The translations under genes and the position numbers were made by a program. From assembly GCA_001600495.1 (NCBI GenBank), contig BCKE01000108.1, positions 1 through 45,285 of the forward strand: 45,285 nt of DNA, given 5' to 3'. The notes beneath the pieces are model-generated. The model saw only the letters and a list, made by a program, of their open reading frames with translations, did no database searches and had not been told where the DNA came from. This DNA is from Pilasporangium apinafurcum (lineage: Eukaryota > Oomycota > Peronosporomycetes > Pythiales > Pythiaceae). Of this stretch, positions 1 through 45,285 are shown in pieces. Position 1 is the first letter of the stretch. Every line of letters starts with the position of its first letter.

Positions 1-2060
1 AGACAAAATCACTCTTGGTGAACCCGAAGCTCCAAGTCCAAGAACCGAGGACCTCGCGTTCTCGTCAAGTTTATTGTTCGATTGACTCCACGTCATTTGT
101 CTCGACGTGAGTAACTCCACGTTACTCTGTGTCATAAATCAATAAATCCGTTAGCTAGTCACTCATATGATCAACGTCTTCAATGTTATCCATCGGTTCC
201 TCCGGTGGCTCAACTGACAAAAACACACCTTGAGCCAAGAAGTTGTAGTTGGGTAGTCCTAGCGCTACACGGAGTTCTCGTATGTTGACAGACAATTGTA
301 GGTCGGTTGACCCATTAAGTCGCATTGTAATGGTGCGGAACACATTATCTTCACGATCATTGTCACTTTTACTTGGCTTCCGATACGCTGATTGGATGAA
401 AGTCAAGTGTATGACTTCTGATTGGCTGAAATACGACGAACTTGAAGGACGTTGGTGGGCGAAGGTGGCAACTTGAACGCAAAATGAAAAGTGAATTAGA
501 TAGAGAACTTAGTTCGCTAGCACTACATCTAAGCTCCCTTTCAATGCATGTTTTCCTAATCTGATTACGATCAGTTTTCTACTTTCTTCCTTTACACATG
601 TATTTATATGCAACTATGTATTTCTGACTATTTTCCCTCTTAATGTATTAAAATCACTTAAGGTATGTAATGTCGTCTGGCCTCGAACACAAGGTCAGGC
701 ACATGCCGACGCCACGCTTGTCCCTTGCGTGCGAGGTCAGGCATGTGTTACAATCATCATGCCTTTCAGTGTTCTGCATTGCATCTAAATGTTGCATTTG
801 CCGAAACGTAGCGGTTTCAGGGATTGAGAGTGGTGTGCCCTCCAGCTGATGGGCATGTGTCATAGCCCAATGAGTTTGAGCAATTTCTCCAACTTGAATA
901 TCTGAGCGATTGACGAGAAACTCGTCAATGACACGGGCAGCCTCTTGAACCCGGGAAGCGGTTGCGCGACGGATTCCTGTCGCCTCCGCTGCAGCCTGTT
1001 TGGCTGCAAACACAAACACTTCCATTATAAATGGACCAACCACCTTTCGGCGCTTGTAGTGATTAGCCCGAGCTTCAGCTATCTGGGAAAGAAAATTCTC
1101 CTCATTTAATGCAACAAAGTCTTTCTAGGCAGTGCTGAGGCTTGATTTATGGTATATCTTGCGGTCTCTGCGAATGGATTTTTGATTGTAGGACTGAATT
1201 GCACGAGCAACTCGTTCCTCAACCATATCACAGAAGTATTCAAACTGCACTCCTCATCGAATGAAAATCGTGAATCCTCCACCCGCAATGATGTTCTACT
1301 CGTCTTTGTGATATCATCGATCTTGACTGCAACTTGAGCTAGTGTCTGCAACACTAGTTATGGATATATATATTGCTCCTTCCTCAAAATGTCTACCCCT
1401 TCATGGGCATTCGAAGAGTTTTTCATAAAACCGTTCTACTGAGTATATTTAGCACAGCAAATAGGGGTGCAACTAGGAGTAAGACATCCTAATTCTGGGT
1501 GACATTCTGTTTATATATATGAAAACAGAGTTTCCATGTCTAAATCAGGGTCTAAATCGATCGATTTGCATTTCGAATAGACAATTTGGTTGGTGATCAC
1601 AATAAATGAGTTAATAAAACTCTATGTAATTTCCTATGTATAAATGAATGAAATATAAACCCTTCATGCTAATAACTCGACGCTTCAGGTTGACGACCTT
1701 TCAGCCCCAAAAGATCTTAACCGAACCAATATGATAACCGGCCCAACTGTATATAACCATATGGGTTCACTATTAAAACTTATCCGATCCAATAATAAAA
1801 CCCATGGGTGCCCACTTCATATGGCCCATGAGTTTTCGATCAACTTGGACAGTGCCCATTTATGGGTTGCTTTATCAAAAAGCGCAATTGATTGGCGTCG
1901 GACGTCATCAATCAAGAGGAAAGGAAAGAGAAAAATCGAAAGAGATTTACTCTTTTGGAGGAAAATTAGGAGCTGAATTATTGTTTTAATAAAGCTACCT
2001 ACAAACTGAAATGAATGANTGATGCTCGAGTGTCCAATTCGAGCATAACCGTAAATAATG
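1..2060. other. Gene-poor left flank
   Basis: No gene I can support fully lies here. The stretch has short open frames, AT-rich DNA around 1360-1660, and a cluster of ATGGGT/ACCCAT words at about 1750-1870 resembling the palindromic words of the dispersed repeat at 2074-2184. One minus-strand open stretch at 654-1122 is described separately. Confidence 0.5.
654..1122 (-). pseudogene. Possible decayed coding exon, unknown
   Basis: An uninterrupted minus-strand frame runs from a possible splice acceptor (CCTAG just above 1122) to a stop at 654. Its first part is alanine-rich and helical-looking (the AAKQAAAEATGIRRATASR region); its last third contains scattered Cys and His but no zinc-finger spacing I recognise. 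There is no clear start codon at the 5' end. A second minus-strand frame at 1106-1354 might be an upstream piece, but no donor joins them. It could be a relic of a mobile element or of a host gene. I do not recognise the family. Confidence 0.2.
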
Positions 2061-2073
2061 GGCAACCGCACCT

Positions 2074-2184
2074 AGCAGAAGTTCGCATCCCTACACACAG
2101 TAAGAAATCGTACTTCGGCAAACCCGTTCGAGTTTGGACTGTTTTCAGACCTACTGGGTCTGACATGTAATGGAGACCCATTAC
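2074..2184 (-). repeat. Dispersed 111-bp repeat, copy 1
   Basis: Read on the minus strand, these 111 bases match 43956-44066 on the plus strand at 100 of 111 positions with no gaps. The unit carries two neighbouring short dyads: a TCAGACCCA/TGGGTCTGA pair and a CAAACCC/GGGTTTG pair. Both are perfect in the other copy and eroded here. The flanks of the two copies are unrelated, so this is an interspersed element fragment and not a segmental duplication. Confidence 0.75.
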
Positions 2185-2473
2185 AATAGTGGTTGTGGTA
2201 TGACCGTGAACCGTGACAAGAACGCATCCAAAACTATTCTCCAAAAACTCAAGAATAGAAAACGTCCCGGCAGTTTCAGCAGGAGTAGAACTTAGAATGG
2301 ATGAAAAAGAGTCTTTTGGTGCCATTAGGTGGCTGAGGGATTGCTAGGTCTCGTTGCAGAGCCTAGTGATATTATGTTCGGGTGGACATTTTCAGTGAAA
2401 CCCGCAATATATGTAAACGTTATCAATTGGTTATGTGCTAAAAGCAGATCATTCGATCGATCTTCACATGCGT

Positions 2474-4007
2474 CTACTTCGACAAAGGACTTGGTTCTGC
2501 CCAATGCTCTAGGAGTTGGAGGTCTCGTTCCACGTCGGCAATACGTATCTCAAGTTCCTGGATCTTTGCTGGATTATGCTTCCGTTCGGCATTAATTTTC
2601 ATCAAGCGTGCTTGGTAGCCCTTCTGCCAGATGTTGCTGTAGGTTGCATCCTAGATCGAGACAAAGTGCGAACAACGAGTAGTAGTTTACATTGGATAAG
2701 TCGACATGAACTGATCCATAGAGAAAAACGGAGGCAGAAGATTTGCTTCATACCTTCTTCGCGATGGTGTGGTAGAAGGAATTGCCAAGCACAGCCGTGA
2801 AGCTAATGAAGTACGTGATGGGTTCCATGACATCCCAAGAGTAGACATCCCACACACAATACATCAACGAGCCGTAAAATGATGTTATACCCGCCAGTGA
2901 CACCCATTTCTGTGCGTTTGGGAGTTTTTGGGCAGCTTTGCGCGTCTCGATATCAACCGCTAAGGCCTTCTTGAGCTCCGATTGCAAGTTCTTGAGCTCG
3001 GCTTCCTTGACTTTGCGGTCATGTTTGATGTTATACAGCTCGGAATCCAAGGCGTTTTGCAATGTCAAGATACTCTCGGAACTCTATAAATAAGTCATGA
3101 ATCCGTGAGTAAGTGCATAAGCAAAAAGATTATTGTCATAGGTAGACAGAATTTTCGCCATCTCCTTACGTGTGGTCGAAGAATAATGGCGTTCTTGAGT
3201 TCAGTATTCTTGGATTTATCGAAATGTGCCACCAGATTCCGACGCTGCAATTCACGAAGCCATTTGTTCGCCACGGGTTCTTCACCACCAGCGTTGAGGC
3301 ACATTTGATAGTACTCGTCCAAAGGGAGCTGATACCACATGATTGTTTAGATGATATACAGCCAAGAATGAGGACAAATACTATTTTCCACGTTACGTAC
3401 GATTTGACGCGAGTCCTTCTCGATCTGGGCCTTGATGGTGGCAAATCCAACATTTTGTGCGCGATCACTTGCGTCCTCCTTTGCACGATCTAAGCAGTAT
3501 GCGTAGCAGCAGTCAGTATAGTCCGGTAAATCACCATACCCAAGCGCATACGCATTAAAAACCGTCAGACGTACAATTGCTAATGAGGATATTAACGTGA
3601 TTCAACCGTAAGATGAACTCCATTGACGTCAATTCGTTCAATTGCACCGTGCGGGCCAGCTTGGCACCGTTTGGGGCTGTCACTTCGACCGTTTTCAACG
3701 ACGGATCGAGACTCTTGATCGTATCAACCAAATCCTGAACCGTACAGGTTTCGTCGGTGATATGAACGGGCGTTAATCCGGCCACACCGGGTAGAGGAAG
3801 CTGCAGATCAAGCCGCCCTTGTACTCGGGAGCCATTGCGAATACTCACAGGTGTGCTCAGCGCTGAAGATTCCGCATCGCCAAACGCGCGCTTCAGCGAA
3901 TGAAACGCAGCCGGCGTGGAGAACGTACGCAGGGGAGTGATACGAGTGACCGTTGTCGCCCGCATCACGCGTGCAGAGAGCGCCATGGAGCGACGGAGGA
4001 ACGCCAT
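2474..4007 (-). CDS. MCU: Mitochondrial calcium uniporter pore subunit (MCU), 5 exons
   Basis: Pore-forming subunit of the inner-membrane Ca2+ uniporter. Proposed exons are 4007-3563, 3489-3401, 3328-3170, 3083-2754 and 2650-2474, giving 399 residues. Every intron is GT-AG and 70-105 nt long, and the frame is continuous. The N-terminus is basic, hydroxylated and non-acidic, as in a mitochondrial targeting peptide. An N-terminal domain runs to about residue 150. A charged coiled coil covers about 240-285. TM1 is about 292-309, the selectivity motif WDVMEP is at 314-319, TM2 is about 319-335, and a C-terminal coiled coil follows. WDxMEP is the MCU hallmark, so the assignment is firm. The first donor (GTTTTT) is unusual. 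An earlier GTTAAT donor at 3596 would break the frame, so I preferred the later one. The gene is divergent from VPS26 across 354 bp. Confidence 0.93.
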
Positions 4008-4361
4008 TTTCGTTCGAATTAACGTCGAAAGTTGATCACGACACAGCGACTGATATCTGACGTCTGCGCTAAGTACAGTTTTACATAGTGGCCAAAAAGA
4101 TCAGTTTTGAACCTTTCTTTATATAAGACTGATTTACTAATGGGGTAATGATGGTTAAACATCAATTTAATAAGGTTATTTATTGGTAAAAGAAGCTAAA
4201 ACATAGAATAAGAATGCTATTTCATCATGTAACTGATCACATTTGGGTTTTTGATTGTTATGCATACAGGATGTATCTGGGTGATTTAGACCATAAGCAA
4301 AAACCCACAGAACAAGAAAAAGAAAAAAAAGGATCATCTTCTTCCACTTGTGAAAGGCAAG
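4008..4361. promoter_or_regulatory. Divergent promoter region MCU / VPS26
   Basis: This 354-bp spacer separates two start codons pointing away from each other, so it should hold both promoters. It contains one CCAAT pentamer on the minus strand (ATTGG, 4182-4186) and no convincing TATA box at a fixed distance. The purine-rich run before 4330 is probably the VPS26 5' UTR. Confidence 0.45.
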
Positions 4362-5404
4362 ATGAGCAGCGTGTTGGTAAGATAGATGCTTGCTTTTGCA
4401 TGTGTAGCTATCGATTGCACTGTTCTCCTATGGAACAGATAGGCTTGACCTATAGATGCTGATCTACGACGACAGCTTACACAATATTAATGCTCATCAT
4501 ACTTTCGTTGTTATAGAATCTATTCGGCTTTGCGCCGGCGGCTGAATTGACGATCGAGTTGGAAAATGTGCGTGCGCGGATCAAACATCCAGCAGATAAA
4601 AGCAAAGAACTGATGTTGTTCCAAGCGGATGAGCCCGTGAAGGGCGTATTTACCGTAACTGTTCTTGCGGGTAAGACACTGGATTACACAGGGATGAAGA
4701 TCGAAGTCATCGGTCTGATCGAGATGCCACACGAACGGTCGTCGACATATGAATTCACGAGTTTGCTGCGCGAAATCGATGCATCGAATGGCAGTTTATC
4801 TGAGGGTGCACATAGTTATCCATTCAATTTCTCGACTGTTGAGAAACCACACGAGAGTTATTACGGCAAAAGCGTGCGGCTACGGTATTACCTCCGCGCG
4901 ACGATTACTCGATCGTATGCAAGTAACTTGGTCAAGGAACAGGATTTCTGGGTACAGATCGTTGGACCTCCACCACCACTGGACAGTTCAATTAAGATGG
5001 AGGTCGGAATCGAGGATTGCCTGCATATTGAGTTCGAATACGACAAATCCAAGTACCACTTGAAGGATGTGGTGGTCGGTAAAGTGTTCTTTTTGCTGGT
5101 GCGGATCAAGATCAAACACATGGAGCTCGCGATCATTCGGCGTGAGTTTATCGGATCCGGATCGGATACACATAACGAAAGCGAGACGTTGACGAAATTT
5201 GAGATCATGGATGGTGCACCTGTGAAAGGAGAATCGATCCCCGTGCGGTTATACTTGGCGCCATACAATTTGACTCCGACATATCGCAATATTCAGAACA
5301 AATTTTCCATCAAGTACTTCCTCAACCTCGTACTCGTGGACGAAGAAGATCGACGATATTTCAAACAACAAGAGATTTCAATCTGGCGGAAGGTCATGGG
5401 GTGA
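4362..5404 (+). CDS. VPS26: Retromer cargo-recognition subunit VPS26, 2 exons
   Basis: Arrestin-fold subunit of the retromer trimer (VPS26-VPS29-VPS35), which recycles cargo from endosomes to the Golgi and plasma membrane. Exon 1 is only 15 nt (4362-4376, MSSVL). It is spliced by GTAAGA...TTATAG to exon 2 (4517-5404), which begins [17 protein letters not shown]; the total is 300 residues, the usual VPS26 length. Family features visible are the early glycine/phenylalanine patch, the [20 protein letters not shown] beta-strand region, the [17 protein letters not shown] segment, and the conserved C-terminal run through [21 protein letters not shown] chose the tiny first exon because the VPS26 N-terminus lies upstream of the first in-frame ATG of exon 2 (4547). 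The gene is convergent with the SR-protein gene, with 226 bp between stops. Confidence 0.95.
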
Positions 5405-5630
5405 ACAGAATTGTAGGCTAAACGGAAAGAAGAAAGTAGGCAGATGAAGATGGGAAACTAAGTAGTAGCTGCGTCCAATCGAGGACAGATACTTCATCCA
5501 TGCGTGGGGTAATACTTGGCTGTGTGTGTGTTGAGACCAGCTCCTTGTTGTGTCGGCCATCTGATTGAGTTGTACTCCATGTTAAATCCTGTTCCTTGTC
5601 TTCTTGCTCATGATAGTGTGATAGCCTCCA

Positions 5631-6603
5631 TTACCGCGACCGTGAGTGTGAGCGCGAATGGCGACGTCGATGACTTCGACGGGGAGATGGCGATCGAGAG
5701 CGCGAGCGGTGACGGCGACTACGAGACCGAGGCGGCGACCGAGATCTAGACCGACTCGTACGGTCACTTCCACGTTCCTGCACAAAATATTCGCCACATA
5801 TTTTTATCAGTACAGTTATGATAAGATACAAGGACAAAATGGTCAAGTGTTACCTCTCTGATTCGGACTCGCTCTCCATCGACCTCGCGATCGTCCAGTT
5901 TGCGAATGGCACGATCCATTTCATCGTAGGTCGCAAAAGACGCCGTGCCATTGCCGCGTCGATCCACGTCAGTGTGCACGACATCACCACCCTCACGTAG
6001 AAAATCTTTGAGATCCTGCCAGCTCATGGACGTCGGCAAGTGGCTGATGGTCACCCGATATTGCGTGCCGCGTTGGCTGCACATATATCACCATCGTGAA
6101 AGCGTGTTAACCAAGAGTACCAGACTATAATACATCAAATCTATAAGTTTTCCCCACCGTCCACCACCCTCTCCACCACGTGTGCCACCATGCGATATCT
6201 CGACCCGCAATTGGCTGCCATTGAAGTCAGATCTGCAACCGGCAAGACATCATTCATGAATGAGACCTTTTGTTGCGTTAACCACAATAAGAAAGACCTA
6301 TCGCCGCTGTAGGACTGCTTACACACCCATTCATCGCACGTACAGCATCCGAAGCATCTTGATCCTGTTCATATTCCTGTGAAAAAGAGAAAATACAGGT
6401 GCATATAGATAAAGATAATTCATGCAACATCACTAAGGAGCTGATCAAAACATCAGTTCTCGACGTACAATGAACGCGAATGGCGGGGGACGCGGTGGGA
6501 ACTTGACAGTGAGATTGACAATGCGTCCATAACGCTCAAATTTTGCCTCTAGATCGCGCTCGTTCACATCATCCGGAAGATTCCCGACAAACACACGCGC
6601 CAT
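5631..6603 (-). CDS. SR splicing factor, SF2/ASF (SRSF1) type, 5 exons
   Basis: Nuclear pre-mRNA splicing factor. Proposed exons are 6603-6469, 6376-6327, 6232-6158, 6076-5854 and 5777-5631, giving 209 residues; all introns are GT-AG and the frame holds at every join. RRM1 begins with RNP2 VFVGNL at residues 4-9. A Gly/Arg-rich hinge (about 76-90) follows. RRM2 contains SWQDLKD at 105-111, the diagnostic heptapeptide of the SF2/ASF pseudo-RRM. The C-terminal tail (about 162-209) is almost entirely Arg-Ser dipeptides, the target of SR kinases. Known SRSF1 proteins are about 250 residues, so this one is slightly short, mainly in the RS domain. The short exons (50 and 75 nt) make this gene easy to miss or truncate in automatic prediction. 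Confidence 0.93.
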
Positions 6604-6799
6604 TTTTCGTAACTTGCTTTCCGGGCGTGGAAATGACAAGATCTCTCTTTATACGAACCATCCGCAACAAGTTATCGTGGCTCTCTTTATTAGAACTGGA
6701 TACTTTATCTGCTTCTATTAAAACCGACTGACTTGGCTCGGCTCATAGTTGAGATGGCTAAGTATGAATCACCATTTGCATCCAAATTGAAAAAAAGCC

Positions 6800-7618
6800 A
6801 TGGAAGCAAATGCGGATGATCGAATTGCTGAGATTGGGAATGGAAAAGAGGATTCTACGGACTACAGCCACCAGCAGAGAGATAAAAAGGGAAAAAAAGG
6901 AGATCTAGCGAAGTATGCACCACGAGTTTCGTCATTTCGGAAATTCCGAGAGCTACTCATGGTGAAACAGTTCGAAGCGCATGATAATCGACCGGTGTGC
7001 TGGATGGATATGCTGTTTGTATATTTGCACCAAGGAAAAACTGCATGACGTTGTTTTTTGTTTGTTTTCTTATGCAGATACAAGTGTTGCCGGCACTATA
7101 CATTGGCTCGTTTGGTGTCGCGAATAACCGCTCGGCGCTGGAGCAAGCCGAGATTACGCATATTATCTGCGTCTCGCAAACACTACCATTCCAGTACGTT
7201 CTGTAATTGCTCTCCTATACAAGTGTTGTGATCATAGTAGTCACACTAACTATATGAACTCGGGACTTATATTCTGTGCATGCCAAGATTTCCAGAAGCT
7301 TTTGAGTACTTCCGTCTAAATGTTGCCGATCTGAGTACATTTACCATCCTTGACCTGTTCCCACGCGCACTAGAATTTATAGACAACACCATTGCTAGTG
7401 GTGGCAAGGTGCTAGTGCATTGTTATGTGGGTCGGTCACGGTCGGCGACGATCATTTTAGCGTATTTAATTTCCAGGAAACGTATGACGTTGAAGGATGC
7501 ATTCCAGCTATTGCGTAGCGTCAAACCAAATGTAGAACCAAATAGTGGATTCTGGAAGCAACTTCAAGAGTATGAAAAGAAAACATTTGAAGATTTATCT
7601 ACTACACAGGTAGAGTGA
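6800..7618 (+). CDS. Dual-specificity protein phosphatase, 3 exons
   Basis: Cysteine-dependent phosphatase of the DUSP family, acting on phospho-Tyr and phospho-Ser/Thr. Proposed exons are 6800-6994, 7078-7193 and 7288-7618, giving 213 residues. Donors are GTGTGC and GTACGT; acceptors are ATGCAG and GCCAAG. The P-loop HCYVGRSRS is at residues 148-156 (nucleophile C149, phosphate-binding R155), and D118 in LNVAD is the likely general acid. The first 60 residues are basic and low-complexity; the C-terminus is short. No other domain is seen, so it is an atypical small DUSP and not a MAP-kinase phosphatase with a rhodanese domain. The substrate cannot be read from sequence. Its stop codon overlaps a downstream ATG (TGATG). 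Confidence 0.9.
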
Positions 7619-7779
7619 TGACGAAGAACGAGCAGATAGTTGCGGTCACTGCAGCCATTATTGCTGTACTCGCAGTCATTCGTTACATAAAAATAGCTCA
7701 CTCAGCGCACCAATTCAGTCAAGAAATTGGAAATATAACAGTAAGCGTCGAGTCGTGCAGGAGAAGCAATTGCGGTTGA
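7618..7779 (+). CDS. Possible 53-residue one-TM peptide or leader ORF
   Basis: This ORF starts at an ATG overlapping the phosphatase stop codon (TGATG) and ends two bases before the next gene's ATG at 7781. The protein has one hydrophobic segment (IVAVTAAIIAVLAVI, residues 7-21) followed by a basic/polar tail. It may be an upstream ORF in the leader of the next gene, an alternative 3' exon of the phosphatase, or chance. No homology is recognised. Confidence 0.25.
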   Translation: MTKNEQIVAVTAAIIAVLAVIRYIKIAHSAHQFSQEIGNITVSVESCRRSNCG

Positions 7780-7780
7780 C

Positions 7781-8298
7781 ATGGAATACGACTATGATAA
7801 CAACGAAGAAGAATGTGAGATGGTTTTATCGAAGGAAGAGTTTGACATGCTGCATGTAAGTTCCCTATTATCTTACTATTAATGATCTTTTTGTTTCTCT
7901 AAGTTTTGTGTTCGATAAATCAGTAGGCATTACATCGCTTTGTGCCATTACCAGCGCTGTCGTCTAACATTTTGCGCATTTTCTGTGAGGAAGAACTTCA
8001 AATTCCCGAGCAGGAAGATGTAGAAGAAGCGCAGGATGATCAAGAAGGACACAAGAACACCACAGCCGTCAGACGAAAAGATTTATCTAAGTCAATTGAC
8101 AAGACTATTTCCATTCCTGCTCAGCCGTCGGCCCCTATCCTTCCGAAGCATTCTCCATTTACAAGACGTCTAAGTAAGACCAATAAGCCTCATATCGACA
8201 TTAATTTGTCAGCTCAATCACCACAGTATCAAAAGAGATTGTCGTCAACGGACAAATCCAGTCCAAAAACCGATCAAAACGACCGAAGAGAGCAATAG
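7781..8298 (+). CDS. Small acidic/Ser-rich protein, unknown function, 2 exons
   Basis: Proposed exons are 7781-7855 and 7927-8298 (donor GTAAGT, acceptor CAGTAG), giving 148 residues. The first 25 residues are strongly acidic (MEYDYDNNEEE...). A short motif, PALSSNILRIFCEEELQIPE, follows, and the rest is Ser/Thr/Lys/Pro-rich and probably disordered. The frame is continuous across the intron and the start lies directly after it becomes open. I do not recognise a family. It could be a regulatory or scaffold protein. It sits on the same strand as the phosphatase, 162 nt downstream of it, so read-through transcription is possible. Confidence 0.5.
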
Positions 8299-8466
8299 AC
8301 TCCGATGAACAGCAAGCAGAACAGCGCAATACAACTCAAGAAGAAATAACAAACAACTTACTTCCATTGAGCTGAACTATTCGATCGTATTTCGTTTTGT
8401 AGGCACTATGTAAAAAGAAAAGAAAACAATGGGTACTTCCACACTGTTTCGATCCATTTTCACTTC

Positions 8467-9345
8467 TTATAGTTCATCGTTCCCATTTGCAACAGCATCA
8501 CCACTAGTATCTTCGTCTCCCTCCATGTCCAAAAGATCTTCATCTTCTTCCACTACACCTTCGTCGATGGCAGCAGCGGCGACTGCCTCAGCATCTTCTG
8601 CTTTCAATTTGGCGTTCACAAACTCCGAGATCGCGTCTTCATCCCAAGCTGCAATGCTATAACAACCAACAAATCATTTCCTCTTAGTACATTGATATAT
8701 GAACAGCACTTCATGTTCCACACAACTTCATTCTACATACCTAACTGTTTCCTGCTTGTTACCTTCGGCATCAAAGAAAACCAAGTGGGGATGACGACCA
8801 TTCACATACTGCAGACACGAAGACACAAAGAGAAAATATAACGTGATTACTATCAGTAATTGCATCGACAACTACAGTTGAAGTTCCCATCTTATTACCT
8901 GTACTTCCAGACGCGGATGGTTCGCGGCATGGTGGTGGACAAAATTGGCCACTTTCGGGTACCGACCAAACTTCCACGAGCAGACTTCGAGCACGACGTG
9001 ATGATGCTGCTGCGTCGTTGCCAGGTCTTGTAGCTGTGCCACGTCCGTGCAACATTGCTGACAGTCACTCGTAATGGTTTCCATCGCCGTTTTCTTGTGA
9101 ACTAGCACTTGCTCGGAGGTGGTCGCTGCTTGAAGATCGAGCTGCGTCGTCAAGAAGCTGACGAGTTGATCGCAGACGCGGCAATCGAGCAATTGTGCGT
9201 CAAATCCACGCACTAGACAGTCGTTAGCGCGGTCAGTAACTGTATCTTCACTCGCATTGACGTCTGCAGCAGCAGCGACAACGGACGTTATGGAGGCGAC
9301 GCTGCATGCTGCCACTAACACCAGTTTCCAGAAGCCACGTTGCAT
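8467..9345 (-). CDS. SELENOF/Sep15-like ER redox protein, Trp at the Sec position
   Basis: Thioredoxin-fold ER protein of the 15-kDa selenoprotein family, linked to glycoprotein folding control. Proposed exons are 9345-8899, 8808-8741 and 8656-8467, giving 234 residues. A signal peptide (about 1-25) is followed by the Cys-rich N-terminal domain (CRVCDQL, CQQCC) and the thioredoxin-like domain containing LEVCSWKFGRYPKVANFV. In animal SELENOF this site is Cys-Gly-Sec-Lys. Here the third position is TGG (Trp124; codon at 8974-8976), one base from the TGA used for selenocysteine. The acidic C-terminus ends in NDEL, a plausible KDEL-type retrieval signal. If the base is right, the redox pair is broken, since only Cys122 remains. 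The protein is longer than the animal one because of an acidic tail of about 50 residues. Confidence 0.88.
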
Positions 9346-10316
9346 GTTTCCTAGAATGAACAGATGATGTCAACATTTATGAGGTATCTTGAATAAGTAT
9401 CACCAATGTTGCAATCCGGTATTTACCGTCCCTGGAAACGAGAAATTTAAAATTTACCGTGGATCGAAAATGTACCCATGTTGAATGGAACATTCAATGG
9501 ATGCAAACAAAAAAGCCCCAATATACTCTGCATTCTGCACAGCCATTAATGTGCTCGCTGGTCTACATCGTAATGGAAAAGTCCTTCGACACTGGTTGAA
9601 ACCACTGGGAAGATAGCTACCCATATACTACGTAGCTACGATTGCAGCTTGTGAATAGCAAAGACGCGAAATGATGAATGCATCAAGAAAGAGAAAGAAG
9701 AAGATGCACATGGAAGTACACACATCAACGACATCCTCAATCTTGAAATTGCAAAATGTACGTAAAACACGGTCAAGAGTTCTTTTTAGCTACCTTCATT
9801 ACCACCATCCAGAGGTGAATCATCAACGAAAGGAGTTTCTGTTGAGGATATCCCTGTTAAAGGTTTGCTAGAGCTGGTGCCACGGTTCATGACTCCTCCA
9901 TCCACAGCCAACATCACTGTGCTGACAATATCCTTCTAGAACAATGTGCTGGCATACAGATGCAGTCGGAGTGGCTTCAACGTATGATGGTTCAAGCGAT
10001 TGAAAGATGGGCGAAGCTCTTGCACATCCAGGAATCCAGAAAAGATGTCAGCAACCAGATGAATGAGAGTGAGAAACAAAGTACATAGTGTCACAGAAGA
10101 GTGATAAGCCATGTCATGCGCAATGATCAGCAACTAAGCACCGGATTTCCTTTCAAAAAAATCTTTTTACATCTTAGAGACACATAAGCTCAGGATTTGT
10201 TGAATTATGACGGTTTACTGAGAACTCACCCAATTTTCCTTCTTCATCAAATTCCTAAAATCTACTCATGTATTTCCTGTATATTTCATGTAATGCAGTC
10301 GCTTGACTGTTGTTGT
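9346..10316. other. Non-genic stretch before the mobile island
   Basis: The first part is the SELENOF-like 5' flank. From 9665 to 9945 there are short protein-like runs, one reading ...VEDIPVKGLLELVPRF... up to a TAG near 9940, but they do not join in frame by any splice I can find. I call no gene; a decayed gene is possible. Confidence 0.4.
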
Positions 10317-10481
10317 TAGCCTTTATCCCTATTTATCATATCTATAGGCTGGACTTTGGCCTGGCTTTTTAAGCAAACAGATACACATCGATAGAAGCAG
10401 AAACTTATTTCAAATTTTCCACAATGAGCTCTTTTCAGCGCCATTCTTTTTCTCAAGAACGGATGCGAAGCGATGAAGCAT

Positions 10482-10633
10482 CAGAAAGTCTTTCGGTATC
10501 TTCACCGCAAGTTCGTCCTTGATAGAGATGTAAACACTGCTAGAAACATCTTTCTCAAGAATGAACATTTACTTGTCTGGATTCATCGAGTCCAGGTGTC
10601 GGCGATGCTCACTTCACGGTTGTCCAATCTTAG
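10482..10633 (+). pseudogene. 3' fragment of a Fanzor2/TnpB-like gene (stub A)
   Basis: Only the end of the nuclease gene survives. DRDVNTARNIFLKN is the RuvC-III/zinc-finger end signature of TnpB and Fanzor proteins (canonical DRDxNAARNI); the zinc-finger Cys pairs and everything upstream are missing. After FLKNEHLL a one-base shift restores a second frame reading SSPGVGDAHFTVVQS and then TAG. The same SPGVGD C-terminus occurs in the relics at 38.97-39.9 kb and 40.5 kb, so the three belong to one family. It cannot encode a nuclease. Confidence 0.7.
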
Positions 10634-10678
10634 CTGGTTTTTGCTGGTTGAGTCAGATCCAAAGAAAAAAACAGGAGG
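10570..10678 (+). repeat. Conserved 3' tail of the Fanzor2-like family, copy A
   Basis: Bases from about 10570 to 10678 align with 40541-40645. They cover the SPGVGD coding end, the stop codon, and some 45 further bases, including TTTTGCT, GTTGAGTC and CAGGAG blocks. The similarity then stops abruptly in both copies, as expected at a transposon right end. In TnpB systems the guide (omega) RNA overlaps the gene's 3' end and runs to the right end, so this is where a guide RNA scaffold would lie. That role is inferred, not shown. Confidence 0.5.
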
Positions 10679-10695
10679 CCCTTATATGATCTCTT

Positions 10696-10754
10696 TAACC
10701 TTTATCCCCCACTTGTACAACGCGTTGTACAAATGATGTGGGGAATAAAGGTTA
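10696..10754. repeat. Imperfect palindrome with TAACCTTTAT ends
   Basis: A perfect 20-bp core (TTGTACAACG and its inverse, centred after 10722) is flanked by arms beginning TAACCTTTAT on both sides. The right arm carries 5 extra bases (ATGAT region). Its outer words match the terminal words of the island at 10317 and 12285. It may be a fold-back end or two transposon ends meeting. Confidence 0.75.
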
Positions 10755-11177
10755 GAACTAAGATTGCCTTGAGACTAGACTTTAGGATTCATTGGATGGA
10801 GAGACTCCTTCGTGGCTGTTGCTGCGTGCGCAATCATCTTGAAAGGCCATGTTGATGATCAATCGCGTTTCCAGAGAAATTAAATTATATACCTTGGGTG
10901 GAGAAAAAGATATATGGAGTTAGAAAAATCAAGTATGCATCACAAGGTACTTCTCAGGAGTTTGAGAGTTTCTCATTTTGGTGGCGTCTCTTGAATGAAT
11001 CGTTTCCGGCTTTTCAATAGCGAGGCGTATTGAATTGAAGTATTTACCACCTCAAGTCCATCTATTGAGTGTCGCTTCAACATTCGCCAAAACAAAAAGA
11101 ACCGCAGCTTTGAGAAACAGCATAATCAAAAAATCAAACAACTATGAGGCGTCCTTGTTTTTGAACGTTGTGATAAA

Positions 11178-12176
11178 ATGGCATCAACGAGCAACGGTAT
11201 TGAAGAGAACACCACTAAAAAGCGGAGAGCCCGCCCGAGTTTTGCGGAACGGAAAGTTCGACAAAAGCAAAGCGTATACACCACTGTGAAGACTGGGTGG
11301 CGAAAGTTTTGCAAAGACAAAAGAATAGCAAAAAAGATTGATGAGGCTGTGCGAGTTTGTTCAAGAATAGCATGTGAGGCATCCATGCTGGCGTCTGTTC
11401 ATGTTCTGCGATTATTGGAAGCTGGCGAAGAACTTCCGCCATTGGATAATAACTTCTTCAATTGATGCTCATCTGCAATAGCCAACTTGGCCGGCAGCGA
11501 AAAGGTTCATTCTGACTTAGAGACCAGTCTGGACCTTTGCAGGACCCAGCACCCTTCAGTTTATGAACCGACAGAAAAAATCCTATATGAGTCAGATGTT
11601 GGTTATGATCGCTCAACACGCAAGGCAGAATTTTCAAGTCAGCAACCAATTGACGTTCTACTCCCGGTTGTATAAGTGGATGCGCCTGTAGATACGTCTT
11701 CACAACAGTGACTATTTCGAAAGGCACCAAGGCAAGATAATCAAGAGTGCTGTTTCACTGCTAGTCCGTGCAAGCGCCCAAACTCAGTATAGCTTATTCG
11801 GCCAGATGCTCGCGTATGGAAACGCAAGTTTCAAAGCTCAGCTAAAGGCAACATTGCTGTTCCCACAACGACCCTACGGAAGAAAATTCGTTCCAGATGT
11901 CGTGTTGCTGATGTGGACGAGTTCAGGACGAGCAAGCTGTGTTGTGCTTGTCACAAGAAGATGAAGAGGTTCGTCCTTGACGAAAAAATTGTCAGTGACG
12001 GTCTTTATGGTGTGTGACATTGCAAAAATAGTGAATGCCATCACACATTGTGGGACCGTGACATCAACGCTGCAATCAACATTTTGAGACTATTCATTGA
12101 CCAAGTGAAGAAAAAGAGGAGACTCGAGGCGTTCACGGGAAAAAAGAATGAATTGGTACTCGAAATCAAAAACTGA
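11178..12176 (+). pseudogene. Fanzor1-like RNA-guided nuclease pseudogene
   Basis: The N-terminal part (from 11178) is basic and then reads SRIACEASMLASVHVLRLLE, the family's N-terminal helix region. A TGA at 11463-11465 interrupts it, but the same frame stays open to about 11675. A shifted frame then gives LYKWMRL, SDYFERHQG and AYGNASF. The first frame resumes with SSAKGNIAVP, DEFRTSKLCCACHKK (RuvC-II Glu plus first zinc-finger Cys pair), a second TGA (12015-12017), HCKNSECHHTLWDRDINAA (second Cys pair, RuvC-III Asp) and a stop at 12176. The roughly 330 codons are far fewer than the 500-700 of intact Fanzor1 proteins. I see no RuvC-I Asp region, so an internal deletion is likely in addition to two stops and two frame changes. 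Non-functional as a protein. Confidence 0.8.
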
Positions 12177-12221
12177 GGTGATAAACGACCTCATTGGTAT
12201 GATTCCGGAAACGGATGAGTA

Positions 12222-12285
12222 TAGCCTTTATTCCACAGGTGTTCTGTATCACGCGTGATACAGAACACCTGTGGAATAAAGGCTA
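12222..12285. repeat. Perfect 64-bp spacerless palindrome
   Basis: Each arm is 32 bases, beginning TAGCCTTTATTCCACAGG from its outer end and meeting at CACG|CGTG (centre between 12253 and 12254). There is no mismatch and no loop. The first outer base pair beyond (12221/12286) does not match. It forms the right limit of the Fanzor1-bearing segment and carries that element's terminal word on both arms. Confidence 0.95.
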
Positions 12286-12642
12286 AGGTTGAGGTTAATG
12301 TATTCTGTAATACTATTGTTGCTACTGATGCCTCAGAACTACTCTTGATTGTAGAAAGAATGAAAGTGCGTGCAAGATTCCTGCTAACTCTAGTCTCACG
12401 GATGTGGATTCAAGACAGATGTTATCCATCGCTCGACTATAATAGGACTACAATGATCACTGTATATCGTTTGATCTTTTTGTTTATTTGATACACATTG
12501 GAAACCCAGCAACAGCATTGATATTACTGGCAACCACTTACAGAAGTGTACTCTACGCATTTATGTATGAAATGAATGTAAAAAAATGAACTTTCATCAA
12601 TCGCCCACTGTTTCTCGTAGACTACTCTCCTTTTGAGTCCAA
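12286..12642. other. Spacer with no gene seen
   Basis: About 357 bases between the palindrome and the stop of the left dioxygenase gene. Only short chance ORFs are present. It includes the 3' flank of that gene. Confidence 0.5.
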
Positions 12643-13869
12643 TCACGCACGAGCTCCGCATGCGGGGGCGGTGTCTGCATCCGCAGCAACAGATGATCCG
12701 CCTGTTGGAGCATTGCCGCTACCACCAAACGAACCACCGGATGGAGGACTGCCACTGCCACCACCAAATGATCCACCCGATGGAGCAGTACCACTACCAC
12801 CACCACCCGTAAGCATCCCCGTGTCTTCACCATCGTTCATCACACCACCATCCGCAGTCAATGTCGCAGCACCAACAATATCATGCGAAACTGTCATGTC
12901 AATACCGATGGAGATCCACGAGAAAACACCATCTTCCACGGTATCACCAAGAAGCACATAGTTCAGAATAGGATCAAACTCATCTGCAGCTGCTTCTTGA
13001 TAAACACGATCATCGGCCGTGGCAGTGTCAGATTGTGTGTTGGTGACATAGTACTCTGTCGCTTCGACAGCATCGATCAGATCTTGATCGAAAAAGACCT
13101 GGGTAATTTCTGGAGACACGTAGTCAGTGTAGGTGTTGTTGCTTTGGACCGTACCATTTGTGGCCGTGAGGACGTGGATGTGAGTAGTTCGACCAGAGTA
13201 ATGACCTGGGAAAAGTGAGTGAAAGGTGACAACCCCATCCGAGTCAGTTGGGTATAGACCACGCAAGAAGGTAGCATCCAGATTCGATGTATCGCTGGTG
13301 TCACCATTACCATCAGCAATGATACCCGAGTACACACCCGTGGCATTGCAGTTCCAAACGTTGATGTAGAGGTTTTCCACTGGTTCACATGTGTTCACAT
13401 CCACAAGTTGCAACTCAAAGATGTGATCCACACCTGGTTCATCTTCACGAATATCATTGCGGATGTACTCGCCATCGACAAAGTATGGTCCTTGTTCCAC
13501 TTCTGGTTCGAGAAGACATTGTACTTCGTCACCAAAGAGCACACTTGCATCCGTGGCAGATGAGACACCAGACAAGCTAGACAAGTGACTGATCGAGGCA
13601 TAGGTGGCAGCATCCAAACGACGTTCACGACGAAGTTGTTGGATCTTGGCAGCACGACGAGCGATAGCACGATCCTGAAGTTTGCGACTGGCATCCGAGT
13701 TGGCACAAGCTGCAAGCGAGCGTTTGGCGTTGTTCACGAAGAGTTTACGTTGCGCAGCTTGTTCTTCGGTGAGTTCACGATGGGCAGCACCAGGATGAGC
13801 ATCGACGAGTTGCATGAGAGCAAGTGAGGCGATGGTAGCAGTAGTGATGAGAGGGAGGACGCGAACCAT
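12643..13869 (-). CDS. Secreted intradiol dioxygenase-like protein, left copy
   Basis: 408 residues, single exon. The signal peptide (about 1-24) ends at VDA, just before HPGAAHRELTEEQ. A basic pro-region (about 25-110) follows. The intradiol domain starts at GPYFVDGEYIRNDI (about 128). The expected non-haem Fe3+ ligands are all present: Tyr181 (TGVYSG), Tyr225 (PGHYSG), His231 and His233 (HIH). The family opens aromatic rings between adjacent hydroxyls, so an extracellular role on plant or other phenolics is possible. The true substrate is unknown, and the WNC motif replaces the usual WHxN/WHC. The C-terminus is a Gly/Ser/Pro repeat region. It is the mirror copy of 15597-16880, but its last residues (ADADT onward) differ and it has one fewer 12-residue repeat. 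Confidence 0.9.
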   Translation of the reverse strand: MVRVLPLITTATIASLALMQLVDAHPGAAHRELTEEQAAQRKLFVNNAKRSLAACANSDASRKLQDRAIARRAAKIQQLRRERRLDAATYASISHLSSLSGVSSATDASVLFGDEVQCLLEPEVEQGPYFVDGEYIRNDIREDEPGVDHIFELQLVDVNTCEPVENLYINVWNCNATGVYSGIIADGNGDTSDTSNLDATFLRGLYPTDSDGVVTFHSLFPGHYSGRTTHIHVLTATNGTVQSNNTYTDYVSPEITQVFFDQDLIDAVEATEYYVTNTQSDTATADDRVYQEAAADEFDPILNYVLLGDTVEDGVFSWISIGIDMTVSHDIVGAATLTADGGVMNDGEDTGMLTGGGGSGTAPSGGSFGGGSGSPPSGGSFGGSGNAPTGGSSVAADADTAPACGARA

Positions 13870-13926
13870 GTTTGTAGACGGATTGGTATAGGTTGTTTGT
13901 TTGAATGTTCACAGGAGAAGGTAAAT
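12674..13926 (-). repeat. Left arm of a 1.25-kb inverted duplication
   Basis: Read on the minus strand, this arm matches 15540-16828. The paired coordinates sum to 29466 from the outer start (13926/15540) through the start codons (13869/15597), so there is no indel there, and long stretches I compared by eye are identical. Differences collect at the 3' end of the genes: a 36-bp unit missing here, a few substitutions near 12700, and complete divergence beyond 12674. Confidence 0.92.
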
Positions 13927-15539
13927 GGAAAATGATCTGCTCGTACGAACTCATGGATTTGCTTTGGAGGTTGTTGTTACCGTCTCATGCGTTGAGCTGG
14001 GTGCTCAAGACAGAGCAGTACCAATGGTGAGGTGTTCATGGATCATGTCCACTTTTCTACGATTCGTTTTACTTAATAACTTGCGATGTACATGCAAGAG
14101 TGTGACTGATCCGAGTATCTGTCACACAGGGCACTCTCGCCTCTCTGCCTGTTTTCTAGAGATCCGATCAGGATTTTTCGACTTATTAACAAGAACGCTT
14201 GAGCAAGTCCGTTGGGTATAGTAAAAACATCTGTAGCTAATTTAATACCCGTCTGTTTTATGGGATTTGACCACCAAAAGTATGCGTGCACGTGTTAAAT
14301 TCGACTTAGGCTGCTCATGCGTGGCTGTGGATCCACTATTGTGGATCACCAGGATCTGCAGCTGTTTTCCTCTTTTTGGTGGTTTGCTTGTGCTGGTTTT
14401 ACAGCTTGAGAGATTCCCATACAATTTTCCAAACAGCCAGCTTGCTCTGACGGCAAACGCAAATGTTTACGAGTGGGAAGGTCACCCAAGTCAACGCATA
14501 AACTTCCTATCTTCTCCGGCACCCTATATTGAAGTAGTGTACATAAAAAAGTACCCATGTTTCAAATAGATGCGCTAATCTAGCATTTTTAATAAACACT
14601 AAAAACTGTGAGCTTTCATGCTCCTCAGTTAGTCTTTCGCGTCTTTGCAGATAATAAAAGCACATTTTTTTCCTCCCCCGATCAGTGCATTGCATCGCTT
14701 CCAAATATCCAACAGCAACAAAAATAGCGAATTCAACCCTCTAGTCTGCGCGTATTTGAGTGAATTCGATCCCAGATATCTGTCAGTTAGTTGAAATAGG
14801 TAAAAAGAGATGGTGTCGATGGACCCCGATCTTGTCTAAATGTAGCCTTGTTAATGCATAAATGCGCGGCATTTTGTATCAGGTTCTTGTCTATGATCAG
14901 CTCATGGTTTTCAAAGAAACGCAGTATCGATTCTCGTTTGGCTATGACTCAGTAGACATCTATGCAGATATCAGACAGATAGAAAGTGTCATGGGTGCAC
15001 ATATACTAATTCAGTCACATTGGTTGAATGTTACTTAGAGGTTATCTCCACATTTTTTACAAAAACATCATAAGGATTGGGATCAACTGCTCCATCGCCG
15101 TGCGACATATGCTATCATCGAGATTGCGTATGGCATCCGATCAGCTTCAAGAGAGGCACTTCTATCAATTAACAACTATTATCAAAACTAGAGCTACGCC
15201 CGAGTTTGTATTGGTTTGATACACAATCGTCACGGGACGTCTGCCACCAAGCGACACCTGAGATATGCGTCGGCATCGATCAGTCCATCCTTCTGGTGGT
15301 CCTGCAGATCCATCGTTCAGTCGTCGTTTCTTTTTATTATCAAACACTATCAGTGAACATTCATGAGTACAATCGAACCCATAAATTCGGATCATGGCAA
15401 GTTCAATACCCAGTGTCATACAGGCTTTGTCCAGACCACTAAAGTCTGGTTAGTTTTAGTTGTACAAGGAGTGATAACTACAGCCGTGAATCTTTCAAGC
15501 AAACCACCACGTGATCGCAGTCGAATAGATCACATCTCA
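13927..15539. other. 1.6-kb spacer between divergent dioxygenase copies
   Basis: This unique sequence separates the two inverted arms and should contain both promoters. The duplicated part of each upstream region is only about 57 bp before the ATG, so the two genes do not share distal promoter sequence. I see no convincing gene. A short plus-strand frame at 14267-14569 has no recognisable motif. Confidence 0.5.
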
Positions 15540-16828
15540 ATTTACCTTCTCCTGTGAACATTCAAACAAACAACCTATACCAATCCGTCTACAAACATGG
15601 TTCGCGTCCTCCCTCTCATCACTACTGCTACCATCGCCTCACTTGCTCTCATGCAACTCGTCGATGCTCATCCTGGTGCTGCCCATCGTGAACTCACCGA
15701 AGAACAAGCTGCGCAACGTAAACTCTTCGTGAACAACGCCAAACGCTCGCTTGCAGCTTGTGCCAACTCGGATGCCAGTCGCAAACTTCAGGATCGTGCT
15801 ATCGCTCGTCGTGCTGCCAAGATCCAACAACTTCGTCGTGAACGTCGTTTGGATGCTGCCACCTATGCCTCGATCAGTCACTTGTCTAGCTTGTCTGGTG
15901 TCTCATCTGCCACGGATGCAAGTGTGCTCTTTGGTGACGAAGTACAATGTCTTCTCGAACCAGAAGTGGAACAAGGACCATACTTTGTCGATGGCGAGTA
16001 CATCCGCAATGATATTCGTGAAGATGAACCAGGTGTGGATCACATCTTTGAGTTGCAACTTGTGGATGTGAACACATGTGAACCAGTGGAAAACCTCTAC
16101 ATCAACGTTTGGAACTGCAATGCCACGGGTGTGTACTCGGGTATCATTGCTGATGGTAATGGTGACACCAGCGATACATCGAATCTGGATGCTACCTTCT
16201 TGCGTGGTCTATACCCAACTGACTCGGATGGGGTTGTCACCTTTCACTCACTTTTCCCAGGTCATTACTCTGGTCGAACTACTCACATCCACGTCCTCAC
16301 GGCCACAAATGGTACGGTCCAAAGCAACAACACCTACACTGACTACGTGTCTCCAGAAATTACCCAGGTCTTTTTCGATCAAGATCTGATCGATGCTGTC
16401 GAAGCGACAGAGTACTATGTCACCAACACACAATCTGACACTGCCACGGCCGATGATCGTGTTTATCAAGAAGCAGCTGCAGATGAGTTTGATCCTATTC
16501 TGAACTATGTGCTTCTTGGTGATACCGTGGAAGATGGTGTTTTCTCGTGGATCTCCATCGGTATTGACATGACAGTTTCGCATGATATTGTTGGTGCTGC
16601 GACATTGACTGCGGATGGTGGTGTGATGAACGATGGTGAAGACACGGGGATGCTTACGGGTGGTGGTGGTAGTGGTACTGCTCCATCGGGTGGATCATTT
16701 GGTGGTGGCAGTGGCAGTCCTCCATCCGGTGGTTCGTTTGGTGGTAGCGGCAATGCTCCAACAGGCGGATCGTTTGGGGGTAGTGGCAATGCTCCAACAG
16801 GCGGATCGTTTGTTGCTGCGGATGCAGA
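15540..16828 (+). repeat. Right arm of the inverted duplication
   Basis: Mirror of 12674-13926. It is 36 bp longer because of one extra in-frame unit coding GGSGNAPTGGSF (two tandem units at about 16738-16809, one in the left copy). Beyond 16828 the copies no longer align. Confidence 0.92.
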
Positions 16829-16880
16829 TACTACAACTTCGACAACGACCACTTCAGTTGGTTGCACGGCCCGCAACTGA
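15597..16880 (+). CDS. Secreted intradiol dioxygenase-like protein, right copy
   Basis: 427 residues, single exon, with the same signal peptide, pro-region and catalytic domain as 12643-13869, including ligands Tyr181, Tyr225, His231 and His233. It differs in the tail: three GGSF-type repeats in tandem and a Thr-rich end (TTTSTTTTS) finishing VGCTARN. The Gly/Thr/Ser-rich tail could be glycosylated or anchor the protein in the cell wall; that is inference. The start follows identical leader sequence in both copies. Divergent orientation and near-identity point to a recent inverted duplication or ongoing gene conversion. Confidence 0.9.
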   Translation: MVRVLPLITTATIASLALMQLVDAHPGAAHRELTEEQAAQRKLFVNNAKRSLAACANSDASRKLQDRAIARRAAKIQQLRRERRLDAATYASISHLSSLSGVSSATDASVLFGDEVQCLLEPEVEQGPYFVDGEYIRNDIREDEPGVDHIFELQLVDVNTCEPVENLYINVWNCNATGVYSGIIADGNGDTSDTSNLDATFLRGLYPTDSDGVVTFHSLFPGHYSGRTTHIHVLTATNGTVQSNNTYTDYVSPEITQVFFDQDLIDAVEATEYYVTNTQSDTATADDRVYQEAAADEFDPILNYVLLGDTVEDGVFSWISIGIDMTVSHDIVGAATLTADGGVMNDGEDTGMLTGGGGSGTAPSGGSFGGGSGSPPSGGSFGGSGNAPTGGSFGGSGNAPTGGSFVAADADTTTSTTTTSVGCTARN

Positions 16881-19800
16881 GCTCATCGTTATCAGTAACG
16901 ATGCTGAACTGCTTGTGTTGTGAGTGATGAAGGCGGCAAAACAGAAGACCGATCGCGCTTTTTTTTTTGGCATTTTCACGGTGTTTTTTTTTTTTGGCAT
17001 TTCGAATGAGTAAGTGATCATGAGTTTTTTTTTGAGATGGAGCATGCTTAAGGACCAAAGAAGCGCAAGGCGTAGCGTGTAGGCAATCATTTGGATGTGG
17101 AGAATGGTTTGCTTTTCTTTGCACATATATTGAATAAAATAAAAAAATTGATTTGTACATGTAATTCCAAAAAGTAAGCTTGTTAGGTGATCTCTTGCTT
17201 ATCATTGTATAAATGAATACCCCCTTTTTATTGATTTTATATTTCTAACAAAAGTCGTTATACTAATTAGCAATATATACAAATCTATATATAATATACT
17301 TTATATTTTGATATATGATTTATCCATAATACACCTGCTTTCCGCGCTTGAAAGCAACAAAATGGCGGAAAAGTGTGGTTGTACATTGCCGTCGAAATCA
17401 CTATGTTGCGAGCTTGGAATTGGTCTTGTGACTTTCATTGTCAAAGAGCAACGATCGCGTTATCGACCATGCCGCTATTGTCGTCCGGTTTATCCACAGA
17501 AATAAAGCATGACTATATATAATACCCGTCAAAGGTGATATCACTGCTTGCTCTGCGTTCGAGATATCGGCCGGAAGCAATTCTTGTTATTGCTTGCTCT
17601 CATCAAACACCATGTTGATGCGCCAACGTCGATGATTCTCGTACGAAGACATTGTGCCATTCTAACGGAGTCAACTAAACTTTTTTCGTGTTTCCTCGTC
17701 AGTTGTTCATCACTCCTTGACGTGGTAGCAAAGACACGCGCACGTATAACCCCATTTTACGACCTGGCCACAAAGACACGCACCATAATAGCGAATCATG
17801 GTTAATAATAATGGCAACCTTGCAAAATCAAAACAAACAAATCACGGAGCAGCGCCCACATCCATATGACTACGAACAAACAAACAGAGGTGACACATCA
17901 ATGACTTAACATACCGTACACACCCATTTTACGCTAATCAACATCCTATCTCCATATGCTTGTCATCTAGCAAACTTATGACGGCACCATTTACTCATTG
18001 ATATTAACATCCTCCAATCCTATCTATCTACACCAAAGACGAAGAACGCCCTAGCTGGCTAATCTATGCTGGCCGTATAAATATTTTTTTGCTTTTGTTC
18101 CTGCATCCAAAAGCGGCAGGAAACGTTCGGAACCGTGGAGAGCGTAAAAGTCGAGGCGTTGTGTGAAAAGGAGATTTTTGCGATCCGGCAGAGAAATGTG
18201 CGGCGTCTCAACGACTCCCTCTCGCATTATTTTTGCGACATTTGTTTGCTGAGGTATCGCACCAGTCTGTTTACTTTTCGCTCTATCATTTCGCCGTTTT
18301 TTTTAATTGCTTCTTGCAAACAGGATCTAATGAATATATATATTTGGTTATTATGTAGCAGTACAAAAAAGAAGCCCGACGAACAATTAGGAAACCTATG
18401 TACACATCAGTTGATGTGTGAGAAACACGGAAGGAAGTAGTGGAGTGTATCCAACGCATCCATCTATAAGAAGATGAGCGAAGTTGCGTGCCCACCCTTA
18501 CTGGCACTCTGTAATTATATTTGGAGCGATACCATTAACGGAAAACAGTATTATGGCTGTGTTGTTAAACATCAACTAAATAAGCTTTGTGTGTATGTGA
18601 AGTAACGAGCGGCTATTTTTCGAAAATGAATGTACTAAATTAAGAACATGCTGGGTAAGATCAATGGCAAGGTGAAAAGAATTCTTTGTTGTTTCATTAG
18701 ACAGTGGGATGATGTGTGCAATCATATCGATGCTGATTCTCACCAGTCCACTATGGAGATGAATCGACAAAGTTCTAGTCAATCGCGATCACCCAGCGTA
18801 CGGTTTACACAGCAAAATTCCCAGTATTCGATAAGATTCGTCACACAATTCTGTTCAGAACAAGCCGCACTTATCACAGCCTGCAAGCCCCAATCTGGCA
18901 AGTTCCCAATCTGCGCTATAACCGTAGATTAAATATTTTGTGTGACAGTTATTTCCAACCAGCCCATGGAATTCTCGAAATCTCTTTCCACCACTACCAA
19001 GACGAAAGCATGGAAAGACATCGTAAGGGTAGAACGAGAGGGTCGCGATAGAAGGTGGAGAACACGAACGGAACAGTCCATCCCGGTTCTAACAACTGCT
19101 ACCGGTCGTCACTTTAAAAAATACCGTAGAAAGAACAGCCCTTGCCAGTCTGCACAATACATTCTGAGGAAGCAACCCCAACGGTCATTTTTATCCATGA
19201 AATCTAATGCAGTTTATTTTTTGTTTGTTTGGACATTTGTTCCTTTTTCGTTCTCAATTTGGCTCTGCGCCATCAGCATACAGACATGAACAAACACTGT
19301 TGGCCATTAAAACCTATTTTTAGTTATGAAATCTCATACTTTCTGATATCATCTTCTTTCTTTTCTTACATTTTTGTTGCAGCACCCGATAACTTCTGAC
19401 CCACAACTGAACCGATCTATGGTCAACGTGAGATTACTGATGTGCACCTTTTTTGTTCCTCTCAACCAAAAAAACCTTAGTGTATCTATACCCTTCCGTT
19501 TCTGATTCACCGATATTATTACCATCTATGCGCGATAACCTCCATGTTTTTATTTATCAAATCATCTCATCTCCTTCATAATCTTTGCTCTATGCCTAAA
19601 TTTCGCCTTCAGTAAACAAATTTCCATGAGCGAAAGGGCAATCGATTGTTTTCCCTCCCGAGAGTCTAATCTCCGGATCTTTCCTGTTTGTTTTGTGGAC
19701 CGTTAATTTATAAATGACCTTGCAGGTTGCCTACCGCAAGATTGTATTAACCGAACCCTTCGTGTCTTTAATGAAGAAGGACGACGGTGTTTAGGGTAGT

Positions 19801-20203
19801 GACACGTCTAACCCTGTAATGCTTTGTGAAACAGAATTATCCCACCACTAATCTTAGGCTTTTCGCATTAAATAAAGAAGGTATTTGATTTCCATTTTTT
19901 CTATATAAAAAACCCTTAAATCCATTTATATTTTATATTTCAAAAAAGCATTTTGTTTAACGCCGGATGCATTGTCACAGGTCTGTGTAACGATCCGAAC
20001 GAGGTTTTTGTTTTGCAAGCAGGTTTTTTTACTTCACTTCTTGAACCAAATGCCTATCGAGGGACTCAACTCAGTTTGTGATTTGCCAGGAAGCAGTGAA
20101 GAAACTGAAAGCAAGTGTTTACAGACACTAATCAACCAACCAACGAATCGACCTACAGCATCCGACCAGTTGCTATTGACCATTCTCTCTCTCGCTGTCA
20201 ACG
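16881..20203. other. 3.3-kb gene-poor region
   Basis: There is no gene I can support with confidence. It holds two T-tract plus GGCATTT direct repeats (about 16960-17000), an AT-rich block at 17200-17340, a Cys-rich small ORF at 17362-17505 listed separately, and open frames at 18648-18932 and 18942-19289 with basic or Ser-rich content but no motif. The last several hundred bases may be promoter and leader of the gene at 20204. Confidence 0.45.
17362..17505 (+). CDS. Candidate small Cys-rich peptide (47 residues)
   Basis: An ATG in good context (AAAATGGCG) opens a 47-residue frame with six Cys (CGC, CC, CRYC patterns) and no signal peptide. No family is recognised. The surrounding DNA is AT-rich and non-coding while this stretch is GC-richer, the only reason to mention it. 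It may well be chance. Confidence 0.18.
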   Translation: MAEKCGCTLPSKSLCCELGIGLVTFIVKEQRSRYRPCRYCRPVYPQK

Positions 20204-21925
20204 ATGCTACGTGTGAAGCGAATGAAGAGCGAAGATTATACACCCAGTATGTATCAGCCACCGTCGGTTATGGGACGACCTGAGATTCATACTCCTCAAT
20301 ATATGAGTCACCAGTATCATCGACCAACAAACAGTATGGCATACCAACCACAGCGTCATCAGATTCACCACCAAACCCGTGGTGGATACCCTTCTCAACC
20401 TAATCATACAGCAACAGATAGTCCAACAACCTTGCCAGGGTTGTCCATGGTCCTTCATGCACAGAAGCAAACTCAACAACCAACTAGGTATACTCGCCCT
20501 CAACCAACCGGTCATGTGCATTCACCGATGCCCATACCTACGGTGCAGTCGCTGAGGAATTGGCCAACACAAGCTTCATCTATTAGTCCACGAAAAGAGA
20601 CTATGCTGGTCCAGCCGATGAATCACACTCATCTTCCGAACCATCCAGGGCAGATCCAAAGACAACCTCAGCAGACTAGTCCATCCTCTCTTCAAAAGAC
20701 CATTTGCCATCAACAACAGCCGGGACAGCTTCATGAACGGCAAAAACTCGGTGGTGACATCTATTCGCCGATGGCTCCTTCAGAATTCCATGTGGAACAG
20801 AGTAATAGCAGTTGCACCGGCAGAAAGCGAAAGAACAGTGACATGAGCGATCCACCGACGGACAGCTCCATGCCCCAGGACGATGATCAACTCTCCACTA
20901 CCAGTGACCAGCCTGCAGTTACTGCTACCGCTAAAAACTCGCGGTATTTACGTGAAATGGATCGCCGGATGATTTTGTCACGCATTGACAAAGGTGAGAA
21001 GCAGGCTGCGTTGGCCAAGGAGTACCAGGTTAGTCGCGCCGCGATCTGTAATTTAAACAAGCATCGCGACGAAGTGATGTCCCGCAAGGACGAAAACCCA
21101 CTTGCCAAGCACCCAAAGAAGCCACGACCGAAGGGAGCCAACACTAAATCCAGTAGTAGCAAATCTACCAAGTTTGGAGCATTGTGTGGCACTGGATCTC
21201 ACAAAATCTCTTCCTCACCTCGTGGAACGCTACAGAAAACAGGCGTGCATGAACTGAAGTCGCGTGCTGTGGCGCTGCTGCTGACTACTTTGCGCAACAA
21301 AAATACGTCGATAACAGATTTTCGACGATGTAGTGAGCGTCTCATGCGGTTGTTGATTGAAGAAGCATTATCTCTGGTGCCGATCAAGGCAGTGGAAGTG
21401 TTTTTGAACGACCAAGAGAAGATTGACGGTGTTGGAACAGAACACCCGCCATGCGCCATCTCTATGGAACAGAATGCATGTCCAATGCTCGAAATCTTCC
21501 AAGCACTTGAGCCAAATCAGCCGACAGGGTATATTCGCTATAGCCATCAGGAAATGAGCCTTATGGATACACGCTTGCCAGTGAGTCTCAACTACCACAA
21601 CGTCTTTATCTATGATCTTGTGGTTTCTACGGCCGATGCGTTGAGTGCGACAATTCAACGATTGCAGGCAAGAGGTGCTGTGAGGGATATGATCACCATT
21701 GTGTCGGTGTTTATATCGTCCGACGTGATTGCGACCATCCAGAAAGTGTTTCCTGGAGTTAAAGTCATCACGGTGCATGTGGACAATTCCTCTCAATATA
21801 GTATTAGTAGTGATAGGTCCTCGCAAGTGCAGCAGCACCAAGAACCAAGGAATAACGACTTGGATATTGTGCTGCAGCGATTTGAGCAGGTGTACCAAGC
21901 GTATAATTCACGCGTCTCGTGTTAA
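20204..21925 (+). CDS. HTH DNA-binding-like protein with degenerate UPRT domain
   Basis: 573 residues, single exon. Residues 1-200 are Gln/Pro/His-rich and probably disordered. Basic patches GRKRKN (about 206) and KKPRPKG (about 305) look like nuclear signals. Residues 250-290 (MILSRIDKGEKQAALAKEYQ, then VSRAAICNLNKHRDEV) have the pattern of a psq/transposase-type helix-turn-helix. Residues 348-530 follow uracil phosphoribosyltransferase: the ELKSRAVALLLTTLRNKNTS opening, FRRCSERLMRLLIEEAL, GYIRYSHQEM and FPGVKVITVHVD. The PRPP loop, DPMxATGGS in active enzymes, is here YDLVVSTADA (about 470-479), so catalysis is unlikely. It may be a ligand-sensing or dimerising regulator. An alternative start is Met7. 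I am sure of the fold resemblance, less so of function. Confidence 0.75.
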   Translation: MLRVKRMKSEDYTPSMYQPPSVMGRPEIHTPQYMSHQYHRPTNSMAYQPQRHQIHHQTRGGYPSQPNHTATDSPTTLPGLSMVLHAQKQTQQPTRYTRPQPTGHVHSPMPIPTVQSLRNWPTQASSISPRKETMLVQPMNHTHLPNHPGQIQRQPQQTSPSSLQKTICHQQQPGQLHERQKLGGDIYSPMAPSEFHVEQSNSSCTGRKRKNSDMSDPPTDSSMPQDDDQLSTTSDQPAVTATAKNSRYLREMDRRMILSRIDKGEKQAALAKEYQVSRAAICNLNKHRDEVMSRKDENPLAKHPKKPRPKGANTKSSSSKSTKFGALCGTGSHKISSSPRGTLQKTGVHELKSRAVALLLTTLRNKNTSITDFRRCSERLMRLLIEEALSLVPIKAVEVFLNDQEKIDGVGTEHPPCAISMEQNACPMLEIFQALEPNQPTGYIRYSHQEMSLMDTRLPVSLNYHNVFIYDLVVSTADALSATIQRLQARGAVRDMITIVSVFISSDVIATIQKVFPGVKVITVHVDNSSQYSISSDRSSQVQQHQEPRNNDLDIVLQRFEQVYQAYNSRVSC

Positions 21926-22582
21926 ATTAGCAATGTCCTTTCAATACATTAAGCAAAGTATTCATCAAGTTAATCAAGAAGATAATATGTACTTAAACAT
22001 GTACAATTTTTTAACGCTTTCCTCATGGCTCTCCGTTTGTCATCCGCTTGGAGAAAGATGCTTCTTCATCTACTAGGTAAGGATTCCTGGGCACACACTA
22101 AATGATTTTCGTTTCTTTTTCCATCATCTATCTTTCTCTGCCTGGAAAAAGAATATAACAAGGAACGGATCCATTTTTTATTTTCTTACATTGATGCACT
22201 CGAAATGATTCCTTTCCCTCAATCTGAACAGATCCGACCACACACCGAGGAAAAACACCAAAAATGCGATTGTTTTCGCCGAGATGTTCATGATTCCTCT
22301 CGAATTTGCGTCTCTCGATTTACACACAAGTTATGTGTTGTTGAAGATTGCACACCGTCTAGTGTCTCTGACCTTTGTAATCTGCAGAAACGTGACTCTA
22401 CATCCGACAGAGAGTTTAATGGAATCATCTCTTCCATTGAGTCATAACTGGTGATCTATCCAGTTGAGCAGGCATGGTAGAATACTTCATACCTGCCTAT
22501 GTTCGTCAATCTCCTCTCTTGTGCATAGAATGGAACCCAATCGAACGTGATATTTCGTTCAAGGAATTGGCGGGTGTGAGTG
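21926..22582. other. Intergenic, no gene seen
   Basis: About 650 bases, AT-rich at first, between the HTH-UPRT gene and a minus-strand hypothetical gene. A frame at 22205-22447 is Cys/Ser-rich without a motif; I do not call it. Confidence 0.45.
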
Positions 22583-22978
22583 CTATTTTTCTTGCTGGGT
22601 CTGAACGTATCCGACTACAGTGACAAAAATGGCCGAGTGTTGGGGGTTTTCTTTCGTGAGTCCACTCGCAATTACAGAGAAATCCTGTTGAAGTCTCTGG
22701 TAATGGACTCGATCATGTGTGATTGCGTTATTTGATACTAATGGAGTTGATGATGGTGTCGTCGGTCGAAGACGATTTTTGATTTTTGGGCTCAAAGGGA
22801 TCCGTATTTCTTCGTAAAAGCACGCAAACAAAAGCCGGCTGTACCTTTGATCCGGAGCTTGGAAGCGAACATACTGACCTTGAGCCACTTCATGTGTGAG
22901 TAAAAAAAATGATGGGATAAAACAAACAGATTCACTAAGAGTAGTAAGCTCGCCAGACAGACCCGCCGAGCAACTCAT
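22583..22978 (-). CDS. Hypothetical protein, 131 residues
   Basis: An open frame with protein-like composition, especially from GQYVRFQAPDQRYSRLLFAC to the end (PQHSAIFVTVVGYVQTQQEK). The first 30 residues contain a T-rich stretch that could be an unrecognised intron (GTTTGT near 22930). No domain is recognised. It lies 148 bp downstream of the co-chaperone-like gene on the same strand and could also be an extension of its 3' region, though no splice links them. Confidence 0.35.
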   Translation of the reverse strand: MSCSAGLSGELTTLSESVCFIPSFFLLTHEVAQGQYVRFQAPDQRYSRLLFACFYEEIRIPLSPKIKNRLRPTTPSSTPLVSNNAITHDRVHYQRLQQDFSVIASGLTKENPQHSAIFVTVVGYVQTQQEK

Positions 22979-23126
22979 GAAAATTTCTAGCCTTGTTGAG
23001 ACTGAATGAACACGGTCACGTTTAGGGCTCTACATGTAAATTGTAAAATCCAGGTTGAGACACAAAAGTACGAGCTCATGGCCATTTTCTTTGTACCAAA
23101 GGAGCATGCTCTATATTTACTATGAC

Positions 23127-25423
23127 TCAAGCACATACAGTGCTCACTGCTTCATCTCCTTCGTCTTCCTTTGCTACAACACCACTGCTGATTGTGATTG
23201 TATTTATATGTGGAAGTTGTTTCGAGAGCAACAGCAATTTCGCTGTCATCGTTTCTCTTGTCACATCATCCATCATGTTCAGAAACAACTGGAATCGAGG
23301 TAACTGGCTTATCAAATCTACAATGTGACCGACTTTTTCCCACTGCATCGAATTATTCTCCACAGTTGTCATCGCTAGTTCCAGTGCATCTAACACCAAC
23401 GGGAAATTCTCTTCGGCGAGCGAAGACTTTAACGCGCTGGATATAGTCGAGAGTGGCGTGTGAAGAAGCAAGTCTCTCAACTTGACGAGGTCTGCTTTAC
23501 TTTGGGAAAACTTGCGCACGAACGAGTGTCCACGAGTGATGGACTTGAGTGCGTCATCTTTCATTGTGATAGTCTGTTGTGGAAGCCGCTGGTGCTGTTT
23601 CTTCCCTGTACTGTTGACTGTTTTCTTTATTGTAGTGGAGGAAATAACTTCGGTGCGATTGATGCGTGTATCTTTTGGGACTTCACTGGATTTTGATGTA
23701 CGTCGTTGCTCAGTGGGCTGACGCAATGCTGTATTCTCATCCACTTTGACTGGTTCACTCCCAGATTTATGACGCTGAAGTAGCGCTTGATAAATTTCCT
23801 ATTGCATTACATAGCAGCACAATACTCAAACTATCAGAGAGGTCACCTAGAAATTATAGGTTGCATAGCACTAGTTACCGCCTGTTTGGCTTCTTTGATC
23901 ACGCTCTCCTGTCGTTTCTTGGCTTCCGCTTCCTGTTGCTTGCGATGTTCCTCACGAACGAACTCATGGCGTTCTTTAAAAAACAGTAGCTCTTCTGAAA
24001 GCAATTTCTGCTCCAACATCCCTCCGTGTGTAATCATCCACTTGCCCAACACTTCATCAGCGTCTTTCCACATGTTCATGACTGACAGCACAGTCAACTG
24101 GCATTTCCACGCGCCAATATGGAATGGATCTGCTTCCAAAAGCCATTGGCAGTCTTTCAAACAATTCTGCAAGTGACGATGAACGGATGCGTTTGTCGAC
24201 TTCATATCACTATGCTGCTGACTCATTTTGTTAATGATCAGTTGTGCATGCGCTTTAGCACGCATCAAACGTGCTTCTGTGACGTTTATCTTGGCAGCTA
24301 TCGTATCTGTGCACAATGTAATCGCTTGATTGATGCTTTTCTCCATATTTGTCTCGTCCTGAAGTAGTGTTTCCATGAGTTCTTTGGAGAAATATTTTTC
24401 TTTCATTGCGTTCGTGCTTGCTGCTGATGGCGTCGGCGACGAAATATAGGCCTTTGATTGTTCAGGATCTGGATTTTCTTGTCGATCAACTCCATCCTTG
24501 ATGTCATCTTCAATTGCGGGCCAACGATTAAAGTCATCGTAAAGCTTCTGAGCTAAATCCAATTCCTCTTTTGCAGCTGCAGGTTCCACATTTTCATGAC
24601 ATTGTGTTCGCTGTTTCCATTCACGCAGCAACTCTAGCAGCTCGCGACTCAATCGCAGTTCATGAAATGGTGACTGCGTGTAGAATTTCCGCACCCAACT
24701 GAGGAAAAATGCCATTAACTGAAGCAACATGAACGTTCCACCTGGGAGTCGCATCGCTTGCTGAACCGGTACATGGTATTTTGTCTGGTCATGTGTGGTG
24801 ATAGCGGGATCATACATTCGAATGTTCCATACGATACGCTGGAGCAACTCACCTGAGACGGCCAGCGCAATCATCTTGCTGTGCAACATCTTGGCTTGGT
24901 AGCCCAACGGCTTCTCAAACCAATCAAACGACGGGTGACTAGTGATTTGAATGAATGTATCGATTGCTTGACCGCGGACTTGGAGATCGTCATGCAAAAA
25001 CAGCTCCACGAGCAGCTGCAGTCCATTAAGTGCGATGAATTCCACCACAAACGACCAATTTCGGGCATGCTTGAGGTACACAAGCGTCAGGAACCGCTTT
25101 TGCAATGTTTGATGGATCGATGCTACCTCGGATGTCTCTGAAGTGGAGTGAGATGGTAAAGCGAGTAGCGTTACATAGTGGTGGAACTGGTTTTCGTGGG
25201 GTCGGAACATTAGATGCCGCACTTCCTGGTCCGTCAGTCGTTTGTGCAGCACCATCTCGAGATCCAACGTCATAGGAGAGTCATATTCCGCATAGAATTT
25301 TGCATAGAGAGCGTCCTGGATAGATAATGGAAACCGCTGGATGATTTCGTCCAGAGCCTCATGAACAAATGTTTGAGTCGTAGAAGAGCATTGCCTTTGC
25401 GATGCTGTAGAGGTTTGGTTCAT
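23127..25423 (-). CDS. ARM-like/TPR/RPAP3_C co-chaperone-like protein, 2 exons
   Basis: Proposed exons are 25423-23879 and 23798-23127 (80-nt intron, donor GTAACT, acceptor CAATAG), giving 738 residues. An all-helical N-terminal half (about 90-300) resembles armadillo repeats (VVEFIALNGLQLLVELFLHD, LQVRGQAIDTFIQI). A TPR-like segment covers about 365-460 (CLKDCQWLLEADPFHIGAWK), then a Glu/Lys coiled coil. Residues about 605-705 (ADLVKLRDLLLHTPLSTISS onward, to LPRFQLFLNMM) have the pattern of the RPAP3_C domain, which in RPAP3 and SPAG1 contacts RUVBL1/2 in R2TP-type complexes. The role is thus probably Hsp90/R2TP-linked assembly, possibly of dynein arms or polymerases. The order ARM-TPR-RPAP3_C is not the standard RPAP3 layout. 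The domain calls are by eye. Confidence 0.7.
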
Positions 25424-25643
25424 GATCTTCTATGCTCTAATAAATCGCGACGAGATTGCACTGTCCTTTCGAGAACTGACTGATCTTGAAGGGTCACACA
25501 GGTCAGTTGTTCTGAACAGTGTTGACTTTATTAATTCAAATATCAGTACATCTAATCGTCGATCTTCTCTGTCGATCGTCAGCTTCTTCTTCTTCGCTGG
25601 GAGTCAATACCCTTTTGCATCATCGTAGGAACTTGTCGCTGAT

Positions 25644-28538
25644 TTACTCTTCCTCCTCTTCTTCGTCATCATCGTCATCATCATTGTCATCATCATCATC
25701 TTGGTCGCTCTGAGAAGAAGATGATGAATCATCGGAAGAAGAAGAAAGCTGCTCGTCCGAGCCATGCCCATTCGCCGCTCCCTCAGACAACGATGAGGTG
25801 TGTCGACGTCTTCGCATGTGTTTTCGTTTCCCAGAGATCGTGTTATTGCCTGGAAACACACGGCATCCATTTCGCAAACACTCGCTACTCAGTGTCTGCA
25901 AGTCTACGAGGAAATTCTCCATAGCTGACACTCCGTTTAAAGAGGAAGACAACGGAGAGCGAGGAGAAGATGATGCAGATGATTCCAACAAGAGCAAATT
26001 AACTTCGTCTGCAACATATTCTCGAAATTCTGGCGTGAGGAACTTTCGCCCACGGTTACTGCTTGGCACGTGGTCGAGGCTTTCATACACGAACAGGCTC
26101 ATCAGCTGCTCTACGTCCTGATAAGTGGAAAATGAAGAAGGTGATTCAGAGTTTTTTTCAGTTGTAGCTTCCGAGTCATCATCATCTATCGCTGGTTTAG
26201 TGGCCCATGGCGGTGTCAAATAAGACGCCAAGATCTCTTGCGCAAAAACAATCGCTTTCTCAACGTTCCAGGCGCTGTGTTCACCACGATTACTATCACT
26301 CGACCGCCTTCGCTTAGTCTTACCGTGCTTTGTTCCTCCACTTGCTGGGGTTGTCGGAGTCGTCAGCACATCAATCACACATAACACGTGACAGTAAAAT
26401 TGAAGCTTGCTGTTTCGGAAGAATTGCAAGTCAATGGCTACCTCTAGCTTCTGAATCGCCAGTGCTGTCTGGAAGGAATAAATAAATTGTCGAATCGAGT
26501 GTCGCAATGCCAGCCACTGGTGTTGTGTTGGAGAGTCTGATAGTTTGGAGTATTCTTCACGTGGGTCCGTTTTCTTTTCTTCTGTTTCATTTCCGTCATC
26601 ACTGTCGACTTCCATCGATAAGTTTCGCTTTCGAGATGTAGATAACAACGATTGGAAAGTGTCAAATGCAGATTGATAGCCGTAATGGATGAAGTAATCT
26701 TCAAGCAACGCATGCATAATCCGATCATCCTTTTCTTCCTCTTGCCCTGCCAAGCAATATGTTTGCAATGTGCGTTGACGTTCTTTCTGGATTTGCTGCT
26801 GAAAAGCAACTAAATCGAATTGCATATCTGCTACATTGAAAATCCCCCGTGCACATTCACCAGGATCATGGAGACTAATTGATGGATATAAACTCTTTTC
26901 CAATAATCCCGATGATCGATGGTCACGCAATGCCATGTCAAGATCATAATCAACATCATCCATCATGTCCATGTTGACTACTTCCTCTGCACCATCAACA
27001 GCTGACCCCTCACTATCCCCACCATGCTCTTCGTCTTCATCCAGGAATTCTTCAAAGTGATGCACGTCAGTCGCGGCCAACATACCCATAAGTTTCCCAT
27101 TTAGAGTAAAAAAAAACGTATTGGAATCGTACAGGATCCCACAACCCACGACATCTCCTGCACCGTAGCGTTCACACTGCAAAAATTCTTGGCCATTGGA
27201 CATGATCCGTCCAGTTTTCCCCACGTATCCAAGCGAAAATGCGTTCTTCCCCAGATCCACACGGCTGATACGCCGACTTGCATCCACATCTTCAATTTCT
27301 TCTTTCATAGCTGTTACATTATTGTTGCTTCTCTCTCCAGCATCCATCGGATGATCGCTGGTGTGATTACTCTCATGACTAGGCTTCGCTTTCCGAGAAA
27401 GTGTAAACCCCATACTGATCCGATGGTTCAGCCGCCTCTTGTCGTGTGAGCGTCTCAGCCGTCGTCGATCGTGTCGTGAACGAATTTGCTGAAGCGTCCG
27501 GGAACTTAATGTAAATGCGAAATGGACACCTGAGGATCCACTGCTACCTGTCAGATCGATAAGTGGACTGGAACTACTATTCCCATTGAAGCGACGTAGT
27601 AACGGAGACCCCAAGGTTAGATCTACTGTGTCATCGTCGTCTAGCATCACTCTCCCCGGCTGTCGTTGTCGTTGTTGTTGTACGTCCTGCATCTCCTCAT
27701 CCTCTCCGTTTAAACCGGCGTCAACACGAACTGACGAGCCAGTAACGCGCCACGGTTCGTTTTGACTAACTCGCCCGGTGGATCCACTGTTGATGTTCCC
27801 ATTGGCACTGTGATTCCCCACACTTTCAGCAAAATCTGTGTGCCCTTGTGCTCGTTCTTCATCTTCTTCGTTTTCCACGCTATCTTCTGCCGACTGTGCT
27901 GCATTTGGCTCTGAAGCTCTGATATGCGATTGAATCAACTGCCGCGCACGCACGCGCCACGGCATTCGGGCAGCCGTGTCGTTCGTTCTTCTCCCTACTA
28001 TTGCTCCATTATTATTGGTATTACTGTTGCCATTATTGTGCAGGCTCGTTCGTCGCGCAGCTGCACGCAAATGTTCAATCCGAATGAGTTCGACATCCTC
28101 GTCGTCTTCTTCCATCTCCCCTGTGGCCAGCACCAGCATCTCGTAATAAAACAGCCGCACATTCGACGAAGAATCAGCATCCACATGGCGCGATTGCTCT
28201 TTTGATGGCTGTGGTTTCTCTGTATCTAAACGCGGTGTTTCGGCGTGATTTACTGTGGTGGCGACAGCGCAAGAACCGACGGATTGCGTTGTGCGGAAGC
28301 AGACTGCGTCGGACGAGTGATTCCCGCGACCGAAATACTCGACAGTGCACCGATCAGCGTGAATTTTACCTTCATAGCCATGGAAGCTCGGATCGAATTC
28401 CATAGCGTTTTCTTTTCCTTTCCTTTGCAACTCTTTTGTCTCGTCCTTCTTCCTTCCTTCACGGGCCGACGGGCCGGCAAGAGTCAAGTGCGCGCGGCTT
28501 CTTGTCAATGGGATCTGGCCCAGATCATCTGGGAACAA
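25644..28538 (-). CDS. RanBP9/10-like (RanBPM) SPRY-LisH-CRA protein
   Basis: 964 residues, single exon. It has the layout of RanBPM/GID1-type subunits of the CTLH (GID) E3 ubiquitin ligase complex. The start of the SPRY domain is at about 55-80 (CTVEYFGRGNHSSDAVCF) and its end at about 426-500 (SLGYVGKTGRIMSNGQEF, GCGILYDSNTFFFTLNGKLMG). About 350 residues of low-complexity, Asn/Ser/acidic sequence separate the halves, far more than usual. LisH is at about 600-635 (MHALLEDYFIHYGYQSAFDT). A CTLH/CRA helical region occupies about 690-860. The last 20 residues are nearly all Asp/Glu, coded by a trinucleotide-rich tract. Met46 is an alternative start; the first 45 residues are basic and unconserved-looking. 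Confidence 0.85.
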   Translation of the reverse strand: MFPDDLGQIPLTRSRAHLTLAGPSAREGRKKDETKELQRKGKENAMEFDPSFHGYEGKIHADRCTVEYFGRGNHSSDAVCFRTTQSVGSCAVATTVNHAETPRLDTEKPQPSKEQSRHVDADSSSNVRLFYYEMLVLATGEMEEDDEDVELIRIEHLRAAARRTSLHNNGNSNTNNNGAIVGRRTNDTAARMPWRVRARQLIQSHIRASEPNAAQSAEDSVENEEDEERAQGHTDFAESVGNHSANGNINSGSTGRVSQNEPWRVTGSSVRVDAGLNGEDEEMQDVQQQRQRQPGRVMLDDDDTVDLTLGSPLLRRFNGNSSSSPLIDLTGSSGSSGVHFAFTLSSRTLQQIRSRHDRRRLRRSHDKRRLNHRISMGFTLSRKAKPSHESNHTSDHPMDAGERSNNNVTAMKEEIEDVDASRRISRVDLGKNAFSLGYVGKTGRIMSNGQEFLQCERYGAGDVVGCGILYDSNTFFFTLNGKLMGMLAATDVHHFEEFLDEDEEHGGDSEGSAVDGAEEVVNMDMMDDVDYDLDMALRDHRSSGLLEKSLYPSISLHDPGECARGIFNVADMQFDLVAFQQQIQKERQRTLQTYCLAGQEEEKDDRIMHALLEDYFIHYGYQSAFDTFQSLLSTSRKRNLSMEVDSDDGNETEEKKTDPREEYSKLSDSPTQHQWLALRHSIRQFIYSFQTALAIQKLEVAIDLQFFRNSKLQFYCHVLCVIDVLTTPTTPASGGTKHGKTKRRRSSDSNRGEHSAWNVEKAIVFAQEILASYLTPPWATKPAIDDDDSEATTEKNSESPSSFSTYQDVEQLMSLFVYESLDHVPSSNRGRKFLTPEFREYVADEVNLLLLESSASSSPRSPLSSSLNGVSAMENFLVDLQTLSSECLRNGCRVFPGNNTISGKRKHMRRRRHTSSLSEGAANGHGSDEQLSSSSDDSSSSSQSDQDDDDDNDDDDDDEEEEEE

Positions 28539-28887
28539 AAATATCGGTATACCGGTGTATTGATATGTGCATTTACCCTTTCGTATCGATTTATTGCCAA
28601 TGTAGACAAAATAGCCAATAGAGTCGCTCTATTTGGATTTTTTTGAGAATTGATTGGTCATTTTTGGATATTGCCAGTTGCTTGGGTTTAGGTTGACTAT
28701 ACATATCAAGCTTAATTTCGGTAGGAATTTTTACTTTGGGCATCTATGTGATGTTGCGTGAACAAAAATGGGATGGCAGTGATGTTAGCCGAAGGTACGT
28801 GTTTGAATCTCTTGCGCTCAGTCAATCCGCTCCAGTAAGTGCGTAGCTGCTTAGAAAAACGAAAGTCAACGACCACGTGCGCGAATC
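28539..28887. promoter_or_regulatory. Divergent promoter region RanBPM-like / SUV3
   Basis: A 349-bp spacer between two outward-facing start codons. It holds three CCAAT pentamers: 28597-28601, 28615-28619 and, inverted, 28653-28657. No TATA box is evident. Confidence 0.5.
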
Positions 28888-31140
28888 ATGCGTCGCATTC
28901 TGCAACCACTGCGGTCTACTCATGCTTTCTCACGCACGTCTCTCACACGCTCAGCGGTGCCACGGTCCGTTAGCAGCGTCAATATCGCGTTTTCCGTTGA
29001 TAACACGCGTTTTTGCGTGCTAAAAACGGATGTGGCACGCCAATTCTCGACAGCAGCAAGTACAACTACTAGCGAAGCGGTGCAAAATCCACGGCATTCC
29101 AATCGCAGTTCTGCTGTAGAACCATCAGCGACAGTCTCGTGGCCATCAGATCTGGCACGGATCATGCACAAGCGGCTCAAGTCGTTCCCACGTAACTACG
29201 AAGTCAAAGCACTTGCTGTCGAAGCAGGACTAAACCCTTCCGAGTGGTCTATCGCCGCCACAGCATTTCGCAAAGCGATCATGAAGCACCCAGAGAAATT
29301 CTTCCGTGACCAGGAATCGCTCGTACATTTTATGAACGACCTTGAGACGAAAAAACACAATTCGTTTGTATTTTATCCGTTTTTCCTCGATTTTGCCAAG
29401 GACGGGAGTTACTTGCCCGTGGTAGAGGACGCGCAGAGTCTGTATACACTGCAGGAACTGACAGACCTACGGCTACCGCATGAATTGTACCCACTAGCGA
29501 CGGCGATGAAGCGCAAGATCATTTACCATGAAGGACCAACAAATAGTGGCAAGACTCATCAAGCGCTGGAGCGACTGAAGCAGGCGGGCGAGGATGGTGG
29601 ACTATACTGTGGACCATTGCGCTTGTTAGCACTCGAAATCTACGAACGTATGAACATGGACGGCTACTACACGTCGCTCGTCACTGGTCAGGAGAAGAAA
29701 TTGGTTCCTCACGCAACGCATGTCTCGTGCACAGTGGAGATGGCCAATATCAACCGCCGGTGGGACGTCGCCGTGATCGACGAGATTCAATTGATCGGTG
29801 ATCCCCAACGTGGATGGGCATGGACACGTGCGCTTTTTGGACTGCAGGCAAACGAGATTCATGTCTGTGGCTCTAGTGAAGCAGTACATTTGGTAGAAAA
29901 GTTCGCTGCCACTACAGGAGACGACTTTGAACTGCGTTCGTACGAACGTCGGTCGCCACTGACGATTGATGAGACCCATCTGCAGTCGTATCGACACGTA
30001 AAACCTGGTGACTGTGTGGTGGCGTTCTCGCGGCGCGAGATTTTCCAGATCAAGCGCGATATTGAAATGCACACAGGCCAAAAGTGCTGTATTATCTATG
30101 GGCAACTACCACCGGAGACGCGATCGCAACAGGCGCGTCTGTTCAATGCACGCGACAATGAGTACAACATCCTCGTGGCCTCGGATGCTGTGGGCATGGG
30201 GCTCAACCTCAACATTGCCCGCATGGTGTTTGCCAATGTGAAGAAATTCAACGGTGGCAGTGGCGGAGGTATGAGCGACATCCCTCCGTCCTTGGCGAAG
30301 CAGATCGCTGGACGAGCTGGTCGGTATGGAAGTGCATACGCCTCCGGTGGGATAGCAACGACTTTACGTGAAGAAGACTTGGTGTTTCTCCGTGAAGCCT
30401 ATCACCAGCCGCCGTCTCCATTGAAATCCGCAGGCATTTTCCCTTCTTCGGAACAAATGGAAGAATTTGCCAAACAATTACCAGGGATCACCGATCTAGG
30501 AGATTTATTGGATAAGTATGTGCTGCTAGCACGGCTCGATGGTGATTACTTTATGTGCAATCACGCCGACATGAAAGACGCTGCACGACTACTGGCAGAT
30601 GTAGACATCAAGCTGAAAGATCGTTTCACGTTCTGTATGGCGCCAACAAACCTACGGAACCCACTGGCTCGACGTGTGTTCTTAGATTATGCGCGTGCAC
30701 ATGCGCAAGACCAGAGTGTCCGACTGGACATTTACCTACCCCGATCTGCCCCACAGACAGCCGAGTCGTTACGTGATGTGGAAATTAAAGCGCAAATCAT
30801 CGACCTGTATCTCTGGCTATCTTATCGATTCGAGACCACTTTTGTGGAACGGGAGTTAGCGATGGAGATGAAGGCAAAGGCGCTGGAATTGGTCGAACAA
30901 GGGCTGCTCAACACGACGTACAACAAGAAGAATACCAACAATCATCGGCGATTTGTGTATGGGAAATCGAATTGGCGAACGAACGAGACCAGTTCTCAAG
31001 GTAGCCGTCGTGAACCCGGAAATGCGACACATGAACGCTATCTTAACGCCATTGACGATGATGAAATGGATCAAGACTCTTTTAACGCCTTGGGATCAAG
31101 AATTCAACAACAGTGGCGCAAGATGAAGCGAGGACAGTAA
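28888..31140 (+). CDS. SUPV3L1: Mitochondrial ATP-dependent RNA helicase SUV3
   Basis: 750 residues, single exon. DExH-box helicase of the mitochondrial degradosome, which unwinds RNA for decay with a 3' exonuclease. The Arg/Ser-rich N-terminus with no early acidic residues (MRRILQPLRSTHAFSRTSL) fits mitochondrial import. Walker A is GPTNSGKTH (about 217-225), motif II is DEIQ (about 298-301), and motif VI is QIAGRAGRYGS (about 472-482). The SUV3 C-terminal region follows, with the conserved FCMAPTNLRNP segment and the helical LWLSYRFET run. Length and motif order match the family. It is convergent with UTP25, with only 54 bp between stops, so the 3' ends of the mRNAs probably overlap. Confidence 0.97.
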   Translation: MRRILQPLRSTHAFSRTSLTRSAVPRSVSSVNIAFSVDNTRFCVLKTDVARQFSTAASTTTSEAVQNPRHSNRSSAVEPSATVSWPSDLARIMHKRLKSFPRNYEVKALAVEAGLNPSEWSIAATAFRKAIMKHPEKFFRDQESLVHFMNDLETKKHNSFVFYPFFLDFAKDGSYLPVVEDAQSLYTLQELTDLRLPHELYPLATAMKRKIIYHEGPTNSGKTHQALERLKQAGEDGGLYCGPLRLLALEIYERMNMDGYYTSLVTGQEKKLVPHATHVSCTVEMANINRRWDVAVIDEIQLIGDPQRGWAWTRALFGLQANEIHVCGSSEAVHLVEKFAATTGDDFELRSYERRSPLTIDETHLQSYRHVKPGDCVVAFSRREIFQIKRDIEMHTGQKCCIIYGQLPPETRSQQARLFNARDNEYNILVASDAVGMGLNLNIARMVFANVKKFNGGSGGGMSDIPPSLAKQIAGRAGRYGSAYASGGIATTLREEDLVFLREAYHQPPSPLKSAGIFPSSEQMEEFAKQLPGITDLGDLLDKYVLLARLDGDYFMCNHADMKDAARLLADVDIKLKDRFTFCMAPTNLRNPLARRVFLDYARAHAQDQSVRLDIYLPRSAPQTAESLRDVEIKAQIIDLYLWLSYRFETTFVERELAMEMKAKALELVEQGLLNTTYNKKNTNNHRRFVYGKSNWRTNETSSQGSRREPGNATHERYLNAIDDDEMDQDSFNALGSRIQQQWRKMKRGQ

Positions 31141-31194
31141 AAAGTAAATAGAGATTTGTATTTTCTATGTTTACTGTTATGATTCTATACTGTT

Positions 31195-33783
31195 CTAGCA
31201 AAAGAGAAACGTGGGTTTCTTCGCCTTGGGCTGACACATCCGCTCGGCGCGTTTGTTGCCAACGATGCGTTGCATTCGGAAGAGATCCAACCGCGTAAAT
31301 AGCGCAATAGAGCTCTTGTTGTCCCCGAGTTCAATGTCATCGTCTTCGTCCTGACCCGAATGCGCTGAATTCCCGCCGAGCATGTTGATCATCTCCGGAT
31401 AGAACTCGCCCATGCTCGGCAGGCCATACCAGATCAATTGGTGAATGCCACGCATGTGGTACTGATGGTAGAAATGGAATCGCTCCGTATAAAGCAATAC
31501 GTGCGTCTTACCGTGAAAAAAAGAGGTTCTTGCTCGAGAAACTTGTTTGTTGGACGTATACTCACAGCATTGCATGCAGCGGATAAGTTTTTTCGTCATT
31601 GATTCATTGAACAAGTTGCGCACACGAACATAATCGAAATACGACGGAATGAAAATCAACACATGCTTCTTTGGGCGGTCCAGCAATGGCTCAAAGATGT
31701 GCTTCTTGAAATACTCGAAGCGAATATCCACTTCTTCCTTCGCACTCAGCGCCTTATTGCTCTGATAATCCAAATCAATTCGCTGGAAAATCTGTTTGAT
31801 CTGCGGCACGACGCGCGAAATTGACGCCGAGCCATCTGCCGCGTCGTAGTTGCGGATGTACTTGATGGTGCCACTGAGATTGCGGCAGCATTTGTTCATC
31901 AAGTAATTCAGACTCGGCTCCACGCCATGCGCATAGAGAATTGTCTGTCGGAAATACGCACCAAGAAAACTTAGATTCCACTCGCGAATGCGTGCGAAGT
32001 CAGCGTTTGGGGCTTCTTTTGGTTGTACATTAAGAGCTTTCATGATACTTCGCAAGTGCTCGATGTTTTGCATCATGATCAAACTGGCCGAGTCCACGAC
32101 GCAGATTTCAATAGATGACAAGAAATCTGTTGAAAGCTTGAACTGACTCTTACTGTCCCCATCAATTGCCTCATCCAACTCAACAACTTCGTCGCCCAAT
32201 TGCTGCCGGAGTCCCAATGAAGATGCAAGAATTATATCGGCGTGATGATAGTCACTATAGAATCGCAGCGCCTTGCGCGAGAGCGACAAGCCGATCTGGA
32301 ATGAGTCGTCATTGTTGCCCTCGGCAAACACCTTTTGCCATTCTTTCATGCCTTCATCGTTTTCATCCATGGATTTATCGTTTTCACCATCGTCTTCGTC
32401 AGCCGCACTACCGTACTCGCTGAAGAAACGGTCTTTGTTATGGAATGTATTGACATTCTCAGGTAGCAGTTCCAGCAGCAGCTTAACAAACGCCATGGCA
32501 GCGCTTCGTAATGGCAGCAGCACCAATACAGTAGCCCGACAGAACCCTTGATCTCGGTACTCCTTCTCTTCGTCTTCTTCCGCGACACCGTTCGCCTCAT
32601 CACCATTCTCCTCTTCTTTAAATTGACGCTTGCGGAGCCGCTCGTTGTTTCTCGTGACGGTATCACGGGCTTTAATAATGTGATTGAGCACGTGCATAAC
32701 ACTGAGGCGGCGCAACGATTGCGTGTTTTCGTACGTTTGCGCAGCGTAAAACACGTCAGTATACGAGCAAAACTGCTGGAAGAGCGTGGCTTCGATCGAG
32801 TCGGGTGAATACAATGTCTCAACATCCAGTCCTTTTGCTTTCCACGACGACAGCAAACGAGAGCGAATATACAATTTGCTAGAGGAGATTGTGGATGATT
32901 GGGATGAATAGCCAGGTCGAATGGTGACTTGGTAATCGGATGCTGAGGGTATATTCTCCAGCTGCAATGGTAAATATTTGTGCACCATCTTGTCGAATGC
33001 ACGGGCATTCTCCTCGGTGAAGTCAGTCAACAGATACCTGTGACGATATGGGTCTTGGTTCAACGCCATTTCATGTTCTTCGCTTTCATCATGAATGTGC
33101 GGCTCCTCTTCTTCTTCGGCTTCCATGGCGTCGTCATCCAATTTTTCGTCAACTACGTCTTCTCCATGGTCACTATCTCCATCTTCGTTCTCCTCTTCAT
33201 CACTTATTTCGTTTCCATCGGCATCTACCAAGACTCGCTCGTACTCTTCTTCGCTGTCGTCATCTTGTTCATCTTCGTCACTAATCGCACCCGCAGTTTG
33301 AAATGTCTGCACAAACTGATCAAACACCGACTGCTTCTTCGTCGCCTTCTTTTCTTGTACCATCAAATCATCCTCGCTATTGCTTGCGTCGCTCTCGCTA
33401 TCGTCACTGCTACTTGGCATAGTATTATCTTTCTGTTCGTGATACTGCGTGCGTGCTTTTACCGGCTGTTTCCCACCGTAAAGCACCACTTCTGCGTGTT
33501 TTTGGCGTTGCTCCAAGTATTTTTCCAACTGTCGTTGCTTTTTCTCCTCCATACTTCCATAGAACTGCGCGCGCTTTGAATTCACTTGCAGCTTCCGCTT
33601 TTTCCATTGACTTAGCATCGATTCATTGTGCTTGCGCTTCTTTGAGTCGTTCGTCTCATCATCATCATCATCACTGTTGCTGCGTCTACCTTTAGGTTTT
33701 GGTGTGTAGTCGTCCCATACATTGGTGCTCTTGCGCTTCTTAGATGAGGTCTTCTTCTTCTTTCCACCTTTCCGTGGTGGCAT
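31195..33783 (-). CDS. UTP25: U3 snoRNA-associated ribosome biogenesis factor UTP25
   Basis: 862 residues, single exon. Nucleolar SSU-processome component (digestive-organ-expansion-factor family), needed for 18S rRNA maturation. Residues 1-70 are Lys-rich (MPPRKGGKKKKTSSKKRKS). Several acidic tracts lie within about 125-235. The C-terminal two-thirds is the UTP25 helicase-like domain without functional Walker motifs, with the conserved segments ADIILASSLGLRQQLGD, ICVVDSASLIMMQNIEHL, REWNLSFLGAYFRQTI and HVLIFIPSYFDYVRVRNLF, and the terminal NMLGG block followed by KSSIALFTRLDLFRMQRIVG. These match the family well. The extra inserts are acidic and low-complexity. Confidence 0.93.
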   Translation of the reverse strand: MPPRKGGKKKKTSSKKRKSTNVWDDYTPKPKGRRSNSDDDDDETNDSKKRKHNESMLSQWKKRKLQVNSKRAQFYGSMEEKKQRQLEKYLEQRQKHAEVVLYGGKQPVKARTQYHEQKDNTMPSSSDDSESDASNSEDDLMVQEKKATKKQSVFDQFVQTFQTAGAISDEDEQDDDSEEEYERVLVDADGNEISDEEENEDGDSDHGEDVVDEKLDDDAMEAEEEEEPHIHDESEEHEMALNQDPYRHRYLLTDFTEENARAFDKMVHKYLPLQLENIPSASDYQVTIRPGYSSQSSTISSSKLYIRSRLLSSWKAKGLDVETLYSPDSIEATLFQQFCSYTDVFYAAQTYENTQSLRRLSVMHVLNHIIKARDTVTRNNERLRKRQFKEEENGDEANGVAEEDEEKEYRDQGFCRATVLVLLPLRSAAMAFVKLLLELLPENVNTFHNKDRFFSEYGSAADEDDGENDKSMDENDEGMKEWQKVFAEGNNDDSFQIGLSLSRKALRFYSDYHHADIILASSLGLRQQLGDEVVELDEAIDGDSKSQFKLSTDFLSSIEICVVDSASLIMMQNIEHLRSIMKALNVQPKEAPNADFARIREWNLSFLGAYFRQTILYAHGVEPSLNYLMNKCCRNLSGTIKYIRNYDAADGSASISRVVPQIKQIFQRIDLDYQSNKALSAKEEVDIRFEYFKKHIFEPLLDRPKKHVLIFIPSYFDYVRVRNLFNESMTKKLIRCMQCCEYTSNKQVSRARTSFFHGKTHVLLYTERFHFYHQYHMRGIHQLIWYGLPSMGEFYPEMINMLGGNSAHSGQDEDDDIELGDNKSSIALFTRLDLFRMQRIVGNKRAERMCQPKAKKPTFLFC

Positions 33784-34089
33784 CTCTGCAAGTTGCTTTC
33801 TCTGGTGTCGATATGATCAGCAATTGGAGCTGGTCAAATGGCTGGTGTGGACCCTTGAAATGCATCACAAGCGCATTATTGGTTAAAAAACCCTCAATAC
33901 AGTATTGTCCATTAACTATGGATGTTCATTTTGGCTTTTTCAACGAATGGAACACTATTATTGGCTATTAAAGCAAGAAATATATAACCAATCAGTAACC
34001 CTTTTTCATCTAGTTTTATCCAATGATGTGACTTTATTAACACTATTTATAGGCAGTTTGCATGGAACTGAAAGGTAACTTGTGCAAAA
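33784..34089. promoter_or_regulatory. Divergent promoter region UTP25 / coiled-coil gene
   Basis: A 306-bp spacer between outward-facing genes. It holds three CCAAT pentamers: inverted at 33878-33882 and 33960-33964, direct at 33988-33992 (within ACCAATCAG, a close match to the NF-Y consensus). This resembles the RanBPM/SUV3 spacer. Confidence 0.5.
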
Positions 34090-35342
34090 ATGCAACAGAG
34101 CGTGACAATCATGGACGAGCGCGATGTCGATGAGCTCATCAAGAGCGATAATGAAGAAGAAGAAGTCCATGCCAGCGATCGCTGCAAGCGACGGCAACAG
34201 CAGCTATTTCACGAGTCTATCACGAGCATCCTCACGAGATTACAGCCTGGCGAAGGAGAAGAGTGCGTTTTGGTTATTTCCTTTGTAAGCAGAGTGATGG
34301 TCAGTAATTCAACTTCTTCCTCTCTATTGTGTAGGATCTGTATGGAGACGTTGAAGCAGGAATTGATGCGTCTGCCGAAGGAGTCGAATGTTGTGGCGCT
34401 AGTGACATTACTACAGGACATTCGGGAAGAATGGATCCCGCCAGAGGCCGTGTTGAGTATCTGGCAATCGCTCTGTGCCGGTGGGAGTTGCAATCAGGAC
34501 AATCATCTCGCCATTTCACCATCATCTTCGCAACGGATGACCAAGCAGCGTGCGAAAAGCGCTGCAAATATTCCGATTGTGCGTACTCGGTTGTTAGAGT
34601 CGAAGAGGAAACAAGCGGAATGCGACTTGAAATTACTTCAGAACCGCATTCTTCTGCTGCAGGTATGCATTAACTTCGTACCACTATTGTTTTTCGGAGG
34701 AGTGTTAAAATCGATCGATTTCTTTTGTGAATCAAATAGCAAGAGGAGTCCAAGGCGTGGAAAAAAATCGTACAGACGAAAGACCGCGCACAAGAAATCT
34801 TGGATTTGCGGCAGGCAAACTTAAAACGTCAGGAAGAGAAGCAGACACTAGCCGTGGAACGTGACAAGTATACACGCACGGTACAGAAAAGACAGCATTC
34901 GCTTAAAAAAGAGTCGGTCATCAAGAAGAAACACGCTGCGATTCAGATCATTTCAAAAAAATACCAGGACGTCGAGCAGGTGAAGAGCGAAAGCAAGCGC
35001 CTCAAGGCGGAGAAAGAAAGGTTGCAGTTGTTAGAAGTGGAACGTGCCAAGGAAAAACGTGAAGCCGTACGCAAACAGGAACAACTTTTGAAGTTGAAGA
35101 AACATCAGGAGAAACAGCAACAGCACCAGGAAATCACATTGAGAGTCATGAAGAAAGTAATTGAGGAGGAGCGACGGATCAAAGAGCATCAACGTAAGGT
35201 CCAGGAGATGGAACAGGCCGAGCGAGAGCTCATTCAACGCCTGCAGGGCACGCAATTGATTCAGCGCGAAGCATATAGTGTTCTCGAACAGGCGTTGTTA
35301 AGAACTGACATGAAGAAGCGACTGGATCCCCTTCAAAGATGA
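34090..35342 (+). CDS. Coiled-coil protein of unknown function, 3 exons
   Basis: Proposed exons are 34090-34262, 34335-34662 and 34740-35342 (donors GTGCGT and GTATGC; acceptors TGTGTAG and AATAG), giving 367 residues. Choosing GTGCGT as the first donor keeps the METLKQELMRLPKESNVVAL reading in frame; the alternative GTAAGC donor breaks it. The N-terminal third is acidic and then helical, with LLQDIREEWIPPEAVLSIW as its most distinctive segment. From about 165 to 350 it is a long continuous coiled coil, very rich in Lys, Glu and Gln. There is no catalytic motif. It could be a cytoskeletal or ciliary structural protein. An in-frame ATG at 34111 is an alternative start. Confidence 0.65.
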
Positions 35343-35525
35343 ACCATTCATAGAACTATTTAGGCGAGGTATCATTTTGTAAATCTATTTTTGTTACAAA
35401 TACCCAGGGAAAACTCACAAAAAGTACAGTGCATTCATTTTCAAAGGTCATAATTTAACAAGACCAAAGAGCTGGTCACATCAACAAAGGAAGGCGACGA
35501 AGATTTAGTAGAAGAGATTATCGCC

Positions 35526-37454
35526 ATGCCGTGGCGCTTTATGCACATAGAGGAGTATTTCGAGCTCATCAAAGCAAATTTCATTCGCTGCGAGGAGTGT
35601 AACGAGAACTATTTCTTTGATTTCTTGCGCCATCCACGGTGAGATGACAACGACATGAACCACAATAGAAGATTGTCCGCGCATGTGTGCTAAGCGCATG
35701 CTGTGTTAGGTATTTTGTCTCACATGTGAAGGCATGTCATCTCAAGAATCTGCTCTATCGCTTCAATGGCCACTCCGAGGAAGAAAATCAGCGCATCCGC
35801 TTTGGTCCTCGGCGGAAGAAAGATGCGCAGCTGTGGTTCAGCCAACTCAAGTCTACTGAAAAACGTATGGTATGTACTATACAAGCAACGCTTTTTTTTT
35901 CAATATTAATCCACGTTTCTGTGGTGTGATGTATATATGTGAGTAGATTTCTATGCAGGATAACAAATGGAGTGAGATCTCAGAACAGGAGTGCTGGGCG
36001 TGTCGATTGTGAGTGACATTTTCTACCGTGAATGGTCCTTTGGCGCATGTGATTCATTGCCTCGCATTCTCTTGCTGTTGCTGCGTAGATGCAATGACGG
36101 GAAGAGAGATCTCACCCAGGTATTTGACGCGACAGATGTTGGGAAAACCCAGGCGTTTCTTCATTTACGACAGTGCCACGAAGATGTTTTCGATCTATTT
36201 CTAAAGTCGCTCACAGAGACCCAGGCGGCGGCATTCAAAGCGCTCTGGACGCCACAAACTGTCCATGGACATAACAGCCAGCAAGCATACAATCAACGAC
36301 GCAATCGAGTAGCAAGCTCGATCACGGCTGGAGCTTCCTCTTCCCATTCAACCACTTCAATTCCAACAACTTCTACGAACCGAGGCTTACAGCAACGCAT
36401 TGCCGAAGCAGAGCGAAGTCGCCTCCGACGTCTTCGCGCCACACCGGAAGCCAGACAATTAGAAGCGCAACGCAGCAAGAAACGCCGTGAAAACATGACG
36501 CCGCTGCAACGGCAAGCGGATTACGATCGTCGCCAGCGCAAGAAAAAGAAACTCGAAGAGTCAGAGCGCAGTCGCAAGCGACGAGAAAACGCCACTGCGG
36601 AGATGAAGGCAAAGGAAGTGCTGCGCAGTCGTGAACGCAGGAGAAATGCGACCGACGAGCAACGGAAACGGGAAGCGTTACGCAGCAAGATGCGCCGAGA
36701 GAACGCTACCGAGGATCAGAAAATAAAAGAGCGCGAGCGGTGTCGACGGCGGTACGAACTGAAAAAACAGCAACGGAAGATGCAACAGCAAGCAACAGCG
36801 GAAACAGATACAGATGTGAACAGTACAACCGCGAACCCTAAGAAAGCAACAAAAATGACGAGTTCTTTGTTACAATCCGATGATATTACCGACAAGAGCA
36901 TCAACGAACGGTGCGCAGAGCCACAACAATCTAATCGATTTGACCAGTCGATAATGAACCCATCGGCTGCTGTTCCTGCAACCTCGTTACCCAGACCCCA
37001 CACAATGGATTTGTCTTTCAGAGTATCAATGCCAGTGGACCCGCTCATCGCTATGAGTGTTCCTTCAGTCCCAGGGACAGAATCATTGCGTCCGTTGCCC
37101 AGACCCCTGTACCCAGTTAATCAACCACATCAACAGTACGTTGCCATGAGTTTACCAAGATTTAATACACCGCCGGCGAGCAACAGAAGTCAGCCACTCC
37201 TGTGTACTAGTTCACCTGGGAGTGGTGGATTCCCGTCAACGCGGCCAAAACCACCTTCATCGTCTCGGCAACTTCCTCCGTCGCTTCAAGCACTGGTGGT
37301 GTCGCTACAACCACTGACGAACGCGTCGGCTGTGGCAGTAGCAAGCCGTACAAATCAGCAGTTGCTTTCGGCTGAACGACCCGTCATCACCAGCAGAACT
37401 ACGATGTCAACAAGCAGCAAAACAATTCCTACAACAAATGCCAACACTTCGTAA
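35526..37454 (+). CDS. Two BED-like zinc fingers plus 19-residue basic repeats, 4 exons
   Basis: Proposed exons are 35526-35638, 35710-35869, 35959-36008 and 36089-37454, giving 562 residues; all introns are GT-AG and in phase. Finger 1 is C22-x2-C25 ... H43-x4-H48; finger 2 is C103-x2-C106 ... H133-x4-H138. Both have the C-x2-C ... H-x4-H order of BED-type fingers. Residues about 217-330 carry five full 19-residue units starting R-S-x-x-R-R and containing A/M-T at positions 9-10, with one degenerate 13-residue unit between units 2 and 3 and a partial last one. They resemble STPR DNA-binding repeats, though that family's unit is 23 residues. The C-terminal 200 residues are Ser/Pro/Gln-rich. 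Most likely a nuclear DNA- or RNA-binding regulator. The start could lie further upstream, as the frame is open back to about 35458. Confidence 0.68.
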
Positions 37455-38940
37455 TCACCTTTGATTCCATTCAGTCGACGAAAAAATGCCCTACCTTTAT
37501 GTCATTGTATTGATGAAAATGCATAGGCCACAAGTGTCGAAATGTGGAGAATTTTAACATGCGGAAAGTTCTGTTGGCATGTACCGCCATGATTGGCTGC
37601 GCTCGAGTATCCAAACGTGATCAAAACCCTTAAAATCAGTAGGATGCAATGTGTAAATTCTATTGCATTCTATTTCGAAGAAGCTACGTTCAGATTCGAT
37701 TGCATGAACGATAAAACAAAAGGAATCGATAGAGAACTATTTCGCTATGCAAATCCAAAAGAGCTCTTAAGAAATCCGGTTAAGAGGTCAAATCTTTATG
37801 TTCTTCCATTCAAAAGTAACACGGATGCCGGTCAATAGCAAAAAAAAGAGTGCAATGCGAATATGGGCATCATGTTATGACAACGAGTGCGCATTATTCA
37901 TGCTGTGGGTAATAGAGATATCCATGACAATTATTTTTTTAAACCCGAATCGACCCATCGGTTGGGCAGTAGGAAATATTACGATCTGATCCGAGCCGTA
38001 TTCGAAATCTTGCAAACCATAACGAACCGACCTGATTAAAATAGCGATGATCGCCAGTAATGCAAGGCAACTGGTTTTTTTCGCTATCGTACTGCAGGCG
38101 TCCGAGTAGTTGGATCTGCCCGTGGAACTGGAGGCGAGAACGTACAAAACATACCTACACTGCGCAGATCAGCGTTGGGTAGCTTGGAATGCGACAACCT
38201 TTTACATCCCGTATGTCGTCATGAGAAACTTTCAGCTCCAAAAACCGTTCAGTAATTTTTGAAATTTAACCGTCTTTAGAAATTGATATTTATCTCAAAA
38301 ATAATGAACAGCATGCTATATAATACTACGTGTTCAAAAATATTAGCTATGGGAGGGTATATTGTACTAGAAGGGTTAGGACTCAGATTGAGCTGTGGGA
38401 CCATGGGTCAATGTAACATAACTTTTTCTATAACTTTGATGTTTGTTTCAAAATTAATAAATAATTTGTTATTACTACATGCCCGTCAGTATAAAATATA
38501 TGAGGAAACCTAATTCTAATACCTAAATAGGTACAGTGTTTACAAAAATATTCCACTTGAAGTACTTTCTTGAATATCAATGAAGTGAGTGCACTGACCT
38601 ATCAGAGTGAAGTAAATGCGCGTCTTTTTGATTGCTCAAGTGTCCTCAGCACCGTAGGATCACAGCAATTCAAGATGAATCACAAAACACAACGCACTTT
38701 GAGTCGACGCATCCATTCTTAGCAGTGGCTTAATTGAGTACGCAAAAAAATCTGCGAAGAACAGCTTATTACGGCATCAGCGCGATCAAAGACGGTCAGA
38801 AAGAATCGACTCTTGACAGCAAATATAGCTCCAGACTCAAAGGTGATTAACGTAAGAAAAGCGTCCAAGCTATCCAATCACCGCAGGAGATTGCAAAGTT
38901 ATTAAGAGATGCGAAAGTATCGAATGATAACTCTTGCTTT
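37455..38940. other. Gene-poor stretch before the second mobile island
   Basis: AT-rich sequence with scattered short frames, for example 37593-37838 (81 residues, no motif recognised). Around 38700-38830 there are lysine/arginine-rich runs that could be eroded transposon coding DNA, but I cannot assign them. Confidence 0.45.
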
Positions 38941-38966
38941 CTGTTTTCTGATAAGTCAACTTAGAT

Positions 38967-39935
38967 CTAACAAGTACTTGGACAAGTAGATACCTCGACG
39001 AAGGCAGTCCCGACACCTGGACTAGATTGGTCCAGGAGTAAACATTTGCTCTTAAGAAAAATAGTTTTGAGGGCGTTGATATCGTGATCTGCAATCAAAT
39101 TGCACAATAAACGCGAGAATTCTCTCTGTGCCTGGATACTGTAATTGATTCTCCTACAGCAAGAACATGTTTTCGAAGTATCGTCTTCTTTGCATTCAAT
39201 CGCACGTCCCCCTGATCGCTTCATCTTGTACTCCAGCATTTTCTTGGATTTATAGCGATCGCGCACGATCGCTTCTTGGTAGTCAATGCAAACTCTTTCA
39301 CTTGCAGGATATAAAGATAAAACTGTCCTTCTCACGTTCTCTGCGATTGAATCGAATATTGCATTTCTGGAAGAGGTTCCTTGTTTTAAGCTCTTGATGC
39401 ATCTTGTCAAAATATCTTGGAAAAAAACGAATGATAGTTTTTTGAGTAGATTTAATCGATCGAGAACGAATTTTGATTGACGTTGAGTCATCCTTTCTTG
39501 ACTTGAACTTCATTTCAGGAAAAGACACCTTCTTTTCTTCCCTTTTAGAGAAAAACAAAGCTCTCGACGATTTGATAGCTTTGTAAAGTCTTGAAGGTAG
39601 GATTCATGACTTCTCCCGGAACTTTGAGATGACTTTTAGCTTTTCGGGAGGAAAATATTGCGCTAGCATTTTCTTTTGGCAAATAGGTCGATATTCATCA
39701 CGCAATTCTTCCTTGGATGGAGTATACGCCTTCTTGATATCATCACATTTTGGTTCTTCGCTTTTCTTGTTGATGGTCCCAATCAGCTTGTTATAAATCG
39801 ATTGATGTGTCCCAAAGATCTTGTTCAATAGTACTTGCTGTTCTTTGGTAAGGTAAAGCTTCAATTTAATCACACTGTTTGGAGGCGCTTTCTTCTCATT
39901 TGTACCTTTTTTCCTCGCGTTTCTTTCAAAGTTTT
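38967..39935 (-). pseudogene. Fanzor2/TnpB-like RNA-guided nuclease pseudogene
   Basis: On the minus strand the N-terminal region reads IKLKLYLTKEQQVLLNKIFG then THQSIYNKLI, the classic TnpB/OrfB opening (wedge region), preceded by a Lys/Arg-rich segment. The frame meets one TGA (39604-39606) but continues to 39298 through FKSRKDDSTSIKIRSRSIK and FNRREREKDSFIF, typical of the family. After another stop the gene resumes in a shifted frame (to 38967): ECKEDDTSKTCSCCRRIN (RuvC-II Glu, first zinc-finger Cys pair), FSRLLC (second pair; the first Cys is Arg), DHDINALKTIFLK (RuvC-III; DRD has become DHD), and SSPGVG. RuvC-I is not seen and appears deleted. It is clearly dead but recognisable end to end. 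Confidence 0.8.
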
Positions 39936-40500
39936 ACTAGCTAGTGAGAGTTGATCCTTCCGCTTGCGTTTCCATGTCTTCGTTTGAGTCTTAGTAACAT
40001 TGTTTATCAATATAAATCACGATTTGAATTGTAAACTCTTGAAACATTTACGCGAAGAGATTGTGTTCAAATCCTCTTTGGAAGGTAATCATAATTTTTG
40101 GGATCTGTGCATGTCATGGCAACTCACGATACTACTTGTTTATGTTTTCTTGTTTTCGTCAAGCACTTCATTCTCGTCGTGCTTGCATCCTTAGTTCATC
40201 GATCTGGTATGTGTGTTCGGTGCACAACTTGCTGTGAAGTGATTGGTGAGGTATGATGGGATGGTCGAATTTATTTACGCTGCACAACACCATCTATGAG
40301 TCTTTTGGTTCTTATTTTTCTTCAGAAAACAACCTATTTTCATTTTTTTGAAGATTTTATAATGAATGGTTATGGAGATTTTGGCTCATAATAAGTTCCT
40401 CAGTTGATACCTATTCTGATATTTCTATTGACTAATATATAAACAAATAAAACTTGGACATAAAAGCATTTCTATCTATCTTAGGAAAGTATTGACGAAG
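39936..40500. other. Flank between the two Fanzor2-like relics
   Basis: The first 60 bases contain the basic leader of the minus-strand relic in another frame (TKTWKRKRKDQLSLASKTL), implying a further frameshift near 39935. The rest is AT-rich with no gene seen. Confidence 0.4.
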
Positions 40501-40591
40501 AACTGGTGACAGTTGTTTTATGGAACTTTTAGACAAATACTTACTTGCCTGGAGTCCAGGTGTTGGAGATGGCTACTTCGCGGTTGCCTAG
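40501..40591 (+). pseudogene. 3' fragment of a Fanzor2-like gene (stub D)
   Basis: Only the last codons remain, reading MELLDKYLLAWSPGVGDGYF then AVA and TAG (40589-40591). The SPGVGD signature matches the relics at 10.6 kb and 39.0 kb. It points away from the minus-strand relic, so the two are separate insertions. Confidence 0.6.
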
Positions 40592-40645
40592 TCTTAGCTA
40601 GCTTTTGCTAGTTGAGTCGGACCCAAACAAAAGCAGGAGATCCTC
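40541..40645 (+). repeat. Conserved 3' tail of the Fanzor2-like family, copy D
   Basis: Pairs with about 10570-10678. Beyond the stop codon both copies keep CTTAGCT, TTTTGCT, GTTGAGTC, GGACCCAAA-type and CAGGAG blocks for about 45 bases and then diverge sharply, marking the likely right end of the element. Confidence 0.5.
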
Positions 40646-40924
40646 CTTGAGTTACTGGTATCTATTGGTATCGCATATGATCCTTGAGGTGGGGTCAACA
40701 TGCATTTGCAATTGAAGTATCTCCTGATGCAGTAAAGCTATTGTTATATGACATTTTTTTGCATACCGCTCTTCAAAGAAAATCGCTCACAACTTAAAAT
40801 CTATCTTTAACGATTGTTGGGTACTCTTGTTTGTTGCCACAGACTTTATATGCTACCATCACCCACTGATGTATGAACATGGTAGGTATACTCGCCTCAA
40901 AGTGATGTTACATTCACCACCCAT
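40646..40924. other. Flank of stub D, no gene seen
   Basis: Short AT-rich sequence leading to the stop codon of the minus-strand gene. If stub D is a TnpB-type right end, the first bases after 40645 occupy the place of a guide sequence. Confidence 0.35.
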
Positions 40925-43369
40925 TCATGAGGTGGCCATGCTAGATGAGGTCACACGAATGTAATTGACTTGATACTCCATTGTGTAGCTCCACGACAGG
41001 TTCTTCAATACAGCCGCGCGTCCCTTGGGTGTGAGCTCCTGGAACTTGTGAGCGTCCAAAGTAATCGCGCTTTCGATGAGCACTGATACAAACAAGTTCG
41101 CTAGTGGTGATGACGATGGTACTGTTGCCATGGTCAAGTGTGAAGTACGTGGATTGGCGGCATCTTCGGCATAAATTGTGAGTGAGATGCGACGCACCTG
41201 CAGACAATTAATCTGCTCCATAGCAGCGAAAGTAAAGAACCGCAGCCACAGCAGCAAAGATCCTTTCATGGTCGTTGAGAATTGCCCAACATAGTCGCCG
41301 TAGCTCCAGTCCATGCTGGAGATCGCCAATGTGGAGATCCCATTCGGTAACACTCGAAAGACGCGAGCAGAACCATCCAAAACAAGTTCAGTTGGTTCTG
41401 CATGTGATCGCCAATGGATAGCACCAACAAGCGATCGAATTGAGCATGAACGGTTGCTGATGTCACATTCCAGATCGATACACGCGAGCTGCTGGATGCA
41501 AGTGAGTACGTCCAGGATAGAACACTGAAACGAGCCTGGTGCTCGTGTCACCACACTCGCCACGTTGTTCTGCAGACTGCTGCCACGTTGACGAAGTGAT
41601 GTGGCATCCAGCAGCCATCGTCCTGTCCAGGGATGGCGTTGCGTGTTTTGATGTAGAAGCCCACTTCGTCGTAGGTGGTTATTCACCACTTTCACTCGCT
41701 CATAATTAACGTATCCTTCTCGAACCTGCGCTGTAAAAGCTTGAAATGCCGAGCGCAACGTCGATATGGAGTTTAAGACTCCGATAATCGGTCGTTGTAA
41801 TGCTGCAAACGTTGGCTCACGGTGCGCCAGTGACAAGATTTCATCCACTAGACCAGGTATAGAGCATAGTTCATCCGTTGAACTCACTCGTATTCGTTGC
41901 AGGTATTGCGATAATTGGTCGTAAAACTCCGCCACAAAGTGTATGAATCGCTCGCGTAGTTGAATTTTCGTTGGTATTCTTTCTCCACCTCCTGCTGCTA
42001 CATCTACGGCAAAAGCTGAGTGGAGCAGCAACTGGATGGACTCAGAGCTGAATATTTCCAGCAAGAGTTCACAACAAGTCACTAAAAGGGATTGGTCTCT
42101 GCTATTGAGATGCCGTTGCTGCTGCTGCCTACTACGATAGGCACTTGGACTCCCGAAAACGCCAAGTGAGAACATGGACACAAAATTTTGTATTTGTTGT
42201 GATGATCCCCCTACAATTGGTTTGATCCAATATTGTTGTGCATGCCGATCGATCGCGGCAAGACAAAAGTCGTACTCCTCAATGCACACCCGGCTCACAA
42301 AAAGATGTAGCACAGCGAGTTGCTGGACCTGCTCGTTCAGCTGTGTGTGCGAAACTCGTCGCCAAAAGCATATCTCTTCCTGTTCTTTTGTGATAGTGAC
42401 TGTTAGATGAACTTGCGCTCGTTCTGGTGGCGCTGGAGGTGGTATGTCTTCCTGTCGCTTACTATTCTCAACTTCAACATTATGTGCTGCTAATTCTGTT
42501 TGGTGGTTTGGAAATTGTTGTTGTAGTTGCACCTGCGAATTACTAACACCAGGATTATCACTCTTCGTCGTGCGTGAGGACTCCTCGTCTTCTTCCGTGG
42601 ACGATCTCGATGGACCATTATCTTCGCCCACCGAAGCGTCAATAGCTACCTGGTCTCCCGATAGGATGGCTGTAGGTGCCTTGACGCGCAGATCTTCGCT
42701 TGCTCTTCGGTACGAGACCAACCGAAACGGTGGTGAGGCATGTCGTGCGATCACTGTTGCTAATCTTGAAGGACTTTCCCTTTGGTCATAATCTGCAGGA
42801 GAAGTCAAGGGATGGAGTTTCAGTACATACACGCGCAGGTGGTGAAGCATTGTGCGTTGCGTCTTGGTCGCACCACTTTCGTAGCCGTAGTACCACTTTG
42901 GGAACCGGTGGTTGTTCATTACGTACGCGATTGCATTCTACGTAGCGCCATGGAAAGAGAATGCACGGTCAGAGAAGTAGAACTGACAATTGGTATGTAA
43001 AGCAAGAACCGTAATCCATACTTCTGGCATGCTTTTCTGTCTGTTCTCGCTCTCTTTCTCTGCTCGGATCCACATCAAGTCGTTGTCAGCAGGCTTCACT
43101 GCGCGAAACAAAACGGAAGGCAGCGTGACGACCTCTCCTCGGGAGAGCTTCGTTACCACCTCACCGCTGTCTCGGTTGCTAGGAGCACAATCTGTAGCTG
43201 CTTCAAACCGCGCACAGACGATGATCTCGTCGTCTCGGACGCGTGAAGCATCTTCGAACGTGATGCTGAGGTGGATGGAGCAACCGCAGTAGCAGCGAGT
43301 CATGTGCTCTGGACAACAATGCGGGAAGCACCGCAAAATCTGTACACCAGTGGCATGCAGAGGAGACAC
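40925..43369 (-). CDS. Large protein of unknown function, at least 2 exons
   Basis: Proposed exons are 43369-43022 and 42937-40925 (donor GTATGG, acceptor CTACGTAG), giving 786 residues with a continuous frame (QKSMPE joined to NAIAYVMNNHRFPKWYYGYE). The N-terminal part has a Cys/His cluster (CFPHCCPEHMTRCYCGC) and then a beta-rich segment. Residues about 170-270 are acidic/Ser/Gln-rich. The remainder is helical and then beta-rich with several conserved-looking aromatic motifs (SMDWSYGDYVGQFSTTMKGS). I recognise no family. A further upstream exon is possible: a frame from 43728 begins MSDTFRKKRQGEADKRRQ, and a TTTCCAG acceptor lies near 43390, but I could not settle the donor. Confidence 0.6.
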
Positions 43370-43955
43370 ATTCAGCGCAGCGTGTGAGCTGGAAACATAG
43401 GAAAGAGAAAGAGGTAGAAAGAAAGAGAGCGCCCATTTATATAATATACCTTTGTCCCTCGCTTCCGATTACTCCTATACGAACACCGCACACATATTAT
43501 ACACACCAATTTAACTATACTCCTGTTAGGGAACCAGCGAGCAAAGTAGGGAAGCAGTTCCAGTGTCTTGTACCTTGTATATTCGGTCTGAAACAGTGGG
43601 TGATCGCAAGTGAAGCGCATGAAGCGGCAGGATGTGACATGAACATCTGCCATCTTGCCAGCGTGGCTTGGCGTCTGTCGCCGTTTGTCCGCTTCGCCTT
43701 GTCTTTTTTTTCTGAAAGTGTCGCTCATAGGTGGATGATCCTACTCGTTACATTTCTGACCAAAGGTTTATTCTATGCAGCTATTGCAGATTGGGTCATT
43801 GGGTGGTATCATTTTTAACGTGTTTTTGGATAGAACCAAAACAAGGTGATCTCTGTTCAGTTGGCTGGCAGATGTCGGACGCCGAATTCCACTGCTCAAC
43901 GTGATTCAACAAAATAGATTTGACACATAGTGGTGTCAATTTTTGTACACTAGGT
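43370..43955. other. Upstream region of the unknown gene
   Basis: It holds a possible extra minus-strand exon (43728 to about 43530) and a pyrimidine-rich acceptor near 43390. The remaining sequence up to the dispersed repeat shows no gene. Confidence 0.35.
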
Positions 43956-44066
43956 GTAATGGGTCTCCACTACATATCAGACCCATTGGGTCTGAAAACG
44001 GGACAAACCCGAACGGGTTTGATAAAGTACGATTTCTTACTGTGTGTAGGGATGCGAACTTCTGCT
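43956..44066 (+). repeat. Dispersed 111-bp repeat, copy 2
   Basis: Matches 2074-2184 (opposite strand) at 100 of 111 positions. In this copy both dyads are perfect: TCAGACCCA T TGGGTCTGA, and CAAACCC GAAC GGGTTTG. It lies just left of the Tc1 relic's 3' end. Confidence 0.75.
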
Positions 44067-44127
44067 ACAGTCCCGGCAATAAAGATAAAAGCACCCTGTT
44101 TTTCTAACTTTTTGCGAATAAAGTGCG

Positions 44128-44993
44128 CGCCATAAATATATGGACACGAAAAAAACGTTATTTTCTGAAATAGCTTTTTGAATTCTAAAACTTAGAGGCT
44201 GAAACTTGGTATATATATAATATAAAATACTTGAATACTGGTGACAAAGTTTGAAACAATAACTCACAATATCCACGGCACTAGAGCAATATATAAATTT
44301 AGAGAGTGCGACATAAGTGTATGGACATTTTAAGAATTGCGCTTGGAGGGGCATTATATTAGCGAAATGGCGGAGAAAAGCGGATGAATTCGCTAGTTAA
44401 TAGTCTATCTTCCTTCCATCAGACCTTATAGTTGCTACACATCTCTCAGGCATCGAGTTAACCAGGTTGACTAGGAGATGATCTGAGATATCATCCCATG
44501 CCTCTGAAATTGCATCCTTGAGCTCTGCAACGGAATTAAACTGGTGTCCATTACGATAGACACGTCGCGCCATGATTCCCCATACATTTTCAATAGGATT
44601 GAGGTCAGGCGACAGGGTTGGCCACTTTAAATTACTGATGTTGAGGTCGGAGAGAAACTCTTTCGTTGACTTGGAGCGATGAATACTGGTATTATCATGT
44701 TGAAATACATAGTTTCCATCGTAGACATCATCTCCAAAGGGCAGAAGATAGTTGGTAAGGATTTGCTGGTATTCATCGGAATCTATGTTCCCTTGCGGAT
44801 AGGCCAAACGCGTCTTACCCAAGGCTGAGATTCCTCCCCACACCATCACTGACCCACCACCCGAATTCCGACTCCAAAATGTTTTCTTCTCCTTTCGTAA
44901 GTTGTGCCAATAGTATTTGCAGCCATCCGAACCATCAAGATTAATTTTCTTCTCATCAGAGAAGATTATTTTACTCCAATTGTAAGGTGCTTA
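44128..44993 (-). mobile_element. 5'-truncated Tc1/mariner element (DD34E)
   Basis: On the minus strand, from about 44993 to a stop at 44397, the frame codes for most of a Tc1-type catalytic domain. First Asp in IIFSDEKKIN, second in FQHDN, and SPDLNPIENVW ends the triad with Glu; exactly 34 residues lie between the second Asp and the Glu (DD34E). An in-frame TAA sits just upstream of the surviving part, and the DNA-binding HTH domains are absent, so it is a dead copy. The 3' side contains CATAAATATATGGACAC (about 44130) and a related CATAAGTGTATGGACAT (about 44312), which look like terminal repeat and internal binding-site sequence. The exact end is uncertain. Confidence 0.85.
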
Positions 44994-45262
44994 GTTGTTT
45001 TGAAGTGAATTGGAAAGTGAGATTAATGACATTAAACGTAAAAGTCTGATATTCTAGCTACTCCTGTCCATTCCTTTCTTTTAGCGCTCTAGAGCCACTC
45101 GTTTCTACTTAATGCGCAAACATATAGTAAGTATACAAAAGATGTTAGGATGATGTGCTTCTCATCTCCACAACCTTTATCTTTAACTATCCTTGAATGA
45201 TGACGTGATGACTTGGTCAAAAAGAAGAAACTTGGCATACACTATGAATATATGCAAAAGTG
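44994..45262. other. Right-edge spacer, no gene seen
   Basis: About 270 bases between the truncated transposase and the putative tRNA half. No frame or repeat I can name. Confidence 0.4.
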
Positions 45263-45285
45263 TGCAATGGTGGGACTTGAACCCC
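45263..45285 (-). tRNA. 3' part of a tRNA gene or tRNA-derived SINE (cut by edge)
   Basis: On the minus strand the last bases read GGGGTTCAAGTCCCAC, containing a B-box (GGTTCAAGTCC against GGTTCRANYCC) with a TTCAAGT T-loop. A 7-nt acceptor-side segment follows, and then TTTT at 45259-45256, a Pol III terminator. The T-stem has one apparent mismatch at its second pair. The rest of the molecule lies beyond the window, so the anticodon is unknown, and a tRNA-derived SINE is equally possible. Confidence 0.4.

What the first reader, a model, noticed from the sequence alone, without database searches (positions are those of the whole stretch)
38967..39935. Decayed Fanzor2/TnpB-like nuclease in a eukaryotic gene landscape
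The minus strand shows a TnpB opening (LYLTKEQQVLLNKIFG), central FKSRKDD and basic blocks, then TSKTCSCC, DHDINA and a C-terminal SPGVG. Two stops, at least one frame change, loss of one zinc-finger Cys, DRD turned to DHD, and a missing RuvC-I show decay. Fanzor proteins are eukaryotic RNA-guided nucleases related to TnpB. This family's intact members in the same genome would be candidates for new RNA-guided nucleases.
Basis: partly seen in the sequence, partly recalled or inferred. Interest (0 to 1): 0.75.

Follow-up and report, generated by a model that had tools for sequence, protein, structure and literature searches.

The report
Dead Fanzor2 transposon that still jumped
A broken gene for a Fanzor2-type RNA-guided DNA-cutting enzyme sits inside a small jumping element of a bacterial kind (IS607) in a eukaryote's genome; the element kept being copied after its enzyme died, and uninterrupted relatives remain in the same genome.

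Summary
The minus strand carries a broken TnpB/Fanzor gene (PF07282 E 6.9e-12, PF12323 E 2.6e-6). It belongs to a large family: 150 of 852 PF07282 candidates in this 36.5-Mb genome were scored and all 150 pass the cut-off. Uninterrupted relatives carry the published Fanzor fingerprint (DPG plus alternative Glu), match TnpB-like L79 best and group with it. The three serine-recombinase (TnpA) matches found all lie about 1.1 kb upstream of a Fanzor zinc ribbon, and the window keeps homologous DNA at 40125-39904. So this is an IS607-type Fanzor2 element, 38879-40490, with no inverted repeats or target duplication seen.

It did not simply rot in place. A second copy, 99.0% identical with the same lesions, sits on another contig with unrelated flanks; a third (83%) shares the same 342-bp deletion removing RuvC-I. 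The dead element was thus moved, presumably in trans. A young Fanzor2-only family (40 places scored for each end, about 60 candidates) is the best candidate for activity. A new, very abundant member of a known kind.

The parts
38879..40490 (-). whole IS607-type element (subfamily A1, non-autonomous copy), 1612 bp
   Evidence: 99.0% match to a second copy on contig C95 that stops at both ends, flanks unrelated
40477..40490 (-). 5' (left) terminus ACTTTCCTAAGATA
   Evidence: shared start, in exact or related form, in 5 copies with unrelated flanks: window, L010, L050, L044, L051
39904..40125 (-). DNA homologous to the C-terminal part of IS607-type TnpA, with stops; overlaps the upstream extension of the Fanzor frame
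   Evidence: tblastn with the TnpA frame of L057, 38% over 74 aa, E 1.5e-8 against a small set; the same DNA matches the upstream extension of the P0001 frame at 47%
39604..39873 (-). Fanzor2 N-terminal piece, HTH_OrfB_IS605
   Evidence: PF12323 E 2.6e-6
39298..39558 (-). Fanzor2 middle piece (FKSRKDD)
   Evidence: tblastn of P0001 aa 97-243 over 39891-39409, 42.5%; no Pfam match over a cut-off
39265..39266 (-). junction of a 342-bp deletion removing RuvC-I and the stretch up to the RuvC-II region
   Evidence: same gap in window, L010 and L011; absent from 5 of 9 aligned copies, the ninth has a different gap
38967..39491 (-). Fanzor2 C-terminal open frame; zinc-ribbon homology at 39060-39251
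   Evidence: PF07282 residues 81-144, E 6.9e-12
38881..38940 (-). 3' end, in the family a candidate omega/right-end RNA scaffold end (terminal stem around a small hairpin)
   Evidence: chosen helices form in 91.2% of cells in 21 A1 copies, covariation not above shuffles; the window's own end and that of L010 do not form the hairpin when folded alone
38879..38892 (-). 3' (right) terminus, family consensus GATCTCCTGAGG + YG
   Evidence: fixed end in the A1 copies aligned, flanks unrelated
10316..10690 (+). separate family-A ghost copy: left end plus last part of the Fanzor2 gene and tail, middle missing
   Evidence: paired 5' and 3' matches across the genome; residues LDRDVNTARN
40552..40656 (+). 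fragment of another family-A 3' end, about 60 bp from the left end of the A1 element, opposite orientation
   Evidence: blastn matches to 3' ends of family-A copies

Best explanation
The window holds a dead, non-autonomous copy of an IS607-type transposon whose family encodes a serine-recombinase transposase (TnpA) and, overlapping its 3' part, a Fanzor2 RNA-guided nuclease. Shown: gene identity, element ends, TnpA-homologous DNA, and that copies with the nuclease-killing deletion sit at three places, so at least two moves followed it. Inferred: movement in trans by TnpA from sister copies acting on the ends (recombination without target duplication), and that in live copies the 3' end is transcribed as the omega RNA whose guide is the flanking DNA, so that Fanzor2 cuts the empty site and favours retention, as published for TnpB and proposed for Fanzor. 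The window copy can no longer make a nuclease; at most it could lend its ends or a guide RNA.
For: Profiles. Relatives with DPG and Glu six residues before the zinc finger; among 29 prokaryotic hits whose positions were printed, 0 have Glu there, and of the 23 with a RuvC-I motif found, 0 have DPG. Best PDB match TnpB-like protein L79 (9b0l), E 6.3e-25; no Fanzor1 entry recognised by name among 25 hits at E<=10. Tree of 27 rows: families A and C with L79, support 97/91. Three of three Resolvase matches lie about 1.1 kb upstream of a PF07282 match, same strand; one of them, L057, is closest to 3lhf (E 2.2e-8) and 3ilx, first ORF of ISC1904 (that these are IS607-type is recalled). TnpA-homologous DNA inside the window. 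Second copy with the same lesions and other flanks; third with the same deletion.
Against: No intact TnpA found: the three Resolvase matches are short or broken. The window's TnpA-homologous DNA matches the upstream extension of the Fanzor frame better (47% against 38%), so which frame was coding there is open. The bases before ACTTTCC differ among the five A1 left ends, so the exact left junction is not proved. Omega-RNA covariation is not above shuffles, and the window's own end does not fold that way alone. No expression data. The assembly has N gaps and several scans score only the best candidates.
Confidence: 0.83

Rival explanations
1. A single Fanzor gene rotted in place; the second copy is a segmental duplication or a haplotig.
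For: Two copies 99% identical; draft assembly with gaps.
Against: Similarity stops at both element ends, with about 1.4 kb of unrelated C95 flank in hand on one side and 0.5 kb on the other; the same left end occurs in L050, L044 and L051, the same right end in 20 other aligned copies, L010 included; an older copy shares the deletion.
Confidence: 0.06
2. The gene is a bacterial TnpB (contamination or recent transfer), not a Fanzor.
For: The scanned proteins all match guided_TnpB (NCBIfam NF040570), the window piece below its cut-off; P0002 has the canonical Glu of TnpBs.
Against: SUV3, UTP25 and VPS26 neighbours in the window; matches on many contigs; Fanzor fingerprint in families A and C; identity at most 28% in the 10 of 181 phage records listed and 27.5% in the 15 of 2823 plasmid records listed, none of either set at 60% or more.
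Confidence: 0.03
3. It is a Fanzor1 carried by a DDE (Tc1/mariner) transposon, as known in Pythium.
For: A DDE_3 transposase frame lies at 44397-44849 (PF13358 E 4.2e-14) and mariner-associated Fanzor1 is published for Pythium ultimum (PMC3627910, passages).
Against: No inverted repeats or TA duplication seen at the ends; no Fanzor1 structure recognised at E<=10, although I could not check that such entries are in that copy; TnpA-homologous DNA in the element.
Confidence: 0.03
4. The copy is still useful as a ghost locus: it makes a guide RNA that loads into Fanzor2 made elsewhere.
For: The right end is kept; ghost loci with working omega RNAs are published for Spizellomyces (PMC10432273, passages).
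Against: The window's end and that of its sister do not fold into the family hairpin alone; the last 60 bases carry 9 of their 16 differences; covariation not above shuffles; no RNA data.
Confidence: 0.05

Closest known systems
Fanzor2 in IS607-type elements (Bao and Jurka 2013; Yoon 2023; TnpB-like L79 = PDB 9b0l, of mimivirus by recall)
   Same: DPG and alternative Glu in uninterrupted relatives, OrfB HTH and zinc ribbon, serine-recombinase TnpA just upstream, no TIR or TSD seen
   Different: Window copy lost RuvC-I and most of TnpA; here at least 150 zinc-ribbon places including deletion derivatives; no intact TnpA found; the 2013 table lists one Fanzor2 each for three Phytophthora species (passage)
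TnpB of IS607 elements (ISXfa1 and relatives)
   Same: Gene order, element without TIR or TSD
   Different: Eukaryotic host, Fanzor fingerprint, N-terminal extensions
Ghost loci of Spizellomyces punctatus Fanzor1 (Saito 2023)
   Same: Gene-less or dead copies that keep the ends
   Different: Those are bounded by inverted repeats; here none were seen and the family is Fanzor2
Abundant Fanzor1 families: CRe-1/2/3 Helitrons of Chlamydomonas and CMe-1A of Cyanidioschyzon, about 150 copies each for CRe-1 and CMe-1A (passages)
   Same: High copy number; A1 at first looked 5'-truncated with a fixed 3' end as CRe does
   Different: Closer comparison shows a shared left end with internal deletions; Fanzor2, not Fanzor1. 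High copy number as such is not new

Membership tests
Fanzor2 (as relatives P0001, P0003) | RuvC-I DPG motif | tested here: met
   AIDPGV and ALDPGV
Fanzor2 (as relatives P0001, P0003) | Alternative Glu about six residues before the zinc finger, canonical Glu absent | tested here: met
   CEEHYTTKTC, CERYTSISC; LLPTF at the canonical place, where P0002 has FLEKF
Fanzor2 (as relatives) | Groups with Fanzor2 rather than Fanzor1 | tested here: inconclusive
   With L79 at 97/91 and no Fanzor1 structure recognised at E<=10, but no Fanzor1 row was in the tree
Fanzor2 (the window copy itself) | RuvC-I DPG | tested here: not met
   Removed by the 342-bp deletion; the window copy is a fossil of the family, not a working member
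Fanzor2 (the window copy itself) | Alternative Glu, zinc ribbon, third Asp | tested here: inconclusive
   Glu kept, one of four Cys lost, DRD is DHD
IS607-type transposon | Serine-recombinase TnpA upstream of TnpB/Fanzor2 | tested here: met
   For family A: three of three Resolvase matches beside Fanzor genes. Window: only homologous DNA of the C-terminal part, frame open to doubt. Family C: no TnpA
IS607-type transposon | No TIR, no TSD, precise ends | tested here: met
   A1; family C, 34 left and 36 right ends; exception: one family-C copy (L034) has an 11-bp repeat on both sides and L025 a 6-bp one
IS607-type transposon | Crossover at a shared core dinucleotide | tested here: inconclusive
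   Family C has YG at both ends (34 of 34 left, 36 of 36 right), but A1 left ends do not all fit
OMEGA system (omega RNA-guided nuclease) | RNA-guided cleavage with a 3'-end RNA | not testable with these tools
   Only partial structural compatibility seen
Fanzor1 in Tc1/mariner | TIRs with TA duplication | tested here: not met
   None seen at A1 or C ends

The most novel reading that the evidence does not exclude
Family C, the young relative of the window copy, spreads with Fanzor2 as its only gene. Some 60 candidate copies share exact ends and a left flank that fits RCYG in 32 of 34 cases and looks like a target-adjacent motif, with no transposase in the element and only damaged TnpA recognised in the genome. 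The RNA-guided nuclease would then drive copying itself, through breaks that are repaired from existing elements, which would also leave rewritten, fast-changing 3' ends and chimeric copies.
Probability: 0.1. Interest if true: 0.8.

Novelty: new member of a known kind. Interest (0 to 1): 0.5.

Why it matters
Fanzor2s are eukaryotic RNA-guided nucleases related to IS607 TnpBs. In what I read, high copy number is described for Fanzor1 families; I saw no such account for Fanzor2. This genome holds uninterrupted, young, degraded and ghost copies side by side, so the old question whether Fanzor/TnpB helps an element to spread without its own transposase can be tested on real insertions. The window copy shows that elements with a dead nuclease still spread, so nuclease activity is not needed in cis.

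Tried and rejected
Helitron-like one-ended spread or 5'-truncated retrotransposition: suggested, dropped because five A1 copies share a left end and several shorter ones are internal deletions or fold-backs; family C has similar numbers of left- and right-end candidates, 59 and 61, 40 of each scored. RVT_1: 10 matches in the genome. Helitron_like_N: none, but the control rang nowhere, so absence is not shown.

Omega RNA: RNAalifold's own consensus holds the terminal stem for family A but pairs the same 5' arm elsewhere in A1; the structure then counted was my choice by eye. It fits 87.8% and 91.2% of cells, but each measure is reached by 57 to 210 of 500 shuffles, and beating slid versions is expected of a structure drawn from the sequences. 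Single folds: hairpin in 17 of 23 (A 4/6, A1 7/11, C 6/6), terminal stem of 4 or more pairs in 12 of 23 (A 5, A1 5, C 2); in the window neither. Against letter shuffles, z was -1.2 to -1.7 for four of six and about -3.3 for two. Rows dropped: A1 L014, L045, L049 (broken ends or near-duplicate), L042 left out though in hand, L018 the same place as L047; family A L059, L067 and the window ghost copy.

Relatives in viral contigs with P0001: none confirmed; with the RuvC profile 2 loci. Rfam on the window at gathering threshold: none. Empty sites for A1, A and C insertions among loci in hand: none seen. Tree: 42 loci were listed in the script, which stopped on an error after L120 (29 of 33 read had usable positions); 25 were listed, 21 entered, with 6 rows from this genome or the PDB.

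The host was not identified; oomycete is my guess from recall.

Full report
1. Observation. The minus strand at 38967-39873 shows the named motifs in three reading pieces. The C-terminal piece matches PF07282 (OrfB_Zn_ribbon, now Cas12f1-like_TNB) at E 6.9e-12 and the N-terminal piece PF12323 at E 2.6e-6, both over their cut-offs. The middle piece has no profile match over a cut-off, but tblastn with an uninterrupted relative covers it. The window codes for SUV3, UTP25 and VPS26, so the setting is eukaryotic. I did not identify the species.

2. Family. A search of the own genome scored 150 of 852 PF07282 candidates, and all 150 passed the cut-off. With the window's C-terminal frame the closest place after itself is contig C95 (98%), then C16 (69%). 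Four groups emerged: A (P0001, C62), A1 (the window's subfamily; 19 places with its 3' tail, the window included), C (P0003, P0004) and B (P0002, C135).

3. What the protein was. P0001 and P0003 match OrfB helix-turn-helix and zinc-ribbon profiles over cut-off and the middle OrfB profile below it, and guided_TnpB over cut-off. Both have DPG in RuvC-I and Glu six residues before the first zinc Cys, with no canonical Glu. This pair is the published fingerprint of Fanzors (PMC10711439, passages). Of 29 prokaryotic hits whose positions were printed, 0 have Glu at that place; RuvC-I was found in 23 of them and is D-hydrophobic-G in all 23 (which stopped part-way; a viral locus also lacks that Glu). 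The best PDB match is TnpB-like protein L79 at E 6.3e-25 (mimivirus by recall), and no Fanzor1 entry was recognised among 25 hits at E<=10; whether that copy holds Fanzor1 chains I could not check. In a 27-row tree families A and C group with L79 (97/91), P0002 beside them (94/79, long branch); no Fanzor1 row was available.

4. What carried it. Three Resolvase matches were found in the genome, and all three lie about 1.1 kb upstream of a Fanzor zinc ribbon on the same strand. One, L057, is closest to 3lhf (E 2.2e-8), 3ilx (ORF of ISC1904) and, weakly, 6dgc (ISC1926 TnpA, E 0.062); that these are IS607-type is recalled. The window keeps DNA homologous to the C-terminal part of this TnpA at 40125-39904 (38% over 74 aa, E 1.5e-8). 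In this family the TnpA frame overlaps the upstream extension of the Fanzor frame, and the same window DNA matches that extension at 47%; so homology is shown, the coding frame is not. Bao and Jurka describe Fanzor2 in IS607-type elements without TIRs or TSDs (PMC3627910, one section read and passages), and the ends seen here agree.

5. Ends. The A1 copies aligned share a right end GATCTCCTGAGG plus YG in front of unrelated flanks and a left end ACTTTCCTAAGATA or close to it in five copies. The element is thus 38879-40490. Family C gives the sharpest picture: in 34 left ends (32 of the 40 scored and two others) the flank reads ACCG 26, GCCG 4, ACTG 2, CCCG 1, ATCG 1, followed by a variable stretch of usually five bases (CTTGG 23 of 34) and ACTTTACC; 36 right ends (of the 40 scored) finish GGCG (30) or GGTG (6) (counted by eye from its print, L163, L174 and L182 without the script's anchor).

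6. The dead copy moved. The window copy and the C95 copy agree over 1612 bp at 99.0%, and both break off at the element ends into unrelated flanks. None of their 16 substitutions falls on the stops that end the N-terminal and middle pieces. A 342-bp deletion takes out RuvC-I and the stretch up to the RuvC-II region in the window, C95 and the 83%-identical C16 copy; five other aligned copies lack it and one has a different gap. At least two moves therefore came after the nuclease was dead. That TnpA did it in trans is inference.

7. Candidate RNA end. A terminal stem around a small hairpin fits 87.8% (A, 16 copies) and 91.2% (A1, 21 copies) of cells, but covariation does not exceed shuffles. 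Folded alone, 17 of 23 ends from three families form the hairpin and 12 of 23 a terminal stem; the window's own end forms neither. I treat this as compatible with an omega RNA in the family, not as proof, and as a sign of decay in the window.

8. Which copies may be alive. Fifteen family-C copies are 95-99% identical to L031 in the shared 3' part and 82-97% in 5' parts. L031 is about 2.66 kb; the genome has 61 right-end and 59 left-end candidates, 40 of each scored and matched. The complete L031 holds only the Fanzor2 frame, and none of the three Resolvase matches lies in family C; many other C copies have N gaps inside. P0001 in C62 is also uninterrupted, but its TnpA is broken. Published work notes Fanzor2 loci without a clear transposase (PMC10432273, passages) and, in 2013, that evidence for TnpB-only transposition was missing (PMC3627910, passages).

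9. Results that do not fit. In three of seven sister pairs that I chose, substitutions pile up in the last 60 bases (window/C95 9 of 16, P 7e-10; L015/L016 4 of 8, P 7e-5; L042/L046 9 of 36, P 7e-5); in four they do not. L042 is a chimera whose end is L040-like. In 16 family-C copies, 15 of 35 variable columns lie in the last 60 of 440 (P 8e-6). One family-C copy, L034, has an 11-bp repeat on both sides and L025 a 6-bp one. I have no proved explanation; recombination between copies is the simplest.

10. Verdict. A fossil of a known kind, Fanzor2 in an IS607-type element, in an unusually crowded genome, with sequence evidence of movement after death. Searches of the paper library (Fanzor with oomycete, eukaryotic, Pythium; IS607 with Phytophthora; Fanzor2 with IS607 and copies; Fanzor with transposase and non-autonomous) listed no paper that I recognised as describing such a Fanzor2 expansion; I opened four of the listed papers (PMC3627910, PMC10711439, PMC10432273, PMC11423790) in passages or one section, the rest I saw only as listings, and one list showed 20 of 80 papers.

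Noticed in passing
L020:2984-5056 (-), contig C135: P0002, a 691-residue Fanzor/TnpB-like frame with DPG but the canonical Glu (FLEKF), beside other Fanzor frames and a frame with transposase-like HTH domains; an 88% partial copy lies on C7. Eukaryotic Fanzors with canonical Glu were called mis-annotated TnpBs in print.
   Followed up: partly
last 60 bp of A1 and C elements, e.g. window 38881-38940: Sister copies differ much more here than in the body in 3 of 7 pairs; family C has variable blocks at -50..-43 and -18..-8.
   Followed up: partly
L034, both sides of the family-C element: 11-bp CACGACGTCAC replaces the first bases of the element and also follows its right end; L025 has TATTGG in the same way.
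   Followed up: no
L040, L055: Fold-back elements with the A1 3' end at both ends in inverted orientation.
   Followed up: partly
L042: Chimeric A1 copy: body like L046 (97%), last 60 bp like L040 (2 differences).
   Followed up: partly
window 10316-10690 and 10696-10757: Family-A ghost copy followed by a short palindrome made of left-end-like sequence.
   Followed up: partly
window 12643-13869 (-) and 15597-16880 (+): Two frames with nearly the same protein in inverted orientation, dioxygenase-like (PF00775, scanned for the first only): a recent duplication.
   Followed up: no
window 44397-44849 (-): DDE_3 transposase frame (PF13358 E 4.2e-14), Tc1/mariner type by recall.
   Followed up: no
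window 1911-2185 and 43955-44068: Repeats near both ends of the contig, also found in the 5' region of family-C elements.
   Followed up: no
L020:2-1624 (-) and 5626-6426 (+): Two further Fanzor-like frames on C135, 541 aa (cut by the end of the stretch fetched) and 266 aa; PF12323 over its cut-off in the first, below it in the second.
   Followed up: partly
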